DNA from: Brachycybe producta
Taxonomy: Eukaryota > Arthropoda > Diplopoda > Playtdesmida > Andrognathidae
Assembly (NCBI GenBank): GCA_036925085.1
Contig: JAUPFP010000051.1
Coordinates: 959,001-1,023,000, forward strand
Length of the DNA stretch: 64,000 nucleotides
Direction: 5' to 3'
This document shows positions 1 through 64,000 of this stretch, piece by piece. The notes below the pieces were generated by a model that had not been told where the DNA came from, made no database searches, and saw only the letters and a program-made list of their open reading frames with translations. The translations under genes and the position numbers were made by a program. Position 1 is the stretch's first letter, and the number at the start of each line of letters is the position of its first letter.

Positions 1-96
1 CCGTCCCAACAGCCTACTGTAGCTGTCAGGCAGACCACCATAGGGAAATTCGTCTGCTCAATCAAAATTAAAAATTGAGCAGAACAGGTTGCCACA
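1..96 (-). repeat. E1 3' LTR, first 96 bases only
   Basis: The sequence matches 11750-11845 with two substitutions. Read on the minus strand the LTR begins TGTGGCAACC at 96 and continues left out of the window. Confidence 0.93.
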
Positions 97-118
97 ATCC
101 TCTCAACTTCCCTGTTCC
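97..118 (-). other. E1 polypurine tract
   Basis: The minus strand directly upstream of the 3' LTR is purine rich (GGAACAGGGAAG, then GAGAGG). This is where plus-strand priming is expected in LTR elements. Confidence 0.65.
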
Positions 119-326
119 GTCTCGGGAACAGGTCAGTCAAGCCAGCCAGGATTGCTCCCCGAACCTGACCTTCTTAGGTACCGGACGGCTTCTCTGGCGG
201 TGTCGCGAAAGTGGAGCCCATCCACTCCGCAGCCCACCGACGTGCCCACCACAAGCACATCTGGGTGTTACGCCACCCAAAACCAGTATCGAAGACCGTC
301 CCCCTAAGACGGCTTTCCTCCAGGGC

Positions 327-3022
327 TCAGAATTCCTCGAAAAGAATATCCTGGAGTTGCAGACGCGTGTGAAGCGTCCGACTTGTTAGGAGGTCCACCA
401 GGGCGACCGCGGGCTCGGTCTCGCACCCTGGTAGAGGCTCCGTTATAAACTGTCCAGCCATACCTCCTAGGTCGCATCCCAGCAAACGTTGGATGAATGG
501 GGCTGCACGCCGGGCTAGACAAACTATCCCGGCATCTAGTCCCACCACATCCAAAATAGCAAACGTTTGCTGGACCGGATTCACGACCATAACAACCGGA
601 AAACCTCCACAACCAAACGCCACCACATGGCACATGTTGTACGGCGGTAGCTTTGCTACCCACGGCTCTGGAAGTGGCTCATCCAGACGGTAGTAGCCGT
701 GGTATTGGCAACCCTCCATTCCCGGTTGGTCCTGCCAGAGACCAAGCCGGTTATTCAGATACACCTCTGCATCTGAATACGGGGGCAATGCGCCAATACG
801 CCGTCCCTCAGCCTCAGGCCTAGGGGAGGTTGACGTTTCAGGTCCTAGGGTATCGAATACCCCGCCGCCATGGACCGGAGAGAAGGATGTACCCCCACTG
901 GGGGTCACGGGGTCATGTTTTGTGGGAACACTGACTCCTGCAACCGAGGTTCTTTTACCCTTAGGTGAGGGCAAAGTCACACGGTGCAGGGTTCCCACTG
1001 CTCGAGCCCGCAGGCTCGAGACCGCATCCACCTTCAGGGAGGATGGAGGCATGCCGACCAAAACGTCACGCATCGACCTACCATCCATCTGCGCCGCCTC
1101 AACGGGACGGGTATGGACCGGTTGACTCCCGGCCGGCGTGCTTGCCTGAGCACGCCGGGACTCCTTTTCCGCCACGATGCCTCTAGTTTCGGCTCCCTGG
1201 TGCCTACTACTGGAGGGTGTCGGACTCCCCTTCCTCTCACGTTTGGACCTTTTATGGTCCTTCTTCTTTTTCTTTTTCTTCCCGTGAGAGGAAGGTTGAC
1301 CATGCGTCGGGTCAGACTTAACTGACCCCGACGACTTACTGGGCCGATCAGGCTTAGGCGGGTGAAGAAGTGCCCTTAGCCGAAGCAATAGCCGAGGACG
1401 ATTGCCCGGAGACAAATCTTCCTCAACCATCCCGAAGGAGAGACTTCTCCTTCGGTGCAAGAGTCGGCTGACTCTTGCTACCAGTAGCTTTGGCTTCCGC
1501 ACCATGGGCTGGTGCACTGGAAGTCTGCATCGCCTCCCTCTCGGCGATTCCCTTCTGGCCAGCGATGGTCGTGGCACTCGCAATCGGCGGGACGCCATGA
1601 CCGACAGGAGGTTCCCCTGTTTTGAGCGGACTCTGGGCGGGCATTCCCTGCAGGGGAGGGAACTCCGCAGCCCGGCGCTCAAACTCCTGCCGCTCACCTG
1701 CACCGACCGCACGAGCGATCTGTCGGTGCAGGCTCGCTGCTTGAGCTTGAAGCCGTTTGAGCTTATCCTCTAAGCTCTCGGGCTTCCGAGGTTCGGAGGC
1801 CTTTCCTCGACCTGAGGACCTGGCCTTCTTACCTCTCGAGCTTTCAGCTACTGGTGGGGTGCGAGGGCGGGACCTTTTTTCCCTTGCCATCACCACCACT
1901 CACAGATTTCCCCGTTTTACCGGGAGCAGGTATTGGAGGCTGAGTAGCGTTCTTCTCCGCTCGCCGGTCCCTCTTCGGGTAGTCCGACCGCCAGCCGGAG
2001 GGGCCAGCTACTGCCTCGGGCGGACCCGATCCAGCAGCCGGCTTCTCTGGCCAAGCAGCCCCTGAACAACCTTCAGGGTGGGCGAGAGTTTCTGCTCAAA
2101 GCCCCACAGCAGGCGTGAACTTCTTCAACGCCTCCTCCTTAGCTTTGAGCAGAGCCTCTCTCTCTGCGAGAGCCTTGGCTCTCGCAGTGATCCGTGCGGC
2201 TCCGGACATTTTCTTGCGCTTCCTCCCGCCGTCCTTCCTCACCTGCACGGTTGGAAACTCCCCGACGAAGCACCGACGGTCCCCGACCAGGAAGCCACCT
2301 TCCTGGACCATGTCCCGTGTAGCTTCATCCAACCGATCCAAGCGGTCTTCCTCTTCGGCCAAGGACACAGCCACGGCCTCCAAAGACATTGGATCGGCGG
2401 GAAGAACTCCGGGGGATCCCGTCCCAGACGGTTTACCCTCGGAGGCCGAACTACTCCCGTCAGACTCCGAAGAAACCTCTGAAGAGGTGTTGCGGCTCCG
2501 CCACTGCCTTGAGGCGTCAACCACCGAATCAACGGTGGTTTCGACCTCCATCTCCGTGTCAATGACTAAGGACGCTCCCAAGGAGACGTCCTCACTGTCC
2601 TCGACCACCCTAGACCAATCTAGGAGGTCTCGAACAGACGGAGACCCGGGTTCCGGGGTACTAGCGGTTACCACACCGGTAGCCGCTTTCCCACCATCAA
2701 CACCCGCTTCTGCAGGCTCGCCAACCGGGGAAACTACCGCCGCCACCGACTGAACGGTGGTAGCAGCCGTATCCCTGGTGGGGGATAGAAGGCTCCGACA
2801 CCGGTCGGAGTTGACGGGGCAGATCCCGGACCTTCAACAGCCTCTGCCGCCGGGGAATCAACAGACCCCACGGTGGCGTCAGCCGTTTCCGGTCCGCCAG
2901 ATGATGGGGAGCCCTCCGATCCCGACTCCAACAGCCTTGCATCCCCTGGATGCAGCGGGCTGAGGGAGGGGGACCGTCGGCCACTCCCGTCGCCTTCCTC
3001 CTTCTCCTTCTCCGTGGTGAGC
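327..3022 (-). pseudogene. E1 ORF3, unknown protein downstream of pol (broken)
   Basis: A coding-like stretch fills the env position. Its pieces are 2746-2096 (one TGA at 2096-2098, after which the same frame stays open to about 1895), 1899-1423 in the next frame, and about 1440-327 in the third. Roughly 800 codons are involved. The first part is acidic and Ser/Thr rich, the middle is charged and helical with Lys/Arg/Glu blocks, there is a run of seven lysines near 1270 that could act as a nuclear localisation signal, and the last 150 residues look globular and hydrophobic. I see no signal peptide or membrane anchor, so it is not an obvious envelope. A frame open upstream to the splice acceptor at 3022 has matching composition and may be its true beginning. 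One frameshift lies at a homopolymer near 1875-1890. The function is unknown. Confidence 0.6.
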
Positions 3023-6000
3023 CTGCGAAAAAGGGACAAAACTGTTAACAACAAGTTTTCACCATGGAAAAGTGAATTCCACAAACTTTTACCGTGAGAA
3101 CTCTCGTTTTCACCGTCCAAAGTCGGTAATTCACGGTCCCCACCGTGTTTTACCGCCTTCGTACGGTGAAAACATCTTTTCCCCCTTTCGGAACCGGTAG
3201 AAAGGGTATTCCACGGGATTTCACCGTGTGAATCGCGGTTTCCACCGTCCAAAGTCGGTAAACCACGGTAATAACCATGGCTGACCACCTTCGGACGGTG
3301 AAAACACCCTCTCACCGAGTTCCGACGGTTGGAAAGGGCATTGCACGGACTGCTACCGTGCAAAATGCCGTTTTCACCGTCCAAAGTCGGCAATTCACGG
3401 TCAAAACCGTGTTTCACCGCCTTCGATCGGTGAAAACCACTCCCTGGCGGGCTTCTACGGCCCAAACACCGTCGAACTTGGGCCTTCCCAAGCGAAACGG
3501 CGCTCGGACGGGCTGAACCCGCCAGAAAAGTGCTTTCCTCAGTGGTTTGGCCATCATGACAACAGTCATGGCGGCGAAACCACACCCACCACGTGTGTAT
3601 ACGGTCAATGACCGTAAAACACACCGTTAACATATAAAAGAGAACTGCCAACAGGCAGGAGAAGGAAATTCCCTTAGAGGGACTTACTTTTTTAATTTTG
3701 CCCTCTTTTTCCAGTCTGGGCGGGCCTCTTAGACGGTGAAAACATGTAAAGTTTGGTACACGTGGTGCCGGCGTTTTTTGTTTGTATAATTTGCAAACAA
3801 GATGGCGCCTATCCGCCAAATTCACCTTCTTAGCGGCTAATGGCCGTGCAGTAGCGGCTAAACCATTATCAGCCGCCTCATGCATGGTCACCATGGAGAT
3901 TTCACCGTCGTCTGCCTTTTTAGGGGCAGACACACGGTGAATTCTCCTACACCAAGACTGGACCTGGTGGGTAGAGACATTTACCGTCAGTTCTCTTATA
4001 TTGACGGTAATTGGAGATTGCACGGAGGATTTTACGGACGGATTTCTCCGCCCACGGACCGACTTTGTCGGGCCTTTGGCTGGACACCTGGTGATGGGCT
4101 GCCCTTGGTTTCTACCGAAACCGTGGCGGGCCCCAAACACCGTAACATCCGGCCGCCTCCTCTCCCAGCCGTCCGCCCATATTAGCGGACTGCCGGCTCT
4201 CTCCCACCACGGGAAGGACTCCCAAAGAGTACCCCACAGCAGGGGCCTCCCTGGGGGGCTTCCAATGCGAGCATCAAACCCACTCACCTCATACACCCTC
4301 GGTCTCCGCGGACGGAGATTGTACCGAGGTGGAGGGGGGTTATCTGCCTCAGAGTCGGTAGACTCTGGCGAAGGAACGGACGGTGGCTTTAGCGCCGGAG
4401 TCACTCCACTCCGTGCCGAAGCCTCCGTGGCATCGCTGTCTGTACCGGAGGAGGTGTCAGAGACCCCAAGTCCATCTTCCTCCCTCACGGTACAGGTGGG
4501 TACATACGGCTTAAGGTTATCCACATGAAACCGGTCCCGCACCTTCCGACCATACCCATCTACGAACTCTATTTCGTAGATCAGGTCAGAATACTGCAGG
4601 ACCACCGTACCCCTCTCAGCTTTATAGGCCAAGCTCCATTTCTTCGCCTGGCCGAGCTTCCCAGCCTGATCTCTTATCCACACCTGATCTCCAGGCTGAT
4701 AAAGAGGAGGCTCCACACGGCCAGCGTCATACCGCTCTTTCTGCCTTCTTTGAGCAGCCGTCAAACGTTGATGAGCCTGCTCCTCCACGGCTTGCTGGTC
4801 GGGCAAGTCGCGGACTGGGCCGCTCGGAAGGAGATTATCAATCTCCATCCGGGGCTCACGGCCAAACAACAACTGATACGGAGAGACTTGCGTACTCTCC
4901 TGGACAGCTGTGTTATAAGCCCACACGGCGGGCCGTAATTTATCCCACCAATCATGCTGTTCCTTGAGGGGATCAAGGTACCGCTTGATGGTTTCCATTA
5001 CGGTTTTGTTCGTACGCTCCGTAAGCCCATTAGCTTGCGGATGGTATGCCGTCGTGAAGTGATGCGCTATATTATAGCGCTCCCGGAACTTCAGCAGGAC
5101 TTTGCTGGAGAACTGGGACCCACGATCCGAGACAAGAGCTTTCGGCGTGCCATACACCGAAAGGATCTCGTCCTTCAGAAGTTTCACCACACAGGCGGCC
5201 GTGGCCCTTCGTAACGCCCTTGCCACACCGTACCGGGTGAAATAGTCAACCATGATTAGTACATAGGTGACTCCACCCACGGAGGCAGGAAACGGTCCAA
5301 CGAAGTCCATTCCCCAGGTATCAACTGGGTACTCCGGCACAATCGGTTGGAGAAATCCCTGACTTCGAGCGAACTGTCGCGCTCTCTGACACACCAAACA
5401 TGACTTAACATATTCGGCAGTGTCCCGCTTCATACCGATCCAGTAGAAGCGTGAGCGCAGTCTCTGGTAGGTCTTAAACATCCCGAAGTGACCAGCTTCG
5501 GGAATGTCATGTAGCTTCCTTAGGCAGAAAGCCCTGCATGACTTCGGAACTACCAGAACAGTTCTCAACCGATCCTGGATGGACCTGATAGCAAACAACA
5601 AGTCATCTGCCACCACAAACTTGAACCGGAGGTTCGAGTTGGGGTCACGGAAGATTTCACTCTTCACTTTGGAGCACCAGCCATCGGCCTCTTGCTCCTT
5701 GACCCAATCCACCTCGGAACGGATGTGGTAAATAACCTCACCTACGTCGGCTTCGACGTATTCAGGTAAGGAAAGGTCCGCCACATCACGAACAGGATAC
5801 CGACTCAAAGCGTCGGCATCCACATGCAGTGTTCCCTTCCTATACTGAACCTTAAACCGGTACTCTTGGAGCTGCATCTGCCAACGCCCCAACCTGCCTT
5901 GCAGGTTCTTGGCTGTCTGCAGATAGCAAAGAGCGTGGTGATCAGCTACGATCACAAACTCCCGGTTAAAGAGGTAAGGACGGAATTTACCCACGGCAAA

Positions 6001-7035
6001 CATGACCGCCAAGCACTCCTGCTCGGTGACCGAATACCATGTTTCCGCTCCTTTCATGAGTCGGCTTGCGTATGCCAGAACACGGGGGACACTGTCCTCC
6101 GGTAACTTCTGGTAGACTACGACTCCCAAGCCGTACCCACTAGCGTCGGTATGGATAATTACCTCACCACGCGGATCGTACATGGTGAGTACCGGCGCTT
6201 CGGTTAAAAATGCCTTTAACCGAGCAAACGCTAGTTTGCACTGATCCGACCACTCGAAGGACGCATCCTTCTTCGTCAGATCGTACAAAGGCCTGGCCAC
6301 CTTGGCGAAGTCCTTGATGAACCTTCGATAGTAACCGGCAAGTCCGACAAAACTGCGGACGCCTGTCACTGTCGTCGGGACATCAAACTCCTGAACTGCC
6401 CGCACAAGATCCGGGTCCGGAGCAACTCCCTCGGCACTTACTACGTGACCGAGATAACGCACTTTGTTAAAGCCGAAGAAACATTTCTTCGGCTGGAGTT
6501 TCAGCTCCGCCCCTCGTAACAGTAAAAGAACAGTGGAGAGTCTCTCGAGAAACTGCTCGAAAGTGTTCCCAAAGACGATAATATCGTCCAGGTACACCAA
6601 ACAAGTCTCCCACTTATGTCCTGCCAATAAGAGGTCTAGCGCTCTCTGCATGGTGGCTGGAGCATTACAGAGTACGAAAGGCATTTTCCGGAACTCAAAC
6701 AGACCTTGAGAGCAAATGAATGCCGTTTTCTCAATGTCTGGCTCAGCCATCCGAACCTGCCAGTAACCACTAGCCAGGTCCAAGGTAGCAAAGAACTTCG
6801 CACCGGCCAACGAGTCGAGCGCATCATCGATGCGAGGCAACGGATACTGATCCAGCTTAGCCTGGGCATTCAGTTTCCGGTAGTCCACACAAAAACGAAA
6901 GCCACCATCCTTCTTGCGGACAAGCAAGATAGGGCTCGCGTAGGGACTACGCGAAGGTTGGATAACCCCTGCATCCAACATCTTCGCCACCTCCTCTTTC
7001 TCGACTGCTCTGGCCGCTGGAGCGGTTCGACGCAA
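2734..7035 (-). CDS. pol: E1 Pol: RT, RNase H, integrase, with 500-residue extension
   Basis: Copies element RNA into DNA and integrates it. RT motifs include FCVDYRKLN, TLDLASGYWQ and YLDD at residues 148-151. RNase H has HTDASGYGLG (Asp296) and VADHHAL. Integrase has the zinc motif H509-H516-C546-C549 and a perfect DD35E triad, Asp577, Asp637 and Glu673. A pol-tail YNLRPR motif sits at 905-910. The frame then stays open for about 510 more codons (about 4278-2734), with a possible membrane segment at 1123-1143 and the 44-residue repeats. The listed first codon is TTG: the frame continues upstream into protease through one TGA at 7036-7038, so this is the second half of a pro-pol polyprotein. 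All catalytic residues seen are present. Confidence 0.92.
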   Translation of the reverse strand: MRRTAPAARAVEKEEVAKMLDAGVIQPSRSPYASPILLVRKKDGGFRFCVDYRKLNAQAKLDQYPLPRIDDALDSLAGAKFFATLDLASGYWQVRMAEPDIEKTAFICSQGLFEFRKMPFVLCNAPATMQRALDLLLAGHKWETCLVYLDDIIVFGNTFEQFLERLSTVLLLLRGAELKLQPKKCFFGFNKVRYLGHVVSAEGVAPDPDLVRAVQEFDVPTTVTGVRSFVGLAGYYRRFIKDFAKVARPLYDLTKKDASFEWSDQCKLAFARLKAFLTEAPVLTMYDPRGEVIIHTDASGYGLGVVVYQKLPEDSVPRVLAYASRLMKGAETWYSVTEQECLAVMFAVGKFRPYLFNREFVIVADHHALCYLQTAKNLQGRLGRWQMQLQEYRFKVQYRKGTLHVDADALSRYPVRDVADLSLPEYVEADVGEVIYHIRSEVDWVKEQEADGWCSKVKSEIFRDPNSNLRFKFVVADDLLFAIRSIQDRLRTVLVVPKSCRAFCLRKLHDIPEAGHFGMFKTYQRLRSRFYWIGMKRDTAEYVKSCLVCQRARQFARSQGFLQPIVPEYPVDTWGMDFVGPFPASVGGVTYVLIMVDYFTRYGVARALRRATAACVVKLLKDEILSVYGTPKALVSDRGSQFSSKVLLKFRERYNIAHHFTTAYHPQANGLTERTNKTVMETIKRYLDPLKEQHDWWDKLRPAVWAYNTAVQESTQVSPYQLLFGREPRMEIDNLLPSGPVRDLPDQQAVEEQAHQRLTAAQRRQKERYDAGRVEPPLYQPGDQVWIRDQAGKLGQAKKWSLAYKAERGTVVLQYSDLIYEIEFVDGYGRKVRDRFHVDNLKPYVPTCTVREEDGLGVSDTSSGTDSDATEASARSGVTPALKPPSVPSPESTDSEADNPPPPRYNLRPRRPRVYEVSGFDARIGSPPGRPLLWGTLWESFPWWERAGSPLIWADGWERRRPDVTVFGARHGFGRNQGQPITRCPAKGPTKSVRGRRNPSVKSSVQSPITVNIRELTVNVSTHQVQSWCRRIHRVSAPKKADDGEISMVTMHEAADNGLAATARPLAAKKVNLADRRHLVCKLYKQKTPAPRVPNFTCFHRLRGPPRLEKEGKIKKVSPSKGISFSCLLAVLFYMLTVCFTVIDRIHTWWVWFRRHDCCHDGQTTEESTFLAGSARPSAVSLGKAQVRRCLGRRSPPGSGFHRSKAVKHGFDRELPTLDGENGILHGSSPCNALSNRRNSVRGCFHRPKVVSHGYYRGLPTLDGGNRDSHGEIPWNTLSTGSERGKRCFHRTKAVKHGGDRELPTLDGENESSHGKSLWNSLFHGENLLLTVLSLFRRLTTEKEKEEGDGSGRRSPSLSPLHPGDARLLESGSEGSPSSGGPETADATVGSVDSPAAEAVEGPGSAPSTPTGVGAFYPPPGIRLLPPFSRWRR
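3019..3045 (-). promoter_or_regulatory. Candidate splice acceptor for E1 ORF3
   Basis: The minus strand reads a pyrimidine tract ending TTTTTCGCAG with the exon starting at 3022, just before the acidic, Ser-rich coding stretch of ORF3. A matching donor-like GGTAAGTTTT lies in the 5' LTR near 11113-11122. A spliced subgenomic mRNA, as used for retroviral env, is inferred. Confidence 0.5.
3054..3440 (-). repeat. 132-bp tandem repeat with hairpins
   Basis: The block CACCGTCCAAAGTCGG recurs at 3111, 3243 and 3375 (one base changed in the last), an exact period of 132. Each unit can fold: in the first, GTTTTCACCGT at 3106-3116 pairs with ACGGTGAAAAC at 3163-3173. The period is 44 codons, so the open pol frame across it encodes a 44-residue repeat (CFHR-x-KAVKHG... 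type). The ACCGT/ACGGT vocabulary is shared with the leader at 10430-11010. Confidence 0.85.
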
Positions 7036-8763
7036 TCATTCACGCACAGGAGGTTGCCCACCGGTGTCAATCGTATGTTCGACCAGAGAGGTTTCACCCA
7101 ACTCTGTGAAGTCGAACGCAAAATGACCACATGCCAGCAGGAACTCTCGAAGCCATCTCGCCTCTTCAGGCTTCAGATTGGGACCAATCTTAAGACAATC
7201 TTCGAGAGTGGGAGCCGTCGCCACGTTGAGCACTTGGCGTCCGTTTCCGGACGCCCCTCTCAACTTAGACGAGGACTTCCCTGGTCGAACCGTCCTCTGA
7301 GTGGGGTCTCCCCCTCTCAACTTAGACGACTCTTCCAGCCCTACCACAATGGCAGCCTCCACAGCTTGAGCCGTGGCTACACCCTCTCCTGTTTCCAGGG
7401 CAATAGGTGCATTACCCACATTCTCAAGCCAGATATCGTACGTGCCAAGCCGGTTAGCTGCAGCGATACCTGCTACTGCCAACACACCACGTTCACCTAA
7501 GGCTTTCCGGTGCGGCTCCACGAGAAGCAGCTGGCCAGGGCCGGCATGCTCTACCAACGTCACGGATACGACACGTCGTACGTGGGCTGGTAGCCAGACA
7601 TTCTCCCTCAGTCGCAGAGAACAAACTTCTCCACGCCCGATAGAGGTTCTGGTCTCGGGCAGCTCTGGTGAAACAATGTTCACCCACCCGTCAACCTTCT
7701 CGAGTGCAGGCGGATCCACTGGGAGTTGCCGTCCCTGAGGCAAAGCCCCTGGTATCGGCGATGGAATTGCTTCCACCTCCCTAGGTTCTGCAAGCGCTCG
7801 ATCGGTGAATGCAGCTTGGAGGGCGTCTGGATGTGCCGTCCAGACATCCTCCCGGAAGTAAACCTTCCGGTGCACGATATCAACCATCAAGCCGACACGT
7901 GAGGCATGATCAACGCCCAATAACGCTTCGCCCTCTCCTTTCACCAAAAGGAGAGGCACCTTGATGGTTTTCTTGTGGAAGGTCAGTTCCACATTAGTGA
8001 CCCCTACTACCTCGATGGAGTGCCCACCCATTCCAAGCAGGAATGAAGGAACCGCCAGTTCCTCTATAGGCAACTCCATCACTCGTGCCGCCGTAATGCT
8101 TAGGACCGACACGTCGGCCCCGGTGTCTACGATCATCTCCATCAGACGATCACCTATCGACACCCACACCCTTGGTGAACCTACATCGTAGGCCCGGCTC
8201 TGAAGCTCAGGGATGGGAACCCGCGGGCTCCCACCATCGATCTTCTGCCTCCCATCCACCTTACCGTCCACACCGGACGGTAATCCCAGACGTGCAGAAG
8301 ACTGGGGCACAGTCTCACAAACCAGAGACTCCCCAGGCACAACAGGAGGTATGTGCACACCAACTCCTCCCGCCTGCTCGATGAGCGCACGATCCAGCAC
8401 CTCACCACTAGGCATGTAGGGTGAGGGGGCAAACCAACGATCCAGCTGGCTGCACACGGCCTCCAATGTGGAGCATGGCGATGGAAATACCCACTGGGTA
8501 ATTTCCGGGTCCGCAGACCTTGCCAGAGGCACCCCTGCCTTCCGCAGGACATCCACATATTTGGAGACCACCCGGAGGTACGTCCCTCGTTCAGAGCTCA
8601 GGCCGTGACAGGCACCTGAGCTTTGAAGCTTCACCGGTCGCACACCACTCAGTTCGGTGGCGACCGGCACCGGTTTAACGAGGATCTCTCCTCGTCCTCC
8701 ACGAGTCGATAGTAGAACTGGCCATCGTGAACGGTCGCCAGGTACTTCCGACCCTCCAGCCAA
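7036..8763 (-). CDS. pro: E1 protease and pre-RT region
   Basis: Aspartic protease that would process the polyprotein. The active-site motif VDTGADVSVLS has its catalytic Asp at residue 213, followed by the flap-like GMGGHSIEVVGV and the LLGVDHAS motif that replaces the usual ILG. The C-terminal part up to DTGGQPPVRE is the normal spacer before RT. It ends in TGA at 7036-7038, and the next codons (LRRTAPAAR) continue the alignment: E4 has an unbroken DTGGHALVREPLRR at the same place (about 30625). I infer a nonsense mutation or readthrough rather than a gene end. The frame is -1 relative to the gag frame it overlaps (8763-8649), consistent with gag-pro frameshifting. Confidence 0.88.
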   Translation of the reverse strand: MAGGSEVPGDRSRWPVLLSTRGGRGEILVKPVPVATELSGVRPVKLQSSGACHGLSSERGTYLRVVSKYVDVLRKAGVPLARSADPEITQWVFPSPCSTLEAVCSQLDRWFAPSPYMPSGEVLDRALIEQAGGVGVHIPPVVPGESLVCETVPQSSARLGLPSGVDGKVDGRQKIDGGSPRVPIPELQSRAYDVGSPRVWVSIGDRLMEMIVDTGADVSVLSITAARVMELPIEELAVPSFLLGMGGHSIEVVGVTNVELTFHKKTIKVPLLLVKGEGEALLGVDHASRVGLMVDIVHRKVYFREDVWTAHPDALQAAFTDRALAEPREVEAIPSPIPGALPQGRQLPVDPPALEKVDGWVNIVSPELPETRTSIGRGEVCSLRLRENVWLPAHVRRVVSVTLVEHAGPGQLLLVEPHRKALGERGVLAVAGIAAANRLGTYDIWLENVGNAPIALETGEGVATAQAVEAAIVVGLEESSKLRGGDPTQRTVRPGKSSSKLRGASGNGRQVLNVATAPTLEDCLKIGPNLKPEEARWLREFLLACGHFAFDFTELGETSLVEHTIDTGGQPPVRE

Positions 8764-10300
8764 ACTGGTGCAACACCAGCGGTTGGCTGGAGGCTCTGAC
8801 TTTCGTCAGGCACCACTCTAGCAACTTGCCCTTTGGCCGCAGCCTTCGGACAATCCTTCCTCAGGTGACCCATCTGGTTACACCCGAAACAAGGACCTAG
8901 TCGCCGGAGTGAATCTCCTGTACAGTCTGCACTTCGAGGCGTTGCCGCCGGCTGACCTCCACCAGAGCCTGCCTGCTTCTTCTTCTTGCCTCCGGTCTTG
9001 GCTCCTGCTTTGTCTGACTTGGACGGTGCAGCAGCCTTCGCACCCGTTTGGCTTGAAGATGACGCCTTGGCAGCGCTCCCAGAGCTAGCCGTGGTTCCAG
9101 AGGACGGAGCGTTAACCCGGTCCTGAGGAACCCCTCTTGTACGGGTAGGTAATTTACCTACCAGAAGCAAATCTGCCTCTACCAGCCGTGCCTTCTGGCA
9201 TATGCCTCCACCGTACCGGCCTTGCAACCGATCAACTGATCAGTGATGGCCGTCTGGAGTTTCCATTTGAAGCGAATGAGCCGACAGCTCTCGTCTTCGC
9301 CCGGAGACACTCGGTCGGACAGTTCCAAGAACCACCAGTAGAATGCCTGTACAGACTCGGTAGCCCCCTGTTTCATTGACTCGAATTCGCTGAAACAGAG
9401 GCGCGCCTGATTGCTTGTGCTGAAGCGGCTAAGCATAGCGTCCTTCAGCTCAGTCCAGGTCAGGTCTGGAAGAGTTTCCACCAACGTGGCGTAATACTCT
9501 TCCGCCGGACCGTCCAGCAGAAACGTAAAGAAACTGCATCGGGACTCGTCCGTCCAGTGCTGAGCTCGGGCTTTCGCTTCGAACTTGCGGAGAAAAGGCG
9601 TCAAGTCCTCTCTGCCGTCATAACGAGCAAAAGAGTGGACCGGGTTAAAGAACCCGAATGCCTGAACCTCCGCTGGAACCGCTGGAGCGGGCGTCCAAGC
9701 AGCGGCGCTAACCCTGCGAGGTTGCCTGCTCCGGTTCCCCGAAACGTCAGACACGGTCTCAGCTTTCGAGGGGATCATCATCTGAACCCTCGGCTGCTGT
9801 CCGGGCACACCGGGAGCTCCCCGGCCAAGTCCCCGAGGAGACGGCCTGGGTGCTACCCGCGGAGGTACCAACCGGGGAAGTACCGGTGGTTCCTCTCCCC
9901 GTGCGCCTTCCCGCACGGGCAACAGTGAAAACCGAGGTGCCACCCTCGGCTCAACCGATGACCGGGACAGTCGTCCTTCCAACCGAAGGACATCTATCCC
10001 GTAAGCAATCTCAACGAGTTGCTGCTCGGATAGCCCGGCCAAAAAGGCCCGGCCCTCACGTGCAGTCTCGTCCGGGATTTCCACCATGTCCCTACGGGGA
10101 AGATCGCCACGTCCAACCGGACGGGCGACGGTGGAAACTTGGACAAGCGGCCGTGGCTGCTCGTCCTCCCCGGTGAGATCACCGTCGGACCCACTGTCTT
10201 CCAACGGGTATTCTCCCGGAAGAATGTCACGGCGGCGTTTCCGCACCGTGACCCAGTCCTCCGGGAGATCCCCGCCTACGCTACCGCTGGGCCCCTCCAT
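8649..10300 (-). pseudogene. gag: E1 Gag with one frameshift
   Basis: Structural protein forming the particle. The first part (frame open 10507-9179) has a likely start at 10300 and contains a retrotransposon gag domain, with a WTDESRCSFFTFLLDGPAEE stretch, FSEFESMKQG and VQAFYWWFLELSDR. Around 9200 the reading changes frame, and 9227-8649 supplies a Lys/Ala/Ser-rich linker and a single zinc knuckle, CFGCNQMGHLRKDC (CX2CX4HX4C). The shift is small, since both frames read through the same AYAR/ARLVEA region, so a one-base indel is the simplest explanation. Upstream in-frame residues to 10507 overlap the structured leader and are probably untranslated. Confidence 0.85.
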
Positions 10301-10500
10301 TTCCAGAGGATCCCCACCTTCCGCCCCCGAAGGGGACGGTCGACTACGCGGCCGCGTAACTCCAACCCCGCATCTGCACCAAGTTCCCGACCTCCCGTCG
10401 GTACTTTTGGGGCTGACTCCATTTTTCACCGTAAACGAACGGTAAAATCTGGACAAAGCCACCAGATATCGGGTTTCCACCGTCAAAAACGGTAATCTCA

Positions 10501-10943
10501 CGGACAAAAGTCCGTCAAATACCGTGACGAACGGATGGAACCGTGCGAAACCGCGGTATCACGGACAAAAGTCCGTGTCCCACGGTAAAGTACGGTCAGA
10601 GTTTAACTTTACCGGTTTCTACCGCGGTCTAACGGACAAATGTCCGTTTCCCACGGTGTACTTCACGGTAAAAGACCTTTTACCACTTTCTACCGCGGAT
10701 CAACGGACAAAAGTCAGTACACCACGGTGTACTTGCGGTAAAAATACCGTACACCACCGAAAACCACAGTACCACGGACCGTAGTCCGTGCCCCACGGTA
10801 ATTCAATGGTACCAATACGGTAACCGACGGTAAATTTACCGTTAACCACGGTACAACGGACCAGAGTCCGTCCCCCACGGTAAACAACGGTAAATTAACG
10901 GTGAATCGGTGGTTTCCGCCGCTGTCCCACGGACCAAAGTCCG
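10501..10943 (-). repeat. Array of seven CGGAC/GTCCG hairpins in the E1 leader
   Basis: Short stem-loops of the form CGGAC-N4-GTCCG start at 10501, 10562, 10633, 10704, 10775, 10857 and 10930, spaced 61, 71, 71, 71, 82 and 73. The copy at 10704 has one stem mismatch. Between them lie many ACCGT/ACGGT inverted pairs. Stem-preserving changes occur between copies in the loop (AAAA, AAAT, CGTA, CAGA, CAAA). The array sits between PBS and gag, where packaging or translation signals are usual. Confidence 0.85.
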
Positions 10944-11032
10944 CGCCCAGTGATGTACTCTCACCGCACGGTGATTCGACCGACTTAACGGTCGAATACA
11001 CGGTAAATCACCGTGCGAGAGGCGGGGTACAG

Positions 11033-11053
11033 GTGCCCAGCTTTTCCACCAAT
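11033..11053 (-). other. E1 primer-binding-site region
   Basis: Directly inside the 5' LTR the minus strand reads ATTGGTGGAAAAGCTGGGC. A TGG a few bases from the LTR is the expected start of a tRNA primer site. I do not assign the tRNA. Confidence 0.5.
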
Positions 11054-11845
11054 TGTAACGTCCCGCCGGACCGTTACAATAACCCCAGTAAGTTCAACCC
11101 AAAAACGGAGTAAAACTTACCGCTCAACCGGCTCCTCACGGGGACGGGACTGTACCCGCAGCCGTCTCCCGCACGGTGCTCCTTGAGTTGTGTCGGCTCC
11201 AGGAGCCACGCCCGACGGACACGACAAAATACCATGCCGCCACGTCGAGAATATCGCGGTAGAACACCGGTTCTACCGCGAGCAGACACGAAGACCGGCC
11301 GAAACAAGTCGGAAAGACGGTGGTGTTGATCCCCAAACCGGACAACCCACCCTCCGCGGTACTTCCCCAAAGAAATAGACACAGACACGGCAAGTGATGA
11401 TTAAAGTGTATTTAATGGACACTTACGACGCATAAGATGAATATTGAAGGCAGTGATAATATTTACACATTGGCTGGACTCCTTGTCCAGCCAACACCCA
11501 TAAATATACAAACAAAAGGCCAGAAGGCAAAATAAACAAAAGATGAAAAGGCACTGGCCAGTGGAGGTCTACCTGACCTCCACCCACAGGTCTAGTCCCA
11601 GTTGAAGCCTACAACCAACTGCCCAGATCCTGTGGTTGACTAGGCAACAGGAAACCTCCAGGCAACTCCACCTGGAGGGGACAGAGGTCACTTCTGACCT
11701 CTCACCCATAGACTTCATGGTGAGAGGTCTGCTGGCACCAAAATGGCGTCCGTCCCAACAGCCTACTGTAGCTGTCAGGCAGACCACCATAGAGAAATTC
11801 GTCTGCTCAATCAAAATTAAAAATTGAGCAGACCAGGTTGCCACA
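11054..11845 (-). repeat. E1 5' LTR (792 bp)
   Basis: On the minus strand it starts TGTGGCAACC at 11845 and ends GACGTTACA at 11054. It is homologous to the solo LTR at 44308-45056, whose 4-bp duplication fixes the ends. A GGTAAGTTTT donor-like site lies at about 11113-11122, near the 3' end of the LTR; the related LTR at 60346-61254 has the same string near 61200. Confidence 0.92.
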
Positions 11846-11889
11846 TGTTGTTAGAAAAAATACATGTTATATGTTTTTAGCATGTAACA
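11846..11889 (-). repeat. E2 3' LTR stub (44 bp)
   Basis: It is identical to 21496-21539. It abuts the polypurine tract on one side and E1's LTR on the other. Confidence 0.9.
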
Positions 11890-11903
11890 TTCCTACCCCC
11901 AAG
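11890..11903 (-). other. E2 polypurine tract
   Basis: The minus strand reads TTGGGGGTAGGAA immediately before the LTR start TGTTACATGC. Confidence 0.8.
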
Positions 11904-11961
11904 ATTATTTTTTTAAAACATTTATTAGTTTTAAACTAGAAAACAAAAATAGATTAGTTAC

Positions 11962-12547
11962 TTAAAATATCTGAATGGGTTCTATCATTCTGTGCCGTTC
12001 CAATGCCCTTCGTCTTAAGTTCCTCATCTGAGTTTTACTTAAGGTTTCTTTTTGTGGTATTTGCTTTACTTTGCCTGTTTGTTGAGAAGGTGATGTCTTG
12101 CCCTTTTCTAGAAGTCTCTTTTCTTTTGAAGGTTTTGGTTTGATGAGAATTTCAGCCTTAGCAATATGAGGTCCTGTTGAGGTTTTCTCAACCTTTCTTC
12201 CTGTTATTTTTGTGCTGAATTTTTTGAATTTCTTATTAAGAATTTCCACAATTCTTTTAGTTTTTTGCTGTCTTTTTATGGCATTCACAGTAAAATTTCC
12301 AGGATATTTTTTCCCAGGAGTATCTTTTCCTGTGCACACACTTTTTAGCAATATCTAAAAACATGGGTATCCTTTTCCTTGGTAGTTTAAGCCACAGTAA
12401 GGCATCTGGTGCCTGTAACTGCTCTTCAAATGTAGCCATGTTTTTGTTAATTAATGAATACTCACAAACACTTGCACAAACACTAGAACTGGTGTATTGT
12501 TTGTTGAAGTTTAAGTTGGCACTTTTAAACTGAACTGTTTCACTCAC
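11962..12547 (-). pseudogene. E2 basic ORF downstream of env, unknown function (one frameshift)
   Basis: Two overlapping open stretches, 12547-12257 and 12351-11962, read as one small protein of about 190 residues if a single frame change near 12300 is allowed. The first part begins MSETVQFK and has a hydrophobic patch (PDALLWLKLP). The second is very basic, Lys/Arg rich, with many KK and RRR groups, and ends just before the LTR. It follows the env anchor by about 120 bases and precedes the polypurine tract, so it occupies the place of an accessory gene. I recognise no family; nucleic-acid binding is only a guess from charge. Confidence 0.5.
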
Positions 12548-12663
12548 GTGAAGATCAGTCTTTCCACATAGAATGTAAAAAAGTTTTTATGGAGCATTGG
12601 CTTCTTGAGGAGGAATGGAAGTAGGACACTTTTTTGTTAGTTTTTTCTTTTTTTACAAAAAAT

Positions 12664-14224
12664 TTATCTTTTTAAAACACTTAGTACACAAGAAAAAATA
12701 TATAGAGCTAGGACTATGACCAAAATTACAATAATGGAGGAATATAAGGTGGATCCTAATGCACCAAACATGCTATGCATTACATTAGTTATGCTTAGTA
12801 GTTCTCCAGGAAAATAACCTCCTATTGAACTAGTAATTGATCCATTGGGTTGGTTAAATACTAATGGGGATCTTCAAAACAACCTTAAAAGACTTCACAT
12901 GATGAGCCCACCTTAGAAGTAAGGCATATTTTGTCATGTATGCATTTACTATCTAATTTAAGCTGTATCATATGTTTTTCAGGGTGTGTTTTTAGAGAAA
13001 TGGTTCTAGTTGCCATCATAGTGGTGTCAAAGGTTACTTGTACTTCACCAGGTAGGCAGGTGCTATAAGCTTCTATATATATAGTGGCCATTAGGACACA
13101 TGAAAAGCAACCAGTATGCGAAATAACTTTTTCGAGTCTGGGGCATACTTTAGTGGTGTGCAATGTGTCTTTTAGGTTATTTATAGAAATTTAGACTGTT
13201 GCCGGGCTAGATGTTATTAGGGTAGAGTGTAATTTTCCGTTGGTTATTAACATTCTATGATTGGAGATTGTTAAAGGAAGTAGAGTAGGGCGTTTTTTAT
13301 TAAGTCTTCTAAATATGATGCTTGCTTATTACACGTCATTCTTTCTTCATAAAATTTACAATCAACCATTTTTGGATCAAAAATAAAGGTGCTTGCCATA
13401 GGAGATCTAGCTTGGACATCTCCAATTTGTCCTCTAAATGGGCGGTGTGGTTCAGCAGCAGTTTCAAGATAGGCCTCCAAGGGCTTATTATGCCGAACTA
13501 GCAAATGTCTTGAAATTAGATCAGTTGGCTGATCAAAGGTTCCTAATATTTCTACAAATATATCCCCAGGCAAGTGTCTTGATTTTTTAACAAAGAACAT
13601 TTCATCAGTACCATTTTTCTTTATTACAAACTTGACAGTGGGGAAACAGTCCATACTCACTACTCTTTTGACTTCGTAAGTATATAGGTAGTCAGGTTTT
13701 AGGTACCACCGAAAATGGTGACAAGGTTGAGAGTCAATTATAATACACATGCTTCCTGAATCACCTGCATAACAATTTGTGACCCCAGGCCAATCTAAGG
13801 CTTCTTTTGTTAAAGCTTCAAACTTATAATTTTCATGGCAGTGTTCACCCCAACCACAGTAAGCATTTTGAGGACATGCAACTTGGTTAATAGAATACAA
13901 CTTTGTAGGAAAAGTATAATACATTTTTTGTGTCATCCAGTCACAATTAACTGAATTAAATGTTACTTCCAGGTTTACCATATTAGTGCCCTGTGCATCA
14001 GTCAGCCATAAACAACTGGTGTATTCTAAATTTGTGAGTATTACTTGGAGTTGGGTGGATAGTTGGCATTTTTGCCCGGCCAATGTATTATGGCATTCTA
14101 CGATTTTAGATTGAATAAGCTTGTGCTCAGTACATTTAGCTATGGTACCTGAACAGCAGCTTAAGAGTATTCTCACAAATATTATAATATAAATCAGTGT
14201 TGGATGAACATGATTGGGAATACC
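12664..14224 (-). pseudogene. env: E2 envelope, Gc-like class II fusion glycoprotein part (broken)
   Basis: Downstream half of the envelope region. A hydrophobic, signal-like stretch (about 14215-14160) is followed by a Cys-rich ectodomain open from 14176 to 13271, with paired-cysteine motifs CGWGEHC and CYAGDSGSMC and a WLTDAQG strand region. The next block (about 13281-12885, one stop, another frame) has the CPRLEKV, TGCFSCVL and STCLPGEVQV pattern that resembles domain III of bunyavirus/phlebovirus Gc. A third frame gives a stem, a membrane anchor (SSIIVILVIVLALYIFSCVL) and a short KR tail ending at 12664. By cysteine pattern and order I call it Gc-like; a profile search is needed. It is not functional as it stands. 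Confidence 0.62.
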
Positions 14225-15380
14225 CTATTCAAGTAATCTCATGTTTTCAATTCTGTTTTTGGTCTGTATTAACTTTTCTCTTATTGTGTTGCCACTTACA
14301 ACACCTACAATTATGGTTAGTCTCATGCATTTTTTAAAACCATAACATATACAATAGCAGGTTTTAAAACTAAATCTTATAATATCAATAAGACTTTTTA
14401 TAGCTATTCTTAAATATAATATAGACATACTGGTTAATAATATCAGTGATATAATAATACCATAAGATAGGTATGTAGTCATACAAGATAAATTTACAAA
14501 GAATTTCATGCAAATGATACAATTTATTCTATGACACTTATTGTGTCCTTCTACTGAAAACATGCCTTCTAAAGTTTTCCTTCAGAGGTTACAAATAATA
14601 CATGTATGGATCCAGAATCCATACTAAACTCTGTTGGGATGATAATTTGTTTATCCTCCTTAACATGGTATATTTGTTCAATACCATCTTTTCTCATAAT
14701 TAGTGTTCCATTTGTACTGACAGTGACAATTGGATCACTAAATTTAATGAAATCATTTCCAAGGTGGGTACCGAAGGAGTCAGTACTTAATAGTTTTCTT
14801 TGGGTTCCACTTAACTTTTCATGTTTTGATAAGTTGAAGTAGCATTCTTGATAGGATACTATTTCATACTCATTATATTCTTGTCCCTTTTCATTAAAAA
14901 GAACAAGTTGTGAGGTGCCTTTAATTAGTTCACAGTGACAATTTTGTATTCCCCCATTACAACTGTTTGAGATTTGACAATAAGATCCTGACCCTGAACA
15001 TGTTGAGTTTTGACATGAGCAATGCAATCCTCTATTTAAACAATGATAAATATCATCTATGCCCTGGGGATTTTCTATTTGTTTAACAAAAAAGGAGGAG
15101 GCATTCATAATTTCTTTTTTATGATTTAAAAACTTGCTTGTCCATTTTATAATACATTGGGTACATTCTTTCTTATTGCAAATGTTTGGAGCATACTTAT
15201 CTTTGTCAGGGGTCGTCACCACTCGACATATTTTTGCATGCCTTCCCATTTACAGATTTCCGGGTCAAAGGTATTGTTTCCACTGGCTGTCACCTTCTCC
15301 GCTACTATTGCTATCACCAAGATTCTGTAATGATCAGTTAAGATATCCTGACTTCTAGAGCAAAATAGCTCTAATCCCAT
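14225..15380 (-). pseudogene. env: E2 envelope, Gn-like part (broken)
   Basis: Upstream half of the envelope region. An ATG at 15380 opens a short frame with a signal-like stretch (RILVIAIVAEKVTASG). The following Cys-rich ectodomain is open 15249-14569 in another frame, with CSCQNSTCSGSGSYC and CNGGIQNCHC and several N-x-S/T sites. The next piece, 14563-14225, carries a membrane segment (YGIIISLILLTSMSILYL) followed by a Cys-rich tail (CYCICYGFKKC). It ends in one TAG at 14225-14227, after which the same frame runs on into the signal-like start of the Gc-like part. The arrangement matches a Gn-tail-Gc polyprotein. No family is recognised by sequence for this half. Confidence 0.5.
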
Positions 15381-15451
15381 TCAGTTAGTGGTGTTTCCCT
15401 TTGATGCCTTATTAAGGCATTTAACAATGTATTTTCCATGAAATCAAGCAG

Positions 15452-15922
15452 TCAATTTGCCATATTTTCTCTGTTTTCTGTTTGGGGTTGTTCTGCACCT
15501 TCCTCTACTGGTTGAGTTTGGGGTGTCTTGTCCTCTACTAGTTGAGGTTGTTCTGTACCTTTGGGTACTGTTTCATCCACATTTGTAGTAGAAAGTTCCA
15601 CATTCTCATTTACTTGTTGTGCTAGACTAGTGTTTGTTTCTAATGTTTCTGTAGTCTGAGTATCTAGCCTTGTGCTAGGTCCTGCTTCACTATGAAATTG
15701 TACATCAGCACCTTGTCCTAGGTTCTCATTTTCCCTCTGTATGGCAATACTTTGTGTATTTTGTCTTTTTACTAGAGGTGTTTTTCCCAAGATTTTTTTC
15801 TGACTGTCTGTAGGGTACAGTGAAAATGTTGGGTCTACTGCTCCTTTACTTCTAAGTTCATATTGATGTGTTGGAATAGTTGGAAGAATTCTCCTAGTCC
15901 TACGTGCTATGGGAGGTTCCAT
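15452..15922 (-). CDS. E2 Pol C-terminal tail
   Basis: The open stretch begins MEPPIARRTRRILPT and soon contains HQYELRSKG, the YxLRxR-type motif found at the end of many Ty3/gypsy Pol proteins (E1 has YNLRPR). The rest is Thr/Gln/Glu rich and low in complexity, ending just upstream of env. It is probably the disordered end of Pol rather than a separate gene. Confidence 0.55.
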   Translation of the reverse strand: MEPPIARRTRRILPTIPTHQYELRSKGAVDPTFSLYPTDSQKKILGKTPLVKRQNTQSIAIQRENENLGQGADVQFHSEAGPSTRLDTQTTETLETNTSLAQQVNENVELSTTNVDETVPKGTEQPQLVEDKTPQTQPVEEGAEQPQTENRENMAN

Positions 15923-15949
15923 AGGTGCTGTCTCTTGGGGAGGTACATT

Positions 15950-17233
15950 GGGAGGTGAATCAATTTCATCTTTGTAAAATGTATCCTCTTCTGTTTCTTA
16001 TTCTATGCAACTATGTGTGGTTTCATCCTTGTTTCTTGGATCAATCATGGTTGCTTCTAATTTGTTTTTTCCAGGAAATCCCAAGGTCTGTTACTTTTAG
16101 CTAGCTTAAGCCTTTCACTATGGACAATTTGTATGTCTTTTTGCTTAATTGTATGTTGTATCCTGAAATTTACTGGGGATGTCTTTTCCAATATGCGATA
16201 GGGCCCTTTACAAAGTCTGGCCAGTTTTTTTGTTTTCCCTATTCGTACTTGTGGTATATAGAGATAAACCATATCCCCTGTTTTGAAATCTTTTGATTTT
16301 CTTCCCTTTGAATGAACCTTAATTTGTCTTTCTGCTGCTTCTTCTAAAGCTTGCTTGGCAGTGTTAAAAGCTTTTTGCATTCTATGGGCTAATACCTTTC
16401 CATAATCTTCGATATTATAGACAGGTGTTGGTTCAGTGGTTAAAACATGATAAGGAAGATTCATGTCCTGACCAAATAGGAGAAAAAATGATGTTTCTTT
16501 TGTACTTGAATGTTTTGCACTACGGTATGCCATTTGGACTAGAGGTAATTCTTCATCCCTGTTGCGTTGATCATACTCGACAACATGGGAGAGCATTTTT
16601 GTTAGTGTGCCATTAAATCATTCAACTAGCTCATCTGTTTGTGGGTGATTAGCTGAAGTAAATATCTTTTTATACCCAAAAGGTCACATCCATTTTTGAT
16701 TAGTTCAGATGTAAAGTTTGTACCACGATCAGTTAAAAGTTCTTGACAACATCCGTATCTGGAAAAAAAATTCTTTTACAAGAACTTCAGCAATTGTTTC
16801 AGCTTTTTGGTCAGGGATGGCAAATGCTTCGGGATATTTTGTAAGGTAGTTACATACTATTGCAATGTACTTATTTCCCTTGTGTGAGGTTGGCAATGGT
16901 CCTAAAATGTCTAAACCTAATCGTTCAAAAGGTTTGGATGGAGGTGGAAATTTTGTTAAAGGAGTTTTGCCTAAAGGTTTCTTTTTCTCTTGGCATGAGG
17001 GACAACTTTCACAATATTTTTTAATGTCTGTTTTAACTGTTTTCCATAAGAACTGATTTCCACTCTTTGTTGAGTTTTTTCAACACCCAAATGTCCAGCA
17101 AATTTTGAGTCATGGCACATGGATAAGACATATGGTCTTTTGTGTAAGGGTACAACTAATTTAAATGAGTTCCCATCGTTTTTTACTAGCCACCCTTTTT
17201 CATTTAGTGCTAATTTTAAATTTCAGTTTCTTT
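15950..17233 (-). pseudogene. pol: E2 integrase (fragmented)
   Basis: Integrase reading is spread over several frames. The clearest block is 16596-16057, with RDEELPLVQMAYRSAKHSST and LLFGQDMNLPYHVL, then the SH3-like end (KTGDMVYLYIPQVRIGKTKK, LARLCKGPYRI). Upstream, broken pieces near 16700-16900 give core-domain strings such as LTDRGTNF. Several frameshifts and stops separate them. It would catalyse insertion of the cDNA but cannot be intact here. Confidence 0.75.
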
Positions 17234-18873
17234 TTAAACTAATTGTGAAGAAGGAAACCCTGATAAATATTTTACATAGGGTTGTATTTCAGGACAGTTG
17301 TTTTGATCTGCCATTATGTCTTTTTCTTCCCAAAAACTGTTGTTTTCTAATGAATTTACCTCTTCTAGAGGGTTTCTACTTAGAGCATCTGCATTTGTGT
17401 TTGTTTTACTTTCTCTGTATTTTATGTTGAAGTCATACTGTTGTAGTTGGAGAGCCCATCTAGTTAGCATAGCTTTGTCTTTTTTCATTGTCATTAAATA
17501 TTGTAATGGTTTGTGGTCTGTGATTAGTGTGAATTTTCTTCCCATCAGGTAATAACGAAAATAGTTGACTCCATAGACACAAACCAGTGCCTCCTTCCAT
17601 GTTGTGGACTAGTTTTGTTCTGAGGATGTCAGTTTTCTACTTGCATATGTGATTGGGTGCAAGTGTCCATCGATTTTTTGTTCTAAGATTGCTCCTATAG
17701 CTGTGTTGCTTGCATCCGTAGTGAGAAAAAATGGTTGGTTAAAATCTGGCATAGTTAATACTGGTGCTGAAGTAAGACTTTGTTTAAGCTTTACGAAACT
17801 GTTTTCACATTCATTTGTCCAAACAAACTTTGCATCTTTTTGTAATAGTTTTGTTAAAGGAGAGGAAATCTTAGCACACTTTGGAATAAATCTTCGGTAG
17901 AAATTTACAAGACCCAAAAAGCTTTGTGCTTTTTTCATATTTATAGGTCTTGGACATTTTTCAATGGCTTCAATTTTATTTGGACCAGGTTTCATTGAAC
18001 CCATTTTGAATGTGTGCTCTAAATAGGTGATTTCAATTTTTATAAAGGTACATTTTGAGGGTTTTACTTTTAAGTTAGCCTCCCTTAATTTCTCAAATAC
18101 TTGTTCAAGCCTGTTAAAGTGTTCCTCAAGTGTATTACTGTAGATGATGATATCATCCATGTAAACAAAACATATTTTGCCTTTAAATCCTTTAACACAT
18201 CATCCATGAGTCTTTGGTATACATTTGGGGAAGTTTTAAGACCCATAGGAGACCTAATAAATTCATAATGCCCTAATGTAGTGCTGAATCCTAATTTGTG
18301 TTGATCAGTTGCTTTTACTGGAATCTGGTGAAACCCACTTGCTAAATCTAATGTTGTGAAATATGTTGCATTTCCCAACTGATTACTTACACTAATAAGT
18401 TCAGGTAAATGGTATTTATCACCAATGACTTTCTGATTTAATGCTCTGAAATCTATAACTAACCTGTGACTTCCATCGGGCTTACCTACAAGCATGCAAG
18501 GGGCAGAGTACGGACTAACAGAATGCCTTATTATTTTTGCATCCAAAAGTTCTTTTATTTTATATTGTAAAATTCCTTCTTGTTTTTGTGGAACTTTGTA
18601 TGGCCTTATGTATACAGGTGCTGAATCTGTTAATTGTATTATTAATCTGTCAATCCTATTTGTAGGTTGCAACTCCTTTAAGCTACATGCAAATATGTCA
18701 AAGTACTTTGTGAGGAGATTTTTTAATTGATTTTGACATTTTAAATCAGTTTTATCTAGAACAGTTTTTACCCATTGTAGGCCCTTTTGACTTGAGAATG
18801 TGCATGGGGTTTCCTTTTTTATGGATCTGCATATTTTTCCCTTTATAGCAAATGCAATCAAGAGTAGGGCCAT
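17234..18873 (-). pseudogene. pol: E2 reverse transcriptase and RNase H (fragmented)
   Basis: RT reads in 18873-18085 (HRLVIDFRALNQ, TTLDLASGFHQIPV, SPMGLKTSPNVYQRLM), changes frame at the catalytic box, and continues in 18160-17609 with MDDIIIYSN, FLGLVNFYRRFIP and the RNase H start TTDASNTAIGAIL. A TAG at 17609 interrupts it, and 17545-17234 carries on in the same frame with FTLITDHKPLQYL and NADALSRNP. The RT style is errantivirus-like (17.6/297 type) rather than E1-like. Confidence 0.85.
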
Positions 18874-19219
18874 ATTTTAGTCCCAAATGTTTAATTGCAT
18901 TTATCCCCAAAATAATTTCATAATTTGAGGATAGATCTCTGTGACTTACATACATTATGACATTTTCTGTCTTTTGTTAATTATGTCGCAATGGAAAAAT
19001 ATAGGATCCTATTATAGGGAAGGGTTTCCCATTTGCAGCAATGATGTCAATTTTGTCTCCTTTACAAAGTTTCTTTATCCTCTGACCATACCTGTTTTTT
19101 ATAGCAACAAAGGTGGACTTAGAAATTACTGAGATAGCAGCTCCTGTATCATACAGTACCTTTACTTTTGAATTTAATATACATGCTGAAAATATTGGAC
19201 AAGTGTGATTTTCAGCCAT
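18752..19219 (-). pseudogene. pro: E2 aspartic protease (one stop)
   Basis: It opens at 19219 with the active-site motif VLYDTGAAISVISKS. A TAA at 18977-18979 interrupts it, after which the same frame reads on through YEIILGINAIKHLGL, the usual LG-I/N motif at the end of retroelement proteases. It changes frame near 18790 into RT. It lies -1 relative to the gag frame, as expected for frameshift expression. Confidence 0.8.
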
Positions 19220-19290
19220 ACTATTTAAAGTGATGCGTGGTTTGGTTTGTACTCTCCCTTTTTGACATGCTAAATTTCTAAAGGGAGTTG

Positions 19291-19746
19291 TTAGTTGCCC
19301 TGATTCTGATAATTTTGTGGTCCCCGATGTTGTTGGTTAGTTCTGGATTTTAATCTACAAACATTTGCACTGTGTCCCAGTTTGTTACAATGAAAACAAC
19401 AAAGTGGATTTTTTTGATATTTTGGGAATCTACAATCTTTGGCAAAATGTCCAATTTTGTTACAATTGAAACATGGTAAGTTATTAGATGGAATATGCTT
19501 TGTTTGATTTGGAGTAAACTTTTGGTTTGTTCTGGCTTTGTCAAGTGAAAATAACATTTTTTTATTTTCCTCTTCTAAATGTTTGATTTTTTCTTTTAAT
19601 GTTTTAACTTCCGAGCCATTTTCTGTATCTAATACATTTACTCCATATTTGGTTTGAGTAAGTTTTCCATTTTCCTCTTCAGCCAGAACAATTTCTATAG
19701 TTTCTTCCAAATTTTTTGGGTTCCTTGATAAAACAAATCTTCTCAT
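19291..19746 (-). CDS. gag: E2 Gag C-terminal part: capsid end and nucleocapsid
   Basis: The 151 residues begin RRFVLSRNPKNLEETIEIVL, which is the usual last helix of errantivirus capsid, then a coiled-coil stretch (about 45-70) and two zinc knuckles, CFNCNKIGHFAKDC (92-105) and CFHCNKLGHSANVC (117-130). The rest of capsid is missing: an in-frame TAA lies just upstream and only about 40 bases separate this from the CHHC ORF. I infer an internal gag deletion. Confidence 0.8.
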   Translation of the reverse strand: MRRFVLSRNPKNLEETIEIVLAEEENGKLTQTKYGVNVLDTENGSEVKTLKEKIKHLEEENKKMLFSLDKARTNQKFTPNQTKHIPSNNLPCFNCNKIGHFAKDCRFPKYQKNPLCCFHCNKLGHSANVCRLKSRTNQQHRGPQNYQNQGN

Positions 19747-19786
19747 TTTTGTGTAATCTTATTTAAATATAAAAAAATAATTATCT

Positions 19787-20197
19787 TTAGTTTTTTCTTG
19801 GGCGTTTATTTATTTCTGCTATATAAGCTTGTTTTTGTCTTTTAGTCATATATGCTAATTCACTTCGATTTACAAATCTCCAGTATTGGGTTTTTTCTTC
19901 TGCTTGTTTTTGTAGTTCTTCTACTTCTTTAGGTGATAATGCTTCTTTTTCCCAATTTTCTGTTTCAGTGGTATTTGTTGTATTTTGTGTTTCAATCTCT
20001 TTGTCCCAATCTTCTATTGGAGGAGGAATATAAAAGTTGTATGACTTTGTGGGTTTAATGTGTTCAGAAACTTGACAAACCGATTGTTGATTTTGTGGGC
20101 TGTAAGGACATCTCATGTAATGTGAATTGTACTTAGATTTGTTGATTACACCACATTTTTTATTCCAGGGACATAGCATTAAATGTGAATGATTCAT
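19787..20197 (-). CDS. E2 first ORF: CHHC-type zinc finger, GTSF1/Asterix-like
   Basis: Intact 136-residue ORF nearest the PBS; its ATG at 20197 is preceded in frame by a TAA. Residues 9-30 form C9-x5-C15-x10-H26-x3-C30 beginning C-P-W-N, close to the CHHC fingers of U11-48K, TRM13 and GTSF1 (C-P-[YF]-[DN]-x2-H...H-x3-C), with Cys in place of the second ligand. Residues 57-67 read IPPPIEDWDKE, and a second acidic-Trp motif ENWEKE is at 80-85. A conserved acidic tryptophan PP-x-EDWD region is what I know from GTSF1/Asterix C-termini. The C-terminal half is charged, with a Lys/Arg-rich end. It is the only intact short gene in a badly broken element. It could instead be an N-terminal piece of Gag. 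Function in the element is inference. Confidence 0.6.
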   Translation of the reverse strand: MNHSHLMLCPWNKKCGVINKSKYNSHYMRCPYSPQNQQSVCQVSEHIKPTKSYNFYIPPPIEDWDKEIETQNTTNTTETENWEKEALSPKEVEELQKQAEEKTQYWRFVNRSELAYMTKRQKQAYIAEINKRPRKN

Positions 20198-20273
20198 ACT
20201 AAAATGTTATAGTGCAATCCAATGTGAGTAGCTTTTTGAACCAAAAAAAATTTATATCATCAATTTTTTCAAA

Positions 20274-20291
20274 ATCCTGTCAACTGCGCCA
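20274..20291 (-). other. E2 primer-binding site
   Basis: Three bases inside the LTR the minus strand reads TGGCGCAGTTGACAGGAT. It resembles the tRNA-Ser-type sites used by Drosophila 17.6/297-type errantiviruses, as far as I recall. Confidence 0.7.
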
Positions 20292-20294
20292 TTT

Positions 20295-21539
20295 TGTTAC
20301 TTCTCCTTGAGTGACCGAAGACTTTATTATAAGGAGTAACTGTTTAACTTTAGGTTCGGTATTCGGCCAATGAAGACCATTTAAGACATACTCATGATTT
20401 CTCAATTTAATAAAAAATGTTTTTTAATGAATCAATGTTAGGATATACATGGTTTAGTCCCCAGCCTTAATATGAATATAATAATAATACAAAATGTAAA
20501 AGGTTCTAAAAGTTTCAATAAAAATACATAAAGTAATTGAAAACACAAATAAGGAAAAGAAAAAGGAAAATAAGAAAAACTAGATTTCACAGCTTACATT
20601 AAGATTTCCATGTTGAAGTTAATATGCCTTTAAATTGCAAATGCTTTTCTAAGTTTCCTCCAACACAACTGAACACAGTGGTTTTTCGGTTAGGTTGTGT
20701 TACGGCTCAGTGTAATTGTGAAAATAAACACATAGGCTTATATCCTAGGTTTGTTTACAGCCACTGAAGGCAGCACAACTAAACACAGTGGTATTCCACG
20801 GTTTGGTTTGTGTAGGAATGACCAGATGACATCAACAATCTTAGGCATACAACCTAGTAGAGCTTCAGTGGTTTTCTTTGGATTTGATGGCAAAAGCCAA
20901 AATCCCAGTGAAAGTTAAGTTCAAACTTTTACTTATTTATACCATTTTCACTTTCATTGGAACCCACTGCTCTACTGCTGATTGGTCTATTTTATTGTGT
21001 GAGGTGAATATTAAGTAGTAAATAATAAAAACAAATGTATTTTGATCTCTAGTCCTATTTTTCATAAGCAGGACCAGTGGAACAAGTTGGGCGTTTTTTA
21101 ATGAATTTTGGGGGGTGGGTGACTTTTTATTTAGTTCCCTTTAATGTGTAAATACCCCCTTTTGATGTGTGTCTGGCTATTTTAGTCAGACATACATCTA
21201 TCTTTGTTCTACTGTCCTCTTATGTTGGTAGGGGATTAAAAAGAGGGGAGACTTAAGCCTAACAAAACAAACTACAAAAATATATAAAATACTAAAAAAC
21301 CCACCACCACATCTTATTGAAAAAAACTTAAAAAAGTTTTTTGTACATAAAAAACAATATACTTCTTCTCCACCACCCTCTTAATGCTAAATCACCAAAG
21401 GTATTTTATTGTAAAATATGTCTGTCCTCTTTTTGTTATAGGCCTTTTTTATAATTGAAAATACAATTTCAAAAATAAACATTTTCAAATGTAATGTTGT
21501 TAGAAAAAATACATGTTATATGTTTTTAGCATGTAACAC
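20295..21539 (-). repeat. E2 5' LTR (1245 bp)
   Basis: On the minus strand it starts TGTTACATGC at 21539 and ends AGAAGTAACA at 20295, with inverted TGTTAC/GTAACA ends, directly before the PBS. A TATA-like GGTATAAATAAG is at about 20934-20945 and an AATAAA at about 20327-20332. Its first 44 bases recur beside the polypurine tract at 11846-11889. Confidence 0.85.
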
Positions 21540-21799
21540 ATCAGAGAGTAGTCTAGCCGTACCGCAGCACAGCTCTGCTCAGGCATTGTCTATTCCTCTT
21601 CTTTGTGTGCATTTTGGCATGGGCTACTCAGACCTGGAGACATCCCCGCATGGTTGACCACAGCCATCCAAATAGATTCCCTCGATATACCGTCTTGTTG
21701 AACCTTGACGTCAACTCCTTCAGGTTTTGGTGACTCCGCTTCTTGTGGGTGTGAGTGGTTCCCTTAGTAGTTTAAAGCATTGTGGTGATTATCAAAATG

Positions 21800-22990
21800 A
21801 AAATAATGCATTTGGTTATTAATCAATATGGGCACCATCTTCATTCCATTTGGTAGAACGTGAATTTTGTCAGCACAGATAACTTCCGCCCAGTAGATCG
21901 TTTTCTCTGCTGGAACTTCAGTAAACCATCTGGATTAGTCTTGATGTCCTGCGTCTTTTCAGACATGGCCGTGTTCTTCTTCTTCCATGTCTGTTGTTTC
22001 TTCTGCTGCTGTTGCTGCTGCTGTTTCGGTTGTTGAGGCTTCTGCTGCTGGGCTGGCTGGTTAGCGTCTTCTCCCCGATCAGCTTTCTCTCCATCTGGGC
22101 GGCAAACTTGACGAAGTCGTAAAGGTTGTCCTTCGGCGCCCCAAACAGGTGCAGCTTCAAAGATGGTAAAAGACTTTTCCTCAGGCTCGAAATCAGCAAT
22201 GAGTCGTCATCTTGGGGATGGATCCTTCAATACATCTCTGCATACTCTTCCGCGTTGACCTTAAAAATGTTGTTATTTTTTGGGTCCTTGCGGACAGCTC
22301 GTTTTTCATCCTCACTTTCTGGTCAGGTAACAGAAATTCATTTATAATTCCGCTACGCATCATAGGCCAATTTATTTCGCCATATTCCAATCGAAAACGA
22401 GCAAACCATTTGATTGGTTGTTTACAAAGGAGACCAGTAAAGTGACTGCATTGCTGCAGGGAGTTCCATTGGTGCACAATAACAGTATCTTCGAACTCTT
22501 CAACGTAAAAAAGTATGTTCTCAGATCCATCGTTCTTTGGAAAACCCGGTAGTGGATGAAGTGAAGTTTTTTTCAGAATACGGCGTCGGTCCCAAGTTCG
22601 AAGTCCATTCCAGGAGCTTCGGCCCTGAGCTTGCGCCCGGATTCTGTCGGCAAATTGCTTTGATTTCTGGGATTTTTCTCATGGGTGTGTTCAAGGCGGC
22701 ATGGAGTTGATTCTCCACATAACCTTTTTACCAATTCCTTTCGACTCTCAGGAGTTGCGTCCTTCATGAGTTCGGCAAACCGGTCGACCATCTTCTGTCC
22801 ATTGCTTTGTTGAGACGCTTCAGAAGATGCTGCTTCCATTTTTAGTCGGGTGTCGGCTTGGGGTTCCTCCTCTTTGGCATGTTTTTCTTCCTCTAAGAGT
22901 CGCTTCTTTTTGGCAAGTGCTCTCAGCTTGTCCTCCTTCTCTTGCTTCCATACATCTCAGGCAACTGAGCTTTCTTTCACAATTGAAAAT
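21800..22990 (-). pseudogene. gag: E3 Gag remnant
   Basis: Shifted frames together look like a retrotransposon gag. A charged coiled-coil start (about 22960-22840, KEDKLRALAKKKRLLEEEK) runs into 22839-22573 (MVDRFAELMKDATPESRKEL). Then 22477-22193 gives the gag core (MHQWNSLQQCSHFTGLLCKQ, then KWFARFRLEYGEINWPMM), and 22199-21918 gives a late part (LYDFVKFAAQMERKL) and a Gln/Lys-rich tail. At least three frame changes occur. The region to 21540 has no clear gene. Confidence 0.65.
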
Positions 22991-23055
22991 ACGATACTGT
23001 TTCATGTTATTCAACACACTCTTCAAGGGTAAAACGAGGTAGCAAGTTTTATAAA

Positions 23056-23073
23056 CTACCCCTACATCCACCA
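23056..23073 (-). other. E3 primer-binding-site candidate
   Basis: Five bases inside the LTR the minus strand reads TGGTGGATGTAGGGGTAG. The position fits a tRNA primer site; the tRNA is not assigned. Confidence 0.4.
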
Positions 23074-23078
23074 TATAT

Positions 23079-24471
23079 TGTGACGGGCCTTTTTCCCAGG
23101 TAGAATCTGCTTTTTTTTATTGATACGAGCAAGTTTTCACTCAAATTAAAGGTGATTGGTTAAGTCACCAATTCTAATGCCCCGGGAGGACTAGACCAAT
23201 ATAACGTCTATTTAATTTCCTCACTAGTGTCTTATAAAGACTCAGTCTTGAGGATCTTTTATCTCTGTATCTCTCGGACTTGCATCTGTTAGTTTACCAT
23301 TGAAAAGAATGCGAATATACTCACAAACTCGATGTTGCAGGTTTGCACCTGTTGAATTTGAATTTGAATTTGAATTTGAAAAATTACTCTGCAAGCAGCC
23401 ATAAAGGCCTATGGCAGAGGGACAAGAGTCCAAGTGCAGCATAAAAAATGCATTGTCAAAACCAGAAAATATAAAACCCTAATGATATAAACCCAACAAC
23501 AATTTCAATATTTTTTAATGCTGCAAATATATGCATTGTCAAAACAAAACAAAATTATGACTCCCATAAAATACGTTTTTCCTGCACAAAATCCCCAGCA
23601 AGCGAGTTCCATTGTCGAATCGCCCTCGGGACAAATGACCAGTAATAAGAATCTGTTCATGCAAAAATCTCTCCAACTTTGTTAAAGTGGTCACCCCTAC
23701 CCAAATATAATGCCCTGCAAAGTTTACTTGAAGTAGGTTTAGGGCAAGAGCCTTCTAGCATTCGATTAAAGATATTAAGATTAAAATCTGAACGTCTTGA
23801 AGACTTGAAGTATCCAATGGGTGTAGAGCTGCAACGAAATGATGATTTGCACAGGCACGAAATAATTAACTTCAAAATAAATTAAACACAACAGTAGTTT
23901 TATGTATAAAGGTGAAGATTTATTCAACATATAAAAATGATAAGTGAAATGATAAATTGGTTTACAATACAACACATGTAAAAATAATGTTTGAAAATAA
24001 GAATGCAAGAACCTAGCCAAAATTGGGCATAGGTTCGTTGTTTAAGAATTAACTATACACTTAAAAACACGTCTCTATTTATACCCTGAGAATCCAAAAG
24101 TCGGATTCGCAGGACACTTTTCTCTGATTGGACAAAAAAAAGTTTGGGCCCAAATAGACCAATCAAGGGATTGGTTTTTTTGGCCAAAACGATGACTCAT
24201 GGTCTCTTATCACATATAGGTGATAATAGAAGAAAACGTAAACAACTTACTTAAAAAGTAATAAAATCCACTAAAGTGGAAGTTGAGAACAATGGCAAAC
24301 AGGGAAGAACGATAAGGTCAAGTTAAAAATAGAATCTGGTTAAATCGGCACCTATGAATACCAAGTGGCCCAGAATCTATGTACAACAAAATACAAGGTG
24401 CAAACAAAGTTTAAAAACACCCAAACTAAAACGGCGCTAAATTAATAAAAAGCAGTGGGCCCAAATATACA
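23079..24471 (-). repeat. E3 5' LTR, enlarged by a LINE insertion
   Basis: It aligns with the solo LTR 37159-38103 across its length apart from about 450 extra bases at 23351-23803. On the minus strand it has a TATA-like GGTATAAATAGAG (about 24074-24086), and the ends are TG...CA type. Confidence 0.8.
23351..23803 (-). mobile_element. 5'-truncated LINE fragment inside the E3 LTR
   Basis: On the minus strand the sequence ends in an ATTCAA repeat (4 units, 23351-23379), typical of a LINE tail. Upstream, the frame reads FNKVGEIFA, a TGA, then WSFVPRAIRQWNSLAGDF and a stop, which is the usual C-terminal end of jockey/CR1-like LINE reverse transcriptases (F-x-PR-x-I-x-x-WNSL). It interrupts the LTR between CACCTGTT and ACTTGAAGTATCC. 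Confidence 0.75.
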
Positions 24472-24844
24472 GTATACGAAATGCACTATATAATATCGCA
24501 GATTGAGAACATTTCACAATATACATTTTGAGTAAATACTTTTCTTTATCCTAGTATAAACCTGCCTTGCATTGAAAAAATTAATGCACAAAAACCCCGC
24601 CAGGACTTGAACCAAGCACCTGTCACTTTTCTGCCAAAGACAATTTTGCTACCAATGTAAATAGTGAGATCAAAAGTGACCTTTACCATAACCCATGTGG
24701 GTTAATACTACTAAGAAGCCCATCTAAAGATGTGTATACTGGTTAATTTTCACGATTCTAGAGTATGTAGTTTCCTTGAACATTTGTACACAAAGGGAGG
24801 GAGAGAAGGAGAGATAGAGAGAGTCAGCTCTTAGCAAATTATGG

Positions 24845-24845
<1 letters not shown>
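24472..24845. other. Spacer without recognised gene
   Basis: AT-rich sequence with a GA-rich tract near 24795-24825. I see no coding or element structure. Confidence 0.5.
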
Positions 24846-24881
<36 letters not shown>

Positions 24882-24905
24882 CTTCTATCTACTATATATA
24901 TATAT
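24846..24905. repeat. (TA)n microsatellite
   Basis: A run of about 36 alternating TA bases followed by a second short TA run before 24905. Confidence 0.95.
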
Positions 24906-25563
24906 GGACCTGTTTTGACTTTGTAAAATCTGCTTAATTTCAGATACGAGGCGAATTTTCACTCGTATCTTAAGTGGTTGGCTAGGTCACTTATTCTACC
25001 TGGCCCGGGAAGACTAGACCAATATAACGTCTATAATGAATGTCATCACTAGTCTCGTTAAAGACTCTCACAGTCTTGAGGATCTTTTGTCTTTGCACTT
25101 CGGCAGACTTTCATCCGTAAATTACTCTTGGTCAGGTTTGCACCTTGCTTGTAGTATCCGATTAGGTGTAGAGCTGCAGGATGATGATAAAAAAGCAGTC
25201 ACAAAATATTGAAATTACTAATTAATAAATCAACAATGTTTAAAGTAGAAATATATAAATATTTATTTTGTAGATAGAAATGTGCATAGAAATAACTTTG
25301 GTTGAAACACACAACAGTTATATAAAGAAAATTGCAAAAATAATTAATGAAATGAATCTAGCCAGAATTGGGCATATGTTTGGTATTGTAAAAGTGAACC
25401 AAACAGTCAACAAAAACATTCCTTTATATACCTTGAGAATCCCTAAGTTGGAGTCTCAGGACTCTTTTCTCTGATTGGACAATTTTGAGACCAAATGGAC
25501 CAATCAAAGGATTGGTTCAGTTAGCCAAACTGCTCACTCAGACTTTATCACAAGTGATGTAAC
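24901..25563 (-). repeat. E3-type LTR fragment
   Basis: It matches 37159-37870, with the shared blocks GACTAGACCAATATAACGTC, CAGTCTTGAGGATCTTT, the TATA-bearing CTTTATATACC and the CCAATCAAAGGATTGG region, but stops before the last third of the LTR. Confidence 0.75.
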
Positions 25564-25800
25564 GAATCGCGTTATTTTATATTTCGAACTGCTCTGTATA
25601 ATTAAAGGAATGTGATGGGCAGATTCTCACCTCACACTTGGGGTGGCCGAGAGGTAATCAAGATTATACCTCCCTGCCCACCAGAATGAGGAAGAAGCAC
25701 AAGAGGCTTTTATCGTCGATTTTTATAGGATGTATCCTAGAGAAATCGACGATGCAGAAATTTTGACCAGTGAGAAATCTGTTGGGCATAACAAAAAGGG
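25564..25800. other. Spacer between two LTR fragments
   Basis: No gene is seen. It has a short inverted repeat (ATCGTCGATTT near 25711 and AAATCGACGAT near 25743). Confidence 0.5.
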
Positions 25801-26018
25801 TAGAAGATCCTTATAAGTGGTACAAGTGAGTTTTCACTCATATTAATAGTGAGTGGCTAGGTCACTAATTCTATCTGCCCGGGAGGACTAGACCAATATA
25901 AAGTCTATTTAACTTACTTTTATCTTTGTACTTGTCGGAGTTGCGTCCGTAAATTTACCTTTGAAAATAGTGCAAATATACTCACCTTGCACTTGTTGAC
26001 GACTTGAAGTATCCAAAT
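25801..26018 (-). repeat. E3-type LTR fragment cut by E4
   Basis: It shares TTTTCACTC, GTGAGTGGCTAGGTCACTAA and CGGGAGGACTAGACCAATAT with the other copies and is cut at CTTGAAGTATCCAAA exactly where the E4 LTR starts. Confidence 0.75.
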
Positions 26019-26718
26019 TGTAACACACAGTAACTCCCGTTCCCTCCAAAACCATAACTTGGGGGTAAACAACTCCCGCTTGTCCCTCCCTCCTCTCTGA
26101 CTCACACTTCTGATGCACATCGAAGTGGCAGAGTAATACACTTAGGACCATGGTCACTTGGACCTGGTTACACCTCGTAGGTATACGCAGGTCCAAGGTA
26201 TAAAAAGACTGTGTTCCTCTTTGTTCCTCATCCTTGTCTTTGCTCTCTTTCGTACTACGTAGATATTTATCCATATCACATCATGGGCATGAGGACGCAC
26301 CTTTGATATTCAATATTCATCCTTGTAAACTAAGTGTTTCCGTACAAAGATGAATAAAAGTGTTTATAATGGAAAACAGCGTTGTCTCTATTTTTGGTAA
26401 CTAATAACTTCTCTACAGAGGCCGGAGACACCATAGGGCAAGGAAGCATATGATCCTGAAGCAGCTACAGCATCTTCAAGAATGGTAATCACCACGAGGG
26501 AAGATGCATATCAGCGTCGACAGAGAGAAGGATGGCCACCATCCTTCTGCATCGATTTCACCCCCAATGCAGGAGAATGATTGTTATCCAACTCCATCCA
26601 ACTCTTTCTGTAGCTTAAATCTTCTCTGTACAGGCACCGCATGATACCGAGAAGAAACGAGCTATAGAAATCATCATCATTAGTTGGGTAAAAATATAGT
26701 CGGCGTCAAAAGCCCACA
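26019..26718 (+). repeat. E4 5' LTR (700 bp)
   Basis: TGTAACACACAG...AAGCCCACA. It aligns end to end with 33190-33890. TATA-like GGTATAAAAAG is near 26188 and AATAAA near 26353. Confidence 0.9.
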
Positions 26719-26740
26719 TTTGGTGGAGGTGTGGGGTATG
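26719..26740 (+). other. E4 primer-binding-site region
   Basis: TTTGGTGGAGGTGTGGGG follows the LTR directly. It is similar in form to the E1 and E3 sites (TGGTGG...). The tRNA is not assigned. Confidence 0.5.
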
Positions 26741-29484
26741 CCTCCATTTGCCTTCTCCGACCTGTCTACAGAAGCCGTCCTTTGTCTAAAGTCTCGTGAT
26801 TGTGCCTCACAATCCTTCGTCCATCCTTTTTATATAGGAGCCACGTGTTGAGAGAGACCAGCAATTGCATCAAAAGTCAACCGCGTGGTGCCGAATCTGT
26901 GGAACCATGTGTTGAGAAACTTTGTGACCACACACATCATGGGACGACCGCGTGATTCTGTCATGTCCAGAGAGACATGTGGAGAAAGAACTTTTGTCTG
27001 CCATCCGCTTAGCACTCGGGGGAACACGGAGGCAACTGTTGTAGACACGTGTTTCTGTCCATCTTTTTGTTTTATGTTCTATGCTTCATCGTCATCCCTG
27101 TTTTCTACACTCTTCTTTATATTTCGAGGTGAAACCCACTTGACCCTCCTCCGTATCATTGGTTGGTAGGTGGGCAACACTTCAAACAAATTCTTTTTAG
27201 AAGTAAGCAAACAAATCTCAGCTACTTGTCTTTTCACCTATGAATAGGCCTTTAAAAGACGTGTCTTTTAATTGTGCCTATTATCTTCACTCTTCACTTT
27301 TAATTTTCCTAGCAAGTTTTCGTCCTAACTCCGTATCATTGTTAGGGGCTTACAAGCTAAAACTAACTTTTATCTAGCCACATGGGACTCTGTTGTCCCC
27401 CTTCTCTTTGTTCTTGTATTTCTACCATGTGCTTCTTTTGGGACCCTCTATGTCCCAAATCATCATCTTTAAACTCGCCATCATCACCTCAATGTGAACT
27501 ATCTCCATTGGACACCATTGAAGCACTGGCCGCCATCTTGGTTCGAACGGACACTCTTCAAAAAGCGCCAATGGAGCGGTTTTTCGCCCCATGTGAACAC
27601 TTTGTTGTATCTTCTCTTCTCTTTTTGTTCTCTTCTTTCTTCGCTTCCAAAGGGCCTGCACGTGAACGCCCCTGGTGGAGTTTCTCTTTTTCAAGAAAAT
27701 CTCTTTTTTCTTTTCGAATTTTCTCTCTTTTGTGCTCTTCTTCCTGGTGGCTCCCAAAGCGCCACCTGGTTGATTTCATCAACTTGAACATTTCGGACAT
27801 TGCAATAAATTCTACAACTGGAAGTGGACACCACAGCATCACCTATGGACCTCTTCTCTTCACTCAACATAGTTCCCACTGCCACTGACTGCCCTTTTCA
27901 TCCAGAGCCATCCACCAGTGAGGATCATGAAATTCATCAGTCTGAACATTTCTTCTTGTTTAAAAAGAACTTTTCTTTTTAAACAATCATGATTTGCTCT
28001 TTTCAATAAATTAGATTCTGGGACGTGTGGTCACCACATCAGAATCCACTACACTTTAGAGCAATTCAGCTTTCTTCTCACTCTTTTTTATAAAAGCCCA
28101 GCCATCTTGTACTTTTATTCTTTCTGTCCTCTTCAGAAAGTTCAGCCATCTTGAACTTTCATTGCTTTGTGTGTACTCTACGCACATACTCTTAATTCTT
28201 ATTTCAAGTGAATCTAAGTGTGTGGGGACTGCATTTTAGTTTCACTCTTCTCTCTTAATTTCCAATTTCTTGCAGTGCAATATTTGATTGGGTGGTGTAC
28301 CACACACGAATTTTGCATTGTGCATCTACTGTTCTTATTGAGGACTCCTAGAACTCTTATAACCTCTATGTGGTCGCCATATGCCACGTGTTGAGAGATT
28401 TTCTCTGATTATCACACAAAGATTTTCAAGAAAGAATTTACAACACTACACCAGTTGGGACCACGATACCCAACTGGAGAACAACACCACCATCTACACA
28501 ACAAACAAAACAACACCACCATCTTTATTAAACGTAGGTAAACCGTTGTTACTCAGTGTATAAGAGTACGAGGGTGTCGGTTACCAACAAAAGATTGCGA
28601 TCTACAGCGGAATCATCGATTACATTGATACTACTGACTATTACCAACTACTACGTGTTGAACGAGTCACCACATAATGGATACCCACCGACGACTAAGT
28701 GGGGCTGCTCGGAAGGCTCTTCTGCACTCCGGAGGCAGCACGCACCAATCAGAGCTGTGGAGAACTCACCCAACACCACAGACTACAGCACATACACTGC
28801 ACATGCCGCATAGTCACTCACGGCTGTCCCACAACATGGCACCACCGTTTGTGACAATGCACACCAATCTACTGTGCAGCGCACGGCTTACACACCATAC
28901 AATCGCTCTCTACAGCAGTTACCATCATCGGTATACTACCCTTCATATTCTCAACAATTTCAAGCAGAACGATCCCAGCCACGGTGCTACGTTGCACAAA
29001 CGCAGCAATGTGATGGCTGTAAACAAAATCGACAAACTGAAAATAAAAGTGGCCCACCTAGTGGCCAGCTACAATAGCGCCGATTCACCGCCTGCACTAC
29101 TACTAACTCCATGAACTACGACACCTCAACGATCACGACATCACAGATATCGTAGCAAATCGAACAGCTCTTCGTCGCACTCTGTCGGTTACCGAGAGCA
29201 GTATGAGCCTCACTATGATCGACACTACAGACGACATGCACCAGGTCAATACGTTTCACCTGAAGAGCGCATGTACTATGTATCACATTATAGAAACTAT
29301 GAGCGTGCAGAACAGCAGCACGTGTACCCGACCTACAAACCTATAAGGGACTCCTCCGATATGGACCTCGGCACCACTGCCACAGCATCGGATCCACCTC
29401 CTGCCAACACCAATTATGACATCAGCACTTTGGCCAACATACCAATAATGATGGCAAACCAAATCTCTTGAGTCAACTCGAGAG
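26741..29484 (+). other. E4 leader and presumed gag region, no gene recognised
   Basis: About 2.7 kb lie between PBS and protease. Open stretches are short or biased (for example 28677-29114, His/Thr/Leu rich) and I cannot match them to gag. The phrase CCACGTGTTGAGAGA or a variant recurs at about 26841, 26908 and 28384. 29000-29100 reads CDGCKQN in one frame and KIDKLKIKVAHLVASYN in another, which may be gag residue. Confidence 0.4.
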
Positions 29485-29718
29485 ATGGACGACCTCGCTG
29501 CTTGGCATGGCATCCTGGAGGCCCTTAACATTGCTGCCACTGCATTGGAGTATACCAACAATGAAATGGTTGCCATATTAACCCCAGGTGGTGGGCTTTC
29601 ACTACAAGGATGCCCCTGTTGCCGCCGAATGCTGAAGGACCTATATAGACAACTAAAGAATACATGTTTGCCTAAAGAAATCGGAGAACACAGTGTAGTG
29701 ATGGTAGCCCAAAGATAA
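29485..29718 (+). CDS. E4 small ORF before protease, unknown
   Basis: The 77 residues are MDDLAAWHGILEALNIAATA at the start, a CPCCRRMLKDLYRQLKNTC segment at about 44-62, and an end that overlaps the upstream side of the protease. It may be the end of a decayed gag. The Cys pattern is not a standard zinc knuckle. Confidence 0.35.
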   Translation: MDDLAAWHGILEALNIAATALEYTNNEMVAILTPGGGLSLQGCPCCRRMLKDLYRQLKNTCLPKEIGEHSVVMVAQR

Positions 29719-30215
29719 CTCTTACTGTTAATGAGAAAGAGGTCCACATGCTTTTGGACACCGGAGCTCATGGCAGCGTTATAACTCATAGCCTAGCAAA
29801 ACGGCTCCAACTCAACATTGAGCCTATGGCTCGCCTTCCCAAAATCGAGGGGGTTGGAGGAGCCACTATTGCCATGACAGGGCAAGTCTCTGCTACTGTG
29901 GAAATTGCCAACCAATCTGCCACCGGCTGTTTGCTGGTTATCACCGGCCCACCCGACGCCATCTTGGGCCGAGACCTGGGTGGGGCACTAAGGCTCCTTG
30001 TGTCCATGCAGACTAACAAAGTCTACTTGGAAGATGACCTCTTCGAGTCCACGCTCCGAAGGCAATGTATTCAGGCGTATGTCAAGAGTGCCTTAGAAGA
30101 AATTACACCAGCCACTCTTGGGGAGATGGTCACTGCTCCCATTGACGTCTCCCCTCAAAGGGATAACACAACTCATTGGATGAGGGACAGCACTAGTGGA
30201 GGTAGAGGCCTCTAG
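29700..30215 (+). CDS. pro: E4 aspartic protease
   Basis: The catalytic motif is LLDTGAHGSVITHSLAKRL, followed by the flap-like EGVGGATIAMTGQV and the ILGRDLGGALRL motif near the end of the fold. Upstream in-frame residues (TVNEKEVHM) probably belong to it. E6 has the same ILGRDLG...MxTNKVYLEDDLF segment, which shows they are one family. After about 30190 the frame is lost and the pre-RT spacer continues at 30196-30498. Confidence 0.8.
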   Translation, partial: DGSPKITLTVNEKEVHMLLDTGAHGSVITHSLAKRLQLNIEPMARLPKIEGVGGATIAMTGQVSATVEIANQSATGCLLVITGPPDAILGRDLGGALRLLVSMQTNKVYLEDDLFESTLRRQCIQAYVKSALEEITPATLGEMVTAPIDVSPQRDNTTHWMRDSTSGGRGL

Positions 30216-31066
30216 AATCCTCACAGACCAAGACATTTTCGTGGTTGCTCCCGATGAGAAGCTACGAGCCTTGAGGGGAGTCTGTGTGGCTTCCGGTGTT
30301 ATGCAAGGCCGCAACAGCAATAGCTTCCTGGTCGAAGTCCTAAACACCACTACAAAGCCATTGACCCTTGCCTATGGTGAAGTGATAGCCCACATCCAGA
30401 AAAACTACTGCCTCGAAACAGTTGAAGTAAAAGCGACTTCAAATGCTGACCCGATATTGACAAAAGAGTCAGGCACTAAATTTGATGAGGCAATGTGACT
30501 CAGGCCTAAACTACGTAAAGGCCAGAGGCACATTCTGATGAATATTCTGAGATCATATCGAGACGTCTTTGCCTTAGAGACACCAGAACTTGGATGTACC
30601 AACCTGACCGAGCATTGCATCGACACTGGCGGTCATGCCCTTGTGCGGGAGCCCCTCCGAAGGAGCGGCCCTTAACAGCGGGAGATCATCAGAAAAACGG
30701 TTGAGGAAATGCTCGCGACTGGAGTGGCTAGCCCATCCAAGTTTCCTTATGCTTCACCGGTAGTCCTGGTGAAGAAGGACGGGCAATGGCATTTCTGCAT
30801 CAACTATAGGCGCCTGAACGACATCACCAAACCAGACAATTACCCACTACCCCGAATCGATAATGCCTTAGACTCACTTCACGGGTCGAGAATCTTTGTG
30901 ACCCTCGACATGATCTCAGGCTACTGGCAATTTGAGGTCACCAAGGATGACGGAAAAGACAGCATTCATCACACCTAGGGGCTGTTTGAATTTAACTGAA
31001 TGCCCTTCGGTCTGCGTAATGCTCCTGCTGGATTCCTGCATGAAATGCAAATTGGGGATCCAGGTG
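30196..31066 (+). pseudogene. pol: E4 pre-RT spacer and truncated reverse transcriptase
   Basis: 30196-30498 is the spacer before RT; it ends in a stop, and the reading resumes with HCIDTGGHALVREPLRRSGP (about 30614-30675), a TAA, then 30709-30978 (SPSKFPYASPVVLVKKDGQW, NYRRLNDITKPDNYPLPR, TLDMISGYWQF). After another shift it reads MPFGLRNAPAGFLHEMQI up to about 31050 and stops being RT. The YxDD box, the rest of RT and RNase H are absent. Confidence 0.8.
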
Positions 31067-31965
31067 AGTGTTGGGGATCGGTTATATCGGCCCCCTACCA
31101 AAATCACTGGGTGGTGTCAAGCACATCCTCTTGGCAGTGGACTACACCACCAGATTCTGCTTCGCACAAGCTATGCACAGCCAGTCGGCCAAAACAACCA
31201 AGAATTTTCTCCAAGATACAATCATGTATCTAATCAGGATGCCCAGGAGGGTAATCACTGACCAAGGGACACCTTTTACAGCAAAAGACACACAAGCTCT
31301 GTGTGACGAGCTGGGAATTAAGCACGCCACCACGACAGCATACTTTCCGCAAGGAGACGGTCTTGAGGAAAGAACGAATAAAACTATAATGCACACCGTC
31401 AAGAGACTTCTAAGACCTGAAAAAGGACAGCAAGACTGGTACTTAAATCTCCAAGCAGCTGCTTTTGCTTACAACACTGCCATACACATGTCAACAAAGT
31501 ACTCGCCATACCGCCTAATGTTCGGAAGAGACGCCCGACTGCGAGTTGACAACCGGGCACCTCTCCTACCAAAGGTTATAGATTCAAATCCTGCAGCACC
31601 TTCTGTGGTTACCACGGAATAGGTCGAGATTGCAAAAGCCAACCTGCACGAGGCTCATTTGCGACAAAAGAAATACTATGATGCCAGACGAAAGACACCA
31701 TACCCATACAAAGTCGGAGATCCAGTGCTTGTTCGAGACCAACGCATTGTGCCTGATGAAACTAAAAAAGCTATGTTACTCGTACAGAAATGGTTACACC
31801 GTAACCAGAGTCATCAGCGACACGGTGCTCGAGCTAGAACATGAAGACACATTCGGGAAATTGATTCAAGATATGGTGAACATAGTCCAAATCAAGCCGA
31901 AGACACTGAGGACAGTTGTCGAAGGGAGAAAAAACCAACTCCCCACAAGAACAAGAACCACATAA
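31067..31965 (+). pseudogene. pol: E4 integrase
   Basis: The frame 31068-31622 holds the catalytic core: GYIGPLPKSLGG, AVDYTTRF, VITDQGTPF, YFPQGDGLEERTNKT, then FAYNTAIHMSTKYSPYRLMF. The first Asp position reads GIGYIGP, so the usual W-G-x-D has lost its Asp or lies at the deletion edge. A TAG at 31620 separates the C-terminal part, split between 31659-31844 (QKKYYDARRKTPYPYKVGDP) and 31630-31965 (TVTRVISDTVLELEHEDTFG). Confidence 0.8.
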
Positions 31966-32325
31966 ACCACTCATCAACATATCACTAACACCTCACCAAT
32001 AGTCCTACCAAACAATCCTACAATACAACCCTACATTTTTTTCGGATTGTTTGTTTATCTTAATGTCACATCGGTCATCCATGGATGCCCCATTCACATA
32101 ACCACTACTTGTATTTCACCACAGATGGAATCAAATTCCTAATGGGTATGGGTATACCTTTCACATTGCGTTTGGGGATCAGGTCGTCTGACAACCACAA
32201 CAAACAATAGATGAACAACGGCATTCAATACCTGGAAACCGACACCCCATGGACTCTCAATAATAAACACAATTTGGGTGGCCTATTGGAGTTTTGTCTA
32301 ATCCACGACTCTGGACACACCTAAA
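31966..32325 (+). other. E4 spacer between integrase and ORF3
   Basis: I see no coding signal in these 360 bases. Confidence 0.5.
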
Positions 32326-32964
32326 ATGGAAGGTTGGAAAACACGAGTATATAGACAACGCCGGGCTGGTCACCAGCACTTCAAGAATCATCATGAGAAA
32401 AGTAAGATGTCACAGTGCAGTGAGACAATGGAAAACCAGGACGATGCCATCCCCGACCCATCTATATGTATGAACCCGGATGACACCACAATGTGCCAAC
32501 CCGAGGCCGAAGAAGTCACGGTCGACCTGACAACATCAACTGCCTCACGTAACCGCATTAATCTGGCTCCAACAATTCTGAAGCCACCACCAGCACCCGT
32601 AATCTTACTGCAAGTGACAGAACCGTTCCGAGTTCTGACAGTAACCACTAGAAGGCTGCCAGTATACCGGCCATCCGCCTATGGGACACCAACCGTTCAC
32701 CGAAGTTTCCAGAAGTCTCTGGGGTTTCGAGAATGGATGGATCGTCTCGGCCTGGGAAACATACCACCCCTGGCTGCGGAGCGAACTCCGTCAACCACCA
32801 TCAGACCCCCTACAAGCACTTCACGGATACGTCTCGGCATGCATGTGTGCATGCAACCAGCCAACGTGGGTGTAAGAAAAAAAAAAGAAAAATTCAAATT
32901 CCATTGTAAAATGCATGAAGAGATTACTCACTCCATTTTTTTGTATCCCACTCTCCTTCAATAG
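32326..32964 (+). CDS. E4 tail ORF, unknown function
   Basis: The 212-residue open frame begins MEGWKTRVYRQRRAGHQHFK and lies between pol and the 3' LTR. It is Thr/Pro rich in the middle (about 90-125), has a basic start and end, no membrane segment and no motif I know. Its place matches ORF3 of E1, but I see no sequence similarity. It may be a real third ORF or a chance frame. Confidence 0.35.
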   Translation: MEGWKTRVYRQRRAGHQHFKNHHEKSKMSQCSETMENQDDAIPDPSICMNPDDTTMCQPEAEEVTVDLTTSTASRNRINLAPTILKPPPAPVILLQVTEPFRVLTVTTRRLPVYRPSAYGTPTVHRSFQKSLGFREWMDRLGLGNIPPLAAERTPSTTIRPPTSTSRIRLGMHVCMQPANVGVRKKKEKFKFHCKMHEEITHSIFLYPTLLQ

Positions 32965-33171
32965 GTGTTTGCCACTTGGCGAATTTTTTAATTGTAATAT
33001 TAATTATGTTTTTTAGTTTTCAGCCTTTTTATATGTTGGAGGACACTGGCACTTTTGTACCAGTGCCCTCTTTTAAATATACCTCTGTACAAGGTGCGTC
33101 CGCATCCACCCATGCTGCCCTGCTTGCATAACTTCGCCTTCCCCCTTTGGCTGGAGTACGAGAACATACTC

Positions 33172-33189
33172 CAGGCAAAGTTGGGGGTA
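33172..33189 (+). other. E4 polypurine tract
   Basis: GGCAAAGTTGGGGGTA directly precedes the LTR start TGTAACACC. Confidence 0.7.
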
Positions 33190-33890
33190 TGTAACACCCA
33201 GTAACTCCCGTTCCTGCCAAAACCATAGCCTGCGGGTAAACAACTCCCACTTGTCCCTCCCTCCTCTCTGACTCACACTTCTGACGCACATCAAAGTGGC
33301 AGAGTAATACACTTAGGACCATGGTCACTTGGACCTTGTTACACCTTGTAGATGTACACAGGTTCAAGGTATAAAAGGACCGTGTTGCTCTTTGTTCCTC
33401 GTCCTTGTCTTTGCTCTCTTTTGTACTACGTAGATATTTATCCGTATCACATCATGGGCATGAGGACGCACCTTTGATAGTCAATAATCATCCTTGTAAA
33501 CTTAAGTGTTTCTGTATAAGGATGAATAAAAGTGTTTGTAATGGAAAACAGCAGTGTCTCTATGTTTGGTAACTAATAACTTCTCTACAGAGGCTGGAGA
33601 CACCATAGGGCAAGGAAGCGTACTATCCTGAAGCAGCTACAGCATCTTCAAAAATGGTAATCACCACAAGGGAAGATGCATATCAGCATCAATGGACAGA
33701 AGGATAGCCACCATTTTTCTGCATTGATTTCACCCCATGCAGGAGGATGATCATAATCCAACTCCATCCAACTCTTTCTGTAGCTTGAATCTTCTCTGTG
33801 CGGGCACCGGGCGATCAAGAGAAGAAATGAGTCACAGAAAACACCATCTATAAGTTGGTAAAATTATAGCGTCGATGTCAAAAGCTCACA
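33190..33890 (+). repeat. E4 3' LTR (701 bp)
   Basis: It aligns with 26019-26718, with scattered substitutions and small indels. It ends AAAGCTCACA. Confidence 0.9.
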
Positions 33891-33902
33891 GTTTTCTTAG
33901 GT

Positions 33903-34250
33903 ACATGAGAAGCCATAATCACCAAAGTGGTTTATTGTTTTGACATATAAGTTGCTAAGATCTTTAATCATCGGTTCTTTTTGTCTAAGTGCAATTTAGC
34001 CATGAAACAGTGATTTTTGGTTCCTTTTGTCTGAAATTATCTTGGGTAAACCACTGAGAAAAAGGTCTTCTTAGTGTTAAAAGCCTGACAATCTTGTTGA
34101 GCACATGAGAAGCCATAATCATCACAGTGGTTTATTGTTTAGACATATAAGTTGCTATGAGCTTTGATCATCGGTTCTTTTTGTCTAAGGACAATTTAGC
34201 CATGAAAAACTGATTGTCGGTTCATTTAGCTTTTCATTATCTTGGGTGAT
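33903..34250. repeat. 200-bp tandem duplication
   Basis: ACATGAGAAGCCATAATCA begins at 33903 and again at 34103, and about 145 bases of each unit match (GTGGTTTATTGTTT, GACATATAAGTTGCTA, ATCATCGGTTCTTTTTGTCT). Confidence 0.85.
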
Positions 34251-34643
34251 ACAAACTTGAAGGGTGAAATAAACACCTATCAAACTCAGGATATTTTGAC
34301 AGCCAACTATATCTTCTAAATGAACTACTGGAGGCTTCTGTTGTAAGTGGTTGAATGTTTTCTTTCAATTCTAATTGGGTCTATTTAGTTAGAATTTCCC
34401 AACCAAGAAAGTTATTTTTAAAGTTACTATTAAGAAAATGGGTCCTTAACATAATTTATATTTTAGTTGGTACACTTATGCATTGTGCATTGGTCTATTG
34501 TTTGCCACCTCCCTTTTTCCCTTTTATGTGGTTGTATTCTTATTGGACCTGAACAGCTTTTGCACCCCTTTTTTGCCTGAAACCTTATTAACATACATGT
34601 TTAAACTTTTCCCATATATTAAGTTAAATTCTACCTTTTTGTT
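34251..34643. other. AT-rich spacer
   Basis: No gene or repeat is recognised. Confidence 0.5.
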
Positions 34644-35090
34644 TTAAAGTTGTATGTCATTTATCTTATTGCCAAATTTATAATCTTGAAAATTTCTATG
34701 TATTTGAATAAATAAAAATTCATGTTTAATATAAATGTCAAGTTGATTGGAATTATTATAGATCTTCACTAATCTCAAGAACCTGAAGGTTTTAGAAAAA
34801 AGTTGGATTTCCTCATAAACAAAGGTGTCTTCCCCTAGAGAACAGCTAACAGTTCCTTCTTGCATGGCATCGGTGACTTCATCCACTTCATCCAGTTCTG
34901 GCCAATAGCTCTTCAATGTCTTCAAGCTACTGAAACATTTCATGAGCTTCTTCTTCCGACTGACAGTGGGCAGGTGGTGACCATCATAAAAAATATACAC
35001 ATTTGCAGAGCTTGAAAAAAATTTAAAAAAAAACATCAGAAAAATATTTATTTTTTTAAAAAAAGTATTCACCTTTGTTCTTTTTCTCAA
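34644..35090 (-). CDS. Unidentified ORF, possible exon or gene fragment
   Basis: An open frame of 148 codons stands out from very AT-rich surroundings. The part at about 35010-34787 is less AT rich and has balanced composition (YDGHHLPTVSRKKKLMKCF, then SLGEDTFVYEEIQL). A pyrimidine-rich acceptor-like TTTTTTTCAAG lies just upstream at about 35012 and a CTTCAG-GTTCTT donor-like site at about 34788. The residues outside this window are low-complexity. I recognise no family. It could be an internal host exon, a pseudogene piece or chance. Confidence 0.3.
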   Translation of the reverse strand: MRKRTKVNTFFKKINIFLMFFFKFFSSSANVYIFYDGHHLPTVSRKKKLMKCFSSLKTLKSYWPELDEVDEVTDAMQEGTVSCSLGEDTFVYEEIQLFSKTFRFLRLVKIYNNSNQLDIYIKHEFLFIQIHRNFQDYKFGNKINDIQL

Positions 35091-36680
35091 TTATCATTTG
35101 ATATGCTTCCATTTTCTTCTCTTGAAATAAAAAATCAATGTGATGTATAAAAGTGAAGTGTTTTTTATAGTAAACCATTTTTTGCATAACCAAAAAGTGA
35201 ATAATATAACACACCAAGGCTGTTTTGAAATTGATTTAAAAACAAAATACAAGATAAAATCACTAATTAATCACAAAATAGAAAAAAGCAACCTTGTATA
35301 ATGTACTTAATTGTACAACTTCAAAACAAGAAAATGTTTTTTCTATCAATAATAATGAAAAGTTTAATACCATTCATAATCATCTCACCTAAAACAGAAG
35401 ACAATAAACATTCATTTTAAATTCACATCAGGTTTTCACATTTTATTTTTATATAAAACTTAAAATTTCTAAAACAAAATATTTGTTCTTGATTCACTTT
35501 TTGTAGGAAAAAATCTCAATAGTATTATATTTCCCAGAATTGAATGACTTACCTTCATTACATAAAAACTACAGTACAAAAAAAGCTGTGTAAACAAACA
35601 AGTTTTGTAGTTATGAATGGTCAATGTATAACAAAAAAATAAGTGGACAAGTAACCTCGCTTTATTTTTTTTCATAGAATTTATTTAAAAAGCAGGACAT
35701 AAATTATTAGTTAAAAACAAGTGGTAGAAAAAACGTGTTGTTGACTATCCTTTTTTCCCCCACTATTAAAACTGGTTGACCTTGATTGCTATGCAGTAGA
35801 AATGTCTCAATGTTATTCTATGAGGCATGAAAATGAGCAAAAAGTCAATAGAAAAAAAGTGGTGTGAACAAAAATACAATATTAATATATTTCAGCTCGG
35901 TTTTTTATTCATCTTTATAGATAAATGTTAGGAATGACTTACCTTCCATATACAAAACAACAAATGAAAGTTGTGAAAACAAGTTTTTTGTAATCAAAGC
36001 AAGTTTTACCATGAAGTAGTCACAATTTTAAACTTCTTTCTCTTTAGAGAAATAAACAAGAGGTAAAAAAACTGGGTTAAAGTTTTTTCTCTCTATCGAT
36101 GTTATTATGAATCATTAAATATGGGTATGACATGGAAATATCTCTATAGTTGATTATAGAACAATGAATAAAAAGTTATGAAACAAGTGATGAAGAAATG
36201 AACCATGTGAGCCTATGGGAGATTGGATTGTGATGCTGAAAATGTGTGTTCAATAGTATTCTATGGAAAAAGTGATGCCGAAATGACTTTTTCTATACTA
36301 CTTATGCAGAATAAAAATTTAATGGTTGATAGCCAGACACATGATAAAGTGTTAATCCGTGCCTGAGCACATACTAACAAAAAACAACAATTGTTGCAAT
36401 TTCGTTTGTACCGGGATCACCAAAATCACCTCGCGGCAGCCCTGAGTGCCACACTTTTTTATTATTAATAATTTAATATTTAATATTATTTCATTTAGAT
36501 CTAATTGTATCTTCTTAATGAATAATATAGGATTTAGATATGAAAGATTCGAGATTTAGGAGATTCGAAGAATTAGAGAACCTTTTAGGATTCGGATTCG
36601 AGAAAATTTAGGATTCATCCCTCCTGTAAAAATTTTGAAAAGGTCCTTCCATTCTTTTGCAAGAATCGAAATCGTTCGTT
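35091..36680. other. Long AT-rich spacer
   Basis: Very AT-rich with many A/T runs and no supported gene. A motif of ATTCG/ATTTAGG words recurs near 36530-36620. Confidence 0.6.
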
Positions 36681-37020
36681 TTTTAACTTCATGTTAAATC
36701 CCATAAAACAAAAAAATGTCCCTCAAACATTTGGAAAACTCTTGTTAAAACGATTTAGAACAATAAAAAAATTACCACGTGCTTTCATGTATTGGCTTCC
36801 TGATGTTTCCCTTTTATAAATTTTGAAAAGTTTGTTTATTTTTTAACAACATTTAAACTTGTATGTTTTTTAACTCCATGTTAAATCCCATAGGAAAAAA
36901 AACATCCCACAAAAGTTAGAAGAACTCATTAAAATTGATTCTGAGTAATCAAAAAAATTAACACATATACTTACATGTGTTTGCTGCCTTCAGTGCCCTG
37001 TTTCTCAAAAATACAAGTAA
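36681..37020. repeat. Two copies of a 150-190 bp dispersed repeat
   Basis: The TTCATGTTAAATCCCATA type block occurs at about 36689 and 36877, each followed by related sequence with an ACACATA/CACGTGC end. A third copy at about 46775-46886 is the insertion target of E5. Confidence 0.65.
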
Positions 37021-37158
37021 AATCTACGGAACCATGATCAGGACATACGTCGCAAATTACGTAGCCTAATTCGTAATGAAAAATTATGAATTTGTGAAGT
37101 ATATTCTTTACAAACCGTAGAAAACCATAAAATTCACTTGTATTACAAGACGGTATAT

Positions 37159-38103
37159 TGTGATGGACCTTTCTCCGTTAGTAGAATCTGCTCTTTTTGG
37201 TTAATACGAGCGAGTTTTCACTCGTATTGATAGTGAGTGGCTAGGTCACTAATTCAACTGGCCCGGGAGGACTAGACCAATATAACGTCTATTTTGTGTC
37301 CTCACTAGTCTCTGGCAAAAGACTTCACAGTCTTGAGGATCTTTAATCTCTGTATCTCTCGGACTTTCGTCCGTAAATCTGCCCTAAGAATCGTGTAAAA
37401 TCTACTTACTCGTGTGTTGCAGGTTTGCACCTGTTGGGACCTTGAAGTATCCAAAATAGGTGAAGACCTGCAAATGATGAAGTTCACAATTGCGGAATTG
37501 AAGGTTTCAAATAATAAACACCACTGGTTTAGTTAAATAGTAAAATTGTTTATTTCGTGGATAAAAGTATCAAACAAAAACGAAATAAAACTCGAATTGA
37601 TGCACAACACATAAAAATATATCTTGAAAATATTATTAAAAGAAGTAAAAGAACCTGGCCAAAATCGGGCATAGGTTCGGTATTTAAAAAGAAGACTATG
37701 GTACATACAAAATGACCCTTTATATACCCTGAGAATCCAGAAGTCGGATTCTCAGGGCACAACTTTACAATTAGTTAAAACAATATTTTGGCCCAAATAG
37801 ACCAATCAAAAGATTGGTCTATTTGTCCAAAATCATGATTCATCCCCTGTTATCACACATAGGTGATAACAGGAGAAACGAAAACAAAATCGAATTAAAA
37901 AAACATTAACTCCACTCATATGGAAGTAAAAACGAGGGGAAAACGGAAAGGTCAGATCATTATCTAAACATGATATCTGGGTCACTCGGTACCAAAAGTA
38001 CCGAGTGGCCCAGAAGCTAAATAAAACGCAGGGTGACGTTAAAAACCACCAAAAAAACGAAAAACGCTACAAAGCGAAAATAGCGGCGGGTCCAAACGTC
38101 TCA
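37159..38103 (-). repeat. Solo LTR of the E3 family (945 bp)
   Basis: TGTGATGGACC...GTCTCA, flanked by ATAT on both sides (37155-37158 and 38104-38107). On the minus strand it has TATA (GGGTATATAAAGG, about 37722) and AATAAA (about 37549), so it transcribes leftwards. Confidence 0.88.
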
Positions 38104-38111
38104 ATATAGAC

Positions 38112-38345
38112 ATTTCACCTATAGACACTTACCCTGAACCCATTTCACCTAAAACCATTTGACCTAAAACCATTTGACCAAAACCATTTGACTTAAGACC
38201 ACTTGACCTAAGACCATTTGTCCTAAAACCATTTACCCTATGCCATTTGACCTAAACCATTTGACTTAAACCATTTGACCTAAACCATTTGACCTAAACC
38301 ATTTGACCTAAACCATTTGACCTAAACTATTTGACCTAAAAATGT
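38112..38345. repeat. ACCATTTGACCTAAA minisatellite
   Basis: About 15 imperfect copies of a 14-17 bp unit (ACCATTTGACCTAAA). The right end, from about 38245, is nearly homogeneous. Confidence 0.9.
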
Positions 38346-39237
38346 CAACATTACACTACAAATGTCCCTTTAGGGTAAATGAATTTAGTGCAAATGGCCC
38401 TTTAGAGCAAGTGTCCTTAGGGCAAATATCACACAAACCCTTACAAGACTTGTATTGTAAAATAAATAGTTTTTACAAGTCTCAAGAGACCGTCAGCAAA
38501 ACTTTACGAAATTACAAGAGCATCTTGTTTCTAAAAAAATACAATTCTTTTTGATTTTTATGATGCCCTGTAAAGGACATACATTACAAATTCACAATTT
38601 GTCATTATGAATTGTTAATTCGTAATAACAGTGTGAATTATTGATGCATGTCCTGATCAAGGCTCTGTACAATTCACTTGTATTACAAGACTTATTTTTA
38701 AGAAACAGGGCACAGGATGATTCCTTTTTCTAAATTTTGAAACGACCTTCTATTTTAAATTAAGAGGCCATCTAGAGCGTCGTAGCCGTGAGTAGGCCAA
38801 TGTTTTCATTTTTCGCCATCGAATATGAGCGGCAAAATTTGAAAGTCCAAATACATATTTTTACTTACTTCTGTTCAACTTAGCCAAAACTTATTTAAAA
38901 CACTTACTTTAAGTTGCATTAAATTCTTAAATATACAATGATTAACCTTTGCTATATTTCAAGAATTGATTTTAAATTTTTATATTTTTAAAATGCATCA
39001 AAAGTTGGTGCATTTGAAAATCATACCTATAAATGCTGTCTTCAAATCTGTTCAACTTTTTTCCTGAGTAATGTAATATGTAGAAAAAAATTCAGTGTAT
39101 AGTTCTATGTTTTATCTTGATTGTTTGCTAGTTTTTATAGCTCAATTATCATTTATTAATATTCTATCTAATTAAAAATGTTGATAAACTAGTTGAGAGA
39201 AATGTGAGCCCTGTTTGGAGAGTACATTACGTCCCAG
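38346..39237. other. AT-rich spacer
   Basis: No gene is seen. 38570-38720 has short inverted phrases around ACAAATTCACAATTTGT. Confidence 0.5.
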
Positions 39238-40340
39238 TGTGACCTCATACTTACAAGAAATAATATTTTCCAAGTTTTTGGTGGCCATGTTTTTTAATAA
39301 TTGAATTTTAGCGTTTTTTTCTCTTTCTAGTCATTTTAGAGATAAAATGAAAGAGATGAAAAAGAAAGAGAACGTAAAAATATGTTTGGTTATAAAAATT
39401 CATCGTTGGAAACTATTTGGACAACTCATGAGGTAAGGTGAAAGTTTCGTTAGTGGGGAAAATAGTAGTACCAGTCGGCCTTATATATATGAAATATTTA
39501 AAAACACGGAAATAAGCTTTAAAATGGACCTTATGTCCAATAATAGTCTTCTTTATAATATTATAAAGGAGGCTATTGTCCAATAATCTCCAATATACAA
39601 TATTTCTAGTGGCAGTAGGGACGAAAAGACAGCGCCATAAGAAGTTAGCTGACAACATTTTAACATAGAACTCTATGGAAAAATTGCTGCACCGGTAAGT
39701 TTTTTTGCTGTTTTCTAGCAAATTACTCGTCCAATTTATGTGAAGTTTTGAAAATATAAAGACAAAAGTACTGTAGTTTCACATAAATGCATTCGTTTTT
39801 TAATATTAATCATTGTTTTGTTGTTTTTGATATTTTCTTCTGAACGTTGCTTTAAACCCGAAACTTTTAACATGGAAGCCAATGGAGATTTTGATAAGTC
39901 AGTAAGTTCTTTTGCTTATTACTTGCAAATTAACAAAACAATTATTGTGAAATTTTAAACAAATGAAGGTAAAAATGGGTAGTTTTATAATCAATTATTG
40001 TTTGATTAAATATATTCCTGTTTGTTTTTTGTGTTATTCAAAAAAATTCACTCTCACCTTTTCGATGTGGGTGTACCACGGTACATTCAGAATAAAACAT
40101 TGAAAACAAACAAACAACAACAGATATTATAAAACTAATACATGGATGTGAAACTACGTACTTTTTTCTTTATTACCTCAAAAAATTACGAATATTGGGC
40201 GAGCTCTATGCTACAGTTTTGTGTGCTAATTTCTTAGGGGGCCATCTTTTCACCTACTGCCATTAGAAGTGCCTATTGGACATATGGTCCAATTAGTCTA
40301 TGTATAAGGTTTTACAGCCTTTTTTACCTTATGCAATGAA
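39238..40340. mobile_element. Foldback element FB1
   Basis: The left part (39238-40100) is the reverse complement of 45725-46607. The right part (40110-40340) is the shortened reverse complement of its own left arm, for example the GTGAAACTACGTAC block at 40147 against GTAGTTTCACAT at about 39772. No coding sequence. Symmetry around about 40105 marks a foldback-type element. Confidence 0.7.
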
Positions 40341-40966
40341 AAAAATATAAATAAAAAAATATATCGATGCTAGCGGCTTCTATAAGGGGCCATGAACGTA
40401 GTGTGCTGTAACAATGTAGAGCTCTTGTTATGGGGCTCAGGTTGTAGACTCTCTTGACTAGAGCGGATACCGCTTTTCGTTAAGAGAGGGTTTGTGATAT
40501 ACCAATGACTCCTACTGGTGCTGGGGTCAATCTCTTAGATATTCCGTTGAATCGTAGCTGTGCTGAAAAGAATCATTAAGACAGGTGAGACAGATGAAGG
40601 TTCTGCGTTATACTTATTTTATTATGACCAACCATAAAGACATAATAAAGCAGAGAATGTGTTACTGTGGCGTGCTTTCGCCACTGGACCATAGAATGAG
40701 TAGTTTCATAGTTTCGATATCAGAGAATGGACCCAGACTATACGAAAACATGGTCTTTTATGCCCCGAGCCTGTGCACACCTTTTCAGGTGTACCCATGC
40801 CCTGGAGACCATGCTTCGATGTGTAACCATCCACCGATACCGGAACCAGGATGTGTCTTGTAGCTTTGGGGTCTCCAACAGGGACGGAAATACATTCCTT
40901 ATATCCCAAGAGACCCCCAGACTAGGGGGGATGGAAGGATGAAATACAGGGTGTTACAGTGCCATG
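40341..40966. other. Spacer without recognised gene
   Basis: Open frames here are short and have no recognisable motif. Confidence 0.5.
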
Positions 40967-41860
40967 CAATTCTCTTGTCTTGGTACTTTTTTCTAAAAAA
41001 CTGCAATTCCGATTTATTCATCTGGAAAGAATGACTTTCGTCCCAACTCGAAATTGGGGCCTCCTGGAAAAACGTTACAAGACACAAACATTGTAGGGCG
41101 CACTTCATTCATGTCATTTGTAATGTTTTGCAAATTTCTGATGATCACAAAATGCAAGATGACGAAAAATGTTTGCTGTCAAAAATTTTTTTTCAAAACT
41201 TTTCTCTTCTTTGAAAACAGGGAGGGAGCCTTATCAGTACACGATGCATCTTCCTCCAGCCACCACCCCCACACAACACATGAACTGACAAAAGGCCTAC
41301 CAACCTCTCACAAACTAATAAAATAAAATATGTATTTTTATTGAAAAAATTTCAAAAAATTCTGAAATTAACCAAACTTTACAGGTGACATGAATGAAGT
41401 GTGCAGTGCAATTCTCTTTTCTTGTTACTTTTTTAAAAGGCCGCAATTCCGATTTATTCATCTGGAAAGAACGACTTTTGTGCCAACTCGAAATTGGGGC
41501 ATCCTGGAAAAAAGATAGAAGACACAAATTGTATGACACACTTCGTTCATGTCACCTGTATAGTTTCGCAAATTTATGATGCTCACAAAATGCAGGATGA
41601 CGTTTGTCGTCAAAAACTTTTTTCAAAACTTTTCTCTTCTTTGAAAAGAGCAATATAAGAGGGAGGGAGCCTTATCAGTACATGATGCATCTTCCTCCTC
41701 CCACCACCCCCACACAACACAAACAAAAAAAAGGCCTAATTCACAAAACGCAAAATTGACGAAAAACATTTCGCGTCAAAAACATTTTTTTCAAAACTGT
41801 CTTTTCTCTTTTTTTGCAAAAAGTGAGAGAAAAAAGTGTGTGGGGGTGTCTATCAGTAAA
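40967..41860. repeat. 442-bp tandem repeat, two copies and a partial third
   Basis: CAATTCTCTT starts at 40967 and 41409. Both units contain GCAATTCCGATTTATTCATC, CAACTCGAAATTGGGGC, GGGAGGGAGCCTTATCAGTA and a CCACCACCCCCACACAACAC block. A partial unit follows at about 41740-41860. Confidence 0.85.
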
Positions 41861-42200
41861 GATAGTAGGGCTGGCAAGATTTTTCATATTTCGAAATTTT
41901 TTTTAAATATTGTGTGATATATTTTTAAAAAATGCATGAATGACCAATGTTTTTTTATTCAGTATAAAAGTTGGTAGTATGTAAGGTTACTTCATTTATA
42001 AAAAGATTGGTTTTTGCTATTTGGTATTTCAAGTTTCCAAGCGTTGAATTCACAAATAACACTGATAAATAAGTATAGGATAAATATAGAATAAATATTG
42101 TAAGCCTACTATTCTTCTCAGTTTACTTTATATTAAAAATGAAATAAAAATTTCTCTACAGCTTTGAAATAAACTTGAGTAGGTTTACAATAATCACTCA
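41861..42200. other. AT-rich spacer
   Basis: No gene is recognised. Confidence 0.5.
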
Positions 42201-42760
42201 TACTAGTGCAGTTTTTTTTCTTTAATTTCTATTTTTGTCTTCAGTTTTTCTATATTGTTTTATGGTTATTGTTTTGTTTTTTTGTTTTTTTCGATATTTT
42301 GCTTTTTTCTAGATTTTTTTTAGTTTTTTTAATCTCGATTTTTTCGTTTTTTTTCAATTTTATCATTTTGTTGTTAAAATTTCCATTTTAGTGATTTTTT
42401 CGATAATTTGATTTTTCTCTTATTTTTTCAGTTTTTGCATATTTCGATAGTTTGATTTTTCAATTTTTTCACTTTTCGATTTTATCGTTTTTTCCACTTT
42501 TTCGATCCACTTTTTCAATTTTAGTATATTCAGATTTTATAGGTTTTCGATTTTTTTTATATATTTTCATTATTCTATATTTTATTGGTTTTCAATTTTT
42601 TCTATATTTCAATTTTTCACTTCTACAATTTTCATGATTTTTTCAATTTTATGTTTTTCTATTTTTTTTTCTCGATTTTTTCGGTTTTTCGATTTTATCG
42701 GTTTTCTTGATTGCTTTGATATTTCAATATATCGTTCAATTTTTCCAAAATATCGCCAAC
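42201..42760. repeat. T-rich low-complexity tract
   Basis: About 550 bases of T runs broken by CGATTTT, TTTTCGAT and TTTCAATT words, with the look of a decayed simple repeat. The open frames are Phe/Leu/Ile-rich artefacts. Confidence 0.85.
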
Positions 42761-43843
42761 CCTATATAATAGCACATTCCTCCTCTCACCACCCCTACAC
42801 AACATGTAAACCAAAAAGGTCTACAAATGTTTTTGAGATAAATAAAATAAAATACATATTTTTATTGAAAAAGTTTCAAAAACATCACATGTAAGCTGTT
42901 AGTCAGAGTTTTCTACTCTGTTGAATTTCAATTTTGACTGAATAAATTAATTATACCATTTTATAATTGGTAATTGAGTCAAAAGTCTGTTTATGGCATT
43001 TATTTCAGTAGTTGATAACAAAGTGGTGAGTACCCCATTCCTTGCAGCTGTAGTCTACCCACATCATAATGAGAGTCATGGTTAGAGGCAGGGGAACACA
43101 TGGCCCCTTGCCACCATGCCTTGGGGGCACCAACTTGGGCATGAAAAGATGCTAAAATTGATACACAAAACTAGCCATAACACTTTCATTTAATATATCC
43201 ATTAAACCAAATTTATAAATGCACAGACATGCGAGTCTTTGCAATGTTGGAAAAAACAGAGAATTTCTTTTTATTATGTACTGCATAATATAGCTACATG
43301 TTCTAGATGAAAGCATGCAGCTGCAGTGCTGAGCTCATTTTTACTCAATTGTTGGTAAGTGTAGGCTTTACAGCAGTTATGATGGTATGATGGAGGCCTG
43401 TGTGGGGGCCCGGTACAGCCTTAGAGCTTTTATAAATGAGATGTTTTTCTATTATTTTCTCAGAGTGGCACTCATGTCATTTGTCCCCCTTTTTCTTCTC
43501 TTGGTAGGCCTGATTTTGTGAACAGTGATTTTGTTTATAATTAACAAATAAAATATTTGTTGGGGGTTTAAATTTAACCTCTTGTTCCCAGGTGCCAAGA
43601 ACCATCCTTATGCCTCTGATCATAATGGAGCAAAGTCAAAGTCAACCACTTCATTCCATCTCCCCATCTTGTGATTTTGGTGAACTTTCATCGAATCCTG
43701 AATGCGAATTCCTCAGTGAATCCTGAATTGTCATATATACGTGTCAGAAATCGACACAGCACTTCGCTTTGCTGTGCTTCGCTCTGCTTGGGCTGTGACT
43801 CTGCAACTCAGTGCCTCTTAATCAGTATTTTTTATTTTTGAAA
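42761..43843. other. Spacer without recognised gene
   Basis: No coding or element structure is recognised over about 1.1 kb. Confidence 0.5.
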
Positions 43844-44080
43844 ATAGGCTTATTTGCCTTGCGTGCCATGTAAAACAATTCTAAAATTATGGGGAAAATA
43901 TTTTCCGAGCACGTAATGGTTGGGTTTAGCTAGAAATACCCCAAGCTGCCGATATAGGCTAAGAATAGGCTTATTAGCCCTACGTGCTCTGTAAAAACTT
44001 CTAAAATTGTGGAAAAAATATTTTTCGAGCACATAAATTTTGTTTAGCAGTAAAATGTTATTTAATACCCTTACATGCCC
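43844..44080. repeat. 121-bp tandem duplication
   Basis: ATAGGCTTATT with a TTCTAAAATT...ATATTTTTCGAGCAC core starts at 43844 and at 43965. Confidence 0.75.
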
Positions 44081-44097
44081 CAAATATTGTTATATGC

Positions 44098-46607
44098 TCA
44101 TGAGGTAAGGTGAACAGTTTCATTTTTTTCCAAAATAGTAGACCCTACCACTGCCTTATTGGGATGTATAGATACACACTGAAAAACACAAAAATATGTG
44201 GGAAAATGCATTGAAACTGTATTTAAAAAAAAATAAGTAAAATCCATTATCAAAGTTTTTCATGTTCAATAAGCGCTTCTAGTGGCAATAGGCAAAAAGA
44301 TGGCCCCTGTGGCAACCTGGTCTGCTCATTTGTAAAATTTTTGAATGAGCAGACAAATTCTCTATGGTGGTCTGCCTGACAGCTACAGTAGGCTGTTGGG
44401 ACGGACGCCATTTTGGTGCCAGCAGGCCTCTCACCATGAAGTCTATGGGTAAGAGGTCAGATGTGACCTCTGTCCCTTCCAAGGGGAGTTGCCTGGAGGT
44501 TTCCTGTGGCCTGGTCAGCCACAGGATCTGGGCAGTGTGTTGTAGGCAGCTGATGTGACCAGACCTGTGGGTGGAGGTAAGGGTGACATCCACTGTCCGG
44601 CATTTGGGTCTTTGTTTTGCCTTTTGGCCAGTTGGCCTTTTGTTTTGTATAAAGCGCTTTTGGCCTGGTCAAACGGACCAGCCCCTTTTGTAAATATCAC
44701 TCCCATCGTCTTATTTATTGTTCATCGTAAGTGTGAATAAATACACTTGTTTTATTTCATCACTTACTTTGTGTAGTGTCTTTATTTGGGGGTTTACTAC
44801 GGGAGGGTGGGTTTCCGGTCTGGGGAAACTGCACAATCCAATTCGTCCTCATTCGGCCGGTAAATCGTGAGGCAGTGTTTTCGTCGTGTTTCACCGTCGG
44901 AGAAGCTCCGCGTCAGCACATCCCGAGGTTCACCGTGGGAGAGGCGGCTGCAGGTACGGTCCCGTCCCCGTCGTCGGAGCTTGGTCACTGGTAATTGAGA
45001 GCATTTTTTGCATTTTTATTTACCGTGCATTGTAGCGGTCCAGGCGGGACGTTACACCCCCAAAGAAGTTAGCTGACAAAACTTTAACATAGAACTCTAT
45101 GGAAAAATTGCTTCCCCAGTAAGTTTTTTGCTTTTTTTTCAAAAATAACTTGCCCAATTTTTGTGAATTTTTGAAAAATTAAAGACAAATGTACGTAGTT
45201 TCACATCCATGCATTAGTTTTTTTTAACATTTTTTCGATGTTTTGTTCTAAACGTTGCGGTAAAACGAAACTTAACATGGAGGCCAATGGAGATTTCGGT
45301 ATGTCAGTAAGTTCTTTTGCTGTTTTCTTGCAAATTCTTGCACAACTATTGTGAAATTTTAAAGATATAAAGATAAAAATAGGCAGTTTTATAATTAATC
45401 ATTGTTTAATATTCTTCCCATTTGTTTTTAATGTGTAATTCAAAAAATTCACACCAACTATTCAGTGTAGGGTTCAGAATAAACATTGAAAACAAAAAAA
45501 CCGAGACATTGAAAACCCAATGCCTGGCTTTCAAACTACGAAGTTTTATCTTTATTTGTTTAAAATTTCACCGAAATCTCCAACTGTTAAAACAGTTTTT
45601 TTTTTGCTGTTTTCTCGCGAATTACTTGCCTAATTTTTCCGAATTTTTGAGAAAATAAATAAAAAAGTACATAATTTCACATCCATGTACAAGTTTTATA
45701 ATATCTGTCATTGTTTGTATGTTTTCAATGTTTTATTTTGAACATACCGTGGTACACCCACATCGAAAAGTTGAGTGAATTTTTTTGAATAACACAAAAA
45801 AAAACAGAAAAATATTTAATCAAACAATGATTGATTATAAAAGTACCCATTTTACCTTTATTTGTTTAAAATTTCACAATAATTGTTTAGTTAATTTGCA
45901 AGAAAATAAGCAAATGAACTTACCGGACTTTTCAAAATCTCCATTGGCTTCCATGTTAAAAGTTTCGGGTTTAAAGCAACATTCAGAACAAAATATCGGA
46001 AACAACAAAACAATGATTAATATTAAAAAACTAATGCATTAATGTGAAACTACGTACTTTTGTCTTCATATTTTCAAAACTTCACATAAATTGGAAGAGT
46101 AATTTGCTAGAAAACAGTAAAAAAACTTACCGGTGCAGCGATTTTTCCATACAGTTCTATGTTAAAATTTTGTCTGCTAACTTATTATGGGGCCGCCTTT
46201 TCATCCCTACTGCCAGTAGAAATATAGTATATTGGAGATTATTGGACAATAGCCTCCTTTATAATATTATAAAGGAGGCTATTATTGGACATAAGGTCCA
46301 TTTTCAAGCTTATTTCTGTGTTATTAAATGTTTCATATACATAAGGCCGACTGGTACTATTTTCCCCACTAACGAAACTTTCACCTTACCTCATGAGTTG
46401 TCCAAATAGTGTCCATCGATGAAATCTTATAATCAAATAAATTTTTATGTTCTCTTTATTTTTCATCTCTTTCATTTTATCTCTAAAATGACTAGAAAGA
46501 GGAAAAAAACAGGAAAAAACGCTAAAATTCGATCAGCAAACAAATATGGCCACCAAAAACTTTGAAAACATTATTTTTTATTATAAGTATGACGTCACAC
46601 CTAGCCT
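44098..46607. mobile_element. Foldback element FB2, with a solo LTR inside
   Basis: The left arm (44098-44307 and 45061-45580) matches FB1 in direct orientation. The right arm (about 45600-46607) is the reverse complement of FB1's left arm. Shared landmarks are CTCATGAGGTAAGGTGAA at the outside of the left arm and TTCACCTTACCTCATGAG at 46380-46397. There is no gene; the ORF at 46044-46409 is a frame within the arm. Confidence 0.75.
44308..45056 (+). repeat. Solo LTR of the E1 family (749 bp)
   Basis: TGTGGCAACCTGG...GGGACGTTACA, flanked by CCCC on both sides (44304-44307 and 45057-45060). It matches the E1 5' LTR in the opposite orientation. TTTGTATAAAGCG (about 44643) and GTGAATAAATAC (about 44732) are probable TATA and polyadenylation signals. 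Confidence 0.92.
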
Positions 46608-46764
46608 CAATCATATCCATTTTTATCATACATAAAGCCCATTCACTTCACAAAAGCCCATTCACTTCACCAATACATAACAATTGTATAATAGGGTTGA
46701 CACCAGCTCTACCTAGTGAGATTTTTTCCTAACTCACGTACATTTATCTCCTCTTAACATTTCA

Positions 46765-46886
46765 AATCTTATGTTTTTTAATTCCATGTTAAATCCCATA
46801 GCATCAAAAAACCATCCCACAAACATTTGAATAACTCATTAAAATGACTTAGAACAATAACAAAATAATTAGCACGTGCATTAATC
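46765..46886. repeat. Third copy of the dispersed repeat, hit by E5
   Basis: It matches 36681-36800 (CCATGTTAAATCCCATA, CATCCCACAAACATTTG, ACTTAGAACAATAA) and resumes after E5 at 52448 with ATTTGGCTTC. Confidence 0.6.
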
Positions 46887-47622
46887 TGTGGTGATCAGCA
46901 GTTATTCATTTTCTCTTTTAAAACCATTTTCAGTAACTTGGTGCATGACCGTGCATGTTTACAACCGTGCATACATTTAGTGTAAATGTCGTTATGTCTT
47001 AACTTATAGTTTATCTGTGTTATGATTATCTTGTTTAAATTGTTTTGACAATGTGTTTTCTGGTTGTATATCATTTCATGTACTTTGCAGTTCATTATCA
47101 TGTACCAATTATTGTATACTGCATATGTAAAGCATCCGTGTTCACCACTACAGTAATGGTCAATAACCCAAGCCTCCGCATTCACCACTACAGTAGTGGT
47201 CAGTAACCCGCCATGTTTACCACTACAGTAATGGTAAGTAACCCTCCATGTCCTTCCAGCCTTCTCCTTGCAAAGTTTGCACTTACGAGCAAATTTGGGG
47301 TGCTCCTATCGACGTGGACAGTTTGTCTTGCTAGTCACCTAACTGTCATGTTGAACCCCAGTGTTCCTCTGGATCATAAACAGACACTTGGTCATTTGGA
47401 CCAGCTTAGATGTTGTTCTGCAGGTTTCGACCTCAGGCAATTCCTCTGGCAACTCTAGTGGTGGACCTCATGGTCGATGTAAGTAAATAAATTGATGCAG
47501 CAAATAAATAAAACTATTCAAAATGTAATTTGTAGTGTTCGTGTTGAGATTATTCAAACATTCAATTTATTAATAAAAAGTTGTGCAATAACCACAACAG
47601 TTGTGTGTAACAAACCACAACA
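46887..47622 (+). repeat. E5 5' LTR (736 bp)
   Basis: TGTGGTGATCAGC...AACCACAACA. It contains three copies of a CACCACTACAGTAATGG repeat (about 47140-47245), against two in the 3' LTR. Confidence 0.92.
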
Positions 47623-47645
47623 TTGGTGACCCAGACATTTGAGCC
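47623..47645 (+). other. E5 primer-binding-site region
   Basis: TTGGTGACCCAGACATTTG follows the LTR directly. Confidence 0.55.
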
Positions 47646-47758
47646 AACACGGGCACACACAAAAAATAACCGATCCGAGCGCAATCTCTTTTGAAAGCAT
47701 CACCTGAGAATCACGAAAGTCAAAGCCAGTAGCTTAGACCCCACCCCATCATCCAGAA

Positions 47759-48660
47759 ATGCTTACGCCGGTCCAGTCTTCGCCGGACCAGTTTCTTCAA
47801 GTTCAGTCTACGCCGGTCCAGTCTCTTCAAGCTCAGCCTTCGCCGGTCCAGTCTACATTTGTGGTCTCCTTAAAGGCTCCTCCATTTTGGGACAATGACC
47901 CCAGCCTTTGGTTTGCCAACCTCAATCTTCAGTTCAACCTCACTGGCATCACCAAAGATGAAACCAAACATGGTCATGTCATCAAGAGACTCACCAGCCA
48001 TCAAGCCCAAGAAGTTCAAGACATCATCTGCAACCCACCAGCCACCAACAAGTACAACACCATCAAGGTAGCACTCATTGAGAGAGACTCACAATCAAAG
48101 CATCGTTGCATCACACACCTTCCGCACAACGAGGAACTTGGCGACCGAACACCATCTCAGTTCCTTAGACGTCTATGCACTCTTGCTGATGACCTGAGCA
48201 ACGATGTCCTCCGAAACATTTGGATTTCTCGTTTTCCAGCCAATATACAACGCATCCTCACTATCGTTCCCGGTGACCTCGACACTGTCGCTAAAGTCAC
48301 AGATGATCTTTTTGATCAGCAATCAAACGTGTCAGCAGCTAGCCATAAAGTGTTCCCTGTGTTCAGCGATATCCCTGTGCAGCCCAACTCCGACCACAAT
48401 GAACGTTTGTCTCGATTGGAGAATCATATCGCCAATCTGACATCTCAACTTGGACAAGTGCTTGCCATCCAAACCAAATCTCATGAGTCCAAGCACTAAA
48501 AGTCACAACGACGGTCTCGTTCACCTCATTAAAGATCGTCTTCTGCTTTGTCAGTCTGCTGGTACCACCATCGCTTCGGGACCAATGCCAGGAAGTGCAC
48601 CAAGCCATGTTCCTTCACTTCGGGAAACCAGCAATCGGGTCAGTAGAGACGGCCACTGAT
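47759..48660 (+). CDS. gag: E5 Gag
   Basis: The open frame 47759-48499 gives 246 residues. The first 30 are a PVQS-rich repeat. A gag core then begins SLKAPPFWDNDPSLWFANLN, with QFLRRLCTLADD and LRNIWISRFPANIQRIL, ending in a coiled coil (NERLSRLENHIANLTSQL). After the stop at 48499, another frame near 48550-48640 reads CWYHHRFGTNARKC and TKPCSF, the CxxHxxFGxxAxxC-type motif that replaces the zinc knuckle in this group, so gag extends through a frameshift. It forms the particle. Confidence 0.8.
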
Positions 48661-49090
48661 CCCACTCCAACCAGCCGTCACCTTTTCATTACGGACTTTG
48701 TAACAAAGGTTCAGTTCCTGATTGACACTGGTGCTGATCTTTGTCTCTAACATCGTGATGGGCCTGCAAGGAAAATCACCTCTTTGCAGCCAATGGTTCA
48801 GTCATCAAAACTTATGGCAGCATCACACTGAACCTCGACTTCAAGCTTCGCCGACAATTCTTGTGGAAGTTTGTCATAGCTGATGTCACCACACCCATCA
48901 TCAGAGCTGATTTCCTAAGCCACTAGGGTCTACTGCCAGACCTCGGACAGCGACGCCTCATGGACAGCACCACCGGTCTTTCTTCATCCGGGTGCATCAA
49001 GTGTTACTACCTTAGGCCTGCGAACTGTCAGTGGCAATTCTGAGTATCACAACATTGCCTCAAAATTTCCAAGCATAACAACCTTTCTCC
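48660..49090 (+). pseudogene. pro: E5 aspartic protease (broken)
   Basis: The active-site motif FLIDTGADLCL is at about 48714-48748, preceded by RHLFITDFVT. The frame is lost after it; scattered pieces (SITLNLDFKLRRQF, IIRADFL) match the usual later strands of the fold. Confidence 0.65.
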
Positions 49091-50390
49091 ATGCAAAAGG
49101 ACATCAAACACACGACAGAGCATCATATTCCCACAACCCCTGGCCCACCAGTCTATGCCAAGCCACGACGTCTCGACTGTTCTAAGTTAGCCATTGCTAT
49201 ACGTGAATTCGAATTCATGCTGCAAATGGGAATCTGCCGTCCTTCCAAAAGCAACTGGTCAACTCCACTTCGTATGGTTCCTAAAAAAAATGGCGAATGG
49301 CGCCCTTGTGGAGATTTCCATGCTCTCAACTCCAGGACCAACCCTGACAGATATCCAGTTCCACACATTGAAGACTTTGCACAGAACTTAGCAGCTTCTT
49401 CGAGCCCTTTACCAAATCCCAGTGGCTAAAGAAGACATCCACAAGACAGCAGTCACAACTCCATTTGCTCTCTTCGAATTCACATTTATGATGTTTTGAC
49501 TATGCAATGCAGCACAGACATTTCAACGCTTCATCAATGAAGTTACAAGAGACTTACCTTTCTGCTATGCCTACATTGATGATGTGCTGATTGCCTCTTG
49601 TAACCCTGATGAACATTGTGACCACCTTCGACAACTCTTCCAACATTTCAGCACATACGGTGTCACAATCAACCCTTCCAAGTGCATCTGCTGAGTTTCT
49701 TCCATCAAATTTTTGGGTTACCTCGTTGATGCCACTGGAACACGTCCATTACCCGACAAAGTGGACAACATTATGAAGTACGCTCTACCTACAACCGTCA
49801 AAATTCTCAGATGATTCCTGGGAATGATAAACTTTTATCGTCGCTTCATGCCGAAAGCAGCTTCATTCCAAGCACCTCTAGATGTCTTTCTTCAAGGTCC
49901 CAAGTGCTCCAGCAAGCAACCCATTTCATCGACAGAAGAAACAATCATTGCATTTGAGAACCTCAAAAAAAGCCTTGCCAACGCAGCATTACTTGCTCAC
50001 CCAGTGCCCACTGCACCTGTCATTAATGGTCGATGCCTCTAATTTCGCCATCGGTGCCAATGTCCATCAACTTATCAATAATGATTGGCAACCTCTCGCT
50101 TTCTTTTTAAAGAAGCTCAGTGCAAGTCAACTCTTATGGTCAGCATACGATCGCGACCTCCTTGCCACCTACTCTGCTGTCAAGCACTTCCGATTTCTGT
50201 TGGAAGCATGATCATTCATCCTCTTCACCGATTATAAACCTCTCATTTACGCTTGGAGACAATGACCCGAGAAAGCATCGCCAAGACAAGCTAAGCATCT
50301 TGAACTCATTGCGCAGTTCACAACAGACATCCGTTATCTTGCCAGTTCAGCTAACATTCCAGCTGATGCCTTGTCACGCATAGAATCCAT
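49091..50390 (+). pseudogene. pol: E5 reverse transcriptase and RNase H (broken)
   Basis: The RT N-terminal part (49091-49430) has TPGPPVYAKPRRL, KSNWSTPLRMVPKKNGEWRP and PDRYPVPHIEDF. After a frame change the reading is QIPVAKEDIHKTAVTTPFAL, then CYAYIDDVLIAS (catalytic YIDD, about 49568) and FLGYLVDATG. 49824-50042 gives MINFYRRFMPKAASFQAPL, and 49882-50211 gives RNase H with VDASNFAIGANVHQ and SAYDRDLLATYSAVKHFRF. At least four stops or frame changes occur. Confidence 0.85.
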
Positions 50391-51711
50391 TTCTAAAGAC
50401 CTTGACTTCCAAGCCATCTCTGAAGCTCAAGAAACAGATGATGAACTACAGCATCTTCTCAACTCAGAGACAAGCCTCAAGTTATCTAGAATGCAGCTTC
50501 CTACAATGTCACACCCATTATACTGTGATATGTTGACATCTTCACCTAGACTGTTCGTACCTGTGAACTTTCGTCAGCAAGTTCTTCACAACCTGCATGA
50601 TATTGCCCACCCTTGTACTCAAGCAACTTTTTGTCTAGTCAGCAAAACTTTCGTTTGGCCAAACATGGAAAAAGATGGCCAAACATGGAAAAAGATAGCA
50701 AAACATTTGTGCATTCCTGTTTGCAATGTCAACGTTCCAAAGTTACTCGACATGTCTCAGCACCACTCTCAGCATTTTCACATCCACAGATGCACTTCAA
50801 GCATGTCCACAAAGACATTTTTGGACCCATGCCTCCATCTTCTGGATTTGCTTATTGCCTCACCATGATAGATCGTTTTAGATGATGGCCAGAAGCTGTC
50901 CCCATCATTTACATCACAGAAGAAACAGTTGCAACATCATTTTTCAACTGTTGGATTGCAAGATTTGGTGTACCTCTACATCACATCAGATCAAGGACGC
51001 CAGTTCGAGTCGTACCTTTTTAAAGCCCTTGCAACTTTAACTGGTACAACACAAATTCGTACTACAGCTTTCCATCCAGCATCTAATGGCCTCATAGAAC
51101 GTTTCCATCGTCAACTAAAAGCAGCCATCATGTGCCGTGGTAATGACAAGTGGACTGAAGAGCTACCTATAGTACTCCTAGGTATCCGTTCTTCCTTCAA
51201 AGAAGACATCAATGCAACATCAGCAACATTGTACTATGGTCAAGAACTATGTCTACCTGGTGAATTCTTCACTTCTGAGGAGGACAACAGCATCGATGCA
51301 TCAGACTTTGCTAAACCACTTCAAACATACATGCGGAATTTACGACCATCAATACCCCAGCATCATTGAGCACGTCCAGTTTTCGTATTCAAAGAACTTT
51401 CCAACTGCACACATGTTTTCATTCGACATAGTGCAGTGTGCCGCCCTCTTCAAGCACCATACAACGGACCATATGAAGTTCTTTCAAGGTCTCCAAAGTT
51501 CTTCATGGTTAGAATCAACAGTCGCCAAGTCTACATCTCTATTGACCGCCTTAAACCAGCTTTCATCACACCAACTCAAGATCAGCCACCACTCCCACCT
51601 GTCCCTGCAAGCCCACCTGTTGTTACAGAACCTCCAGTCATCACAACCCATTCTGGACGACGAGTTCGGTTCACAAGCAAAGCAGCAGAAGCATTTCTCA
51701 AGAGACATTGA
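50371..51711 (+). pseudogene. pol: E5 integrase and Pol end (broken)
   Basis: The zinc-binding region (HNLHDIAHPCT...) and core follow RNase H, with TSDQGRQFESYLF and TAFHPASNGLIERFHRQLKA in 50929-51369 giving the second Asp and the Glu, and GIRSSFKEDINATSATLYYG after it. A duplicated short phrase (GCCAAACATGGAAAAAGAT at about 50657 and 50678) causes one local break. 51436-51711 gives the C-terminal PYNGPYEVLSRSPKFFMVRI segment and ends TEPPVITTHSGRRVRF. Confidence 0.85.
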
Positions 51712-51751
51712 ACTTTTCTATTTTTTTCTCTTTCTTGGTATCATTAACACT

Positions 51752-51764
51752 TAGGGGGGAGTAC
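51752..51764 (+). other. E5 polypurine tract
   Basis: AGGGGGGAGTAC directly precedes the 3' LTR. Confidence 0.8.
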
Positions 51765-52447
51765 TGTGGTGATCAGCAGTTATTCATTTTCTCTTTTAAA
51801 ACCATGTTCAGTAACTTGGTGTATGACCGTGCATGTTAACCATGCATACATAATTATTTAGTGTAAATATCGTTATGTCTTAACTTATAGTTTATGTGTT
51901 ATGATTATCTTGTTTAAATTGTTTTGACAATATGTGTTTTCTGGTTGTGTATCATTTCATGTACTTTGCAGTTCATTATCATGTACCAATTATTTTATAC
52001 TGCATATGTAAAGCATCCGCGTTCACCACTACAATAATGGTCAATAACCCAAGCCTCCGCGTTCACCACTACAGTAGTGGTCAGTAACCCTCCATATCCT
52101 TCCAGCCTTCTCCTTGCAAAGGTAGCACTTACGAGCAAATTTGGGGTGCCTTCAGCAGCTCTTATCAGTGTGGACAGTTTCTCTTGCACGTTGAACCCCA
52201 GTGTTCTTTTTGATCATAAACAGACACTTGGTCATTTGGACCAGCTTAGGTGTTCTTCTGCAGGTTTCGACCTCAAGCAATTCCTCTGGCAACTCTAGTG
52301 GCAGACCTCATGGTCGACGCAAGTAAATAAATTGATGCAGCAAATAAATAAAACTATTCAAAATGTAATTTGCAGATTATTCTAACATTCAATTTATTAA
52401 TAAAAACTTGTGCAATAACCACAACAGTTGTGTAACAAACCACAACA
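51765..52447 (+). repeat. E5 3' LTR (683 bp)
   Basis: It aligns with 46887-47622 and is shorter mainly because it has one fewer internal CACCACTACAGTAATGG-type repeat. Confidence 0.92.
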
Positions 52448-52843
52448 AATCATTTGGCTTCACGACATTTTATTTTTATAAGCACGTGAAATTATTTTTC
52501 TATTAATTATTATGTGACTTCAAACCTGGAGAAAACCCGTTAGAAATCATTTTTAAATAAAAAAAAAACAATCACAGCACTTTCACAGAATGTTTTAATT
52601 AAACACTATCTACGCTATTAAGAATGTCGAAAACTATGAAACAATTCTGTGTGCGTATGGGTGTGCAGGTTTTTATCATTGCACATAATTAGCTAATTAT
52701 GGCTCTGCTAATAGAGAAGGATAACAAACGAATGTCATGAAAAATAATGGTACTTTATTGATCTTCTCTAAATCATCAGACATTTAAAATACAATTTTGG
52801 CTACTAATCACTGACTTTTCACTCCTGTCTATTTGCAATGGCT
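52448..52843. other. AT-rich spacer
   Basis: It starts with the continuation of the E5 target repeat. No gene is seen. Confidence 0.5.
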
Positions 52844-52882
52844 CAGTGGCGTAGCTAGGGTGGATGCCCCCCACCATCCTCA

Positions 52883-52978
52883 CAACACTTAAAACTTTGC
52901 ACCCTCCCCACTTAAAACTTTGCGCCCTCCCCCACTTAAAACTTTGCGCCCTCCCCCACTTAAAACTTTGCGCTCCAT
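52883..52978. repeat. 24-25 bp minisatellite inside the hAT-like element
   Basis: Four copies of CCACTTAAAACTTTGCGCCC. Confidence 0.9.
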
Positions 52979-53013
52979 TTAGCTCCCCTCCACTTAGCCC
53001 TCATACTGGGGAG

Positions 53014-53351
53014 TGCTATTTTGATGAACGGCGGAATAATCGTAACAACAGTAGGAACAGTCGGAAGTTTAGGTTTAGGAAAATGAACCTTGTCGCAGAG
53101 GGTCTGGGGGCTGCGCCCCCATTTTTTAGAATTATTAAATCAAATTTGCCCATTATTCTGACCATTCCTCCAATTGAATAAATTGTGGAATAGTCGGAAC
53201 AATGGACTAATTTCATTTCATAATTCTTAAAAAAAATCGGGGTCTGCATCCCCCAGAACCCCTGTAACAACCTAACTTTCCGACTGTTCCCACTATTTTT
53301 CCGACTGTTTGTACCGTTATTCCGACTGTTCTGCCGTTCATCAAAATAGCA
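53014..53351. repeat. Inner inverted repeat
   Basis: TGCTATTTTGATGAACGGC at the left end is matched by GCCGTTCATCAAAATAGCA at the right; the similarity is looser towards the centre (about 53180). Confidence 0.8.
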
Positions 53352-53933
53352 CCCCCCCCCCCCTCCCCAAAACAATGTCTATGCCAAATAATTGCTTAAG
53401 GTGTCACGGTGTGATTAATAGGTTTGTATTAGAATTAATTACAAATGTTGCCATTAGATGACTAAGTGTGAATTCATTGTGAGGTATCAATGTCGCCGTG
53501 CCCATTGATCTCTGGTGCAACTATGTAGTTTTTAAAAGTAAATATTAAATGAAAGTTTATTAATTTTCGAAAATAACTGAATAAATTAAGCGAGTAATTC
53601 GGAATCACTCGCATAATTTATTCAATTATGTTTGGAAATACATGTACATAGACTTTCATTTTGTTTTTGCGCCCCGCCCCCCTTCCCCGGCCGTTGAGGA
53701 TCAGGCGGTTCCCTAGCTACGCCCCTGCAATGGCCAGTCTCTAAGTGGAACTAGACAAGTCGCTTCAACAATGTTATACTATGTTTAAGTCCTATATTCT
53801 TCAGATATATACCTAGAGCTGGCATAATCACAATTCAACTCAGGAAAAAGGTCCAGAATCCAGAGGTCCAATAAGGTGTAGAGAAGCTAGAACAAGAAAA
53901 AAATGATGTTAAAAATCAAGGTTAAAATAAAAT

Positions 53934-54123
53934 AGGCAAGTGTGCTCAGCACAATACAGTCATTTGCCCCGCCTTTTTATTAGTGTGAGACCAAATATCA
54001 ACCAATTAGAAACTGAAAAGGGCAGGGCATGTAATGTCAAACCACATAACAAACCCATTAGAAGTTGCCGTTCCTCATAAAAGGGCGGGGGAAACGACTG
54101 TATTGTGCTGAGCACACTTGCCT
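53934..54123. mobile_element. 190-bp MITE with 28-bp inverted ends
   Basis: AGGCAAGTGTGCTCAGCACA...at 53934-53961 is the exact reverse complement of 54096-54123. The core (AATGTCAAACCACATAAC) resembles the MITE at 60561-60730. Confidence 0.85.
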
Positions 54124-56403
54124 GTTGTAATAAAGTACAACTTTGCACATTCTAAAATGTATGTCTATTGGCTGGAGCATTTTGTATCATTGTGGATGGA
54201 TAAGTCAAGCGAGTAGGCAATATGGTAGTATATCCGTGGCAGTGCATAGGAGCGCGCATACCGCCGACTAAACAGACGTGCTCCTGCCTCTTTGTTAAAG
54301 ACGTAGTTGGCTGCTGGTTTTGTCACGTCTATCATCCGGTTTAGTCGTGGTGAAATCGTGGTATAGGCCCAACCCAACTAACTTTTATCATAAACTTGTA
54401 TAGTGAAACATTTTGACAACTCGCACACCAGTGTCAAAAACTTTCGTAGCCTTTCAAATTTCTACAGCTCATTACAGCGAATTCTGTTGGGAGAGACACA
54501 ACGACCGGAAAAAAAGACGAGAGTTCCGAGATGTCCGTCTTCAATGGACTGTAAACCAGTTAAAACATAAAAAACAAACAATATAAAAAATGTATAAAAA
54601 GAGTTCAAGCCTTTATCAAGCCTGCTAAAATAACATACAAAAACTTCAAAGTGAAAATTACAATGAAATCAGATGAATAATTATAAGTTCGGAGCAGGGC
54701 CTCTTGCTGCTTACCAATATCTTCCACCAAAATAGGGTAAAATTGCTTGTTTATTCCTGTCAATCATAGGGCATGCCAAAGTATGGCATCATCCAAATGT
54801 GATAGTTAAACCCAATCTAGAAGATTCTATAAAGGGTTGGAAGCATTGTTGAAACAAATCAAAATCGTCACCAAAGAATCGTGCGTCCTCAGGTGTCCAG
54901 AAACTCGATTGAAAGCTATACAGCCAGCATTAAATGACTTCAATCTTCTGACAAGGTAGGTCATCAAAAATTGGGTTGTCATAATCGAATCAACTCACAG
55001 TGTTCCAACCGGGAACGAGTTGGTCCAGTCTCAGATGTTGCATATGTGATCCACTTTCCTTAGCACTGAGGCTGAGAGGCCAGTGTTCTTTTTATGCACT
55101 AGAGATGCAGAACACCACAGAGGAACCTACCCAGCATTCCGGGTGTTCTGCCACCCAAACTATAGCAAAATCAGTGCTGTGAAGCTTGTTTTCAAACAGT
55201 AAGTCCAAGTACATCGAACCCCACCAAGAAAACCAATCGGCAACGACCAAAGGCATAACTGGTGAGGTCACCCAGGCAAAAGGCGGGATCCATTTCATCA
55301 CCTGGAGTGAGCTTCACAACAAAATGAACCCTCATTTCGATCATTAAGTCACATTCCAAATAACATATGGGATTAGTGGGGCAGCACTTTAGGTGCTATT
55401 TGTCCGTGCAATGTCTTACCCTACCATAGCCAATATACAAATTGTCTTTTGGCCCAGGTTGACAGCTATCAACACTGATAATCACACTGGATAGTCTTAG
55501 TCTTTTCTTACTAGATGGAATACGTTTAAATCTAACCTGTGAGAATTGGTGTACCTGCGAACTAGGTTACGAGCCCAGGACATGGAGCAGAGATCATGAG
55601 ACTTACCACCCAAAAGTGACCCCACAAATAGTTCTGCTCCCAGAGGTCTATCCGAATAACATACAGCGAGAATTAGCACAGGCATCAATCACTATCACTC
55701 CTCAACCCCTTTGCCATGCTCACTTGGCTATGATGACACTCGGCCACTACTCTTATACGGAATAAGCCATTGGACCCGCTTTTTACAGTCTCATGTCAGA
55801 AACCTTTGCACCCCTAGAAACTACTTGTACCGGGTTTCCGATATTCCTTCCATTTTACCGTGCACTGTAGTGGACTCCAACACATTCAGAAGATTACTGT
55901 AATTCACCTTTTTCGTCTTTGACTTCAACCATTAGAGTGAAGTCTTAGAAGAAAAAAATTCGGCACTTGCACTAATAAAAAAATTCTGAATGAATCTGCC
56001 ATCAAGTCTGTCGAGCAAGGGTCTTTGCAGGTGCCTTTTGTGGGACGACACTGGCGTGTACTCCACAGTAAAAAAAACAGCTCCTCAGCTGATGGCTATT
56101 GTGTTGGCAAAGGAGCTCCTCTTCCAACTGGAGTAGGGCTGTGACCTTTCGGAAGTCCCGGTAGCTTTGCCGGGTCCTGGAAGCAATTATCTGCCAGGGT
56201 TGAAAAGTCACCTTTCCGCGGCGTAAAGTCCTTAGGCCAACTAGAGACTTTTCTTTTTGCAATTTTGGCCTCAAGGTTTGATACACACATCCACGATATG
56301 TAGATCGGTTTCTTGTGGTCTCTGCCCATTTGGCTCTCGGATGTTTGGCTTGTTCTTTCAGGGAGAATTTAACCTTCCGTCACTTATGTCCGAAAGGTGA
56401 GGT
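54124..56403. other. Spacer, no gene recognised
   Basis: 2.3 kb with moderate GC content and many short frames on both strands (for example minus 55301-55092 and 56286-56002). The composition from about 55000 is like decayed coding sequence of the neighbouring elements, but I could not match it to a family. Confidence 0.45.
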
Positions 56404-57210
56404 TGTGTTGGGCGTATCAGAGTGTATCTTTCTCTTTCCTGTTCAAACCAACTGAGATTTCCCGAACTTTTTTTCGAAATCCCAGTGGTGGTCTGCGAAA
56501 CAGGTTGTGGTGGCCTGAAGATGACCGCCATATTGTGTCCATTCCAGCCTCTCACTCTGAACCCCTTGATGTCTATGGGTGAGATGTGGTTGTGATGCCT
56601 GGAGGTGTCATCAGAATGTGCCTAGCAAGAAGGTCGTCACACCTGGCGAGGGGAATAAATGGTTGAACCTAAGCCATTACCAGGAGGAAAAAAGCTGGAC
56701 GTTTTTGTCACAGCCAGAGTATCTGCTCTGGTCACTGCCAAGTGTTTTATGTGCATAGCTGGCCTGGGAGGCCTTTACTACTTTTACTTTTATAACTGCT
56801 TGCTTTTAGCAGTCAAAGTTTGGCCAGCTTTTATGTAAATAATTGATTAATCAGTAACTGTTTTATAAATAAATCCTTATATTTAAGATTCACCTACTGC
56901 TCTCCAGCCTCGTTATTGGGGGTTTCTTTGCTGGGGGTTTACTGGAGTCGTTTTTGAAGCATGGTAACCACACATTGAGCTGCCAGAGATGGTCAACAGA
57001 TGGACGCGTCGTGCTACAATCATGTCCATCTTGTCTCTTCTTATTTGTGGTGTAAGCAGTCGAACTCAGTGAGGGACTGCAACTTTGCATAGTCAGCCTG
57101 TTGCAGTTCACCGAAGGGCATCCCGTCGTGCATTCTTGCCAGGCCAAAGGAGTCCGGACATAAGTGATTTTTGTTGGTTGTTTGTCTAGCCCGGAGTGGG
57201 TTGTGACACT
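56404..57210 (+). repeat. Decayed LTR related to the E1 family
   Basis: It shares the order of landmarks with 44308-45056: GTGGTCTGC, GACCGCCAT, CCTCTCACT...TGTCTATGGGTGAGA, GGGGGTTTACT, and an end AGCCCGGAGTGGGTTGTGACA. Diverged; the ends are approximate. Confidence 0.55.
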
Positions 57211-57239
57211 GTCTTCACCATTATATGCTCATTCTTACC

Positions 57240-58960
57240 ATTAACAAAAGTCGGGCTAGAAGCAAAGCCATGTTTGAGGGTTTGCAGTAACTCCTCCAGT
57301 CAAGAACCTCCAGTAGAGATGGAAGGGTGTCTTACTGAAGGCAACAAGTTTACTACAGGGGTAAATTGGATCTGACATGCACTTCAGGCACTGTTTTGCC
57401 GGTTCAGTTTTCTTTGAAGTCTTTGGCATATCCCAGTTTTGCTATCTTAGCATGAATACTGTAGCTCATAAGTGCCTCCATTTCACTTATCTCCTCTCCA
57501 GTGCCCACGGGCTATGCATCACAAGCAACCACTAGAGGAAAAGAAGAAGACTCACAAGGATTAGGCACAGCAGCGTGAAATGAACTTGTGAACCCCATCA
57601 AGAAAGTGTCTCCATTGAAATCTCACTGGTACCACAGCATTCTAGAATCTGTCATTACTTTAATCCTTTCTCAAGTCCAAGTCATAGTGGACATGCTAAA
57701 TGACCTCGTCTACCTTTCATTACATTCAGGCAAAACAGGATTTTAACTTAATTTACAGGATACTGACTCAAACAGTTAGCACCCAAATGAAGTTTCCCCT
57801 TCAGTGCACAATATTATGCCAATACTTCTGCAGTTGTACCTGCTAATGACCCAACATACCTTATAAATTCTTAATCAAGTGCAAATGGTAAAGAACGATG
57901 ATCTGATACAACCACAAATTCTCCATTAAAGCAGAGGTTGGAAATTACAAACAGTAAACATGATCACCAAGCTTCCCTGTTCAGTAACAAAATACTGTCC
58001 TCAGACAGCATGTGTGATTTGTGTAAAAAAAGGCCTTTAACCAACTAAATGTACTCTGCATGTACTTTGTCAGGACACACAATGCTCTTACAACACCAGC
58101 AAAGTTGTTCATGAACCTATGTTAGTAACCATTAAGTCCCAGAAAACTGCAAACTCAAGTTACAGCTGTGGTCACCTCAAAGTAATGCACAGATCTGATG
58201 AGCTGAGGCTCTGGAGCAACTACCTCAAGATATTTCACTTTATCATACCAAAAAACAGTAATTGAGTAGGACTTTTCACTCTGTGAATCACAACAGTCCA
58301 AGCTTAGTAAAAAACATTTAGAAAGTACTGCCAAATACATCATATATATATACATCAAATATATCATAAAGGTATATAAACTTAATTCTGTCTTCTGGAC
58401 TTATAGTTTATGGTAGTCGAAGAAAAATCTGAAACCAGCATCTTTTTGTGCAAATGTAAAATGGGGCTTCTGTAAGAAACATGTGAAGGTTGGATTGTAC
58501 CTGCCTCCAACATCTTCCAAACTTATTGTGTTTCAGTTGCTCAGGTGTAAGATTCTGTTTGCACAGGAGGTTGCCCACTGGTGTCAATAGTCTGCTCCAC
58601 CTCAGGAGTCTCACAAAGCTTTTTGTAGGCAAGTGTAAACAACTCCCGGTGTTGCATATGAAACTAAAAGTTGCTTGGTCTCCTCTGGCATCGTAAAGCA
58701 TTTCTCAAGTGTAGGGACTTGTGCACTCGAATTGAGGCTTTTACAATGTGCCCCTATCTGCTTAGACCAACGTTTTTTCTGGTGCAGAAACTTCCCCTTT
58801 AGGATAGTGGGATCTACCGAATTCCTAATTTCGCCATTGAGATGTTCTCCTTTTTAATGAAGATGGAAGCTTAAGCTTTACCACAGCGGCAGCCTCCCTG
58901 TCTTGAATTGTGGCTACTCCACCTGTCCGTGGTGGCCAACACCACCTAACAGTTCCAGAG
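57240..58960 (-). pseudogene. pol: Decayed E1-type pol remnant
   Basis: It aligns in pieces with E1 on the same strand: 58560-58600 matches E1 at 7044 (AGGAGGTTGCCCAC, GGTGTCAAT), 58430-58520 matches E1 6900-6990 (AAGGTTGGAT, CCAACATCTTC), 58100-58260 matches 6314-6470, and 58890-58935 matches the pre-RT spacer (GCAGCCTCC, GTGGCTAC). The YxDD part is deleted. No long open frame remains. Confidence 0.65.
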
Positions 58961-59221
58961 AGCCGACCTCGAGTGCAATCCTGACCCTAAATCGTAGTCA
59001 GGACCGCTGTTCATACTTTAATCAGCCCGGGTCACTTTATGAGTTTCTTCAATTTCACATAAATTTCATTAATTTCAATTATACACAAATTTCTGCCGTT
59101 TCTGCAATTTCCATTAATTTTAGTCATTTCACGTGAGTTTCACGAATTCACATAAGTTTGGCTTATATTATATGAGTATCTGCCGTTTCAACTCATGTTG
59201 ATGTTTTATAAAGCACCATAG

Positions 59222-60176
59222 TGTGAAGGACTTTTTTCCACTGGTAGAATCTGCTCTTTTAAAGTACGAGCTCTAATACGAGCGAGTTTGCACTCGTATT
59301 GATAGTGAGTGGCTAGGTCACTAATTCTACTGGCCCGGGAGGACTAGACCAATATAACGTCTATTTTGTGTCATCACTAGTTTCAGGCTAAAGACTTTCA
59401 CAGTCTTGAGTCTTGAGGATCTTTAGTCTCAGTAACTCTCTCAGACTTCCGGCCATAAATTTGCCCTGAAAATAGTGTGAAATATACTTACACTGTTGCA
59501 TTGCAGGTTTGCACCTGATTGGAATCTTGAAGTATTCAAAAGGGTGAAGAGCTTCAATGTAATGATGAAAGTCGCGTCGCGAAGATAATCCAATGTGAAT
59601 GAAATAAAGAAAACACCACTGGTTTTAGTTAAAGTAAATGGAAGTTTTATTCCAAGTATAAAAATATGAAAAATCGAACTGGTTAAAAAAACACAACACA
59701 TAAAAATATTGACTTAGAGAAATTTAAGCTATGAACCTAGCCAAAATTGGGCATAGGTTCGGTCTTTTTAAAATCGGCCCCAAATAGAAAAATACAACTC
59801 TTTATATACCCTGAGAATCCAGAAGTCGGATTCCCAGGGCACAAACTTCTAATTGGTTAAATTAAACTTCTGATCCAAATAGACCAATCAACAGATCGGT
59901 CTATTTGGCGAAAATCCCTGACTCATCTTCTGTTATCACACTTATGTGATAACAGAAGAAAACAAAAACAAAAATAAAACTTAACAAAACCCACTCATGT
60001 GGAAGTTAGAGGAGGGAAATGAAAAGGTTAAGTTCAAAAATAGAATCTGGGTCAATTGGTACCAAAAGTACCGAGTGGTCCAGAAGCTACACAAAATACA
60101 GGGTGACAAAGATAGTTAGAACCCAAAAAGGAAAGAGCTAATAAAAAAAATAAATGCGGCGAGTCCAAACGTCTCA
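59222..60176 (-). repeat. Solo LTR of the E3 family (955 bp)
   Basis: TGTGAAGGAC...GTCTCA, flanked by ATAG on both sides (59218-59221 and 60177-60180). Same landmarks and orientation as 37159-38103. Confidence 0.9.
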
Positions 60177-60345
60177 ATAGTGTTTTGTGCATTTTCTGCG
60201 ATTTTGGGTTTTCCCAATCCCAGCAAATGTAACATGTACTGCAGGGATGTCAATGGACATAACAGACCATTGCCCTCCAAGACTGAACCATTTTAACTGT
60301 CATAAAGTGACAGTAACAATGTTGCCGGATGCTGAGAAGGCACAG

Positions 60346-61254
60346 TGTGACGACCCAGTCTGGCTCATTCTTTAATTAGAAGGAGCAGACTAAATCCTGG
60401 TGTTGTCTGCCAGGATGCTATAGTAGGCAGCCTGGCAGATGACATGAACTCCAGGTAGGGTCACTGTCCTCCCCAGGTGGAGCAGCCTGGGGGATATATA
60501 ATGGCAGCCACCATTATATTCAATTCAATTCAATTAGATACACCTGGGCAGTGTAGTGAACAGGTAGTTAGAAATAGACGACTGGCAACTTCTAATTGGC
60601 TAGTTATGAAGTCTGACATCACGTGCTCCGCCCTTTTCAATGTCAGACTACATAACCAGCCAATTAGACATTGCCAGTAATCATTCAAGGGCGGAGCCAA
60701 CTGAAGTTTTGACCTATTTCTAACTGCCTGTGTGTTGAAGACAGAACGACATCATGATGGAGGCCAGGGAGGCCTCCATGTTTGCGATGTCATTCATCTC
60801 TTTGTTTATTTGATGAGATTGTGTTTTCTTCTGCTGGACAAGGTGTCCAGCAGTTATTATATATATTAAGTGTATATAGTTAATAAACCTTTTTATATTC
60901 TTTACCTACTACACTGTGTGTCAAGTTAATTGAGGAGTTTCCGAGGGGAGGGTGGTTGTTCTAGAGAGGGATTCTCCATCACGCCACCGTCCTGTTTCCT
61001 TCATCTCGGCCAGTAGCTTGCGTCGGCTCCACGGTGAGATCCAACGGGGATTCACCACGAGTTTTTGCACCAGTTTTGTCCTGCAGCTGTTCAACGTTCT
61101 ACGGCGAGGCAGACTCTGGTTGGCCGGCACCACCCAAGGACACGTCGTGCAAAAGGGCAGCTAATGCTGCGATCTCGCCCCCGATGGAGTCTGGTCTGGG
61201 TAAGTTTTGGGAAAATTACCCAGGGTATTGTAGCGGCTCAACCCGGTCGTTATG
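60346..61254 (+). repeat. Solo LTR related to the E1 family
   Basis: It starts TGTGACGACCCAGTCTGGCTC and ends TTGTAGCGGCTCAACCCGGT plus CGTTATG, parallel to TGTGGCAACCTGGTCTGCTC and TTGTAGCGGTCCAGGCGGGA of the E1 family. It contains a MITE and the GGTAAGTTTT string. No clear target duplication. Confidence 0.7.
60561..60730. mobile_element. 170-bp MITE inside the LTR
   Basis: Inverted ends CAGGTAGTTAGAAATAG (60561-60577) and CTATTTCTAACTGCCTG (60714-60730), one mismatch, with a palindromic core (ACTGGCAACTTCTAATTGGC against CCAATTAGACATTGCCAGT). Confidence 0.8.
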
Positions 61255-61345
61255 TAGAATGAAGATTTTTTCATTCTACATAGGCCTAACTTTCAGAATG
61301 AAAAATGCGTATTTTTTAGTTTTTAAGCTTACCACTAATTTCAAT

Positions 61346-61410
61346 TATCATTATTAATACTATTATTATCATTATTATTATTATCATTATTATTATTATT
61401 TTTATTATTA
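61346..61410. repeat. (ATT)n microsatellite
   Basis: ATT units interrupted by ATC. Confidence 0.9.
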
Positions 61411-61620
61411 TATTTACTAGGTTATTGGGATGTTAGGTAATGAATGATAAAATTTATGTATTTTACAAAAATATTTCTTTAACTTTTCATATGGCCCCTG
61501 TTTGCAGTTTTATATCCCCTTTTCAATAAACAGAAAAGTCCAGCAAACTAGGGAAAATAAAAAAAATCCTGGCCTTCATTTACTCTCAAACTGTTTATAA
61601 AAAAAGACAATTCTAGATAG
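61411..61620. other. Spacer
   Basis: AT-rich, nothing recognised. Confidence 0.5.
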
Positions 61621-62739
61621 GCCTATCTGTAATAGGTAGGTGGTATCTGTAAAGGCACACGTGAAGATCTCCCAGGAGGACAGCCCGGAGGCAGTGGAGG
61701 AGAGTGGCACATGGCCACATTCGTGGGGCCTTGATACACGTGGCGATGGCCATGATCCAGTTGGACGTGCAGGTTCTGTTGGCATGCCATATCCCTTCGA
61801 GCAAAGTCATTGCGTGGCGGTGGGCCACGTTGGAAGGGGCCAGGTTGCTCCTGTCGACTTCTCATGTCGGGTTGGCATCGGGGTCACAAGTCACGAGGTG
61901 GAGAGAGGCGTTTTGATGAGTGTGAAGGAGAGTGGTGGTCCTTACGGGCCCGCTGAAACTCTGGGGCGGGCCCCAGTGGGAGTCTTGGTGTTGGCGGGTC
62001 CGGGAACTACCACTTTAGATGACAGCTTTGGAGGTGTGTTGATCGGTGTGTGGAGGCGGTGGCATAATTGATGGCGTGACAGGTGTGAGTATCGACTCCC
62101 GGTACCAAAAAGGTTCCAGGGGTGTCGCAGACGAGGGTGGTTCCGGTGATATAGACGGTGTTTCGGTTATTCTTCCACTTTTTCTATTTTCTCCTGTGTG
62201 CTTTCCTTTGAAGTCTATGAGGTGTGCATCGATTCGGCCCCAGACATTATTTTCTCTTTGAAGTTTATTTTCCTATATTAACTGTCGGGGTCGTTGACGT
62301 CCATCCATGATAAGGAAACATGGTGTATTTTTCTGCATGTCCCTTTTATGGTACTTTATTTTTTGGACGTCCTTGACTCATTATGTTGTTGTCTCAGGTA
62401 CACCTCATGGTTGACAGTTATTTTGGAGGCCACGTGGTTCCAGTGTAGTTATTGTAGTGGTTGCCAATATGTAAACATTGGCGGGAATGATGAAAAACTT
62501 GATTTGTGAGAATTTTGTGGTTTTAGGTGATATTTGAGTGTTAAGAGGAGTTGTTGATGTTGTGAGGTTATTTATTCGTTGGGGTTCCTTTTTACCCCCT
62601 CCCCCACCTCTTGACAACTGTACTCAAGTTTTTCTCTCAAATTCTTCCCACTTTTCTATTGTTGATATTTGATAATTTATAGTGTTTATATCTATGGCTA
62701 TAGATAAAACACTAATGGATTGTTATTGTTTTATTTGTC

Positions 62740-63110
62740 ACGTTCGGTGTTATGCTAGCATTGGTGGCCAACCACAGATCGTCGTCACTTCCAGAGTAGA
62801 GGTTTTAGACCACCCCAGTGCTTCTATGCATTTTTGTCGGAGTGTAGACAAGAAGAGGTCGTCCTCTAAGTATACTTTATTGGTGGCCATGGATACAGTG
62901 AGATGTAAAGCTCGGCCCAGATCTCGGCCTAGAATAGACTCGGGTTGGCCGGCAATTACCAGCAGGTGCCCTTGCAGTGTGGGTGCCTAGCTGAACCACT
63001 GTGGCGAGTCAGCCCACAACGGTGATCTTCAGGCCTCCCACACCCTGAACATCGTATGGTATATGTATGACTTTTCCGTTGATTGTGACGGCGATGCATC
63101 GGTTTCTTTC
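62740..63110 (-). pseudogene. pro: E6 protease remnant
   Basis: Minus-strand reading gives VQGVGGLKITVVG, then after a frame change LVIAGQPESILGRDLGRALH and MATNKVYLEDDLFLSTLRQK. The second block is nearly residue for residue the E4 segment LVITGPPDAILGRDLGGALR and MQTNKVYLEDDLFESTLRRQ. The DTG motif itself is not recognisable upstream. Confidence 0.75.
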
Positions 63111-63337
63111 GCTAGCATCAGGCATGCAGCTATCTACCAGCTAGTTGTATACCGACTCCATGAGTTTCCAGCAGCAGGAGTGGCCTTTTGTCGGTGGTTG
63201 GGTGCCTGGAGCCATGACGGCTACCGTTCTGTTTTCACGGCACCCTTCTACTTCCACAGATGTTGAAAGGATGTCAAGCATGTCCTGCCACGTGATCAGC
63301 TTGGCCGAGGTCCATGCTCGCATGGGGGCTCAGTCCA

Positions 63338-63865
63338 TCACATGGATTGGTACGTTCTCGGGATCGTCGGAACTGTCTGTGTTAGGTTTTTCAGGAGGTG
63401 GTGCCTTTTCGGTTGAAATTGGAGCTGGAAGAGGGATCTTGTGGATTTGTCCCCTAATCGGATCAATGCGAACTCAGCTCCTTTTTCAGTTATAATGTTC
63501 GCTTTGGGCACCTCCTTCTCGGTGCTGTAATCGGTGATCGGTTCTCCAAACTGCTTGATGGAGATCTTCTTTGGCTGGCGGCACTCACGGATAAAAAGAT
63601 CTAACTTCCCACAATTATAGCACATTGACTTCCTCTTGTCAAACGTGCAAGTGGTGTCTTGTTTTTTGTCCGTCCTGGAGTGTCGCCCCAAGTTAGTAGT
63701 AGCAGTTTGGTTCGGCTTTTTATCATGCCTAGAATGATGTGTATGGTCTTTAGAGCCGGTGGCTGCCACCTGCTCTTTATTGGTCTTCAATGCTTCTTTA
63801 CCAACTTGTGCGCCAGATGCAGCTTTGCACTCCATCGGCCATTTGTTCAAGGACAGTAGGACCAC
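63338..63865 (-). pseudogene. gag: E6 Gag end with degenerate zinc knuckle
   Basis: The 175-residue open frame is Lys/Thr/Gln rich with CYNCGKLDLFIREC, a CX2CX4HX4C knuckle in which His is replaced by Leu. It is followed by a spacer leading toward protease. It is the nucleocapsid end of Gag; the main part lies beyond the right edge. Confidence 0.6.
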
Positions 63866-64000
63866 CTCTATGTTGAGGATGTCATTTGCAAAATCCTTGA
63901 ATGACGTGGTGGCTGCGTGATGGATGGCATCTCGAAGGGTTGGATGCAGAGCGCGACAACTGATTTATATGTAGCTGATCATCCATGTGCGGGTAAACAC

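Follow-up and report, generated by a model that had tools for sequence, protein, structure and literature searches.

A putative GTSF1 relative encoded between the primer-binding site and gag of an LTR retroelement in the millipede Brachycybe producta

Introduction

GTSF1/Asterix proteins are CHHC zinc-finger cofactors of PIWI. In the mouse protein, W98, W107 and W112 are described as binding PIWI, and basic residues of the first zinc finger (ZnF1) as binding RNA (PMC9385479). For Bombyx Gtsf1L, W99 and D100 are reported to be needed for binding the extended Tudor (eTudor) domain of Vreteno, with W99 also enhancing binding to Ago3 (PMC10711660). Many genes of the piRNA pathway evolve fast, and a 2018 review speculates that protein mimics encoded by transposons are a driver of this, naming none in the portion of its text available to us (PMC6367137).

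Small coding sequences upstream of gag have been described in several retroelements. In the MDG1 group of Drosophila, sORF1 localises to a subnuclear compartment, while sORF2 has been suggested to assist transfer between cells (PMC11952523). Some insect errantiviruses have, ahead of gag, a short exon that encodes a peptide and is used in env splicing (PMC12992720). Troyka, according to the accessible part of its description, is another group of elements, without env (PMC12440569).

Here we describe ORF0, an accessory gene that lies between the primer-binding site (PBS) and gag of an LTR element in the genome of Brachycybe producta. The window, by which we mean the whole stretch of DNA analysed, comprises 64,000 nucleotides of contig JAUPFP010000051.1 (assembly GCA_036925085.1, positions 959,001 to 1,023,000).

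Results

Architecture of the element

ORF0 belongs to a Ty3/gypsy-type element on the minus strand (Table 1). It runs from an ATG at 20197 to a stop at 19787, comprises 136 codons plus the stop, and begins 76 nt past the PBS. A sequence-only reading of the window had reported an intact frame of this length next to the PBS, with C9, C15, H26, C30 and the stretch P58 to D65, and all of these features were confirmed. The element shows the errantivirus-like order of LTRs, PBS, gag, pol and env, with the 3' LTR reduced to a 45-nt remnant. Its gag lacks the N-terminal part, pol and env are broken, and the open stretches that exceed ORF0 in length (155 codons in gag, 263 in the reverse transcriptase and 317 in env) are all parts of broken or truncated genes. 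ORF0 had also been singled out as the sole intact short gene of a decayed element; while it is indeed open and the others are broken, the openness of a single window copy says little, because under random substitutions only it would stay open with a probability of about 0.21 at 5% divergence.

The same reading had called the element an errantivirus, a label that we rejected. The longer Env piece has Phlebovirus_G2 (E 3.8e-21) as its only Pfam match at E<=1, and no baculovirus F-type envelope was found in the window element by Pfam. Since its Env is of the Phlebovirus_G2 rather than the F type, the element is by its Env not an errantivirus.

Two further observations concern other parts of the window. 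On the 3' side of env, at 11962-12586 of the minus strand, two basic ORF pieces overlap; one contains MATFEEQLQAPDALLWLKLPRKRIP and the other LSKTQMRNLRRRALERHRMI. Neither has a Pfam match at E<=1, and together they are possibly a broken 3' accessory gene. On the plus strand at about 29700-31000 lies a second, unrelated and broken LTR-type pol, in which a DTGA protease motif and reverse transcriptase motifs were read by eye.

Table 1. Features of the LTR element and of ORF0 (positions in the window)
Feature	Position	Strand	Remarks
LTR element, Ty3/gypsy-type	21538-11845	-	
5' LTR	20295..21538	-	TGTTAC...GTAACA, ~1.24 kb
PBS	20274..20291	-	one mismatch vs TGGCGCAGTCGACAGGAT of related copies
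ORF0, GTSF1-like accessory gene	19787..20197	-	136 aa + stop
ORF0 zinc-finger block, residues 9-30 (C9, C15, H26, C30)	20108..20173	-	C9, H26, C30 invariant in 9/9 aligned copies
PPPIEDWD, residues 58-65, first ExWD motif	20003..20026	-	among aligned copies only in subfamilies A and B
ENWE, residues 80-83	19949..19960	-	E80, W82, E83 invariant in 9/9 aligned copies; host GTSF1 has SENWE
ORF0 C-terminal block RFVNRSELAYMTKRQKQAY, residues 107-125	19823..19879	-	counterpart in host GTSF1: FRNPSTLSGMKPAQKKAF (exons assembled by eye)
Gag C-terminal part	19291..19758	-	two CCHC knuckles; N-terminal part missing in window copy
Protease region	18977..19336	-	VLYDTGA; Pfam matches below their cutoffs
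Reverse transcriptase / RNase H	17609..18876	-	broken; two overlapping pieces searched apart
Integrase	16057..17079	-	broken; pieces searched apart
Env piece, Phlebovirus_G2 fusion domain	13271..14224	-	PF07245, E 3.8e-21
Env C-terminal piece	12664..12873	-	hydrophobic segment, probably membrane-spanning (read by eye)
3' LTR remnant	11845..11889	-	first 45 nt only; 100% identical to 5' LTR start

Copies of ORF0 and their relation to Gag

A six-frame search of the millipede's own genome (295 Mb, 442 contigs, E<=10) with ORF0 returned 51 matches. Nine of the 51 contain no stops and are full-length, reaching from residue 1 to at least residue 133. We fetched 30 loci, several of those numbered L014-L019 being judged by BLAST and their match rows alone, and grouped the copies ourselves into five subfamilies, A to E, with B comprising B1 and B2. 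The window copy groups with L002-L004 in subfamily A. In L003, ORF0 is broken and the Gag N-terminus missing from the window copy is present; ORF0 is likewise broken in the subfamily E copies that were read (L026, L027, L030). Within B1, L006 and L007 share 99.6% identity across 3.4 kb, and this subfamily has therefore moved recently.

We considered whether ORF0 could be the N-terminus of an ordinary Gag, an outcome that would have overturned the sequence-only reading. Four subfamilies have a distinct Gag, with an ATG and a capsid region of its own, behind an open ORF0. The gap between the two measures 32 nt in B1 (taken from L007), 33 nt in C, 35 nt in B2 and 52 nt in D; the gap of L030 was left out, as ORF0 is truncated there. 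Of these four, only C has Gag and ORF0 in one reading frame, their frames being different in B1, B2 and D. Because related copies have a separate Gag starting 32-52 nt downstream, ORF0 is not the Gag N-terminus. Two loci depart from this layout in other ways: in L028, ORF0 continues in frame from about residue 100 into unrelated sequence, giving an open frame of 490 codons, and in the overlapping loci L025 and L029, the CCHC knuckles of the gag frame are followed by a long tandem array of a short GNYSGQ-type repeat.

Conserved blocks of the ORF0 protein

Alignments of nine and ten sequences were drawn from the 30 loci by the criterion of an open frame; three of the aligned copies are incomplete, E_L030 being cut at residue 104, L024 lacking the ATG and L012 part of the N-terminus. 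The nine-sequence alignment contains 12 invariant columns, among them C9, H26, C30, E80, W82 and E83. Conservation is concentrated in blocks. When subfamilies A/B are set against C/D, the finger shows an identity of 0.50, the ENWE block 0.51, the tail 0.60 and the first eight residues 0.52, compared to 0.18-0.35 for the stretches between blocks and for the C-terminal end.

The finger had been read as CHHC-type. Three of its Cys/His positions are invariant, the window ORF0 has the spacing C-x5-C-x10-H-x3-C as against the canonical C-x5-H-x9-H-x3-C, and only a single finger is recognisable. Cysteine replaces the first finger histidine in the window copy and in subfamilies C-E; the replacement occurs in 7 of the 9 aligned copies. 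Subfamily B has C-x5-H-x10-H-x3-C. Set against the CPx4Hx9Hx3C motif as given in the available text of PMC9539491, the window (CPx4C-x10-Hx3C) and subfamily B (CPx4H-x10-Hx3C) both differ. No second C/H set occurs in the alignment of nine copies, so that the two tandem CHHC fingers of GTSF1 were not found. Comparison by eye with the basic residues of ZnF1 placed K19 in 8 of the 9 copies (the window has N19-K20), R or K at position 29 in all nine, and K22 in the window copy and L006, with S22 in the other copies.

The acidic tryptophan motif was also assigned differently from the sequence-only reading, which had taken EDWD, within PPPIEDWD, as the key motif. The aligned copies show this stretch in subfamilies A and B only; the motif that they all have in common is ExWE at residues 80-83, in the form ENWE or EDWE.

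Similarity to GTSF1

Among PDB sequences, mouse GTSF1 was the sole match both of the window ORF0 protein (E 0.023) and of the protein from sister copy L006 (E 1.3e-5); three of the five copies searched match it, and L009 and L010 do not. A profile of the nine ORF0s found GTSF1 at E 0.28 only. The sequence-only reading had named the zf-U11-48K (CHHC) profile as a check on its proposal, and here the result went against it: none of the nine ORF0s matches Pfam PF05253 at E<=1, a family that host GTSF1 matches at 6.9e-15. When the ORF0 and GTSF1 families were compared with hhalign, the finger alone was aligned (probability 18%, P 0.0014). Mouse GTSF1 as a query of the millipede genome recovered the host gene and no element copy.

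Host GTSF1 resembles ORF0 in two separate regions, and it shares the finger, SENWE and the tail; the corresponding acidic motif reads DENWD in Bombyx and DEDWD in mouse. In a shuffle test of the window ORF0 against host GTSF1, 0 of 1000 shuffles reached the real score. Host exons 4-5, which carry the tail, had been joined by eye at a point when the similarity was already apparent, and with these exons left out, 3 of 500 shuffles reached the window score. In a fold search with two ORF0 models, GTSF1 ranked first, although the match was weak and model confidence modest (pTM 0.26-0.27); the VIA-align comparison covered only the 13 and 14 chains ranked highest by Foldseek.

Which GTSF1 finger the ORF0 finger corresponds to is indicated differently by two comparisons. 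Finger-only scores favoured ZnF1 in 22 of 30 comparisons, tied in 2 and favoured ZnF2 in 6, four of the latter against the host protein, and the best phmmer stretch of ORF0 falls on ZnF2 and the tail of mouse GTSF1. Searches of a wider kind gave no relative: a protein-database search yielded 2 candidates with the window ORF0 and 1003 with the ORF0 profile, none of them at E<=1, and a scan of viral contigs gave 31 pattern matches, none of which was confirmed.

The proposal of a GTSF1/Asterix-like protein on an LTR element is thus upheld by PDB sequence matches, by fold and by shuffle tests with host and foreign GTSF1, and is qualified by the single finger and the absence of a PF05253 match. On sequence and model comparisons, ORF0 is very probably homologous to GTSF1, and we read it as a divergent relative with one finger. 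The case for homology depends mainly on subfamily B, with which the window ORF0 shares 43-46% identity.

Selection on ORF0

The sequence-only reading had suggested dN/dS across copies as a check, and Nei-Gojobori comparisons gave evidence of purifying selection between subfamilies. Where computable, dN/dS between subfamilies ranged from 0.14 to 0.42, with pN well below pS, although the ratios are rough because many of the pairs have a dS close to saturation or past it. The lowest value came from B1-B2 (pS 0.59, pN 0.15, dN/dS 0.14); C-D gave 0.19-0.21, C-E 0.21-0.23, A-C 0.23-0.26, other B-C and B-D pairs 0.20-0.29, A-B1 0.35, and A-D, A-E and B2-E 0.40-0.42. The closest pairs have very few changes and no constraint is visible in them (C-C ratio 1.7; D-D zero synonymous changes). 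For gag, the same kind of comparison gave 0.09 for both B1-B2 and C-D. These between-subfamily values, together with the lower ones for gag, indicate that ORF0 has been retained as a protein and evolves faster than gag. Judged from the sequences, it is almost certainly a selected accessory gene.

Sister elements and primers

With the Gag of L009 as query, at least 151 matches were found in the same genome. Of the array-bearing sister elements described below, recorded at L050-L063 as well as at L064-L069, L075 and L079, several exist in many near-identical copies. In a gag tree of 22 rows, one branch (support 99/98) sets the 8 rows that have ORF0 apart from the remaining 14. Because the tree was rooted at its midpoint and half of its rows are short, 11 of 22 having under a quarter of the columns, it does not by itself place the gain of ORF0 on either side.

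We read the 5' regions of 16 sister elements, counting array ORFs of at least 55 codons from the first ATG. Eight (L064-L069, L075 and L079) have arrays of small ORFs between the PBS and gag, and eight show none, two of the latter (L072 and L074) being doubtful. Up to nine small ORFs precede gag (L067). Most array ORFs have a CPx4C..CxxH finger motif; it occurs in all eight array ORFs of L069 and is absent from three of the nine in L067, while the first long ORF of L065, L066 and L068 has a CPWNxxC...HxxxC finger. Similarity to GTSF1 is not consistent among the array ORFs, and ten sister-element ORFs had no Pfam match above cutoff. Two array ORFs (L068:3637-4068 and L067:3847-4125) contain ERDWD without a finger, which recalls the acidic tryptophan motif of GTSF1, as if halves of GTSF1 had been split into separate ORFs. 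The arrays and ORF0 together indicate that this group of elements often carries small cysteine-rich genes before gag, and that among these only ORF0 can be traced to a relative in the host.

Two PBS types occur in the clade. For the TGGCGTCGTGAACAGGAT site, one matching tRNA-Ser(CGA) gene was found in the host genome. The TGGCGCAGTCGACAGGAT site matches a 3' end at 23 exact places in the genome, two clusters on C4 accounting for 19, and by our reading these 23 places are putative tRNA-Ser genes. Sister elements without a small pre-gag ORF (L070-L073, L076 and L078) use the same two PBS types, so that ORF0 is not needed for priming. The mitochondrial COI of this genome is read by genetic code 5, with AGA for Ser at a conserved site, ATA for Met and AAA for Lys, which indicates a protostome host and fits an arthropod.

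Discussion

The explanation that we consider best, and to which we give an even chance, is that ORF0 is a captured GTSF1 kept as an accessory gene, acting as a decoy that blunts piRNA silencing. An LTR retroelement would have taken up an animal GTSF1/Asterix gene long ago and kept it between the primer site and gag, where its protein would be made from genomic RNA as the first long ORF. The tryptophan motif may bind PIWI, the eTudor scaffold or both, and the finger may bind RNA. Because it lacks the complete, two-fingered form of GTSF1, ORF0 would act as a competitor of the host protein, occupying its partners without supporting cleavage or silencing; such a decoy could blunt piRNA-directed cleavage or silencing of the element. 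The decoy function, taken on its own, comes close to an even chance. A broader version, in which ORF0 is a transposon-encoded mimic made of one finger and a PIWI/Tudor-binding tail, and the small-zinc-finger arrays of sister elements belong to a wider anti-silencing kit, is a plausible but somewhat less probable account.

A GTSF1-derived ORF0 might instead serve as an address label, binding eTudor proteins of germ granules and steering RNA or particles to the germline while leaving silencing unblocked. The tryptophan and aspartate motif of Bombyx Gtsf1L binds the Vreteno eTudor domain (PMC10711660, as far as its text was accessible), and by analogy with it the invariance of E80, W82 and E83 in all nine aligned copies would fit such a role, as would the presence of env, since an element that carries env may move between cells. 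On balance we regard this role as unlikely.

Marginally less probable still is that a GTSF1-derived ORF0 aids replication, its finger binding primer tRNA or leader RNA for primer placement, packaging or reverse transcription. GTSF1 ZnF1 is reported to bind tRNA (accessible text of PMC9539491), the finger-only scores lean towards ZnF1 in the 22 of 30 comparisons noted above, and ORF0 adjoins the primer site, with a host tRNA-Ser(CGA) gene fitting one of the two PBS types. Yet the elements that lack such an ORF share both PBS types, and the tryptophan motif and tail would be left without a role.

It is improbable that ORF0 is a small cysteine-rich accessory protein of the clade's own, whose likeness to GTSF1 arose by convergence on a short finger and an acidic tryptophan motif: the L006 protein has GTSF1 as its sole PDB match at E 1.3e-5, two separate regions resemble host GTSF1, and the array ORFs are not consistently GTSF1-like. 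Survival by chance of an ORF without function, for which the probability of about 0.21 of an open frame in a single copy at 5% divergence might speak, was rejected as very improbable indeed, given that between-subfamily pN lies well below pS and that 9 of the 51 genome matches are full-length and stop-free.

If the preferred reading of ORF0 as a captured GTSF1 acting as a decoy is correct, it suggests that an element may imitate a host defence protein to weaken that defence, and ORF0 offers a concrete protein with which the mimic idea can be tested in vitro and in cultured germline cells. The sister arrays suggest, by our own comparison, that some invertebrate LTR elements match complex retroviruses in accessory genes, with these genes placed before gag.

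Compared to known systems, ORF0 has in common with GTSF1/Asterix the CP-x4-[H/C]...H-x3-C finger and the acidic tryptophan motif (ENWE/EDWD), and with host GTSF1 also the C-terminal block. It differs in being encoded by an LTR element, in having one recognisable finger instead of two, in lying below Pfam detection, in the replacement of the first histidine by cysteine in 7 of 9 aligned copies, and in its x10 rather than x9 spacing. The sORF1 and sORF2 of the Drosophila MDG1 group are, by analogy, positional precedents: both are small accessory ORFs that precede gag and have low dN/dS. Unlike ORF0, neither is presented in the text available to us as related to a host piRNA factor; a helix-turn-helix is predicted for sORF1, and sORF2 is a FAST-like membrane protein (PMC11952523). 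TART-A, like the ORF0 element, took part of a host piRNA-pathway gene (nxf2), and counter-defence has been proposed for it; in the accessible account its proposed action is via antisense piRNAs from a piece in the 3' UTR, whereas ORF0 is protein-coding and shows selection at the protein level (PMC7785250). Insect errantiviruses resemble the window element in being LTR elements with gag, pol and env, but their Env is of the baculovirus F type, and no GTSF1-like ORF is mentioned for them in the part of that report at hand (PMC12992720). Within the open-licence PubMed Central literature, in the portions of text that could be consulted and with subscription journals largely outside it, we found no report of a retroelement that carries a GTSF1-like gene. 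Accessory ORFs before gag are a known kind of feature, as is the capture of host genes; a relative of a piRNA cofactor encoded by a retroelement appears to be a new form of these.
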